DNA of 34,476 nt from Ornithinibacillus caprae (lineage in GTDB: Bacteria > Bacillota > Bacilli > Bacillales > Amphibacillaceae). Location of the stretch: NCBI RefSeq assembly GCF_009728145.1, contig NZ_WOCA01000025.1, positions 1-34,476 of the forward strand, written 5' to 3'. Made by a program: the position numbers and the translations under genes. Positions 1 through 34,476 of this stretch are shown here, piece by piece; within the stretch, counting starts at the first letter, position 1, and each line of letters opens with the position of its first letter. Below the pieces are notes generated by a model. It was not told the origin of the DNA, ran no database searches, and was given only the letters and a program-made list of their open reading frames with translations.

Positions 1-131
1 TTCTATACTTACAAATTCCACTTCATTTTGAGTATTATTTCTAGTATGAAACACAGTTACCACCGCCTTGTATTGTTACTTATATTATAACAAATTAACG
101 CGGTGAATTGTTAAAGTATTCTAAATAAAAA

Positions 132-187
132 CAGGCTGGCGAGGGTTTTTCGACAGCCTGAAAAAACATCCATGTGGATGTTTTTTT
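132..187. terminator. tandem hairpins, bidirectional terminator
   Basis: Two hairpins stand back to back. The first pairs CAGGCTG (132-138) with CAGCCTG (154-160). The second pairs AACATCC with GGATGTT and is flanked by an A-run on the left and a T-run (181-187) on the right, so it would end transcription in both directions. It lies downstream of the small minus-strand gene at 220-342, and probably also ends a gene entering from the left edge. Confidence 0.75.
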
Positions 188-219
188 ATTTTATCAAGAA
201 AAGGGGAGAGGTTATTTCA

Positions 220-342
220 TTAACGTTTCTTTGATAATTCTTGTAATAGTCGTTTACCTTCTTCAGTCAAATAGACGTTCTCGTTTTTTAGTAACTGCTG
301 AGCTAGATTAGGTGTCATTTGGCTGCTTTTTGACTCAGACAC
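220..342 (-). CDS. small 40-residue protein, function unknown
   Basis: A GTG start (340-342) sits about 6 bases after AAAGGAGTG on the minus strand, and the frame runs 40 codons to TAA. The product is charged and probably helical. It begins MSESKSSQMT and ends with ELSKKR after a TEEGKRLL segment. There is no signal peptide, Cys or membrane segment. The good ribosome binding site and the terminator just downstream support a real gene, which I do not recognise. It is transcribed away from the ECF sigma gene at 604, with about 260 bases between the two starts. Confidence 0.55.
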   Translation of the reverse strand: MSESKSSQMTPNLAQQLLKNENVYLTEEGKRLLQELSKKR

Positions 343-492
343 TTGGCACACTCCTTTCTATTTCACATTAGTAATGTATTCAACCTTTACAGATTAAGAA
401 AGGACAAGTGAACTAAAAGGTGAGTGGATTTTATAAATGTACGTTTAACTATTAGAAAACTTGGCATTCGTCAAGCCTTTATGTTGAATTAT

Positions 493-510
493 GGAAAGTA
501 TATACTTTCC
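493..510. promoter_or_regulatory. 18-bp perfect palindrome upstream of ECF sigma gene
   Basis: GGAAAGTATATACTTTCC is a perfect 9+9 inverted repeat, 93 bases before the sigma start at 604. A near-identical palindrome, differing only at one central base, lies 109 bases before another ECF sigma gene (28953-28970). With no T-run it is not a terminator. A dimeric regulator site is the simplest reading, but the binding protein is unknown. Confidence 0.5.
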
Positions 511-603
511 CATCTGTCAAAAAAGAGGATTTTGGAAAAATATGTCGAATATATCCATAAAGAGACAGAAAAGATGTAATAGGGATACGAAGGGGGAAGG
601 TTA

Positions 604-1158
604 TTGCGGAAGGAGAAACCTGTAACAGAAGCAGATAATTATGAAAAACTACTCTTTGATATGTTTTATGGTCGTATATTTCGAACGGCTTATTATATCG
701 TCAAGGATGAACATCTTGCACAGGATGTTGTTCAAGAAACGTTTATAAAAGCCTTTAAACATATAGATTCCGTAAAGGATGGGTATAAATTAGGGGCGTG
801 GCTTGGTTCCATTGCCACACGAACATCCATAGATTTATTAAGAAAAAGAAGAAACTATGTGCCGTTAGAAAACGTCAATATAGATAAAGTGGAAGAATTC
901 GATGTTCATGCATCTCCTGTTGAAGAAAATATGGAAGAAAACTATATAAAAGAGATGCTCCATGAAACTATTAAGAAACTGGAACCACCAGAATACAGAG
1001 AGATTGTCTTATTAAAGTATCACTATGAACTAATGGATAAAGAAATAGCAGAGCTGTTGGGTATAAATATAAATACCGTGAAAACAAGGTTTCGACGAGC
1101 AAAGCAAAAACTGAAAAGGGCTCTGTATCAAGAAGTGAAAGGAGAGGAGACTTTTTGA
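604..1158 (+). CDS. ECF-type RNA polymerase sigma factor
   Basis: The product (184 aa) has the two-domain ECF layout. Region 2 covers roughly residues 18-85, with the DVVQETFIKAF segment and a WLGSIATRTSIDLLRK helix. Region 4 covers roughly 120-175, with a KEIAELLGININTVKTRFRRAK helix-turn-helix. It should direct core RNA polymerase to a small promoter set. The TTG start follows GGGGGAAGG at 592-600, and no ATG start is available nearby. The end overlaps the next gene by 4 bases (TTGA), which couples it to its likely anti-sigma factor. The sequence is not close to SigW. No clear ECF promoter is visible upstream, but an 18-bp palindrome lies at 493-510. Confidence 0.92.
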   Translation: MRKEKPVTEADNYEKLLFDMFYGRIFRTAYYIVKDEHLAQDVVQETFIKAFKHIDSVKDGYKLGAWLGSIATRTSIDLLRKRRNYVPLENVNIDKVEEFDVHASPVEENMEENYIKEMLHETIKKLEPPEYREIVLLKYHYELMDKEIAELLGININTVKTRFRRAKQKLKRALYQEVKGEETF

Positions 1159-1928
1159 AGGAACAACATAAAGATCATTTGGATCCATTGATTCAAGAGA
1201 TGCTTGAGCAAGAATTAGATCAATCTCCTTCTCCGTCATTATCTAAAGAAGAAGCCTGGAAACGAATAAATAAGGAATTAAGGCATCGTAAGGACAAGAA
1301 ATTTCAATTCTTTCGCAGGAAAAGATTTTATGCAGTAGCTATTATGTTTGCAATGATTGGAATGCTTGTTTTCCTACCCCAAAATGGGGATGCCAATAGT
1401 AAACTCACAGATATTTTCCATGAAATCCGAGGATCAGTTCAACATATTTTTATGAATTCGATGGAAAAGTCGGATGAATTACCTGATGTACCTCTCCCTG
1501 ATGAGGAATATATTATTGTAGATGATGTTAATTGGGTTACGAAGGAGTTAAGCTTAGAGGAAGCACAGGAAGAAACAGCTTTTAAGATAGTTGTCCCTAA
1601 AGAAGTTCCAAGTGAATACGCTTTTGAAAAAGCAATCATACATAAACCAGAGAATGAATTGAGTGAGGAAGTAACGTTACATTACATGGCTGATGAGAAA
1701 GAATTTTATGCTACGCAAAAAGTAATTTCTGAGACAGATTTTTCCATGGGTATGACTACTGCTGATGATACAGAAGTCAAAGAGGTAGAAGTAAATGGTT
1801 TGCCAGCTAGATTGTTAATTTTCAAGGATGCCTCTACTGAAATCATTTGGATGACGCAACAGTATTATTTTCATATTAGTGGTCATCTAACGGAGGATCA
1901 AATTTATAGTGTTGCTAGTTCGTATTAA
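1155..1928 (+). CDS. membrane-anchored anti-sigma factor-like protein, DUF4367-type C-terminus
   Basis: The 257-residue product has a charged cytoplasmic part (1-57) with an EEAWKRINKEL motif common in anti-sigma regulators. One membrane helix follows at about residues 58-75, then a long outer domain. The last 130 residues look like the DUF4367 fold often found next to ECF sigma factors (KIVVPKEVPSEYAFEKA near the start, repeated short strands, an IIWMTQQYYF end). The TTG start overlaps the sigma stop codon and follows GGAGAGGAG. Context and topology suggest it holds the 604-1158 sigma factor at the membrane and responds to an outside signal. It has no zinc-binding HxxxCxxC motif. Confidence 0.75.
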   Translation: MKEQHKDHLDPLIQEMLEQELDQSPSPSLSKEEAWKRINKELRHRKDKKFQFFRRKRFYAVAIMFAMIGMLVFLPQNGDANSKLTDIFHEIRGSVQHIFMNSMEKSDELPDVPLPDEEYIIVDDVNWVTKELSLEEAQEETAFKIVVPKEVPSEYAFEKAIIHKPENELSEEVTLHYMADEKEFYATQKVISETDFSMGMTTADDTEVKEVEVNGLPARLLIFKDASTEIIWMTQQYYFHISGHLTEDQIYSVASSY

Positions 1929-1945
1929 TCAAAGGAGAAAGAATA

Positions 1946-2473
1946 ATGAAAATCGAAGTTAGACAAGAACACCCAAAGGACTATAAAACCATCGAACAAG
2001 TTGTGAAACTTGCTTTTGAGGATGTGGAACAAAGTGATCATACGGAGCATCAATTAGTTGCTAGACTGAGAAACTCAGAAGCTTATATCCCAGAATTAGC
2101 ATTAGTTGCTAACAATGATACAGAAGAACTTATAGGTCATATACTTTTGACGAAAATAAAGATAAAAAACGATAACCAGCAGGTCGATTCTCTTGCCCTT
2201 GCACCTGTTTCGGTTTCACCAGAATATCAAAATAAAGGGGTGGGAATTCACCTAGTTACAAATGCTTTAAAGAAGGCAAAGGATCTAGGCTATCAATCTG
2301 TAATTGTACTTGGGCATCCGAAATATTATCCGAAGTTTGGATTCAAAAGAGCTTCCATGTGGGGAATTAAAGCCCCTTTTCTGGTAGCGGATGAAGTTTT
2401 TATGGCATTGGAGTTACATGAAAATAGTCTAGAAAATGTTTCAGGAGTTGTGGAATACTCAAGTGCATTTTAG
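1946..2473 (+). CDS. GNAT family N-acetyltransferase (YhbS-like)
   Basis: The product (175 aa) follows the GNAT order. Strand-rich ALVANNDTEELIGHILL comes first, then the acetyl-CoA loop VSPEYQNKGVGIHLV (residues about 90-104, QxxGxG type), and then a YPKFGFK segment near residue 132 typical of YhbS-like members. It should transfer an acetyl group from acetyl-CoA to a small amine or protein target; the substrate cannot be read. The start ATG follows AAAGGAGAAAG. The gene begins 17 bases after the anti-sigma gene, so it is probably in the same operon, and it ends at a hairpin shared with the convergent lipoprotein gene. Confidence 0.88.
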   Translation: MKIEVRQEHPKDYKTIEQVVKLAFEDVEQSDHTEHQLVARLRNSEAYIPELALVANNDTEELIGHILLTKIKIKNDNQQVDSLALAPVSVSPEYQNKGVGIHLVTNALKKAKDLGYQSVIVLGHPKYYPKFGFKRASMWGIKAPFLVADEVFMALELHENSLENVSGVVEYSSAF

Positions 2474-2478
2474 TAAAA

Positions 2479-2510
2479 AAAGCTTACGCCGATAAGTTGG
2501 CGTAAGCTTT
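2479..2510. terminator. terminator between convergent genes
   Basis: A perfect 12-bp stem (AAAGCTTACGCC / GGCGTAAGCTTT) with an 8-base loop lies between the GNAT gene and the minus-strand lipoprotein gene. Its T-run is on the minus strand (the plus strand shows AAAAAA before the stem). It is therefore a good terminator for the lipoprotein transcript and a weaker one for the plus strand. Confidence 0.85.
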
Positions 2511-2598
2511 ATCTATATATAATCAAAGGGAGTATTGTTTTGGGCTTTTACTCAAATTCAAGGGAGGAACAAGAATGAGCAAAACGGTCAAGGGTTAA

Positions 2599-2955
2599 TT
2601 AAAATTCGGAATCATCTTCAGCATCATCATCTTCTTCATCAGAATCCATACCAGCGTCATCTTCTAGTCCATCATCAGACTCAGACCCTTCTTCTGTTTC
2701 AGTATCCGTTTCGGAATCAAACTCGGATTCTGTATCGGATTCAGAATCTAATCCAGACTCGGTATCTGTTTCAGATTCCGTTTCTGTTTCTGAATCAAAT
2801 TCAACGTCAGAGTCAAAACCATCTACATCTGTTTCTTCTTCAGGTGTTTCTTCTAGACTCGGATCTTCTTCTGTTTCCCCTCCACATGCTGCAAGGGTTA
2901 GTACAGTTGCTGCAGATACAGATCCAATCAATATGTTTTTTAGTTTCAATTTCAT
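2599..2955 (-). CDS. acidic Ser/Asp/Glu/Thr-repeat lipoprotein
   Basis: A lipoprotein signal peptide (Lys-rich start, hydrophobic 8-22, lipobox LAAC) puts the lipidated Cys at residue 24. The mature 95-residue chain is almost wholly Asp, Glu, Ser, Thr and Gly, in SET/SDTE-like repeats, with no Lys, Arg or His and hardly any hydrophobic residue. It should be an extended, strongly negative surface tail. The annotated ATG lies only 2-3 bases after AAAGGAG, so the TTG two codons later may be the true start. The role is unknown; cation or water retention at the membrane is a guess that would suit a halotolerant cell. The repeats make a long open frame on the opposite strand (2535-2981), a shadow. 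Confidence 0.85.
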   Translation of the reverse strand: MKLKLKNILIGSVSAATVLTLAACGGETEEDPSLEETPEEETDVDGFDSDVEFDSETETESETDTESGLDSESDTESEFDSETDTETEEGSESDDGLEDDAGMDSDEEDDDAEDDSEF

Positions 2956-3084
2956 TCTCCTTTCTAATTGGATTATTATAAATGTAACCCATAAATGTGT
3001 GAGTAGTTTGGAAGAATTGTGTTAATAATTTGGGAAAGTTTATGAATGTGTTACAGATTGATAGAATTTGAAAACGAAATGAAA

Positions 3085-3113
3085 TGAAACCGAATGTAGA
3101 TTTGGCACGTATA
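3085..3113 (+). promoter_or_regulatory. SigW-type ECF promoter candidate
   Basis: TGAAAC (3085-3090) and CGTATA (3108-3113) are separated by 17 bases. The SigW consensus in Bacillus subtilis is TGAAAC, 16 bases, CGTA, so only the spacing is one base long. It lies 43 bases upstream of the alpha/beta hydrolase start. A second site with the same 17-base spacing is at 25782-25810. Confidence 0.5.
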
Positions 3114-3155
3114 ATAATTATGACTGGTTGGATAAGGGAGAAGGGGGATGCTTGT

Positions 3156-4034
3156 ATGGGCAATCAAACGATTTATAAAAATGAAGAGGGTAAAAGAATC
3201 ATTAAAGAAAACTATGAACGGTATTTAGACACATTTGATTTTAATGTTGAGCGTATCTTTGTGGAAACAAGCTATGGGAAAACACATGTCCTTGTTGCGG
3301 GGCCAGATGATGGAAAGCCGGTGTTTGTTTTTCAAGGTGGAAATTGTATTAATCCCATGACCTTATCCTGGTTCTTACCTTTGGTAGAGAAATATAGAAT
3401 ATACGCACCAGACACAATTGGTCACCCGGGTTATAGTGATGAAAATAGAATTTCTGCAGAAGATCATAGTTTTGCTCACTGGATTAAGGAATTAATGGAT
3501 CACTTTCAAATCGATCAAGCCGCATTTATTGGTCCATCCTATGGTGCAGGGATTACGCTGAGATTGGCAACATATATGCCAGAAAAAATTGCTTGTTCTG
3601 TACTTGTGGCGCCAGCAGGTATGAGCTTAGGCTCTAAACGAGAGATGATTAGAAAAATATTAATTCCGTTAATCTTTTTTCACCTTACCTCATCCGAAAA
3701 ATATATTCACAAAATATCGAATGTCATGTCTGATCATTCTATGAAAAAAATGGATCAACATGTGCTTCGAAATATATTTAAATATTTAAAACTAGAGCAG
3801 GATATGCCAAAGTTGACGGAGATGGAAGAGTTGCAAAACTATAATTCTCCAACGTTAGTAATTTCTGGTCAAAAGGATATATTTTTTCCAGAAAGTAGGA
3901 TCAAAGAGGTTGCAACAGATATTATTCCTAATTTAACCGTATTCAAGTCTTATAACATGGGGCATTTTCCATCTAGTGAGTATGTGGAGCGGATAAACGA
4001 GGATGTCATGCTGTTTTTAGAAGAACATTATTAG
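3156..4034 (+). CDS. alpha/beta hydrolase
   Basis: The product (292 aa) is an alpha/beta-hydrolase fold enzyme: oxyanion strand PVFVFQGGNCIN, nucleophile elbow GPSYGAG with Ser128, and a catalytic His270 in the final NMGHFPS motif. An acid residue is likely in the GQKDIFFPES loop. The substrate is unknown. The ATG at 3156 is preferred over an upstream in-frame ATG (3084) because AAGGGGGATGC lies at the right distance and the first 24 codons would overlap the promoter. A SigW-type promoter lies just upstream. In Bacillus subtilis the SigW regulon includes an alpha/beta hydrolase (YdjP), so the pairing is plausible. Confidence 0.85.
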   Translation: MGNQTIYKNEEGKRIIKENYERYLDTFDFNVERIFVETSYGKTHVLVAGPDDGKPVFVFQGGNCINPMTLSWFLPLVEKYRIYAPDTIGHPGYSDENRISAEDHSFAHWIKELMDHFQIDQAAFIGPSYGAGITLRLATYMPEKIACSVLVAPAGMSLGSKREMIRKILIPLIFFHLTSSEKYIHKISNVMSDHSMKKMDQHVLRNIFKYLKLEQDMPKLTEMEELQNYNSPTLVISGQKDIFFPESRIKEVATDIIPNLTVFKSYNMGHFPSSEYVERINEDVMLFLEEHY

Positions 4035-4176
4035 ATAATTGTTTTTTAATCCGTTATTTTGCAATTGATGGTGTAGCTACGTTGCATTTTATGGATTCAA
4101 AACCGCTGTAATAGGAGTGGATTCACCTTTACCTATTACCCTTGTAATCTTTCTTAAAAAACGACAAAAAAATGAA
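4035..4176. other. gene-free stretch before the spermidine operon
   Basis: No convincing reading frame or terminator was seen between the hydrolase stop and the promoter at 4177. A T-rich stretch (4042-4048) follows the hydrolase without a clear stem. Confidence 0.4.
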
Positions 4177-4205
4177 TTGACATGTAAGTCTGTATGCCTT
4201 AATAT
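4177..4205 (+). promoter_or_regulatory. SigA-type promoter of the metK-spe leader
   Basis: TTGACA (4177-4182, perfect) is followed after 17 bases by TAATAT (4200-4205). This is the best vegetative promoter seen in the window. It faces metK and would start a leader of about 195 bases before the terminator at 4375-4407. Confidence 0.75.
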
Positions 4206-4211
4206 TAACTT

Positions 4212-4407
4212 CAGCATAAATAAAGTCTATCTTATTAATAGCCGTGGAGACGAGGGGTCGAAGATGCGGTGGCAAGCCAATTTGATTTAGAAGAGTCAAA
4301 TATGGGGCCCAACCTGAGCGCAAAACTTTCCTAGTTTTGTGAACAATAAGAGGATAAGCAGCTGATATTAATCGAAGCTTTCCTTAGGTTGTAGGAGAGC
4401 TTTTTTT
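4212..4407 (+). ncRNA. structured leader or small RNA upstream of metK, ending in a terminator
   Basis: From the expected transcript start, this stretch shows a GCC...GGC-closed segment holding CGAGGGGTCG, a hairpin ATTTGA/TCAAAT (about 4279-4302), a CAAAACT/AGTTTTG hairpin (4321-4339) and an intrinsic terminator (stem AAGCTTTCCT/AGGAGAGCTT at about 4375-4401, then seven T). The layout fits a terminating riboswitch or a stand-alone small RNA. It does not show the conserved cores of the S-box (SAM-I), T-box, lysine, TPP, cobalamin or c-di-GMP-I classes as I know them. With SAM and polyamine genes downstream, a ligand from that pathway is an attractive guess but unproven. Confidence 0.45.
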
Positions 4408-4535
4408 ATGCTCAAAAATGTAATTTTTTGTAAGTTGAGACAATGTAAAACGTTCTTATCTTACAAACGTGCGACGAAGGCTTTGCTATAGAAAGCAATG
4501 TGATAAGTCGAGTTTTTAAATAGGAGTGATTAATA
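4408..4535 (+). promoter_or_regulatory. metK 5' region with nested hairpins
   Basis: After the terminator, 128 bases lead to metK. An outer CTTATC/GATAAG pair (about 4456-4461 and 4502-4507) encloses an inner GCTTT/AAAGC hairpin (about 4483-4497). No second strong promoter is clear. The ribosome binding site TAGGAGTG (4521-4528) sets the TTG start at 4536. Confidence 0.35.
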
Positions 4536-5717
4536 TTGGCAGAGAAGATTTTATTTACATCAGAATCGGTTTCAGAGGGGCATCCAGATAAAATAGCTGA
4601 TCAGATTTCTGATGCGGTATTGGATGCAGCACTAGAACAGGATCCTTTTTCAAGAGTAGCCTGTGAAGTATTTACAACAACAAATACAGTAATTGTAGGG
4701 GGAGAAATTACCACTACAGCTGATTTAGATATTGAAATGATTGCACGAAATACACTAATTGAAATTGGTTATACAGACGATCGTTTTGGAATTGACGGAC
4801 ACAGCTGTACCATCCAAGTACTTGTCCACACACAGTCACCTGACATTGCGATGGGGGTTGATTCATCCAGTGATACAAAGGCAGTAGGTGCTGGTGATCA
4901 AGGGATTATGTTTGGATATGCGACAAATGAAACGGATAATTTAATGCCTCTTCCAATCGAAATGGCACATACGCTTGTGAGAAAAGCTTCGCAACTTCGT
5001 AAAAGCGGAGCATTCCAATGGGCTCGTCCAGATATGAAATCACAAGTAACTATTGATTATACGAATGCAGCTGAACCTCGTATCGATACAGTGTTAATGT
5101 CGATTCAGCATGACGAGGATTACGATAAAGAAGCGTTTGAAGCATATGTGACCGAACATATTATTTTAGACACAGCTAGAGAATTCAATTTTTATCACGA
5201 TTTTCGAATTTTAATTAATCCAACTGGACGCTTCGTTGTTGGTGGACCACATGGAGATGCAGGATTAACAGGGCGTAAAATTATTGTTGATACGTATGGT
5301 GGTGCAGCTCGTCACGGTGGTGGAGCTTTTTCAGGAAAAGATTGTACAAAAGTAGACCGTTCAGCTGCTTATGCTGCTCGTTATGTAGCGAAAAATATTG
5401 TTGCTGCTGGTCTAGCTGAAACATGTGAAATTCAATTGTCTTATGCGATTGGTGTGAGTGAGCCAATCAGCATTTCAGTTGAAACATTTGGATCGGAGAA
5501 GGTATCACAGGAGCAATTGCTACGTGCGATCCGCGAGAATTTTGATTTAACACCATCTGGAATTATCGAGATGCTGGACTTGCGTTTGCCACAATTTAAG
5601 CAAGTGGCAGCATATGGACATTTTGGAAGAACAGATGTAGATGTGCCTTGGGAAAGAACGGACAAAGTAGAAAATTTAAAACAAGCCATCTATGAAGTTG
5701 CGGGAGTTGGACAGTAA
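4536..5717 (+). CDS. metK: S-adenosylmethionine synthetase
   Basis: The 393-residue product is a normal-length MetK, making SAM from methionine and ATP. It shows the N-terminal [25 protein letters not shown] motif (split here only by reading), the [12 protein letters not shown] hexapeptide region, and the phosphate-binding GGGAFSGKD loop near residue 265. It uses a TTG start after TAGGAGTG. It is the first gene of a five-gene unit and its stop overlaps the speA start by one base. SAM is the precursor SpeD consumes, so here MetK likely serves aminopropyl transfer. Bacillus genomes usually have a separate metK behind an S-box, so this may be a second copy; that cannot be checked in this window. 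Confidence 0.95.
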
Positions 5718-7213
5718 TGAACAACGTAAAGGAGCTTGTTACGAAAAGCAACCCATTGGTAGGTCAAGACAAGATGCCTTTGTTCGAAGCGTTAGTCCAC
5801 TATGCAAAGCAAGATGTAACACCATTTGACGTTCCAGGTCATAAAATGGGCTCGCAAATGGACCCAATGAAAATGGCTGTTGGGGAAATGACGATGCGCA
5901 TGGATGTAAATTCCATGAAGGAACTAGATTTGCTAAGTCATCCCCAATCCGTGATAAAAGAAGCACAGGAATTAGCTGCAGCCGCATTTGGTGCTGACCA
6001 TGCTTATTTCTTAGTAAATGGAACAACCGTTGGAATCCAAGCGATGGTGATGAGTGCTTGTAAGCCAGGTGATACTTTAATTGTTCCACGTAATGGCCAT
6101 AAATCTGTGATGGATGGGATTATTCTCAGTGGTGCGAACCCAGTATTTATGCAACCGGAAATAGATTATCATTTTGGTATCTCTCATGGTGTTTGTGTCC
6201 AAAATGTACAAAAGGCGATCGAAAAACATCCGGAAGCGAAAGCGTTACTGGTTACGTATCCGACCTATTTTGGTTCAATGAGTGACTTACAGACCATTTG
6301 TCGTCTTGCCCATGAAAAGGACATTGCGGTGCTAGTGGATAGTGCACATGGTGCTCATCTTGGTTTTATGCCTGGCGAGATGGTTGATCCGATATCTGCT
6401 GGAGCAGATGCTGTTACCGTAAGTATGCATAAAACAGGCGGATCACTGACACAAAGTTCATTACTACTTCTGAATGGAAATCGAATCGCTTCTGAAAAAG
6501 TCCAAAAGATGTTAAGCATGCTACAAACAACGAGTGCGAATTACTTGTTAATGAGTTCGTTAGATGTAGCGAGAAGAGAATTAGCATTATTTGGCCAGGA
6601 CCGATTTCGACACTTAAAACCAATTGTTGAGGAAGCGATCCAAGAAATTGAATCAGGTTCTCGTTACGAAGTCTTGAAATCTAGCTTTGTAAACGAGTAT
6701 TTTATCCAAAATCACGACTGGACGAAATTAGTTATCCGAGTGAATGGGATTGGATTAACAGGGTTTCAAGTATATACGTTATTAAAAGAAAATTACGGGA
6801 TTCAAATGGAACTAGCAGAAGGCTATGTGGTGATGGCCGTCATTACGAGTGCCGATACGAGTGAATCCATTGAGCGATTAGTATTTGCGTTACAGGACAT
6901 TGAAAATCGGTTTGGGGAGTCTGCAACACTGATGTCTACTCACGTTACGGCAGATCAGGTCAATGAATTGGTAGTAAATCCAAGAGAGGCCTTTTACGCA
7001 GAGCATGAGTCGATCGCAATTGATCAAGCAGAAGGACGAATCAGTGCGGATACATTAATGATTTATCCGCCCGGTATCCCGCTAGTTATTCCAGGAGAAT
7101 TAATATCTCGTGAAGTCATACAGCAATATCATTATTACCAACAGACATTTGGAGAGGTTCTGTCGGAAGCAAAAGAAGCAAACCATATTACAGTTGTAAA
7201 GGAGAATGCGTAA
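5717..7213 (+). CDS. speA: arginine decarboxylase (Orn/Lys/Arg decarboxylase family, fold type I)
   Basis: The 498-residue product matches the Bacillus SpeA/YaaO type in length and motifs. The PLP-binding lysine is Lys239 in the SMHKTGG motif, preceded by the cofactor Asp in VLVDSAHGAH. FLVNGTT lies near residue 100 and the IYPPGIPLVIPGE signature near 440. It should convert arginine to agmatine, the first step to putrescine. Lysine or ornithine as substrate cannot be ruled out by motif alone, but the agmatinase gene in the same operon argues for arginine. The start ATG overlaps the metK stop (TAATG). Confidence 0.92.
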   Translation: MNNVKELVTKSNPLVGQDKMPLFEALVHYAKQDVTPFDVPGHKMGSQMDPMKMAVGEMTMRMDVNSMKELDLLSHPQSVIKEAQELAAAAFGADHAYFLVNGTTVGIQAMVMSACKPGDTLIVPRNGHKSVMDGIILSGANPVFMQPEIDYHFGISHGVCVQNVQKAIEKHPEAKALLVTYPTYFGSMSDLQTICRLAHEKDIAVLVDSAHGAHLGFMPGEMVDPISAGADAVTVSMHKTGGSLTQSSLLLLNGNRIASEKVQKMLSMLQTTSANYLLMSSLDVARRELALFGQDRFRHLKPIVEEAIQEIESGSRYEVLKSSFVNEYFIQNHDWTKLVIRVNGIGLTGFQVYTLLKENYGIQMELAEGYVVMAVITSADTSESIERLVFALQDIENRFGESATLMSTHVTADQVNELVVNPREAFYAEHESIAIDQAEGRISADTLMIYPPGIPLVIPGELISREVIQQYHYYQQTFGEVLSEAKEANHITVVKENA

Positions 7214-7645
7214 ATGAGTTTAGAATTGAAAGCCTTAGGGAGACACGTGTTAATTGAGTACTACGGTTGTCCAAGTGAGATTATTGAAAAGAACGCATTG
7301 ATTGAAAAACTTATGAGAGAAGCTGCAGATTATTCGGGGGCAACTATTGTTGATTCGGTTTTCCACCATTTCAATCCGTATGGGGTATCAGGAGCGGTTA
7401 TTATTGCTGAATCGCATTTGACTATTCACACATGGCCAGAATATGGTTTTGCTTCTGTAGATGTGTATACTTGTGGTGACTCTGTAAGTCCTTGGAAAGC
7501 TGTAGACTACTTGTCTGAAAAGCTACAAGCAAAGAAAACAGAATCATTTGAAGTACCTCGTGGGATGGTGGATAAAATTCGCCAGTTTGCAGAACGTGAT
7601 ATTCGTGAAGTTTCCGTGAAACCAGAATTAGAAGGTGTTAAGTAA
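7214..7645 (+). CDS. speD: S-adenosylmethionine decarboxylase proenzyme
   Basis: The 143-residue product is the short prokaryotic class 1b AdoMet decarboxylase. Self-cleavage should occur between Glu66 and Ser67 in ESHLTIHTWPE, turning Ser67 into the pyruvoyl group. His72 and Cys87 (VYTCG) are the usual processing and proton-donor residues. It makes decarboxylated SAM, the aminopropyl donor for SpeE. It is slightly longer than Bacillus subtilis SpeD (126 aa) because of a charged C-terminal tail. The ATG directly follows the speA stop, with AAAGGAGAATG as ribosome binding site inside speA. Confidence 0.95.
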   Translation: MSLELKALGRHVLIEYYGCPSEIIEKNALIEKLMREAADYSGATIVDSVFHHFNPYGVSGAVIIAESHLTIHTWPEYGFASVDVYTCGDSVSPWKAVDYLSEKLQAKKTESFEVPRGMVDKIRQFAERDIREVSVKPELEGVK

Positions 7646-8499
7646 TGAAATGGTATACCGAACAATGGAGCAATAATTCTAGATTTTCCATTGCATATGA
7701 CAACGAATTGCATAGTGAAAAAACACCCTTCCAGCAAATTGACTTTTATCAGGGCAAAGAGTTCGGTACCTTTTTCACGTTAGATGGTTTAATGATGGTA
7801 AACGAAAAGGATGAATTTATTTACCATGACATGATCGTACACCCTGCCTTTGCGACCAATCCGAACATCAAAAAGGTGTTAATTATAGGTGGAGGAGATG
7901 GCGGAACTGCGCGTGAGGTGTTACGTTATCCATCAGTAGATGAGGTTGTCATGGTTGAAATTGATGAGCGTGTATTTCGTTTATGTCAGGAATACTTACC
8001 AATAACTGCAAGTGGGGTAGAAGAAGACAGCCGCATGCAGTTGTTGTTTGAGGATGGTTTGGCATATGTGAAAAATGCACCTGATTCATCGTTTGATCTT
8101 ATTTTAGTTGATTCTACGGATCCTATTTCAGTTGGAGAAGGATTGTTTACGACTGCATTTTATCAAGAATGCTATCGTGTATTGAATGAAAATGGAATTT
8201 TAATCAACCAGCATGAATCTCCTTATTTTGAGGAATATGCTGCAAATATGAAAAAGGCACACAAGAAGATAAAAGATATTTTCCCAATTACGAATGTGTA
8301 CCAATACCATATGCCGACCTATCCTTCTGGCCACTGGTTATTCGGTTTTGCATCGAAACGATTTGATCCGTTGAAGGATTTACATGCAGAAGCATGGAAG
8401 GAAATTGGTTTAAACACAAAATACTACAATACGGATTTACATGTTGGTGCGTTTGGGCTGCCAAATTACGTGAAGGAGGCACTTGAGCGTGGGGAATAA
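7645..8499 (+). CDS. speE: spermidine synthase
   Basis: The 284-residue product is a Rossmann-fold aminopropyltransferase of usual length. It has the KWYTEQWSNNSRFSI start, the Gly-rich IIGGGDGGTARE loop (about 80-91) for decarboxylated SAM, and the active-site DSTDP near residue 156. It transfers an aminopropyl group to putrescine to give spermidine. The ATG overlaps the speD stop by one base (TAATG). Confidence 0.95.
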   Translation: MKWYTEQWSNNSRFSIAYDNELHSEKTPFQQIDFYQGKEFGTFFTLDGLMMVNEKDEFIYHDMIVHPAFATNPNIKKVLIIGGGDGGTAREVLRYPSVDEVVMVEIDERVFRLCQEYLPITASGVEEDSRMQLLFEDGLAYVKNAPDSSFDLILVDSTDPISVGEGLFTTAFYQECYRVLNENGILINQHESPYFEEYAANMKKAHKKIKDIFPITNVYQYHMPTYPSGHWLFGFASKRFDPLKDLHAEAWKEIGLNTKYYNTDLHVGAFGLPNYVKEALERGE

Positions 8500-9349
8500 A
8501 CCGTTGAACGTAAGTACCTTCATTGGATGTGAAGCTACGTACGAGGAGGCAAAGATTGTCCTGTTTGGTGTGCCTTTTGATGGAACAACGAGTTTTCGAC
8601 CGGGAACTCGCTTTGCTATGCAGGCAATTCGACCAGATTCTTATGGGCTAGAAACGTATTCACCTTATTTAGATAAAGATCTGGAAGATATTGCAATCTA
8701 TGATGGTGGCGATTTAGAATTGCCGTTTGGAAATACAGAAAAAGTCATGGATCAAATTCATGCCTATAGCGAGGATGTTCTACAGGTAGGTAAGAAATTG
8801 TTTCTGGTTGGTGGAGAGCATTTAGTCAGCTTGCCAGCTATTCAAGCGGCTTATGAAAAATATCCAGATTTGCATGTGATCCATATTGATGCGCACACCG
8901 ATTTGCGTGATGATTATATGGGGGAAAAGCTTTCCCATGCATCGGTTATTCGTCGTTGTCATGACTTTTTAGGTGATGGAAGAATTTTTCAATTTGGAAT
9001 ACGTTCTGGCTTAAAGGAAGAATTTGACTGGGCAAAAGAGCATACCTATTTGGAGAAGTTTTCCTTAGATTCACTGGCTGCGAAAATTCGTGAGCTCCAG
9101 GATGTTCCAGTGTACATTACGATCGATTTGGATGTACTAGATCCTAGTGTTTTCCCAGGTACAGGAACTCCAGAGCCAGGTGGGATTACGTATCGTGAAT
9201 TATTGGATGCAATAGGTCAGTTGCAAAATTTGAATCAGATTGTAGCAGCCGATGTTGTGGAGTTATCGCCTCAGTATGATCCATCTGGTGCATCAACAGC
9301 AGTAGCTTGTAAGACGATTCGTGAGATGTTGTTGACGTTAGGGAAGTAA
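8489..9349 (+). CDS. speB: agmatinase (ureohydrolase)
   Basis: The product (286 aa) carries the binuclear manganese ligands of the arginase/agmatinase family: GGEHLVS, HIDAHTDLRDDY and TIDLDVLDP, plus the closing VELSPQYD segment. It hydrolyses agmatine to putrescine and urea, linking SpeA to SpeE. I choose GTG at 8489, nine bases after AAGGAGG (8473-8479). The in-frame TTG at 8483 is only three bases from it. The start lies inside speE by 11 bases. The operon ends at the terminator 9367-9405. Confidence 0.95.
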   Translation: MGNKPLNVSTFIGCEATYEEAKIVLFGVPFDGTTSFRPGTRFAMQAIRPDSYGLETYSPYLDKDLEDIAIYDGGDLELPFGNTEKVMDQIHAYSEDVLQVGKKLFLVGGEHLVSLPAIQAAYEKYPDLHVIHIDAHTDLRDDYMGEKLSHASVIRRCHDFLGDGRIFQFGIRSGLKEEFDWAKEHTYLEKFSLDSLAAKIRELQDVPVYITIDLDVLDPSVFPGTGTPEPGGITYRELLDAIGQLQNLNQIVAADVVELSPQYDPSGASTAVACKTIREMLLTLGK

Positions 9350-9366
9350 GTTTTTGTGAAAAATAT

Positions 9367-9405
9367 GGAGATACAATTCGTAATTGAATTTGTATCTCCT
9401 TTTTT
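9367..9405 (+). terminator. terminator of the metK-spe operon
   Basis: Stem GGAGATACAA...TTGTATCTCC, 10 bp and extendable with AATTC/GAATT, then TTTTTT (9400-9405). It lies 18 bases after the speB stop. Confidence 0.92.
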
Positions 9406-9455
9406 ATATAAACTAGTATAGGGTTTATCAAAATTTCTCCATCGTAATCGCAAAA

Positions 9456-9716
9456 TTACTTACTTGGTCCTGTGCTATACTTAGTTAACTCCGGTATAAA
9501 ATAAGCAATTGTAGCAGAAAGAAGAGCTAAAAATAATGTAAATAAAAAGGGACTTTGACTACTTTTAATTGCAACTTCTTGAGAAAGATTAGCACCCATC
9601 CCCCAAGCCTCTGCTATATCTGGAGTATATACATATGTCAGAAACAATCCAGACAAGACTTGGAATAATGAAAACAATATTAAAAAACTTATGATAAAAA
9701 TAATATACTTTTTCAT
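9456..9716 (-). CDS. small two-helix membrane protein, SigW-type control
   Basis: The 86-residue protein has a Lys-Lys start and an N-terminal membrane helix (about 4-30). A loop with EAWGMGANLSQE follows, then a second helix (about 57-76) and a polar tail. I do not recognise a named family. The ATG follows TTGGAGTG on the minus strand. A perfect SigW-type promoter (9752-9779) ends 36 bases upstream. SigW regulons are rich in small membrane proteins protecting against membrane-active agents, so an envelope-defence role is a fair inference, not a demonstrated one. Confidence 0.7.
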   Translation of the reverse strand: MKKYIIFIISFLILFSLFQVLSGLFLTYVYTPDIAEAWGMGANLSQEVAIKSSQSPFLFTLFLALLSATIAYFIPELTKYSTGPSK

Positions 9717-9751
9717 GGGTTACACTCCAATTATATTGATGCTTATAATTC

Positions 9752-9779
9752 CATACGCATTTGAATAGAAAAAGTTTCA
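9752..9779 (-). promoter_or_regulatory. SigW-type ECF promoter
   Basis: On the minus strand TGAAAC (9779-9774), then exactly 16 bases, then CGTATG (9757-9752). This matches the Bacillus SigW consensus TGAAAC-N16-CGTA at every position. It faces the membrane protein gene starting at 9716. Confidence 0.72.
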
Positions 9780-9952
9780 CTTTGGATATCTATCCTTTTG
9801 TTATAGATAGGTAATATTTATGAACGACGTTAACTCTATATTGTTATTTCATTGTACTTTTTAGCAGATGTAAACTTGAAATAATGTAAATACGAAAGCT
9901 CTCTTCTAATTTATCGTATAACACCAAAAAGATGTTATAGAATAATTTAAAC

Positions 9953-10408
9953 TTAAATCAACGATTGTAATTCCCAGTGTAACATAGTACCTTCCTGTTT
10001 TTGCCTAACCATCTGTAATTTCTCTAACACTCTAATAGAAGGAATATTATCCACGTGACATTTAGCAATTACTTTATCAACTTGATCAAAAGAAAATGCC
10101 CATTTAAATAATGCCTCCACTGCCTCTGTAGCAAACCCTTTCCCTTGTGCTGAAGGTATAATACCATAGCCTACCTCAACAGTATGATCAGAATTTGGTT
10201 TCCCTTTAAATCCAATATCACCAATAATTTTATTGTCTTTTTTGTCGATTACAAACCAAGGTCCCCAGCCTAGTAGGGAGGGATCCTTTGCAAGTTCCTC
10301 TAGGTGATAGGTTATATGTGGGCCTATATCATAACGATCTTTGGTAATTGTTGAAACCATTTTTTCTGTACAAGGAACGATTATTAATCTGTGAGTTTCA
10401 ATTTTCAT
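9953..10408 (-). CDS. GNAT family N-acetyltransferase (RimJ/RimL-like)
   Basis: The 151-residue product begins with the ETHRLIIVPCTEKM strand typical of the RimJ/RimL branch. It carries the acetyl-CoA loop IPSAQGKGFATEAV (about residues 87-100) and ends with the HVDNIPSIRVLEKLQM segment usual in this family. It likely acetylates a protein N-terminus or small amine. The ATG follows AAAGGAGAATA. It is monocistronic. Confidence 0.88.
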   Translation of the reverse strand: MKIETHRLIIVPCTEKMVSTITKDRYDIGPHITYHLEELAKDPSLLGWGPWFVIDKKDNKIIGDIGFKGKPNSDHTVEVGYGIIPSAQGKGFATEAVEALFKWAFSFDQVDKVIAKCHVDNIPSIRVLEKLQMVRQKQEGTMLHWELQSLI

Positions 10409-10645
10409 TATTATTCTCCTTTATTAAGAACTAGATAAGTGTGGGTTAAATTAAATGCAAGTTAATGCTTATTTTAAATTATTTAGAGAATTTATAATAA
10501 CAATTTTTGCTATATGATAAATTATAGCGGATAGCTTCTTTTTTATAACATTTTCCAAGAGATTGTTGTTAATATCAAGTTATGAATCTTAAAGAGTAAT
10601 TACTTTAAGCGAATTTTCTTTAAATAACCTAATAGGAGAAATAAA

Positions 10646-11026
10646 ATGTTTAAGTTATTGATGTCTCATTGCATATTTCCAACTCCAAACATAAATAAAA
10701 CAGCGGATTTTTATGAACAAAAACTAGGATTTCGTTCAGTTCGGTATTTACATACTAGTGAACCTCATATTTGCCTATACCGTGACCAGATAGAAATTAT
10801 TTTAACAAAGACAAATGGACAAAAAGTGATTCCAAATAGAACATTATATGGCTATGGCTATGATGGATACTTTATCACAAAGGATCAAGAGGGGCTTCAA
10901 CAAGAATTTAACAATGAGGGGGTTAAAATAGTACGTGCTATAAACGATACAGACTATAAAAATCACGAATTTGTAATTGAGGATATTGATGGAAGGTGGC
11001 TAGGATTTGGGATTAAGGTCGATTAG
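10646..11026 (+). CDS. VOC (glyoxalase/bleomycin-resistance) family protein
   Basis: The 126-residue single-domain protein shows the beta-alpha-beta-beta-beta pattern: HCIFPTPNINKTADFYEQKLGF at the start, ICLYRDQIEIILT, then a FVIEDIDGRWLGFGI ending. Candidate metal ligands are His9 and a Glu/Asp in the second half. It could be a small-molecule binding or resistance protein; the substrate is unknown. The ATG follows AATAGGAGA. Confidence 0.82.
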   Translation: MFKLLMSHCIFPTPNINKTADFYEQKLGFRSVRYLHTSEPHICLYRDQIEIILTKTNGQKVIPNRTLYGYGYDGYFITKDQEGLQQEFNNEGVKIVRAINDTDYKNHEFVIEDIDGRWLGFGIKVD

Positions 11027-11230
11027 CACATGATTTAAAGAAAAAGATGGTTGTCAATATTGTTTGAAACTTTCTATTACATGAATGGAATAATATGCAA
11101 CATAATATGTAAATCTAGTACATTCATTGTATAAAAAGAAGTGTTTGTTATGAATAATCGAACTGTATGTTTACTGTTGATTGGATTATAGAAAGGAAAA
11201 TAGTAAAGCTGACTTTATTGTCATATTTGA

Positions 11231-11428
11231 AGAAAAAAGAACGGGTTGATCAAATATTTATTTAACAACACAGATGTGGAATTACTTATTGATATTGTTC
11301 TTCCTCGAAATATCAGCTCAAATAGAGTCATACAAAAATGTGGTTTTCGGTTTCATAAACATATAAGTATTGAAGAACAACTATATGATCTTTACATTCT
11401 TTCTAAAGAAAAATGGAAATGCATTTGA
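11231..11428 (+). pseudogene. C-terminal remnant of a GNAT acetyltransferase
   Basis: The frame from about 11231 encodes the last third of a RimJ/RimL-type GNAT: a KYLFNNTDVELLIDIVLPRN helix-strand and an SSNRVIQKCGFRFHKH segment. The acetyl-CoA binding loop and the N-terminal half are missing, and an in-frame stop (11228-11230) lies just before it. The TTG at 11246 has no ribosome binding site. No matching N-terminal half was found in 11027-11230. Confidence 0.65.
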
Positions 11429-11487
11429 TAATATATCCTTCATAAAACCGCCTATATAAATGATAAAGGACAAAGGGAAATGAAAAG

Positions 11488-13113
11488 ATGTCGTACGATG
11501 AACTTTCACATATGTTGTTAGTGGAAAAAGCACAGAAAGGAAGCCAGGAAGCACTAAGTAGTCTGATCAGTCAGCATCGAATGAAAATGCTTCAATGGGC
11601 CAATAAAATAGTGCAGAATTCTGCAAAAGCTGAGGACATCGTTCAAGACGCTCTTATTCAAACACTTCGTCATATTGACAGTCTGGATGACCCAGAAAAG
11701 TTTTTACCTTGGCTCAGGTCCATCGTCCGCAATCAGTCTTTGATGACTCTCCGGTCGTCAAGCGTTCGGGGTGAATCACTCTATGATGATAGATCATTAG
11801 ATGAAATTAGTAGTCACTTTCAACATAGCCATCTCGATGAGCCATTCACCTATACACTTGGTACGCAACTGCTTTCGGAGATGGAGGCGGGGATTGATAG
11901 GCTGGGGAAGCGAGAACAGGCTGTTATCCGATCGCATGTGCTGGAAGGCTTGAGTATTTCGGAGACAGCAGAACGAATTGGGATCAAGAGTGGAGCTGTC
12001 TACACCGCATTATCACGTGCAAGGAAAAAGTTGAATGATTTTCGCTTTGAAGATGAGTTAGATAAATATATTTCTTCAAGACGTCGATTTGGAAAACCAG
12101 ATAATGGAGGAAACGTTAATGTACAATATTATAGTTATGCGGGTGCCTATGATACGTTGTCATCGATGATAATGCTCACTGCTAGTTCGATAGGTTCTCA
12201 CCAGTTAACACTGACGGATGTTTTTGCCGCCACGGGACATGCATTTCGATTCCATGCTACAGATGACCTTGGGGTTAGTGGACCGTATGCCCACGATTGG
12301 ACTTCATCGGTATTATCCGGTATGGAAAATCTAGGATTGTCAGCAAATGTACACGGTGGATCTGGTTATCAGTTGAAACATCCTGATGAATTGACGGATT
12401 GTATGGAAGACGTATTTCAAGCACTTGAAGATGGAATTCCGGTTATTTCTTGGGGACTGAATAATGCAGAGTTTGGTCTAATCACTGGATATAACGATAA
12501 AACGAAGAGCTGGACCATTATGGACACTTCCACAAGCCGTAAAAAGCTGCCTTACTATAAATTGGGTAGAATGCAGCATCCTATGGATTGGTTTGTCGTA
12601 ATACCGAAGAAAAACAAATACAGTAAACAACGAACATACCCCATTGCTAGTATGTTGTTACAAGCGGTTAAAAACATCCACGGATTGGATCGCAGTGACA
12701 ATGATTTTTCGGTCAGTGGAACTGCTACGTACAGCAAGTGGATAGATTCATTCAATCGACAGCAATCAATTAATCCTCTTAGTGTAGCGTATAATTTAGC
12801 TGTAGTACGGGAGTCACGGTTCCATGCTTCAAGATTTTTACATACACTCCTAGACGATAGCAGGCAGGGGAGACCACTTCCAGAATCAGCACTATCGGCC
12901 ATAGTTCATTCAACTCAACTATTTGATTCTATTTTTGTAAAAATGAAGACTATCACCGAGCTATTTCCACTTCCATATGGCGCAGATCCTACTGCACCTG
13001 GACCAGCTGATCGTGCAGCACAATTATTAAACCGTGCCTCTGCAGAAGAAATCGAAGCAGCCAACGCATTAGAAGAAGCAGCTTGGATATTAAATCGAAA
13101 AAATCCTACGTAA
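11488..13113 (+). CDS. ECF sigma factor fused to a C39/BtrH-like papain-fold domain
   Basis: Residues 1-190 form an ECF sigma factor: region 2 with AEDIVQDALIQTLRHID and the FLPWLRSIVRNQ helix, and region 4 with LSISETAERIGIKSGAVYTALSRARKKL. A 350-residue extension follows. Residues about 205-375 resemble the C39-like/BtrH N-terminal papain fold, with AGAYDTLSSMIMLTASSIG where the nucleophile helix should be and GLITGYNDKTKSWTIMDT as the catalytic-His strand. Residues 390-541 resemble the helical part that follows in BtrH-like proteins. No Cys lies in the nucleophile helix (the only Cys is near residue 307), so it looks like an inactive, ligand- or peptide-binding version. The codons look more GC-rich than neighbours, suggesting transfer. 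No membrane segment or anti-sigma gene is present. Confidence 0.75.
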   Translation: MSYDELSHMLLVEKAQKGSQEALSSLISQHRMKMLQWANKIVQNSAKAEDIVQDALIQTLRHIDSLDDPEKFLPWLRSIVRNQSLMTLRSSSVRGESLYDDRSLDEISSHFQHSHLDEPFTYTLGTQLLSEMEAGIDRLGKREQAVIRSHVLEGLSISETAERIGIKSGAVYTALSRARKKLNDFRFEDELDKYISSRRRFGKPDNGGNVNVQYYSYAGAYDTLSSMIMLTASSIGSHQLTLTDVFAATGHAFRFHATDDLGVSGPYAHDWTSSVLSGMENLGLSANVHGGSGYQLKHPDELTDCMEDVFQALEDGIPVISWGLNNAEFGLITGYNDKTKSWTIMDTSTSRKKLPYYKLGRMQHPMDWFVVIPKKNKYSKQRTYPIASMLLQAVKNIHGLDRSDNDFSVSGTATYSKWIDSFNRQQSINPLSVAYNLAVVRESRFHASRFLHTLLDDSRQGRPLPESALSAIVHSTQLFDSIFVKMKTITELFPLPYGADPTAPGPADRAAQLLNRASAEEIEAANALEEAAWILNRKNPT

Positions 13114-13206
13114 TTTTTTAAAAAATATATGTAAGAAAAAAATGATTTCATGCATCACATTCTTTGAGGGCAATATAGGTCCATTACTATCAAGGAGGCT
13201 TTTAAA

Positions 13207-14640
13207 ATGAAAGAAAACGAAACATTAGAAGTGAAGTCTAGGAATGTTCACCCAATTCGTAATAAGGTGGGCGGAGTATTTATGCATGTTAGCAATATGG
13301 AACAGTCGATCAATTGGTATCACAAGTTATTTGGTATGTCTGAACGATCTGCTTCAACGGAAAAGGTACATTCGATTACGATGGACGGTGGGTCCGATTT
13401 TGTATTGGATCAAAATGGGTTTGATAGTGGATTACCTACAGAAGACAGAGCGATCCTGATGTTTGATTCCCCAGATGTACGGGCAGCTTATAGGTTTGTA
13501 AAGGATTCTGGAATTGAGATTGTTGAGGATATTATGGATTTTCCGGGCATGTCCTTTTTTACCTTTAGAGATCCAGACGACAACCTACTCATGGTTTGTG
13601 GTGACCCAGGAAGTGATGACGATAAAGAAGAGGAACTTTCCATTACGGCTCAACAAGAGATTAGCTATGATGCTGGAGGCACGCGTTTGGTTGTAACTAA
13701 GGAAGCTACACACTCCAATATAACTCCTAATGGACTTGAACTAACAGGTAATGCACGTACGGAGACTACGTATGAAACACCTTTACGAATTGAAACAACT
13801 GTACGTATAGATAAAGGATCTCTTTATCTAACTTTCAGTCGTCATGGGTTAGTGGCTTTGAATTTTGGTAATTCGCCTGAGGTACAAGAAAAAGGTTATG
13901 GAAATGATTTGTATATTGTAAATCCTAAACTGAATAAACATTTTACATTCCATGATAAGGGCTCCATTCCTATTGGGCAGTGGGCTCATGTAGAATGGAC
14001 AATTAATGAACGGAGCATGGAGATCCATGTTGACGGAAAACTGTTTCATCGTCAGGATGGGTATTTCGGAAACTTAGTCGGTCAGGCGGGAATCGCGGGT
14101 GTAATGGGCAAGACAACTGTTAAATCTTTTCATGTAGAAACCTTGACTGATCAGGAGAAAACGGCTGACCTATCGGTTAAAAGAGGAGAAGTGGAAGAAG
14201 ATCGCTTGGTTGCTGATACTGCGTGCCATGCGGTAACAACCAGTGAAGGACTATGGCTTAGCTGTGATGAACGTTGGGGATACGCAAGTACGGATAATAC
14301 TTATTCCGTTCCGTTCTCACTGAAAACAGATATTCATAGTTTTACACGCTCGGTCGTGTTATACGGGGGACATTCTGCTCGAATTAAATGGAGTTCTGAA
14401 GGTAATCTTTGCTTCACCGATCCTATTACAAAAGAGGAAATATGGGTTCAGAATGCAGAATTGCCATACGACTCTTTTGCATCAATCGAGTGGAAAATGG
14501 ATGCTGATAAAACTTCCATTACAGTAGACGGTAACACCATTTTGGAACGAAAAGGCAATTATGCATCATGTCGATTTAAATTGGGGATTGGTGCAGATGT
14601 AGGCAGTGCAGTGACTGTCAAATCTGTTCATATTAATTAA
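13207..14640 (+). CDS. VOC domain fused to two lectin-like (LamG-type) beta-sandwich domains
   Basis: The 477-residue product starts with a VOC domain (about 20-140: GVFMHVSNMEQSINWYHKLFG and FFTFRDPDDNLLMVCGDPG). The position usually held by a second metal-binding Glu after DPDxN has Cys/Gly. Two concanavalin-A/LamG-like halves follow (about 150-310 and 325-477). Both have a hydrophobic WxxVEW/FASIEW strand and a short MEIHVDGKLFHRQ or TSITVDGNTILERK strand, suggesting duplication. There is no signal peptide, so it is probably cytoplasmic. The ATG follows AAGGAGG, 94 bases after the sigma-fusion gene with no clear terminator between, so the two may be co-transcribed. Confidence 0.7.
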   Translation: MKENETLEVKSRNVHPIRNKVGGVFMHVSNMEQSINWYHKLFGMSERSASTEKVHSITMDGGSDFVLDQNGFDSGLPTEDRAILMFDSPDVRAAYRFVKDSGIEIVEDIMDFPGMSFFTFRDPDDNLLMVCGDPGSDDDKEEELSITAQQEISYDAGGTRLVVTKEATHSNITPNGLELTGNARTETTYETPLRIETTVRIDKGSLYLTFSRHGLVALNFGNSPEVQEKGYGNDLYIVNPKLNKHFTFHDKGSIPIGQWAHVEWTINERSMEIHVDGKLFHRQDGYFGNLVGQAGIAGVMGKTTVKSFHVETLTDQEKTADLSVKRGEVEEDRLVADTACHAVTTSEGLWLSCDERWGYASTDNTYSVPFSLKTDIHSFTRSVVLYGGHSARIKWSSEGNLCFTDPITKEEIWVQNAELPYDSFASIEWKMDADKTSITVDGNTILERKGNYASCRFKLGIGADVGSAVTVKSVHIN

Positions 14641-14721
14641 ATTATCTATTGTTTCAATAGGATTAAAAGGAATCTATTCCCAATAAGGTCTTGTGCGGGA
14701 AATTAAATTTAGGAGAATTAT

Positions 14722-15213
14722 ATGAAGGTAATAAAAGACAATAATATTAGATTACGTCCCATTCGACTGCCGGAGGATTTACCTATTGCACTTCCTTGGT
14801 ATCAAGACGAAGAAGTTCTATATTTTTCTGAAGGTGTAGGTACTTCTGCTTACGGTTTACCTACAATTGAAAGAATGTATAAGTACCTGACTACAGTTGG
14901 AGAAGTCTATCTAATCGAAGTACATGATAGACATAATTGGCTTCCAGTTGGTGATGTCACTCTATCAAAAGACATGATTCCAATCGTAATAGGTGATCAA
15001 GATTATAGAGGAAAAGGTATTGGCAAACGTGTAATAAAGCTTCTAATTGAACAAGCTAAGGAGTTTAATTGGGAGCAAATAAAAGTTAATAAGGTTTATG
15101 AGTATAATGTCGCTTCTAGGAAATTATTTGAAGGCTTAGGCTTTAAACAGACAGCTACTAATGTAGATGATTCTAGAAGGAAATATTATAGTTATGAATT
15201 AAAGTTAGAATAA
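14722..15213 (+). CDS. GNAT family N-acetyltransferase
   Basis: The 163-residue product has the IRLRPIRLPEDLPIALPWYQDEEV start, the acetyl-CoA loop GDQDYRGKGIGKRVIKLLI (about 91-109) and the YNVASRKLFEGLGFKQT ending of the GNAT fold. Substrate unknown. The ATG follows TAGGAGAATT. The next gene, an APH-type kinase, starts 30 bases after its stop, so the two are probably one operon; such pairs often act on aminoglycoside-like or amino-alcohol substrates, but nothing here proves it. Confidence 0.88.
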   Translation: MKVIKDNNIRLRPIRLPEDLPIALPWYQDEEVLYFSEGVGTSAYGLPTIERMYKYLTTVGEVYLIEVHDRHNWLPVGDVTLSKDMIPIVIGDQDYRGKGIGKRVIKLLIEQAKEFNWEQIKVNKVYEYNVASRKLFEGLGFKQTATNVDDSRRKYYSYELKLE

Positions 15214-15243
15214 GAGTTTGAAAGTCTAAGAGGGGATAATTTC

Positions 15244-16332
15244 ATGGATATTATGTTGGATCAGGCATTAAAGAAACTCCGAAATGAAAATATCTTGCCA
15301 GGTCAAGTAACCAAAATAGGTGAAGGTGCTTGGCATAGGGTTTACAAGCTAGAAGACTTACGGGATGAAGAATTTGTATTAAGAATAAAAAAGAAGGAAG
15401 CTTATGGTGAAGTACAAGATTTTGATTCAGATGAGTTGTGTTCTGAATATGAGTCTACTAGATCTTATTATCAGCATGCTAATGAGAGTTGTTCGAATGT
15501 ATGCCCATCCTTTTTCCAATATTTTATAGAGGAAGATTTAGTTTTCACCTTAGAAACCTTTATGGGAATTGGGCAAGATCTATCCTTACTTACGAACAAG
15601 GACGCAATTTCCTATGGAAAAAGACTAGGGTATTTCTTTAAGAAAATTCACAATAAATCTCCAGTCATAAAGGGTTTCGGAAATTTATATTGGAATGGAG
15701 AGACCTTACAAGGAAATAATCATCAATCTATTAATGAACTTTGGGAAGAGGATAATGATCATTATATAAAAATACTGTATGTATTAAACCATTCCAAATT
15801 GGATTTCAACAAAGAAAATGTAACTGAAAACGTAAATGATTTGATTAAGTGTAGAAGGAAACAGATTCAAGAAGTATCACTCGTAAATCAAGATATAACA
15901 CCAGAAAATATTATCTTAAATACTGGTAAGATATCCATCATTGATCCGTTTCCAAAGCTAGATTTTGGCTTGAAATACGCTGCCTATTTTGTTTTCTGTT
16001 ATAAATTTCTTTTACCATCCTTCTCAAACGCTCCTAGATATATTAATAATGCCTATAGTGAAAAGAGCGGTATTCTTAACGATATAGCTGAAGGATATAT
16101 CAAAGGCTATTTCCATGATATGAGTCTTGATGAATATACGAATCAAGTGAAGAGGTTAATGGATGAGTATACTTTATGGATGTTACAAGAAGCGTATGAG
16201 CATTATGAAGTATTACATGAGGAAAAGTTAACCAACAAAATAATACAGCAAATGGGACCTAGGGAAGTTATTGATGAAAGGTTAAATTTAATCATAAGAG
16301 AATTAGAAACTTTGTGCTCTAGACGGTATTAG
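15244..16332 (+). CDS. aminoglycoside phosphotransferase/choline kinase-fold (APH) family protein
   Basis: The 362-residue product has an N-lobe with GEGAWHRVYKLEDL (Gly-rich loop, about 27-40) and a FVLRIKKKEA strand with the ATP-binding Lys. The catalytic loop reads VNQDITPENIIL (about 217-228), where families normally have HxDxxxxN. The Asp and Asn are kept but the His is replaced by Asn. The metal-binding Asp follows in ISIIDP. It should phosphorylate a small hydroxylated molecule. Resistance function is not implied by sequence alone. The ATG follows AAGAGGGG. Confidence 0.8.
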   Translation: MDIMLDQALKKLRNENILPGQVTKIGEGAWHRVYKLEDLRDEEFVLRIKKKEAYGEVQDFDSDELCSEYESTRSYYQHANESCSNVCPSFFQYFIEEDLVFTLETFMGIGQDLSLLTNKDAISYGKRLGYFFKKIHNKSPVIKGFGNLYWNGETLQGNNHQSINELWEEDNDHYIKILYVLNHSKLDFNKENVTENVNDLIKCRRKQIQEVSLVNQDITPENIILNTGKISIIDPFPKLDFGLKYAAYFVFCYKFLLPSFSNAPRYINNAYSEKSGILNDIAEGYIKGYFHDMSLDEYTNQVKRLMDEYTLWMLQEAYEHYEVLHEEKLTNKIIQQMGPREVIDERLNLIIRELETLCSRRY

Positions 16333-16343
16333 ATATTTTGCTA

Positions 16344-16380
16344 ATAGATGCATTTGCTTTATCCAAGCAAATGCATCTAT
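16344..16380. terminator. long perfect hairpin after the kinase gene
   Basis: A 16-bp perfect inverted repeat (ATAGATGCATTTGCTT / AAGCAAATGCATCTAT) with a 5-base loop begins 12 bases after the APH gene stop. There is no T-run, so it is a poor intrinsic terminator, but it may protect the transcript end or block transcription into the hisS leader. Confidence 0.5.
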
Positions 16381-16394
16381 GAATAAGTTAATTA

Positions 16395-16423
16395 TTGAAA
16401 ACCTCATTGCAATATGGTACATT
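16395..16423 (+). promoter_or_regulatory. promoter of the hisS leader
   Basis: TTGAAA (16395-16400), 17 bases, TACATT (16418-16423, four of six consensus). It is correctly placed to start a transcript shortly before the leader peptide ribosome binding site at 16434-16444. Confidence 0.5.
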
Positions 16424-16447
16424 TAATAAAATTTAGAGGTGAGGAAA

Positions 16448-16498
16448 ATGCGTCAAATTAGGATTTCGTTCTCACAATTACATCATCATATCAAGTAG
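16448..16498 (+). CDS. histidine leader peptide of hisS
   Basis: The reading frame MRQIRISFSQLHHHIK starts at an ATG 3 bases after AGAGGTGAGGA (16434-16444) and stops with TAG. Three His codons in a row (16481-16489) lie just before the stop. The gene downstream codes for histidyl-tRNA synthetase and a strong terminator stands between. This is the arrangement of proteobacterial his leader peptides: ribosomes stall at the His codons when charged His-tRNA is short and shift the RNA fold. It is too short for ordinary gene finders. Confidence 0.8.
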   Translation: MRQIRISFSQLHHHIK

Positions 16499-16595
16499 CC
16501 TTGCTATTCGATTTTAAATATCGTAAATAGGAAGGCTATTTAACATTAAACCGTATTTGAATTAAGTGAAACACTTAACTCAGGTGCGGTTTTTT
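16496..16595 (+). promoter_or_regulatory. transcription attenuator controlling hisS
   Basis: A first hairpin pairs 16496-16508 (TAGCCTTGCTATT, including the leader stop codon) with 16526-16538 (one G-G mismatch). A terminator hairpin follows: 16549-16568 pairs with 16572-16591 over 20 positions with one mismatch and a 3-base loop, then TTTTTT. The loop of the first hairpin (TTTAAATA, 16513-16520) can pair with 16554-16561 in the terminator's 5' arm, a possible antiterminator. A ribosome stalled at the His codons would cover the first hairpin's 5' arm and favour read-through. There is no T-box sequence. The two hairpins are seen; the switch is inferred. Confidence 0.7.
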
Positions 16596-16626
16596 ATATA
16601 TTAAAATACATTGGAGGTAAAGCGAT

Positions 16627-17910
16627 ATGAAGAAAATGTATTATCAGAATGTAAAGGGTACACAAGATTATTTACCGAACGCAGAAGTAGTACGAAGAGA
16701 GATAACGAGAACATTGGAGGATGTTTTTATTCAATACGGATGTCGACCTCTGGAAACACCAATATTGAATTACACGGAATTGCTTGCTTCAAAATATGGA
16801 GGAGGAGCAGAAATACTAGAAGAAATGTACACATTGACTGACAGAGGAGAAAGAGATTTATCTTTACGATACGACCTCACGATACCGTTTGCAAAAGTTG
16901 TTGCAATGAATCCGACACTTCGGATGCCATTTAGGAGATATGAAATCGGAAAAGTATTTAGAGATGGACCAATTAAAACGGGGAGGTTTCGTGAATTTAC
17001 ACAGTGCGATGTTGATATTGTGGGCGTAGAATCTCAAATAGCAGAAGCTGAATTAATGATCATGGCACTGGATGCATGTAATAAGCTGGATTTACAGGTA
17101 ACCATTCAATATAACAATCGAAAATTACTAACTGGAATGCTAGAAGTGTTTGGTGCCGAAGATGAAAAAATCAATAAAACCGTGTTGATACTTGATAAAC
17201 TAGAAAAAGTTGGATTAGAAGCGGTTATTGCTGAGCTTCATGAACAAGGATTATCCAATACAACGATTCACTCGATCAGACAGTTTTTAACGGATAAAAA
17301 TAATACTAGCTTTAACTATTTTGAACCCTACGCCAAACAAAATAAACAGGTTAGTCAAGGACTAGAGGAATGGAGAGAACTAGAATCCTATCTGGAATTT
17401 CTTGATGTTAAGAAACACTGCGTATTTAATCCGTTTTTAGCAAGAGGATTAGAGATATACACGGGTACGGTTTATGAAATATTCCTAACTGATCAATCTA
17501 TTAAGTCCAGTATTGGGAGTGGTGGTAGATATGACAATGCAATTGGTGGACTGATAGGAACAGATGAAAACTTTTCAACAGTAGGAATATCATTTGGTTT
17601 GGATGTGATTTATACAGCATTGAACGCATCAGGTACTAATTTAAAAGAGAATTCTAATGTGGATTATTATATTATTCCAATCGGCATGCCAAAAGAAGCC
17701 TTATTGGTAGCAACTGATCTAAGAAATAAATGCTATAAGGTAGAGGTAGAAATGAATAATAAAAGAATAGGTAAAGCTCTTGAGAAAGCAAACAAAGAAA
17801 AGATTCGCAACGTTATTATGATAGGTGAAAATGAAGTTTCTAATAACCAGATTAAAATTAAGGATATGGTTTCAGGTGGTGAAAGAATGAAATCATTTCT
17901 GTTTAGTTAA
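16627..17910 (+). CDS. hisS: histidyl-tRNA synthetase
   Basis: The 427-residue class II synthetase keeps the KGTQDYLP start, motif 2 (MPFRRYEIGKVFRDGPIKTGRFREFTQCD, read as consecutive parts near residues 98-126), the His-A motif LARGLEIYTGTVYE, motif 3-like GSGGRYDNAIGGL, and a C-terminal anticodon-binding domain ending MKSFLFS. Having both the catalytic motifs and the anticodon domain, it is an active HisRS rather than HisZ. Bacillus genomes often hold two hisS genes, one behind a T-box beside aspS; here the gene stands alone behind a His leader peptide, so it may be the second copy. The ATG follows TTGGAGGTAA. Confidence 0.92.
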   Translation: MKKMYYQNVKGTQDYLPNAEVVRREITRTLEDVFIQYGCRPLETPILNYTELLASKYGGGAEILEEMYTLTDRGERDLSLRYDLTIPFAKVVAMNPTLRMPFRRYEIGKVFRDGPIKTGRFREFTQCDVDIVGVESQIAEAELMIMALDACNKLDLQVTIQYNNRKLLTGMLEVFGAEDEKINKTVLILDKLEKVGLEAVIAELHEQGLSNTTIHSIRQFLTDKNNTSFNYFEPYAKQNKQVSQGLEEWRELESYLEFLDVKKHCVFNPFLARGLEIYTGTVYEIFLTDQSIKSSIGSGGRYDNAIGGLIGTDENFSTVGISFGLDVIYTALNASGTNLKENSNVDYYIIPIGMPKEALLVATDLRNKCYKVEVEMNNKRIGKALEKANKEKIRNVIMIGENEVSNNQIKIKDMVSGGERMKSFLFS

Positions 17911-17957
17911 ACTACATTATTATTAAAAGAAACATTTTCGAGGATAAGTGTTAAACA

Positions 17958-17990
17958 GAGCAATGCAGGTTTATCGGCGTTGCTCCTTTT
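17958..17990 (+). terminator. terminator after hisS
   Basis: Stem GAGCAAtGC / GCgTTGCTC with a short loop, followed by CTTTT, lying 48 bases after the hisS stop. Confidence 0.75.
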
Positions 17991-18168
17991 ACATTGTAGA
18001 AATTCTTTCTAATTCACAAATTCCATTTTGAATACAGAATAATTTTGATTTTTAAAAATTATGATGTAATCCAAAGAAGGTTAATGTTAAAATTTAACTA
18101 TAATAGTTCAAGGATCAGAGCAGTGGAATCAGTTAAGGACATGTAAATATAGAATTGGGGAGAAAAGA

Positions 18169-18403
18169 ATGGATACTCATATCTTGATTTGGTCTTTCTT
18201 AATCATATTTATGATACATTCTAGAGGAGATTATAGCAATCGAAAAATGGTTTAAAAATACTTATCCTCGAGTTAGGAAGAGGATTCCCTCATTTTCTCA
18301 GACGGTTATCAATGAGAAGAAAGATATAACAACTGCACAGTTTGCTGTGGAGATTCACTTTATTAACATATCAAAGGGGGGGAACTCATGCCCAAGGGTT
18401 TAA
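18169..18403 (+). pseudogene. possible frameshifted small membrane protein
   Basis: An ATG after GGGGAGAAAAG opens a 28-codon frame (18169-18255): a membrane helix MDTHILIWSFLIIFMIH, ending soon after. A second frame, shifted by one base and open from about 18205, continues with LEEIIAIEKWFKNTYPRV and a soluble stretch to 18403, overlapping the next start. Joined, they would make an approximately 78-residue membrane protein. The join is inference; the first frame alone could be a real short peptide. The rest of the 17911-18387 interval shows only the terminator and AT-rich sequence with a TATAAT at 18099-18104. Confidence 0.35.
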
Positions 18404-18591
18404 AAATAATGTTATTTTGGACACTTGTATTTCCAATCATCATAACTATCCTTCGTATCAGTACCGATTATATTTTAAGTAAGGACATTGAATTAGTATC
18501 ATATTCTGCTGTTTTCTTAGGTACAGCTGCTGGTGGATTGGTGTTTGCTGGACCATTAAATTATCTTATATCAAAATCAAAGGAGGAGTAA
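18388..18591 (+). CDS. small two-helix membrane protein
   Basis: The 67-residue protein has two predicted membrane helices (about 6-25 and 39-61) and a Lys/Glu tail. It starts at ATG after AAAGGGGGGG. I do not recognise it. Its start overlaps the tail of the frame ending at 18403, so it may be the second gene of a small membrane-protein pair. Confidence 0.6.
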   Translation: MPKGLKIMLFWTLVFPIIITILRISTDYILSKDIELVSYSAVFLGTAAGGLVFAGPLNYLISKSKEE

Positions 18592-18670
18592 ATTTGTGTA
18601 ACCAAAGTGATACTCTAAACGGACTTTTATTTAATATCTAGGAAGAATGAATAATAAGGGAGCGGTATGT

Positions 18671-19351
18671 ATGCAAAGAAAGACGTATATCGATTTAAGT
18701 CATACGATTGAAGATGGTTTAATCACTTATAAGGGTCTTCCTGCACCAATTATTTGTGATTACCTTAGCCGAGAGGAATCGAAACAGTATTATGAGGAAG
18801 GTACAGAATTTCAGATAGGAAAGATCGAAATGGTTTCAAATACTGGAACCTATGTTGATGTTCCTTTCCATAGATTCGCAGATGGAAAAGATTTATCTCA
18901 AATTTCCATTAATAAGATGGCTGGATTAGATGGTATAGTGATTCAGATTGAGGATCGTAGCATAAAAGAAATAGATGAAGATGTATTCTATAATCTTGAT
19001 ATCGAAGGAAAAGCTGTATTAATTCAAACAGGTTGGGACAAATATTGGAATACAGATCAATATTTTGAGAATCATCCTTATTTAACTGAAGAAGCTGCGA
19101 AGTACTTATCTAATAGAAAAGTAGCTTTGGTTGGAATTGATTCTGTAAATATTGATGACACATCAGGGAAATCTCGTCCAGTACATACCACTTTACTCGG
19201 GTCTGAGATACTTATTGTAGAGCATCTGTGCAATTTAAATGAGCTAGTTAACAAAAACTTTCAATTTTTTGCTGTTCCCTCTAAGTTTAAAGGTGTTGGA
19301 ACATTCCCAGTCCGAGCATTTGCTGAAATTATGTATGAAGAGGAATTATAG
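18671..19351 (+). CDS. cyclase family protein (kynurenine formamidase fold)
   Basis: The 226-residue product opens with YIDLSHTIEDGLITYKGLP, typical of the cyclase/KynB family, and ends with the SKFKGVGTFPVRAFAEI segment usual there. The metal motif HxGTHxDxPxH appears as SNTGTYVDVPFH: both early His are replaced, while the Asp and last His remain. The enzyme may bind metal differently or be inactive as a formamidase. I choose ATG 18671, eight bases after AAGGGAG, over an in-frame ATG at 18647. Confidence 0.8.
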   Translation: MQRKTYIDLSHTIEDGLITYKGLPAPIICDYLSREESKQYYEEGTEFQIGKIEMVSNTGTYVDVPFHRFADGKDLSQISINKMAGLDGIVIQIEDRSIKEIDEDVFYNLDIEGKAVLIQTGWDKYWNTDQYFENHPYLTEEAAKYLSNRKVALVGIDSVNIDDTSGKSRPVHTTLLGSEILIVEHLCNLNELVNKNFQFFAVPSKFKGVGTFPVRAFAEIMYEEEL

Positions 19352-19394
19352 TTTTTAAACGAGATAATAATGCAAACCTTTAATACTTGGATTT

Positions 19395-19429
19395 AGTTAA
19401 CTTTAAGAAATTAATTCCATAAGTTAACT
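19395..19429. promoter_or_regulatory. pair of AGTTAACT palindromes upstream of ccdA
   Basis: The 8-bp palindrome AGTTAACT occurs at 19395-19402 and 19422-19429, 27 bases apart. It may be an operator or overlap a promoter, or be chance in AT-rich DNA. Confidence 0.2.
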
Positions 19430-19459
19430 ATACAAAATAGAGCATTTGGGGGATTAATA

Positions 19460-20182
19460 TTGCAAGCAGACATTTCTATATTTTTAGCATTTGGTGCAGG
19501 TATATTAACATTTGTGTCACCTTGTGTATTTCCGCTATATCCAGCATTTTTGTCATATATTACGGGGATGAGTGTATCAGAAATACAAAATGGAAAAATA
19601 AAGGGACAACAAAAAGCAATTTTTCATACAATTTTCTTTTTATTGGGATTCTCAATTATCTATTTAGTATTGGGAGTAGGAACATCAGGGAGTGCAACTT
19701 TAATAGAAACTTGGTATTTTCAATATGGAGATTTGATTCGTCAAATTGGTGCTATTTTAATAGTATTTTTTGGTTTAATAACGATTGGGGTATTTCAGCC
19801 AAAATTTTTGATGAAGGATCATAAATTAACTATTCGTAATAAGCCGTCTGGTTATATTGGTACAGTAGTTATTGGACTAGCTTTTGCAATAGGTTGGACA
19901 CCTTGTATGGGACCAATTTTATCTGCTACTTTAGTACTTGTTGGTGCAAACCCATCACAAGGGCTATGGTATATGTCCGCTTATATATTTGGTTTTAGTA
20001 TTCCGTTTTTATTAATGGCATTTTTTATTACCAAACTTAATTGGGTGAAAAAATATACGGGTACTTTCATGAAAATCGGTGGGGGAATTATGATTGCTAT
20101 GGGCATTATTCTGTTTTTTGATAAATTTACGCTCATCAATTCATTACTACAACCAATTTTCAAAGATTTTCAAGGGTTTTAG
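19460..20182 (+). CDS. ccdA: CcdA-type thiol-disulfide electron transporter
   Basis: The 240-residue membrane protein has about six helices. The two functional Cys sit in PCVFPLYPAFLSYITG (helix 1, about Cys22) and IGWTPCMGPILSA (helix 4). It moves electrons from cytoplasmic thioredoxin to extracytoplasmic thiol proteins. The next gene encodes such a partner, a TlpA/ResA-like thioredoxin. It starts with TTG after TTTGGGGGATT. In Bacillus, CcdA serves cytochrome c and endospore thiol reduction; which applies here cannot be told. Confidence 0.92.
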   Translation: MQADISIFLAFGAGILTFVSPCVFPLYPAFLSYITGMSVSEIQNGKIKGQQKAIFHTIFFLLGFSIIYLVLGVGTSGSATLIETWYFQYGDLIRQIGAILIVFFGLITIGVFQPKFLMKDHKLTIRNKPSGYIGTVVIGLAFAIGWTPCMGPILSATLVLVGANPSQGLWYMSAYIFGFSIPFLLMAFFITKLNWVKKYTGTFMKIGGGIMIAMGIILFFDKFTLINSLLQPIFKDFQGF

Positions 20183-20217
20183 ATTCTATAGTAATCAGGA
20201 AGAATGGGGGGATAACG

Positions 20218-20754
20218 ATTAGAAAAATAGCTAATGTAGCAGGCATTTTATTATTATTGTGTTTGATTATAATTTTAGTTAAAGACGTAAACGTTCAACC
20301 CCAAACCTATGATCAAACAGAGGCGAACACAGAAAAGGCTCCTAATTTTCATCTTACTACTTTAGACGGAAAGGAATTTAAGTTAAGCGAGTTAGAAGAA
20401 AAAGCGGTAATGATTAATTTTTGGGCAAGTTGGTGTGGTCCCTGTAAAGATGAGATGCCTGCTATACAAAACGTATATGATAGCTACAAAGATCAAGAGT
20501 TTGAAGTGTTAGCTATAAATGTAGGAGAAACGGAAAAAGCTATCAACCGATTTTTAATCGAAAACCCTTCATTAGAGTTTCCAGTTTTAATTGAGGCTCA
20601 ATTTGTTAGTGATGACTATAAGGTCCATTATTTACCAACTTCATATTTTATTCGTTCTGATGGAACAGTTGATAAACATCACATAGGAGAACTAAACGAA
20701 GAACAGCTACATGAATATATTACGAATATATTACCTCCCGATGGGGTGCACTAA
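20218..20754 (+). CDS. TlpA/ResA-like membrane-anchored thioredoxin, probable ATT start
   Basis: The 178-residue product has an N-terminal anchor (MRKIANVAGILLLLCLIIIL if the first codon is read as Met), a short spacer, and a thioredoxin domain with the active site WASWCGPC (Cys73, Cys76) and the cis-Pro in HYLPTSYF. It should reduce disulfides outside the cytoplasm, using electrons from CcdA encoded 35 bases upstream. No ATG, GTG or TTG gives a full anchor. The frame's first TTG (20257) is in mid-helix without a ribosome binding site. ATT at 20218, six bases after a G-run (20206-20211), fits best and would be a rare initiation codon. Confidence 0.82.
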   Translation: MRKIANVAGILLLLCLIIILVKDVNVQPQTYDQTEANTEKAPNFHLTTLDGKEFKLSELEEKAVMINFWASWCGPCKDEMPAIQNVYDSYKDQEFEVLAINVGETEKAINRFLIENPSLEFPVLIEAQFVSDDYKVHYLPTSYFIRSDGTVDKHHIGELNEEQLHEYITNILPPDGVH

Positions 20755-20815
20755 CATGTGCATTTGTTCAATAATGCTGAGTTATTACTTTACTAATTTT
20801 TAGAGGTGAGTATTT

Positions 20816-21379
20816 ATGAAAACTATTGCAGTATATTGTGGTTCTAGTAAGGGAATTGATCCGATCTATATGAAGGAAGCTAAAAATCTTGGAAAGGTCT
20901 TGGTTGAAAACGGATTAGACCTTGTATATGGAGGAGCAACAGTTGGTTGCATGGGTGCAGTTGCTGATGCTGTAATGGAAGCCGGTGGTAAGGTAATTGG
21001 TGTTATACCTGAGAAGTTAAAAAATGTTGAAATAGCCCATCAGCAGCTATCAGAGCTTCATGTTGTTCAAACGATGCATGAAAGAAAGGCATTAATGGCA
21101 GAGCATGCAGATGGGTTTATTGCATTGCCAGGTGGATCTGGAACGTTAGAAGAATGGTTCGAAGTGTTTACTTGGGCTCAGCTTGGTTATCATAATAAAC
21201 CTTGTGCATTACTTAACATCAATGATTATTATTCTCCTCTTTTGTCTCTTTTTGATCATATGATTGACCAAGGGTTTGTTAAAAAGGATTATAAGGATTT
21301 GATTGTAATGGACAATGACTCTGAAGAACTCGTAGACAAAATAAGGAATCATAAAGTTACGTATATACATAAATGGTGA
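20816..21379 (+). CDS. LOG family protein (TIGR00730 Rossmann fold)
   Basis: The 187-residue product carries the family's catalytic signature MHERKALM and PGGSGTLEEWFEV (about residues 87-120) after an IAVYCGSSKGIDP start. Family members hydrolyse nucleoside 5'-monophosphates such as cytokinin nucleotides to base and ribose phosphate, and Bacillus YvdD is a close type. The ATG follows AGAGGTGAG. It is monocistronic or read with ccdA. Confidence 0.88.
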   Translation: MKTIAVYCGSSKGIDPIYMKEAKNLGKVLVENGLDLVYGGATVGCMGAVADAVMEAGGKVIGVIPEKLKNVEIAHQQLSELHVVQTMHERKALMAEHADGFIALPGGSGTLEEWFEVFTWAQLGYHNKPCALLNINDYYSPLLSLFDHMIDQGFVKKDYKDLIVMDNDSEELVDKIRNHKVTYIHKW

Positions 21380-21418
21380 TTAACTAAGCTCTTGTCATAA
21401 AGGCTAATCAAAGCTAAG

Positions 21419-22209
21419 TTGTCTAATGATTGGGGGGGAAGTGTTATTAGTCATTTATTAAAAGTAAATAATAAAAAGGTAGAGATACAAATTTTAGGTG
21501 ATCAGGGTATACCTATAATAATTCTTACCGGTATGGGTTGTTCGTTTTATGAGTGGTATGATGTGGCAGAAACATTAAGTGAATCAAATAGAGTTATAAT
21601 GTTTCATCGACCTGGACTTGGATTAAGTGAAATTGGTTCAGAGCTGCGTAATACGAAAGCGGTCGTAAACGAATTAAATGATATTTTGTATCAACTTGAA
21701 ATACATGAACCATTTATTTTAGTTGGTCACTCTTATGGGGGACTATGTGTACAGCATTTTGCTAAAGAGCATCCCTTAAAGGTTGCAGGTGTTATTTTAG
21801 TAGATTCAACTTCTATAGATTTAGAGGAATTGGATACGTTAGATTTACCCGTGTTAGATGGAGAGGATTCTGACGAAATTTGGATGAGAAAATGTTATTC
21901 CTATTCTTTAATGAATAAGGAAGAATTAAGAGGAATTGTGAATCCTTCTCTTACAGAAAAACTAAAACTACTACCATTGGATATACAGGAACGCTTCATA
22001 AATTTTCAAATAAACCCTAGTTTATATAAAGCGATGTATTCTGAAATAAGTAATTGGAAGAAAAATGGCAAGAGCTTATTATAAATCAAGCTAATCTAAG
22101 CAGGAATAGTGATTTGATATTTGCTAAAAATGCAAGTCACTCTATACACAGTGATCGACCAGATATAATAGTTGAATCGTTAAATAAGATAGTTAAGCTA
22201 ATTCAATGA
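21419..22209 (+). pseudogene. alpha/beta hydrolase broken by a one-base deletion in an A-run
   Basis: The first frame (to 22084) encodes an alpha/beta hydrolase with an IIILTGMGCSFYEWYDV oxyanion strand and the GHSYGG nucleophile elbow. It stops after NWKKNGKSLL, before the catalytic His. The neighbouring frame, entered by restoring one A in 22061-22065, continues WQELIINQANLS, supplies AKNASHSIHSDRPD with the missing His, and ends at 22209. One base was lost in the A-tract or misread there. The start is also unclear: TTG 21419 lacks a site, while the G-run at 21432-21438 points to ATT 21446. Confidence 0.8.
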
Positions 22210-22261
22210 TAATTTAATCTTTTGAACGTGTTGATGGATTATTGATCGTGCAGAATATGTT

Positions 22262-22307
22262 AGAAGAACAAGAAGTTTTTCGGTACTAGATAAGATCTTG
22301 TTCTTCT
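22262..22307. terminator. hairpin between convergent genes
   Basis: AGAAGAACAAGA (22262-22273) pairs with TCTTGTTCTTCT (22296-22307), with a 22-base loop. It lies between the broken hydrolase and the minus-strand GyrI-like gene. There is only a weak T tail. Confidence 0.5.
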
Positions 22308-22359
22308 TACTTATTTGACTTTTTGTGATGTTTAAGTATCAACATTAATTTTTAAAAAT

Positions 22360-22812
22360 CTATAAGGGTTTTACTGGTACACATATTTCACAATAAGGGT
22401 TGGTCACCAAATCACCAGTATATCTTTCTATGATGGGTTTATTATCAAGTAGATATCCATTGTTTTGTAGGGATGGAAAAATACTAGCATATGCTTTTTG
22501 GATATCTACTGACGTATGATTGACCTCGTATATTAGATATTTTCCACCAGAGAGTTCACTTTCGCAAATCGAATCATCAAATAAATAGTCCTTCGAAATC
22601 ACAATTCCAGCATCAAATCTACAGTTGTCAGGTGGTGTTGTGTCTGGATTATCATGTGCAATTGTGAGTAGGGTCGCTGATTCTAGAAGATTTTTCTCCT
22701 TAGCCCATTTTTTTAACTTCTCCATTACTTTAATATTGGCTGGACCATATGGACCAACTCGTCTTACGTAAGCGATACGACAGTTTGGTAGTGTTTCGGC
22801 TTTGAATTTCAT
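22360..22812 (-). CDS. GyrI-like small-molecule-binding domain protein
   Basis: The 150-residue protein is a stand-alone GyrI-like/AraC effector-binding fold: AYVRRVGPYGPANIKVMEKLKKWA at the start, CRFDAGIVI in the middle, and the GGKYLIYEVNHT and PIIERYTGD segments characteristic of the family. It likely binds a hydrophobic small molecule. No DNA-binding domain is attached. The ATG at 22812 follows GGAAGGAAG; an upstream in-frame ATG at 22866 would add 18 unlikely residues. Confidence 0.85.
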   Translation of the reverse strand: MKFKAETLPNCRIAYVRRVGPYGPANIKVMEKLKKWAKEKNLLESATLLTIAHDNPDTTPPDNCRFDAGIVISKDYLFDDSICESELSGGKYLIYEVNHTSVDIQKAYASIFPSLQNNGYLLDNKPIIERYTGDLVTNPYCEICVPVKPL

Positions 22813-23188
22813 AATTTTTCTTCCTTCCATTATCATTATTTGGTTGACACATGTAGAATGTAGCATGATTAAAAATATATTTACAGTATATTTTTAAAAT
22901 TTTCTGTTAAAATTTAAAGTGGTAACTAGAATTAGGAAAGTTGTTTTTAATTGAACCAACGGAGTAGGATGAAGAATATATCATATCGTTTTATGCAAGA
23001 GGGGATAGGACTAAAGGTAGTATTAAAAAAGATGATAAAAAGATCACCTTTATTCTGTAAAAATTGATAATATTTTTGGAATATTATGTTAGTATTAAAT
23101 GTAGAGATAGTGAACTAATAAAGAAGGGTTGTTGAAGTAAGAATTCTTATTAGCTATCAAAATAATCGATTATTTAGGAGATGAATCT
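22813..23188. promoter_or_regulatory. intergenic region with a promoter-like repeat (23064-23099)
   Basis: No gene was seen. A degenerate hairpin (AAAG-TGAT / ATCA-CTTT, about 23028-23051) is followed at 23064-23099 by a 36-bp segment that recurs at 27362-27397 with 32 of 36 bases identical. It contains TTGATA and an extended -10 like TGTTAGTAT, so it probably drives the Nudix gene. The next gene's ribosome binding site is TAGGAGATG. Confidence 0.4.
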
Positions 23189-23596
23189 ATGAACCCACCG
23201 AAGCATATTGTTTCTGCAGCCACTATTGTAATAAACGACGAAAATGAAATTTTATTAATAAAAGGACCACGTAGAGGATGGGAAATGCCTGGTGGACAAG
23301 TTGAAGAGGGGGAATCACTTAAAGAGGCAGCAATTAGAGAAACGAAAGAGGAATCCGGTATAGATATAGAGGTTACTAAATTTTGTGGAATCTTTCAAAA
23401 CGTAGAGCGTTCGATTTGTAATACATTATTTTTGGGTAAAGTTATCGGAGGAGAGCCAACTACGAGTTCGGAGAGTTTAGAAGTTGGCTTTTTTCCAATT
23501 AAAAAAGCGTTGGAAATGGTAACTTTAAAGAATTTTAGACAAAGAATTGAATATTGCTTAGACGAAAGCACACATCCTTTTTATGTTGACTTTTAA
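23189..23596 (+). CDS. Nudix hydrolase
   Basis: The 135-residue protein has a complete Nudix box from Gly36 to Ile58: Gly36, Glu42, then RETKEESGI. This motif binds magnesium and cleaves nucleoside diphosphates linked to another group. The GPRRGWEMPGG lead and short C-terminus resemble small housecleaning Nudix proteins. The substrate cannot be read. Start ATG after TTAGGAGATG. Confidence 0.92.
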   Translation: MNPPKHIVSAATIVINDENEILLIKGPRRGWEMPGGQVEEGESLKEAAIRETKEESGIDIEVTKFCGIFQNVERSICNTLFLGKVIGGEPTTSSESLEVGFFPIKKALEMVTLKNFRQRIEYCLDESTHPFYVDF

Positions 23597-23654
23597 TACG
23601 ATTCAATATACCAGTTTAATAGCCTATGGATCAAATTGTTAGGAGTGACTATGA

Positions 23655-24194
23655 ATGTGTCACGAGAATGAGCAAACATACCCTAATTGCCCGGTTGTTC
23701 ATAGAACATTGGAGGTTGGCGGACTAACGAAATCACAACTTATCCAGAAATTGCAACAGCACGCTATTTTAATGAATAAGTATGGTGAGATGCTATTAGC
23801 TGATGGAAGATTTATGACTTCTGATACAAAGTACAGCCTTAAGACCGTTGAACTAACCGTTGGAGACCTTGGGTTTTCTGATGGAGCTACTACCCCTCAG
23901 ATCTTTAAAAGAGCGGGCGAACTTGGTTTGGAAATGTGTCCGCTTGAGCTGGGGCCTCACCTAAGGCTGAAGTATCTGGATCAGCCTGAAGGTTATTCGG
24001 GGAATCCTTTACAACGTCATCAAGCTCCATCAGGGTCTATTACCATAGCTTCGGAGATACTAACTGACGACGATGAATTTCCGAAAGGTTTTTATCTTAG
24101 ACGAATGAATGGCGTGTTGTGGCTACGCGGATACATTGCTGATCATCTTCATGTTTGGAATTCTGATGATCATTTTATCTTTTGTAAAAGGTGA
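23655..24194 (+). CDS. conserved-looking hypothetical protein, 179 aa
   Basis: I do not recognise the family. The protein is soluble, begins MCHENEQTYPNCPVVHRTLE with two Cys, and has a helical QLIQKLQQHAILMNKYGEML stretch. A TVGDLGFSDGATTPQIFKRA and CPLELGPHLRLKYLDQPEG core follows, then a C-terminal LRRMNGVLWLRGYIADHLHVW. The region looks more GC-rich than its neighbours, a hint of transfer. The ATG follows AGGAGTG. Its stop codon lies inside the terminator stem at 24186-24215. Confidence 0.65.
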   Translation: MCHENEQTYPNCPVVHRTLEVGGLTKSQLIQKLQQHAILMNKYGEMLLADGRFMTSDTKYSLKTVELTVGDLGFSDGATTPQIFKRAGELGLEMCPLELGPHLRLKYLDQPEGYSGNPLQRHQAPSGSITIASEILTDDDEFPKGFYLRRMNGVLWLRGYIADHLHVWNSDDHFIFCKR

Positions 24195-24215
24195 TCGAAT
24201 AACGGATCACCTTTT
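24186..24215 (+). terminator. terminator overlapping the stop codon
   Basis: AAAAGGTGATC / GATCACCTTTT, an 11-bp stem with an 8-base loop. Similar GTGATC hairpins end transcripts at 25736 and 27320. Confidence 0.8.
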
Positions 24216-24276
24216 CTAATGTAAAAACAATACTGTTAGGTTGCATTCAGAAATTGTTAAAAGGAGTGTGTAGCGA

Positions 24277-24590
24277 TTGTTGAAAGCTAACAAAACATTC
24301 ATCGAGTATATGTTTATTGTCATTATTTCAACACTTTTAGTTTTAAGTGGATGTGAAAAAGCAGGATATTGTCACTACAAACTATCGGGTGAGTTAACTA
24401 AAAAAACGAATGGAGACCACTTGAAGGGTCAGCTCCTTTCAACGGTAATGTTGGTGAAGTATCTTTTGGGACTGAATGTAAAATGGAATTTACATGCTTA
24501 TATACGAAGGTAGGAGAAGTGAAAAACATTATAACAAAGGTTCATCCCTATGAAGAGCCAGTTATTAATGTGTTGCCATTATTGAACTAA
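24277..24590 (+). pseudogene. frameshifted small protein with a NIF3-like C-terminus
   Basis: The first frame (24277-24513) encodes a hydrophobic start with a lipobox-like LSGC, followed by EKAGYCHYKLSGELT, and ends without known features. The adjacent frame continues from about 24420 with RPLEGSAPFNGNVGEVSF and ends at 24590 with VKNIITKVHPYEEPVINVLPL. PLEGS, GEVGEV-like and HPYEEP are hallmarks of the CutA-like insert domain in NIF3/YqfO proteins, also found as a stand-alone 105-residue protein. One base has been lost or gained near 24415. Whether the LSGC start is a true lipoprotein signal or a decayed N-terminus is open. Confidence 0.6.
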
Positions 24591-24700
24591 ACCGCCGCAT
24601 TAACATTTTCATCCAACTAGTTTTGGAAATAATTTATTAATAACCTAATTATAATATATACTTAAACCATTATGAGTTAATCAATAAGGAGGAAATAAAC

Positions 24701-25270
24701 ATGACAGAGAGTAATAAAGAGGAATTATCAGTAGAACAACGTGAAGAATTACTCAAAGTATTGAAAGCTCGTTTTGAGAAAAATATGGACCGTCATAAAG
24801 GAATAGAATGGGCTAAAGTCCAAGAGAAGCTGGAGGCTAATACAGACAAACTGTGGTCTCTCCATGAAATGGAAAGAACTGGTGGTGAACCGGATGTTGT
24901 TGAACATGATAAAAAGAAAGACGAGTACATTTTTTATGATTGTTCAGCGGAAAGTCCTAAAGGGCGAAGAAGTGTTTGTTACGATCGTGAAGCACTGGAG
25001 TCAAGGAAAAAGCATAAACCAGAAAATAACGCTATTGATATGGCAGCTGCCATGGGCATTGAACTTTTAACGGAAGAACAATATCGGGCGTTGCAGAAAT
25101 TTGGAATTTTTGATAAGAAAACGTCAAGCTGGGTGCAAACACCCTCTGATATTAGAGAACTCGGTGGTGCCCTTTTTTGCGATTATCGCTTCGGTCATGT
25201 CTTCGTGTATCACAATGGTGCAGACTCCTACTATGCTGCCAGAGGGTTCCGTGGTTCGCTAAGAGTTTAA
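24701..25270 (+). CDS. DUF4256 family protein
   Basis: The 189-residue protein matches the DUF4256 pattern: ELLKVLKARFEKNMDRHKGIEW at the start, LHEMERTGGEPDVV, YIFYDCSAESPKGRRSVCYDREAL, MGIELLTEEQYRALQ and a final GALFCDYRFGHVFVYHNGADSYYAARGFR. The function is unknown. It is soluble, with no signal peptide. The ATG follows AAGGAGGAAA. Confidence 0.85.
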   Translation: MTESNKEELSVEQREELLKVLKARFEKNMDRHKGIEWAKVQEKLEANTDKLWSLHEMERTGGEPDVVEHDKKKDEYIFYDCSAESPKGRRSVCYDREALESRKKHKPENNAIDMAAAMGIELLTEEQYRALQKFGIFDKKTSSWVQTPSDIRELGGALFCDYRFGHVFVYHNGADSYYAARGFRGSLRV

Positions 25271-25385
25271 ATTTTGTAGAACGTACATAGGGGGGGGCTG
25301 TAATTTCTTTCTGGGTGCGTTACCTCGAGATCGAAGATGGACCCATTATCTGTAATCCAATTTTGAATTTTTTGGAGGGATGATT

Positions 25386-25676
25386 TTGGCAGTGAAAAGA
25401 AGTTTAAGGATTTGTGAAAAGGGACATAAGTATTATAAAAGTAGTGAGTGTTCTAGTTGCCCTACCTGCGATAAAGAGAATAAGCCTAAAAGCGGCTTCC
25501 TTTCGAAACTCAGTTCACCTGCAAGAAATGCATTGGTTCACGAAGGGATTGACACTTTGCAAGAGCTATCAATGTACACTGAAAAAGAAATTTTAAAAAT
25601 TCATGGTATTGGACCAGCTTCCTTACCAATTATGAGAACTTCATTAGAGGAAGAAGGGTTATCATTTAAAGAATAA
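25386..25676 (+). CDS. zinc-ribbon plus RNA polymerase alpha-CTD-like helix-hairpin-helix protein
   Basis: The 96-residue protein has an N-terminal four-Cys knuckle (ICEKGHKYYKSSECSSCPTC, about residues 9-28) followed by a helix-hairpin-helix domain: SSPARNALVHEGIDTLQELSMY and EILKIHGIGPASLPIMRTSLEEEG. That resembles the DNA-binding C-terminal domain of the RNA polymerase alpha subunit. It may bind DNA or polymerase. I choose TTG 25386, six bases after GGAGGG; ATG 25380 touches that site. Confidence 0.78.
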   Translation: MAVKRSLRICEKGHKYYKSSECSSCPTCDKENKPKSGFLSKLSSPARNALVHEGIDTLQELSMYTEKEILKIHGIGPASLPIMRTSLEEEGLSFKE

Positions 25677-25735
25677 ATAATAATCTAAAATATGTGACAT
25701 AGTTTTTTAAATTTACGGGGTAAGAGTTAAATAAG

Positions 25736-25766
25736 GTGATCATCGGAGTGATCACTTTTTCTTTTT
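25736..25766 (+). terminator. terminator after the alpha-CTD-like gene
   Basis: GTGATCA (25736-25742), six-base loop, TGATCAC (25749-25755), then a T-rich tail. Confidence 0.85.
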
Positions 25767-25781
25767 GGCAAATTTTAATTT

Positions 25782-25810
25782 TGAAACCAAACTAATACTA
25801 ATACCGTATG
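25782..25810 (+). promoter_or_regulatory. SigW-type ECF promoter candidate
   Basis: TGAAAC (25782-25787), 17 bases, CGTATG (25805-25810). It has the same boxes and spacing as the site at 3085 and the same -10 as 9752. It lies 78 bases before the methyltransferase start. Confidence 0.5.
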
Positions 25811-25888
25811 ACAAATGAAAATATAAACTGTGAGTATTGTTAATGGACAAAAGTAAAACTTTCTTACAAAAAATAGGAGAATGATGAT

Positions 25889-26485
25889 ATGGAAAATAAC
25901 GTTTTTGAACAGATGGCAAAAAAATATGATACAGAAGAAAGAAAAGAATTAGCTAAAGTTATAGTTAAGGAAGTAAGACAAGAATTACGAAACAGTAAAT
26001 CAAAATCTTTAATTGACTATGGGAGTGGTACTGGTCTAATCAGTCTAGAATTATCAGATTTAGTAGAATCTATTTTACTTGTGGATTCATCAGAACAAAT
26101 GTTGAAGGTTGCGAAAGCTAAAATTTCTCACAAAGGAATTACCAACTATAAAGTATTGTATTCTGACTTTACAAAACAAACTCCTGAACATAAGACAGAC
26201 ATTGTTTTAATGTCACTAGTCCTTCTTCATATTCCAGATACTAAAAAAATTTTACATGAAATGTTCAACATTTTAAATGATGGTGGCAAGCTAATTATTA
26301 TTGATTTTGACAAAAACGATAAAGTATACCATCCGAAAGTTCATAACGGTTTTTCGCATGAAGAGTTGAAAAAATTATTATCCGAAGTTGGATATAAATC
26401 AATTGAAATGAAAACATTCTATCATGGAAATCGTATTTTTATGAATCAAGATGCCTCAATGTTTATTTCGAGTAGTATAAAGTAG
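25889..26485 (+). CDS. class I SAM-dependent methyltransferase
   Basis: The 198-residue product has motif I LIDYGSGTGLISLELS (about 42-57), an acidic LLVDSSEQML strand end binding the SAM ribose, and a DIVLMSLVLLHIPDTKKILHE motif IV-V stretch. Substrate unknown; the compact form resembles UbiE/BioC-like small-molecule methyltransferases. The ATG follows ATAGGAGAATG. A SigW-type promoter candidate lies upstream. Confidence 0.88.
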   Translation: MENNVFEQMAKKYDTEERKELAKVIVKEVRQELRNSKSKSLIDYGSGTGLISLELSDLVESILLVDSSEQMLKVAKAKISHKGITNYKVLYSDFTKQTPEHKTDIVLMSLVLLHIPDTKKILHEMFNILNDGGKLIIIDFDKNDKVYHPKVHNGFSHEELKKLLSEVGYKSIEMKTFYHGNRIFMNQDASMFISSSIK

Positions 26486-26594
26486 ACGACATCAGTAATC
26501 TAAAATCGAGCGGGAACAATCAGATGAATTAAAAACATATAGTGAGACATTCAAAGTTAAAATTGCCTAAATTGATAGGAGATCGAGGGATGGT

Positions 26595-27194
26595 ATGGAT
26601 CGTCAATCATTAATTAAGAAGTATGATAAACAGGCGAAAAAATACAATAAACGACGAAATAACGATCAAGTTAATAAGTATCGTCAACGAATTTTTCAAG
26701 AAGCCACCGGAAAGGTTTTGGAAGTTGCCATTGGTTCTGGACTTAATTTTCCCTTCTACAGTAGAGATATTGAATTGACAGGATTGGATTTTAGTCATGA
26801 AATGTTGAAAACAGCAGAAAATGCGGCAAAAGATTATCCTTTTAAAACAACACTTATGCAAAAAGATGTTGAAACGGTTAAATTTAACGAAAACAGTTTT
26901 GATACTATTATATCTTCTGGCAGTTTATGTGCTTACCAAGAACCTGTCAATGTGCTAAACAACTTTCAAAAGTGGTGTAAGCCAGAAGGGAAAATACTTT
27001 TGATGGAACACGGCATTAGCACAAACAAACTTTTGGCAGGGGTGCAAAAATCCTTGGATCCATTGATGCTAAAGGTTGTAGGGTGTCACCAAAACAGAAA
27101 TATTTCTGATATTGTAAAAAAATCTGATTTAAAACTTATTAAGGAAGAGCGTTACCTGGTAGGTTATCTATATTTGATATGGGCAAAACCATAA
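26595..27194 (+). CDS. class I SAM-dependent methyltransferase (phospholipid/ubiquinone-type)
   Basis: The 199-residue product has motif I KVLEVAIGSGLNFPFYS (about 38-54), LTGLDFSHEMLKTAE, and FDTIISSGSLCAYQEP followed by KPEGKILLMEHG. These resemble the UbiE/PmtA branch that methylates lipids or quinones, but the substrate is unproven. It starts 109 bases after the other methyltransferase and may be co-transcribed. The ATG follows GGAGATCGAGGG. Confidence 0.87.
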   Translation: MDRQSLIKKYDKQAKKYNKRRNNDQVNKYRQRIFQEATGKVLEVAIGSGLNFPFYSRDIELTGLDFSHEMLKTAENAAKDYPFKTTLMQKDVETVKFNENSFDTIISSGSLCAYQEPVNVLNNFQKWCKPEGKILLMEHGISTNKLLAGVQKSLDPLMLKVVGCHQNRNISDIVKKSDLKLIKEERYLVGYLYLIWAKP

Positions 27195-27319
27195 GGTCTT
27201 CTAAAAATGGTGGTTTGTTCAATTAACGGAGCGACTTCTTGAAAACTTGGTGATAGAGGCAAAAGTGTTATAGAGTCATTGTTATAGGGTCATTAAAATG
27301 GAATCGAAAAAAGTTAAAA

Positions 27320-27354
27320 AAGGTGATCAACACATGGTGGTCATCTTCTTTTTT
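27320..27354 (+). terminator. terminator
   Basis: AAGGTGATCA pairs with TGGTCATCTT (two G-U pairs), with an eight-base loop and a CTTTTTT tail. Confidence 0.75.
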
Positions 27355-27361
27355 GCAGATT

Positions 27362-27397
27362 TTGATAATTTATTTGGAAGATTATGTTAGTATTGAA
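27362..27397 (+). repeat. second copy of the 36-bp promoter-like repeat
   Basis: 32 of 36 bases match 23064-23099, including TTGATAAT and ATTATGTTAGTATT. In both places a GTGATC-like hairpin lies just before it and a small gene follows. An extended -10 (TGTTAGTAT) is the likely function. Confidence 0.55.
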
Positions 27398-27439
27398 GTG
27401 TGTTGAACGAAGCTAATTTTAAATAAAAGGGGAATGGTC

Positions 27440-27882
27440 ATGGATCCATTAACAATTAAAGAACTTCAATCACAAAATGAAATTTTAGAAGCATACCCAG
27501 TTATGAAACAATTGAGAACTCACTTGATGAACAGAAATATCTTGATTTAGTTTTAGAAGCAAAAGAGAAAGATGGTTATAAAATGTTTGCTTTAATTAAT
27601 GAAGGAGAAATCATTGCTGTAACTGGTTTTAAGCCAATGATCACACTGTATTATGGTAGGTTTGTCTGGGTATGTGATTTAGTAACGGATATAACTAACC
27701 GTTCTAAAGGGTACGGTGAAAAACTAATTTCATATGTACATGAGTGGGCAAAGGAAAACAATTATGAAAGTGTTGCTTTGTCTTCTGGGTTACAACGCAC
27801 TGACGCACATCGTTTTTATGAAAGCCGAATGGATTATGTCAAAGTAAGTTATGTGTTCAAAAAGTCTTTAAGTAATGGATAG
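27440..27882 (+). pseudogene. GNAT acetyltransferase with a frameshift
   Basis: The ATG at 27440, after AAAGGGGAATG, opens a frame with [21 protein letters not shown] that stops at 27550. From 27526 the next frame continues [17 protein letters not shown] and completes a GNAT with [19 protein letters not shown] (acetyl-CoA loop) and [14 protein letters not shown]. Restoring one base near 27523-27524 rejoins the protein at about 147 residues. Without the N-terminal part, the second frame's first ATG (27583) has no ribosome binding site. Confidence 0.8.
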
Positions 27883-27999
27883 TTTTAGTGAAGGAAATGT
27901 TGGGTTGCAGTTTTCCTACTGTAAATGTAGTAATGACGCAGTTAACACAATAGTAAACTTTAATTTAATGACAAACATACATAATGAGGAGAATATTGA

Positions 28000-28338
28000 G
28001 TGTTGCATCAAATGGGTTTATATGGTGAATATTTTAATGCAATTAAAGAGGGGAAAAAGAAAGTTGAGGTTCGTTTGAATGATGAAAAAAGAAGAAAAAT
28101 TAGAGTTGGTGATACTATTGAATTTATTAAACTCCCTGAACAAAATGACACATTACAAGTTCAGGTAACAGATCTTAGAACATACGATACATTTCAAGCA
28201 ATGTTTGAAGATATTCCCTTCGAAGAGTTCGATTGCAAAGGTTGGACAATTAAAGCAATGATTGATGGAACTTATGAAATATACACCCCTAAACAAGAAA
28301 AGGAATGGGGAACATTAGCAATTACAATTAAATATTAA
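28000..28338 (+). CDS. ASCH domain protein
   Basis: The 112-residue protein reads as a single ASCH (PUA-like) domain: YFNAIKEGKKKVEVRLNDEKRRKIRVGDTIEF, then FQAMFEDIPFEEF and a final WGTLAITIKY. ASCH domains are thought to bind RNA or modified nucleotides. The start is GTG 28000, eight bases after AGGAG. Confidence 0.85.
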   Translation: MLHQMGLYGEYFNAIKEGKKKVEVRLNDEKRRKIRVGDTIEFIKLPEQNDTLQVQVTDLRTYDTFQAMFEDIPFEEFDCKGWTIKAMIDGTYEIYTPKQEKEWGTLAITIKY

Positions 28339-28382
28339 TTTATAGATATATTATGTTCAGAATACAGGAAAGAAGGGATTTA

Positions 28383-28613
28383 ATGACTAGAAAAAGTTAT
28401 GTCTTTCATTTGATAATAGGTTTTATTATTGGATTATTTATTTTACCTGCTGTACTAGATTGGTTTGGAATTCCATTTTCATTTTATGATGTATTGACTC
28501 TTATACTTGGGGAACCGAATACAGTAAATAGAATAATAGTTATGATACTTTTTGTTATATTTTTGTTCTTTTCTGTTCGGAGTTTTTATAAAGAATTGAA
28601 AAAATTACCTTAA
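28383..28613 (+). CDS. small two-helix membrane protein
   Basis: The 76-residue protein has helices at about 7-27 and 48-67, with LDWFGIPFSFYDVLTLILGEPN between. The ATG at 28383 follows AGGAAAGAAGGG. I do not recognise it. It probably forms an operon with the ASCH gene 44 bases upstream. Confidence 0.6.
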   Translation: MTRKSYVFHLIIGFIIGLFILPAVLDWFGIPFSFYDVLTLILGEPNTVNRIIVMILFVIFLFFSVRSFYKELKKLP

Positions 28614-28619
28614 TATCTT

Positions 28620-28880
28620 GTGTTGATATTTATTGTTGAGATGACTCCTAAAAAAGCAGAAGAAGAGAAGGTAATTGAACAGGCAGAAGAATATTTAGAG
28701 GGAAACTATGAGATTAATCAATATGAAATCTATGATGTTTTATATGATAATATGGGAAATTACGGTGCATTTGAGTATGCAGCTAAGGTCCGTGAATTAA
28801 ATAGTGGAAAAGATTTTTTAGTGTATTACAATGAACAAACGAATCAAATGGAAGATTCACTTAACTATGATCTATATTAA
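28620..28880 (+). CDS. hypothetical acidic protein, perhaps DUF3139-like and truncated
   Basis: The 86-residue product has a short hydrophobic start, then KKAEEEKVIEQAEEYLEGNYEI and a strand-rich end FLVYYNEQTNQMEDSLNYDLY. The pattern recalls small exported DUF3139-like proteins, but a full signal helix is missing. The frame opens right after the stop of the previous gene in the same frame and no good ribosome binding site is seen, so the true start is uncertain (GTG 28620 or ATG 28641). Confidence 0.45.
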   Translation: MLIFIVEMTPKKAEEEKVIEQAEEYLEGNYEINQYEIYDVLYDNMGNYGAFEYAAKVRELNSGKDFLVYYNEQTNQMEDSLNYDLY

Positions 28881-28912
28881 TAGTCTTACTAGGGCAGAAT
28901 TGGTGAAAGTGA

Positions 28913-28936
28913 GGGTAGGGGAAATCCTACCCTTTT
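28913..28936 (+). terminator. terminator
   Basis: GGGTAGG (28913-28919) pairs with CCTACCC (28926-28932) and is followed by TTTT. It insulates the sigma operon downstream. Confidence 0.82.
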
Positions 28937-28952
28937 ATTATTTTGGTAGATA

Positions 28953-28970
28953 GGAAAGTATAAACTTTCC
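28953..28970. promoter_or_regulatory. 18-bp palindrome upstream of ECF sigma operon (copy 2)
   Basis: GGAAAGTATAAACTTTCC differs from the copy at 493-510 by one central base. It ends 109 bases before the sigma start at 29080. The flanks of the two copies are unrelated, so the palindrome itself appears to be the conserved unit. Confidence 0.5.
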
Positions 28971-29079
28971 TAAATTCACCAATCAGGAATTAGAGAATGC
29001 CTTTCTAATCATAAAATAATGTAACGTTTTATTGGATTCAGACACTTATATACTGAGGACTTTGAAAGGAGGTACATAA

Positions 29080-29583
29080 TTGGATGAGTTTAAACAGTTA
29101 TACACGAAATACGAAAAGCAGATTTATAAGTATTTATTTTATTTATCAAGAGACAAATTTATTGCTGAGGAATTGACACAAGAAACATTTTTTCAAGTCC
29201 TTACATCCATTCATCGTTTTAAAGGCCATAGTAAAATTTCTACATGGCTTTATCAAATTGCCAAATATACCTTTTTCAATTATCTGAAGAAAAATGAAAA
29301 AGTCGAACCTGTAGCTGATCTAAATTCATTTCAAAAAGAAAATTCAAATCAGGAAACACCGGAGAATATATATGAGAAAAAAGAAGAATCGATCCATGTA
29401 TTACATGCTTTAAAAAAATTAAAACCATCACAGCAAGAGATTATTATTTTACGTTTCTATAATGAATTAAGTTTTAAAGAAATAGGTGAAATATTTAATC
29501 AGTCTGATACATGGGCAAGGGTTAATTTCTATCGAGCCAAAAATAAACTGTCCGCAATTATGTATGGAGGTGAAGAGGTATGA
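29080..29583 (+). CDS. ECF-type RNA polymerase sigma factor
   Basis: The 167-residue protein has ECF region 2 (YLFYLSRDKFIAEELTQETFFQV, STWLYQIAKYTFFNYLKK) and region 4 (SFKEIGEIFNQSDTWARVNFYRAKNKL). It starts at TTG after AAAGGAGGT, and its stop overlaps the next gene's start by 4 bases (ATGA). That gene carries a zinc anti-sigma motif, so the two form a classic sigma/anti-sigma pair. A TGTAAC at 29020-29025 could be part of its own promoter, but no clear ECF -10 follows. Confidence 0.93.
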   Translation: MDEFKQLYTKYEKQIYKYLFYLSRDKFIAEELTQETFFQVLTSIHRFKGHSKISTWLYQIAKYTFFNYLKKNEKVEPVADLNSFQKENSNQETPENIYEKKEESIHVLHALKKLKPSQQEIIILRFYNELSFKEIGEIFNQSDTWARVNFYRAKNKLSAIMYGGEEV

Positions 29584-30161
29584 AAAAAAATTGTGATATT
29601 ATAAAGGATTTAATCCCTATGTATGTAGAAAACCTTACAAGTGAAAATAGTACTCAATTTATTGAGGAGCACCTTCATTCTTGTGAAGATTGTACGAATT
29701 ATCTTAGAAATATTGAAAGAGATTTACCTAATGATACTGATTCATTGGATGAAGATGTGGATAAAAATGATCAAAAGCTATTGAAAGGTATTCAACGTAG
29801 AATGTATAACATGTTGTTTATTGCTATTTTAATTGGTGTTCTTATTGGTTCCTTGGTGTTCTTTAATATGGCAATAGTTGTAGGGGTATTATGCATTTTT
29901 ACATTGATTTACTTCATAAGAGCAGGAAAAGAAGTAAATGTTGAAAAAAGAGGGTTCACCATCGTCATTTTTGTTTTGAGTTTATTTTCATTCTTCATTT
30001 CTTTGAAGCTATTTTGGAATGTGGGTGTGTATGCGGACGACTACGGATCATCACCTGTTCTTGTATATAGAGGATGGTTTTGGCTTTGTTTGGCATGGTT
30101 ACGATTAGCGCTTCTCGCAGTAATTACTTTCATTTCTGGAATGAAGCTATATAGCAATTAA
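29580..30161 (+). CDS. zinc-finger anti-sigma factor with three membrane helices
   Basis: Residues 1-45 carry the zinc anti-sigma (zf-HC2) motif: His31, Cys35 and Cys38 in EEHLHSCEDC, after CDIIKDLIPMYVENL. Three membrane helices follow (about 78-110, 122-142, 165-188). The zinc domain should bind the sigma factor encoded just upstream and release it on an envelope signal. No large outer domain is present. Confidence 0.9.
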   Translation: MKKNCDIIKDLIPMYVENLTSENSTQFIEEHLHSCEDCTNYLRNIERDLPNDTDSLDEDVDKNDQKLLKGIQRRMYNMLFIAILIGVLIGSLVFFNMAIVVGVLCIFTLIYFIRAGKEVNVEKRGFTIVIFVLSLFSFFISLKLFWNVGVYADDYGSSPVLVYRGWFWLCLAWLRLALLAVITFISGMKLYSN

Positions 30162-30195
30162 AGTAAAGGAATGCTAAAAGCCGTTTTTAAAGGAG

Positions 30196-31671
30196 TTGAT
30201 AAAAATCAGAGGGAATATTCTAATAAAAAATATGACTTTTACATATATATCAATGATCAAACCTATTTTTAAAGATGTTAATCTAAACATCAATGAAAAT
30301 TGGAAGTTAGGGTTGATTGGCAGAAATGGTAGAGGAAAAACGACTTTTTTAAAAATTCTTTTAAACGAGCTAGAGTATAAAGGTACAATACAGTCAACGT
30401 TAGAGTTCAAATATTTTCCGTTATATCCTGATCGTGATGAAGATTTAACTGCTATAGAAGTGCTACAAAGACATAATTCCAATGTAGAGATCTGGCAAAT
30501 GGAACGGGAGTTAACGTATATGGATTTACCACATGACATGCTACATAAAAAATTTAATGTGTTAAGTGGTGGGGAACAAACAAAGCTATTACTCATCGAA
30601 CTTTTCTTGAATGAAAACTCTTTTCCGTTAATCGATGAACCAACGAATAATTTAGATTTGCATGGTAGACAGGTAGTTGGCCAATATCTAAATAGTAAAA
30701 AAGGATATATTGTAATCAGTCATGATGAATCTTTCTTAAATCAATTTGTTGATCATATTCTATCAATAAACAAAGAATCTATTGATCTGATTACGGGAAA
30801 CATTGATACATGGAAGTATGAAAAAGAAAATGCCGACTTGCTTTCCGAGGAAAAGAATTCCAAGCTTAGAGCTGAAATTAACCGGCTTAATGATGTTTCA
30901 CGGCAAGTGAATAGTTGGGGGATTAAAAAAGAAAATAGTACAAAAGATGCTGCCGAAAGACGAGTAGCTGCGAAACAAATGAAACGAGCAAAAGCAATTA
31001 AAAAAAGAACGGTAGAGATGGTGGAGGAAAAGCGAGCTCTTATTAATAATGTCGAGAATGATTCAGATCTTAAAATGATTGTGGAACAACCTAGAAAACA
31101 GGTAATGTTCTTTCGGGATTTTTCTATTTTGAGAAATGGTCATCCACTTTTTGAACCTATCAATATAGATGTATATCCAACTGATCGATTTTTTATTGAA
31201 GGAAAAAATGGTGTCGGTAAATCTACTCTATTACATTTTATCCTTGGCAAAGAACAACTAGAAACTATGGGTAATTATACTATAAACCTACCTGAACATT
31301 TATCGATTCTAAGTCAAAAACGTCAAGAAGATGTGGATTATTCTTCATTGATCGATCAATTAACTACTAGAGAAGAAAAAGAAGAATTTTGGCATCTGTT
31401 ACATCAATTAGGTATCCATCGATCCAGTTTTTCGGATAAATCTAGTAAAAACTGGAGTTCTGGAGAGCAGAAAAAAGTATTTTTAGCGAATGCACTATTA
31501 GGAAAAAATGAATTGTATATTTGGGATGAAGTGACCAATTACTTGGATATGATGGTTATTCAGCAGCTTATTGATTCTATAACGTACTATCGGCCAACGA
31601 TGATTGGGGTTGACCATAATGAATATTTCGTTGATGCCATAGCTACTAAAAAAATAGAATTAATATCTTGA
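30196..31671 (+). CDS. ABC-F family ATPase, Lsa/Vga-like ribosome protection type
   Basis: The roughly 491-residue protein has two ATPase domains and no membrane part. The first has Walker A GRNGRGKT (42-49), signature LSGGEQTKL and Walker B PLIDEPTNNLD. The second has Walker A GKNGVGKST, signature SSGEQKKV and Walker B YIWDEVTNYLD. A charged linker (about 225-290, KKENSTKDAAERRVAAKQMKR part) is long, as in ribosome-protecting ABC-F proteins of the Lsa/Vga group. Resistance is an inference. TTG 30196 abuts AAAGGAG with no spacer, so the true start may be a rare codon a few triplets later (ATC 30205). Confidence 0.85.
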   Translation: MIKIRGNILIKNMTFTYISMIKPIFKDVNLNINENWKLGLIGRNGRGKTTFLKILLNELEYKGTIQSTLEFKYFPLYPDRDEDLTAIEVLQRHNSNVEIWQMERELTYMDLPHDMLHKKFNVLSGGEQTKLLLIELFLNENSFPLIDEPTNNLDLHGRQVVGQYLNSKKGYIVISHDESFLNQFVDHILSINKESIDLITGNIDTWKYEKENADLLSEEKNSKLRAEINRLNDVSRQVNSWGIKKENSTKDAAERRVAAKQMKRAKAIKKRTVEMVEEKRALINNVENDSDLKMIVEQPRKQVMFFRDFSILRNGHPLFEPINIDVYPTDRFFIEGKNGVGKSTLLHFILGKEQLETMGNYTINLPEHLSILSQKRQEDVDYSSLIDQLTTREEKEEFWHLLHQLGIHRSSFSDKSSKNWSSGEQKKVFLANALLGKNELYIWDEVTNYLDMMVIQQLIDSITYYRPTMIGVDHNEYFVDAIATKKIELIS

Positions 31672-31715
31672 ATATTTAAGATTAATAAGAAATAACTACT
31701 TAAGGGGGAGAAGTA

Positions 31716-32261
31716 TTGAAACAATCATTATTAATAATTGATGCTCAACAGGAATTAATAGAAGGTAACAAAGAAGAACAGGGTGTATTTGATAGTCAGT
31801 AACATTAACATGGTAATTCAAAAAGCGTTAAAAGAGAACATTCTGATCGTTTTTATAAGAGATACAGATGTATCAAATGGAAAGGGATCAGGATTCCAAA
31901 TACATAACGACATAAAAGTGCCCTCCACAGCAGTCATTTTTGATAAAGCAGCTACTAATTCGTTTTATGGAACTCCTTTAAAGGAACATTTAGATCAAAA
32001 CAATGTAGAGCATCTAGTAATAATGGGAGTAAGACGGAACATTGTATTGATACAGCTGTTAGAACGGCAACGATTAATCATTTTGATGTAACATTGGTTG
32101 GAGATGGCCATTCTACTTCTGATTCTAAAAACTTAACTGCCCAACAAATCATTCACCACCACAATGAGGTACTTCACGGTCATTATAATGTAGACAATTT
32201 TTCAATTGTAAGAAATGCGAATGAAGATTTGTTTCAACATATTCACAACAGTTATCGATAA
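31716..32261 (+). pseudogene. isochorismatase-like hydrolase with two frameshifts
   Basis: The first frame starts at TTG after AAGGGGGAGAA with SLLIIDAQQELIEG and stops at 31803. A second frame carries NINMVIQKALKENILIVFIRDTDV and DKAATNSFYGTPLKEHL to about 32029. A third frame, from about 32031, gives KTEHCIDTAVRTATINHFDV with the catalytic Cys and ends ANEDLFQHIHNSYR at 32261. Asp, Lys and Cys of the isochorismatase fold are present but spread over three frames. Two separate small indels explain this, near 31800 and 32028. Confidence 0.82.
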
Positions 32262-32316
32262 TTGTTATGTCAATGTGCAGGTTCAATCTAGGTTATTAAT
32301 AGAATAGGCAAAATTT

Positions 32317-32352
32317 ATCGCGAGAATGTAATGTGAATTCTCGCGATTTTTT
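32317..32352 (+). terminator. terminator before the third ECF sigma operon
   Basis: ATCGCGAGAAT (32317-32327) pairs perfectly with ATTCTCGCGAT (32337-32347), followed by six T. Confidence 0.92.
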
Positions 32353-32374
32353 CAGCAGAAAAAATTAAAATATT

Positions 32375-32401
32375 GCGAAACTTATTCGAGAGGTAATCGT
32401 C
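32375..32401 (+). promoter_or_regulatory. SigX/SigM-type ECF promoter
   Basis: GCGAAAC (32375-32381), 16 bases, CGTC (32398-32401). It matches the GAAAC-N16-CGTC pattern of Bacillus SigX, SigM and SigV promoters and lies 35 bases before the sigma start, so autoregulation is likely. Confidence 0.65.
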
Positions 32402-32436
32402 CTTAAGATGAAGAATTCAACAGAGAGGTGATTTAT

Positions 32437-32968
32437 TTGGGGGATAGTTTTAAGAAACAGAAAATACAGGAATGGTACCTGTTATATTACAAAGGAATTT
32501 ATCGGTATATTCTAATGATGGTAGGAGATCATGACCAAGCAAAGGATTTAACTCAAGATACATTTATAAAAGCCTATGAAACGATGGCAACTTTCCAAGG
32601 AATTACAAGTGATAAAAATTGGCTTTATCGAATTGCTCGGAACGTAACCATTGATTTTTTGCGCAAGAAAAAGCCTTTAACGTTTCATGATCGAAACATT
32701 TGCATCCATGCCGTCGAACGATCCTTGCCCTGAACGTATAGCAGAACTAGGAGAAGTTGAAGAACAATTGTATCAGTCACTAAGAAAGTTAAAAAGGTCA
32801 TACCAGGAAGTTATTATTCTAAGAAAGATTAAAGAACTTTCCATCCATGAAACTGCTGAGGTACTTGATTGGGATGAAAGTAAAGTTAAGAATACGTTAT
32901 TTAGAGGATTAGCTGCATTAAAGCAAGAAATGGTCAAGGGGGGATATGAACATGAACCAATTAAATAA
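32437..32968 (+). pseudogene. ECF sigma factor (SigX-like) split by a frameshift
   Basis: The first frame runs from TTG 32437 (after AGAGAGGTG) to 32733 and holds region 2: DQAKDLTQDTFIKAYETM and KNWLYRIARNVTIDFLRKKKPL. The frame open from 32684 to 32968 holds region 4: AELGEVEEQLYQSLRKLKRSYQEVIILRKI and SIHETAEVLDWDESKVKNTLFRGL. Together they would make a normal ECF sigma factor of about 177 residues, so one base has been inserted (or two lost) near 32684. The ATG at 32687 has no ribosome binding site. The promoter, terminator and anti-sigma-like partner are intact, so this is either recent damage or a sequencing error. Confidence 0.8.
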
Positions 32969-33620
32969 CTACGAAATTGAAGATGTTTTTCATTCCTTTA
33001 ATACAATTGATGTAAGTGAAGTTGATGAAAAGGAAATGTTATCAAATATACTGGAAGGTATCGACAAATCTAAAAAGAAGAAAAAATATGTGGCATTAAT
33101 GAACCCTATTCTATCATCTATTACGATAGCATTATTTTTAGTTGTTGGTGGGTATATCTTGTATAACAAAGTTATTCTTGATGATATGGGACTAAATCGT
33201 GGAATGAATACGGAAGTTGAGGGGAATTGGGAGGTTACTTCACCGTTTACCGTGGAGGTAGATGGTGTCGAAAGAGTGTTTAGGGGAGTTAAAGGCGAGG
33301 TCGCATTCCTTGATATGGAATTAACTGCTGGTAACCCAGGAAAAACAAGATGGTTTTTTTGGGGAGATGACCTAGAACAATTAAATGAAGAAAATTTCAT
33401 TTTAGTTGGTATTCATAGAGAAACGGGTGAAGAAATAATATTAGTTGACTCAAATGGTTGGGAAATGATCGGATACCCTGAGAATGATTATTTAGGTATA
33501 CTAGAAGCCCAATCATCTCAACATACAGTTATTACATTTCCAAGTTCTGGTTTATGGCGTCTTGATGCTTATATTGGTGAAAAACTGTTTGGAACTATTG
33601 TGGTTGAAGTGAAGGATTGA
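32952..33620 (+). CDS. membrane-anchored regulator with DUF4871-like outer domain, likely anti-sigma
   Basis: The 222-residue product has an N-terminal cytoplasmic helix region (EVDEKEMLSNILEGIDKSKKKKK part), a membrane helix (about 50-70, ILSSITIALFLVVGGYIL) and an outer beta-rich domain. That domain has EGNWEVTSPFTV, TRWFFWGDD and a final GLWRLDAYIGEKLFGTIVVEV, resembling DUF4871 proteins. Its start overlaps the end of the sigma frame. Position and topology point to an anti-sigma role. I prefer ATG 32952, eight bases after AAGGGGGG, over ATG 32946. Confidence 0.72.
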   Translation: MNQLNNYEIEDVFHSFNTIDVSEVDEKEMLSNILEGIDKSKKKKKYVALMNPILSSITIALFLVVGGYILYNKVILDDMGLNRGMNTEVEGNWEVTSPFTVEVDGVERVFRGVKGEVAFLDMELTAGNPGKTRWFFWGDDLEQLNEENFILVGIHRETGEEIILVDSNGWEMIGYPENDYLGILEAQSSQHTVITFPSSGLWRLDAYIGEKLFGTIVVEVKD

Positions 33621-33788
33621 TCGTTAAACAAGGAGAGCGATGTTTTAATAATAAGTTCCGTTTCAGTGGAAAAACATACGAATCAGCATACTATTTTGCA
33701 GACCTAATCGCATATGATTTGGTTTTTTCTTTATAGGTATACATTCACCAGAATTTCAAAAGCTATGGATGAAAGAGGAGGTTTATTA

Positions 33789-34250
33789 ATGGCCCAAATT
33801 CTCCTATGGCTTATGATTATTATACCGTGGATATCTTTGCTTTTTATTAAAAAACATTCTTTAAAGCGGTTTATGCCTGTAGCTATATTTGCTTCTCTAT
33901 TAGTTACGATAGTTTTTGAAATGGGTTACGTTTTTGAGTGGTGGATCGTGCAAGAGAAAATTGTACCATGGGGACATATCACGAGTTTTCCATTAACATA
34001 TGGTGTATTTATAGCTGGTACGATTTGGATTTTTCATTTTACTTTTAATAAGTCTTTTTTTATTTATATTCTTTCTAATGCAATTGTGGATGCCATTTAT
34101 GCTTTTGTTGGTCTCAATATATTAATATACTTTGGGATTTATGAACTTAACAATATGGGGCATTTTGGCATATTTGTCATAATGGTTATACTAGCTGTTA
34201 TCATCTATTTTTACCAAAAATGGCAAGATAACATTATTAAACAGGATTAA
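33789..34250 (+). CDS. integral membrane protein, function unknown
   Basis: The 153-residue product has about five membrane helices, starting AQILLWLMIIIPWISLLFI, with short loops such as EWWIVQEKIVPWGHI and YELNNMGHF, and a polar end. I do not recognise a named family; similar proteins occur as hypothetical membrane proteins in Bacillaceae. ATG 33789 follows AGAGGAGG, so the longer frame from 33714 is unlikely. Confidence 0.68.
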   Translation: MAQILLWLMIIIPWISLLFIKKHSLKRFMPVAIFASLLVTIVFEMGYVFEWWIVQEKIVPWGHITSFPLTYGVFIAGTIWIFHFTFNKSFFIYILSNAIVDAIYAFVGLNILIYFGIYELNNMGHFGIFVIMVILAVIIYFYQKWQDNIIKQD

Positions 34251-34349
34251 ATTTGTTTAACATAGTAAAATTGGCTAATCGGTTACTTTGCTAAGGATGC
34301 AGGTACTTATTGTAACGGAAGCAACAAGATTAACTCAGGCGATCATAAT

Positions 34350-34476
34350 TGAACTGCACCCCAATTGTTAGACACAAATAACAATTGGAGGTGTAGTTTT
34401 TTATGGCTAAATTTTCTTCAAGAGAAAAAATTGAAGCAGTAAAGCGATTTCTTAATACTAACGAAGGCGGAGACTC
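34350..34476 (+). mobile_element. left end of an IS3-family (IS150-type) insertion sequence, cut by the window edge
   Basis: TGAACTGCACCCCAATTG at 34350 matches the kind of terminal repeat found in IS150-group elements (TGnACTGCACCCC). A reading frame starting MAKFSSREKIEAVKRF follows 35 bases later, as in OrfA. The right end and OrfB are outside the window, so the insertion target cannot be seen. Confidence 0.75.
34403..34476 (+). CDS. IS3-family transposase OrfA, N-terminal part
   Basis: The ATG follows TTGGAGGTG. The 24 visible codons encode a charged helix with SREKIEAVKRFL, the beginning of the helix-turn-helix domain of OrfA. The gene continues beyond the window. Confidence 0.75.
   Translation, partial: MAKFSSREKIEAVKRFLNTNEGGD

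Follow-up and report, generated by a model that had tools for sequence, protein, structure and literature searches.

A probable histidine leader-peptide attenuator ahead of a second histidyl-tRNA synthetase gene, hisS*, in Ornithinibacillus caprae and its relatives

The second histidyl-tRNA synthetase (HisRS) gene of Ornithinibacillus caprae, hisS*, is very probably controlled by a real, conserved and functional histidine leader-peptide attenuator, and this leader follows the phylogeny of hisS*, its RNA taking at least three forms that share no recognisable similarity. The locus lies in the window, by which we mean the whole 34,476-nucleotide stretch of contig NZ_WOCA01000025.1 that was analysed. 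We consider it likely that the leader works as a ribosome-mediated transcription attenuator, with charged tRNA-His as its signal and hisS*, a back-up synthetase gene, as its target; the narrower statement, that the window leader senses histidine, is very likely. We favour this reading because the leader is found in 79 of 80 loci with its His codons and spacing kept and both helices covarying, because the sister leaders carry HHH and those of type II switch in the right direction (14 of 18 rows), and because the architecture follows the hisS* tree while the canonical hisS has a T-box instead; a prediction made in 2010 agrees. Counting against it are the lack of an antiterminator in all 78 leaders of the window's own type (type I), the part-Tyr leaders of four type III loci, and one leaderless locus (L122).

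The leader and its locus

The features of the locus are collected in Table 1. A short HHH frame preceded by an SD sequence occurs only once in the window, both strands counted, and dinucleotide shuffling of the 294-nt intergenic region yielded one in 2 of 20,000 trials, a frequency that rules out a chance origin of the frame. Folding of a 201-nt region gave -56.5 kcal/mol (z -6.5, none of 200 shuffles equally low) with both hairpins present; in hairpin 1 (16496-16538) UAGCCUU-G-CUAU pairs with AUAG-G-AAGGCUA. The initial annotation, made from the sequence alone, had described a 16-codon frame with an SD and three consecutive His codons, followed by two hairpins of which the second was a 20-pair terminator with six T, and all of these elements were recovered. 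Because a simple consensus scan of 16300-16640 listed no terminator, our terminator call is based on the fold, the U run and the conservation. A transcript from the candidate promoter would begin just 5' of the leader SD, although promoter-like sites were not above chance (2 found against 2.2 expected in shuffles).

Table 1. Features of the hisS* locus, in coordinates of the window.
Feature	Position	Strand	Sequence or evidence
Candidate promoter	16395..16423	+	TTGAAA-17-TACATT, TG ahead of -10; weak
Leader SD	16435..16444	+	AGAGGTGAGG; GAGGTG in 63/78 leaders, other G-rich SD in remaining 15
Leader peptide frame	16448..16498	+	MRQIRISFSQLHHHIK; 16 codons, ATG 16448, stop TAG 16496-16498
Control His codons	16481..16489	+	CAT CAT CAT, inside leader frame
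Hairpin 1 arm 1	16496..16507	+	UAGCCUUGCUAU; its first bases are the leader stop codon
Hairpin 1 apical stem-loop	16510..16523	+	GAUUUUAAAUAUCG; CGAUUU/AAAUCG in most relatives
Hairpin 1 arm 2	16527..16538	+	AUAGGAAGGCUA; G-G mismatch with arm 1
9-nt spacer	16539..16547	+	UUUAACAUU; conserved, UUUAUCAUU in many relatives
Intrinsic terminator 5' arm	16548..16568	+	Fold, conservation
Intrinsic terminator 3' arm	16572..16592	+	Fold, conservation; 20 pairs with 5' arm
Terminator U run	16590..16595	+	Six U (TTTTTT); sequence
hisS*, second histidine--tRNA ligase	16627..17910	+	427 aa; NF009085/PRK12420, 610.3 bits (cut-off 540)

Elsewhere in the window, an inverted repeat, tagatgcatttgctt..aagcaaatgcatcta, lies at 16340-16385, 3' of the upstream gene; it gave sub-threshold Rfam miRNA matches and is probably that gene's own 3' hairpin. 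Among the neighbouring genes, an ECF sigma factor (11488-13113) ends in an extra C-terminal region of about 350 aa in which Pfam gave no match at E 0.001, and a single protein encoded at 13207-14640 joins a glyoxalase-type domain to a region with a weak Laminin_G_3 match.

A second HisRS gene

The hisS* product also matches the HisRS core and anticodon domains. The gene had been annotated simply as hisS; it does encode a HisRS, but it is the paralogue, and the canonical hisS, which has a T-box, lies on another contig of the same genome (TIGR00442, 523 bits). The canonical protein is 24-27% identical to that of hisS* over matched pieces, and a third hisS-family protein in the genome, hisZ-like, is 23% identical to it over matched pieces. 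When the hisS* protein was compared with solved chains by phmmer, the top match was 6nhi (215 bits), followed by cytoplasmic HisRS chains (4phc, 178 bits), with 1qe0 (114 bits) and 1kmm (98 bits), which we take to be bacterial HisRS chains, ranking below these. Because cytoplasmic chains outscore the presumed bacterial ones, we regard hisS* as an old, divergent HisRS and not a recent copy of hisS.

The distribution of hisS* is patchy. It was found in none of the 10 other genomes of the genus (E 1e-60), and in 47 of 299 genomes of the order and 33 of 398 of the class (E 1e-140, the window's genome counted). The canonical hisS was also present in all 18 genomes chosen for comparison, 15 of which, the window's own included, had been picked for having hisS*. 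This synthetase is probably a back-up histidyl-tRNA synthetase. Four plasmid records carry hisS*, and the leader is present in both of those examined (L090, Planococcus; L091, Lysinibacillus); with hisS* and its leader on plasmids, the regulated synthetase is therefore mobile. Two of the four records (H2, H3) are named Stenotrophomonas rhizophila, an odd host for hisS*. Two hisS* copies per genome were seen in Oceanobacillus sp. J11TS1 (L008 and L012) and Sutcliffiella horikoshii (L060 and L062).

Conservation and covariation of the leader

Among the named relatives of hisS* (the best 80 of the 317 found), 79 have the leader. It lies within 450 nt of hisS* and starts with ATG in 77 of the 80; the leader of L023 sits 470 nt upstream, and that of L082 further upstream with a GTG start. 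The leader was lost at L012, one of the two nearby hisS* copies of Oceanobacillus sp. J11TS1. At five loci (L023, L082, L029, L032 and L072) there are some 110-520 nt of extra DNA between terminator and hisS* relative to the other loci.

The window and 77 relatives make up a set of 78 leaders, with an effective number of sequences of about 31 at 80% identity. The last seven leader codons include at least three His codons in 72 of the 78 and two in the other six, and CAT accounts for 225 of the 235 His codons. In 66 leaders the distance between the last His codon and the start of arm 1 is exactly 6 nt, the stop codon falls at the start of arm 1 in 74, the G-G mismatch of hairpin 1 is kept in 75, and the spacer is constant to within 1 nt in all 78. 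In alignment A1, 10 of 20 pairs have changed on both sides while 98.2% of cells remain paired, and the 93 compensatory cells, spread over both helices, compare with a mean of 28 in shuffled alignments (0 of 500 as high). Three mid-stem pairs of hairpin 1 are invariant, while its basal pairs and the terminator pairs covary, the covarying hairpin 1 pairs being 16498:16536 and 16499:16535. Scans for extra helices, by mutual information and by native against cross complementarity, were dominated by hairpin 1 with its apical stem and by the terminator, and the remaining high scores were scattered single windows. The conserved histidine leader-peptide attenuator that the initial annotation had placed, without a T-box, before a Bacillaceae HisRS gene is thus borne out by the relatives, in its His codons and in its hairpins alike.

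The more distant leader of L113 (..THVHQHTE) keeps three His codons, spaced H-V-H-Q-H and no longer adjacent, and its hairpin 1 matches that of the window type in the lower and middle stem; at L112, L113, L143 and L145 this part of hairpin 1 is the same and the upper stem of the terminator is different. At L087 (1468-2200; genome G381, of the window's family) hisS* is broken by stops, as judged by eye, and has no match in the class search; the leader, MRPFRILFSKLHHHIK, is still readable and the base of its hairpin is damaged, which suggests that the leader decays after hisS* is lost.

Within the window's own genome the sole match to the leader model R1 is the window, and the hisZ-like gene has no His leader in the roughly 150 nt upstream (by eye). 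Under strict filters R1 gave 5 matches in the 398 class genomes, against 33 of 398 for the hisS* search.

Three RNA architectures along the hisS* tree

The class and order searches yielded 59 loci, including the window's copy and some repeats of named loci. A His leader was recognised by motif in 53 of these, one more (L120) has a GTG start, and four have a partial Tyr leader; L122 is a hisS* locus without a leader within 620 nt. Two sister types were distinguished from the window's. Type II leaders (18 loci, L092-L109) encode peptides ending in ..QHHHT/G or ..QLHHHH/D, and their RNA, in the 12 of 18 loci inspected, runs AGCGUUUG..CAAGCGC, then GUGCCUGCGG, then a terminator with GCGGGC. Type III leaders (8 loci, L114-L121) encode ..QLHHHKQR and relatives. 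L147 is intermediate, its hairpin beginning with UAACCUUG as in some type I leaders. In types II and III and in L147 the leader stop codon lies at or within arm 1. Leader model R1 matched none of the four type II and III leaders compared (L092, L109, L117, L121).

Four type III loci (L114-L116 and L118, about 170-290 nt upstream of hisS*) read L-H-Y-Y-H-K-Q-R or F-Y-Y-H-K-Q-R, with TAT at positions where relatives have CAT and with the RNA arms kept. Such Tyr codons would point either to decaying sensing or to another amino acid being sensed.

In a tree of 51 hisS* proteins, type II (8 rows) and type III (6 rows) each form one branch with support 100/100, and the leader-type labels need 7 changes, one above the minimum; the root was placed at the midpoint, the type I label was also given to the leaderless L012, and L123, L143 and L147 are long branches. 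Because leader architecture tracks the hisS* tree, the leader has accompanied the gene even as its RNA was remodelled.

Proposed mechanism and ribosome-dependent folding

When charged tRNA-His is plentiful, the ribosome would reach the stop codon within arm 1 of hairpin 1 and keep this hairpin open, and with hairpin 1 open the terminator would end transcription. When charged tRNA-His is scarce, the ribosome would stall on CAT CAT CAT, hairpin 1 would be able to form, and RNA polymerase would read through into hisS*. The last His codon stands two codons ahead of arm 1 in most relatives. The elements expected of an attenuator are in place: an SD, clustered and conserved His codons in a leader whose translation is predicted, and an intrinsic terminator ahead of the structural gene.

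Our measure of switching takes RNA that ends with the terminator 5' arm, sets the ribosome on either the stop or the first His codon, and scores the sequestration of the arm; the folding models are equilibrium models that leave out pausing, and they assume that the ribosome covers the 13 nt that follow its A site (11-15 tried). In type II the arm was sequestered at 0.76 with the ribosome stalled against 0.28 at the stop, with at most 5% of shuffles as good in 14 of 18 rows. Arm-specific folding, with the arms set by eye at 11 of the 18 loci, gave an antiterminator of at least 0.77 at His 1 and at most 0.37 at the stop in 8 of the 11, the exceptions being L103 and L105, which were high at the stop also, and L106, which was 0 throughout. 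By the generic measure L103 (p 0.10), L105 and L106 switch, and L107-L109 do not. The folding models thus point to a textbook switch in type II, in which starvation would give readthrough.

In type III the generic measure gave 0.51 stalled against 0.31 at the stop, with 3 of 8 rows passing. In arm-specific folding 6 of 8 reached 0.58 or more at one of the three control codons and stayed at 0.27 or less at the stop; L117-L119 gave lower values when the first codon occupied the A site, L115 was 0 throughout and L121 had no switch. The intermediate L147 scored 0.71 against 0.43 (p 0.10) by the generic measure and 0.83 against 0.02 by arm-specific folding.

For type I, none of the 78 rows passed the shuffle control as an antiterminator (0.16 stalled against 0.28 at the stop). 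With a mean change of -0.12, a ribosome at the stop would if anything increase sequestration of the terminator arm, and in the window alone sequestration was 0.08 stalled and 0.46 at the stop (change -0.37). What does respond to ribosome position is hairpin 1, whose mean pairing fell from 0.87 at His 1 through 0.76 (His 2) and 0.49 (His 3) to 0.00 at the stop; the complete terminator formed at 0.89-0.90 whatever the position. The type I switch would therefore be either a kinetic or pseudoknotted pairing that the models miss, or a direct action of the hairpin on RNA polymerase. For a single sensing problem one gene family thus has three or more RNA architectures. Because a textbook switch is seen in one of them and no visible switch in another, the role of the antiterminator is directly testable. 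T-boxes are the usual control of Firmicutes synthetase genes; if the hisS* leader works as we infer, leader-peptide attenuation operates in a group where they usually control synthetases.

Alternative readings of the switch

A classical attenuator (1:2/3:4 versus 2:3/4:5) in the window itself is possible but doubtful. A stalled ribosome would then allow the spacer and the terminator 5' arm to form a small antiterminator, and a ribosome at the stop would allow the 2:3 hairpin (AAAUAG-GAAGG-CUAUUU). The sister leaders appear to use this design. In masked folding of the window only, the spacer:arm hairpin has the minimum energy when His codon 2 or 3 occupies the A site. With the ribosome at the stop it is the 2:3 hairpin that forms, and this hairpin is better than with shuffled spacers (2.07 versus 1.10 bp). 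Spacer:arm pairing in the stalled state is higher by more than 1 bp in 31 of 78 rows and lower in 8, and in Oceanobacillus the pairing of UUAUUCA with UGAAUUAA seems to covary with UUUAUCA/UGAUUAA. However, when no ribosome is present, or when it holds His codon 1 in its A site, the terminator arm of the window pairs with the 5' end of the leader instead, and native spacer:arm energies scarcely beat those of cross pairs (-1.86 versus -1.49). Over the 78 leaders the spacer:arm hairpin has 4.04 bp against 4.08 with shuffled spacers (energy 0 to -3.4 kcal/mol), and on these counts a spacer:terminator antiterminator is not supported as a general feature of type I.

Hairpin 1 might instead act directly on RNA polymerase, by pausing or by cis antitermination as known from the put and EAR RNAs, and be disabled when the terminating ribosome opens its base; we hold this to be rather unlikely. 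The pattern of conservation is in its favour: no selection for pairing between hairpin 1 and the terminator 5' arm is seen, the three mid-stem pairs of hairpin 1 are invariant and its G-G nearly so while the basal and terminator pairs covary, its lower and middle stem persists where the upper stem of the terminator differs, and the spacer hardly varies in length. The invariance could, however, partly reflect short divergence times, given the small effective number of sequences, and native pairing of the loop with the terminator 3' arm is slightly better than that of cross pairs (-3.89 versus -3.33), which leaves room for a pseudoknot. The fuller proposal, that the window type is a leader-peptide attenuator without an antiterminator, in which the ribosome opens or spares a conserved hairpin acting on the polymerase itself and which replaced or preceded the classical switch of the sister leaders, is unlikely.

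The initial annotation had seen a workable switch in the pairing of the hairpin 1 loop with the terminator arm, and this part of it found no support. In the window the pairing amounts to -6.0 kcal/mol, with 10.5% of shuffled loops as good; over 78 leaders native pairs are weaker than pairs from distant relatives (-3.31 versus -3.83); and the pairing would form with the ribosome at the stop and not at the His codons, the wrong sense for starvation.

A reversed logic, in which a ribosome at the stop frees a hairpin 1 strand to pair with the terminator arm so that full translation leads to reading of hisS*, is very improbable. It draws on the greater sequestration of the window's arm at the stop and on six Lysinibacillus-type rows whose native effect exceeds the cross control (-0.34 versus -0.21). 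Yet the native reversed effect is weaker by more than 0.1 in 34 of 78 rows and stronger in 10, and because joining the hairpins of distant relatives to the native arm enlarges the effect (-0.17 versus -0.11 with the native hairpins), such pairing is not generally selected. Such a logic would also make no sense for a synthetase, and it is opposite to that of the sister leaders.

Control of hisS* by a T-box or another tRNA-binding leader has next to no probability, even though Bacillus HisRS genes are known to carry T-boxes (PMC2965389) and the canonical hisS of the window's genome (L004) has one by Rfam (129.6 bits), which serves as a positive control. Neither the T-box (RF00230) nor the His_leader model (RF00514) matched the window at gathering scores or 16330-16640 up to E = 5, no T-box was present in 20 scanned of the 80 homologous loci, and no simple T-box motif occurred within 620 nt in the 59 class and order loci, the window's copy included. 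These covariance-model and motif negatives, which cover the T-box match that the initial annotation had singled out for checking, contradict a T-box identity of the window leader.

Comparison with known systems

The attenuator reading that we prefer has several counterparts. The proteobacterial his leader (RF00514) likewise combines a run of His codons with a terminator; its model has no match in the window and its target gene is a different one. E. coli pheST is a synthetase gene under ribosome-mediated attenuation, and so shares the kind of target while differing in amino acid and phylum. The cysS leader motif uORFC-8-2 of Rhodobacterales is also a case of attenuation of a synthetase gene by the ribosome, for another amino acid and in another phylum (PMC8632094). 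Among Firmicutes, the Leu attenuator of S. aureus ilv is a leader-peptide attenuator with experimental support, but it uses Leu codons and precedes a biosynthetic operon (PMC5794164).

Closer to hisS* are the His attenuators described before his operons of the B. cereus group, Peptostreptococcaceae and Erysipelotrichales (Ashniev 2022; PMC9413887). These Firmicutes systems share the His-rich leader and the attenuator and terminator hairpins; in contrast to the present leader, they precede his biosynthesis operons and not hisS, and the word hisS does not occur in the main text of that survey of Firmicutes histidine regulation. PMC4833913 also cites, for the B. cereus group and C. difficile, a prediction made upstream of hisZ. 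In the open-licence literature (supplements excluded) we found no experimental study of the hisS* leader and no description of the three architectures.

The nearest precedent bears on the view of the initial annotation that the design was not known in this group. Naville and Gautheret (2010; PMC2965389) predicted that in bacilli a histidine leader peptide precedes hisS* and hisZ, hisS retaining its T-box, and thus anticipated the design for the Bacillus hisS paralogue. By its description, that leader agrees with ours in having a hisS paralogue as target, a canonical hisS with a T-box, a run of His codons and a premature terminator. The same paper describes hisS* as recently duplicated; in the window's genome its protein shares 23-27% identity over matched pieces with the other hisS-family proteins and scores higher with cytoplasmic HisRS chains than with several presumed bacterial ones. 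The 2010 prediction, which is without a matching Rfam model, is now backed by many more loci; the design as such had been predicted there, and what we add is the three architectures that track the hisS* phylogeny.
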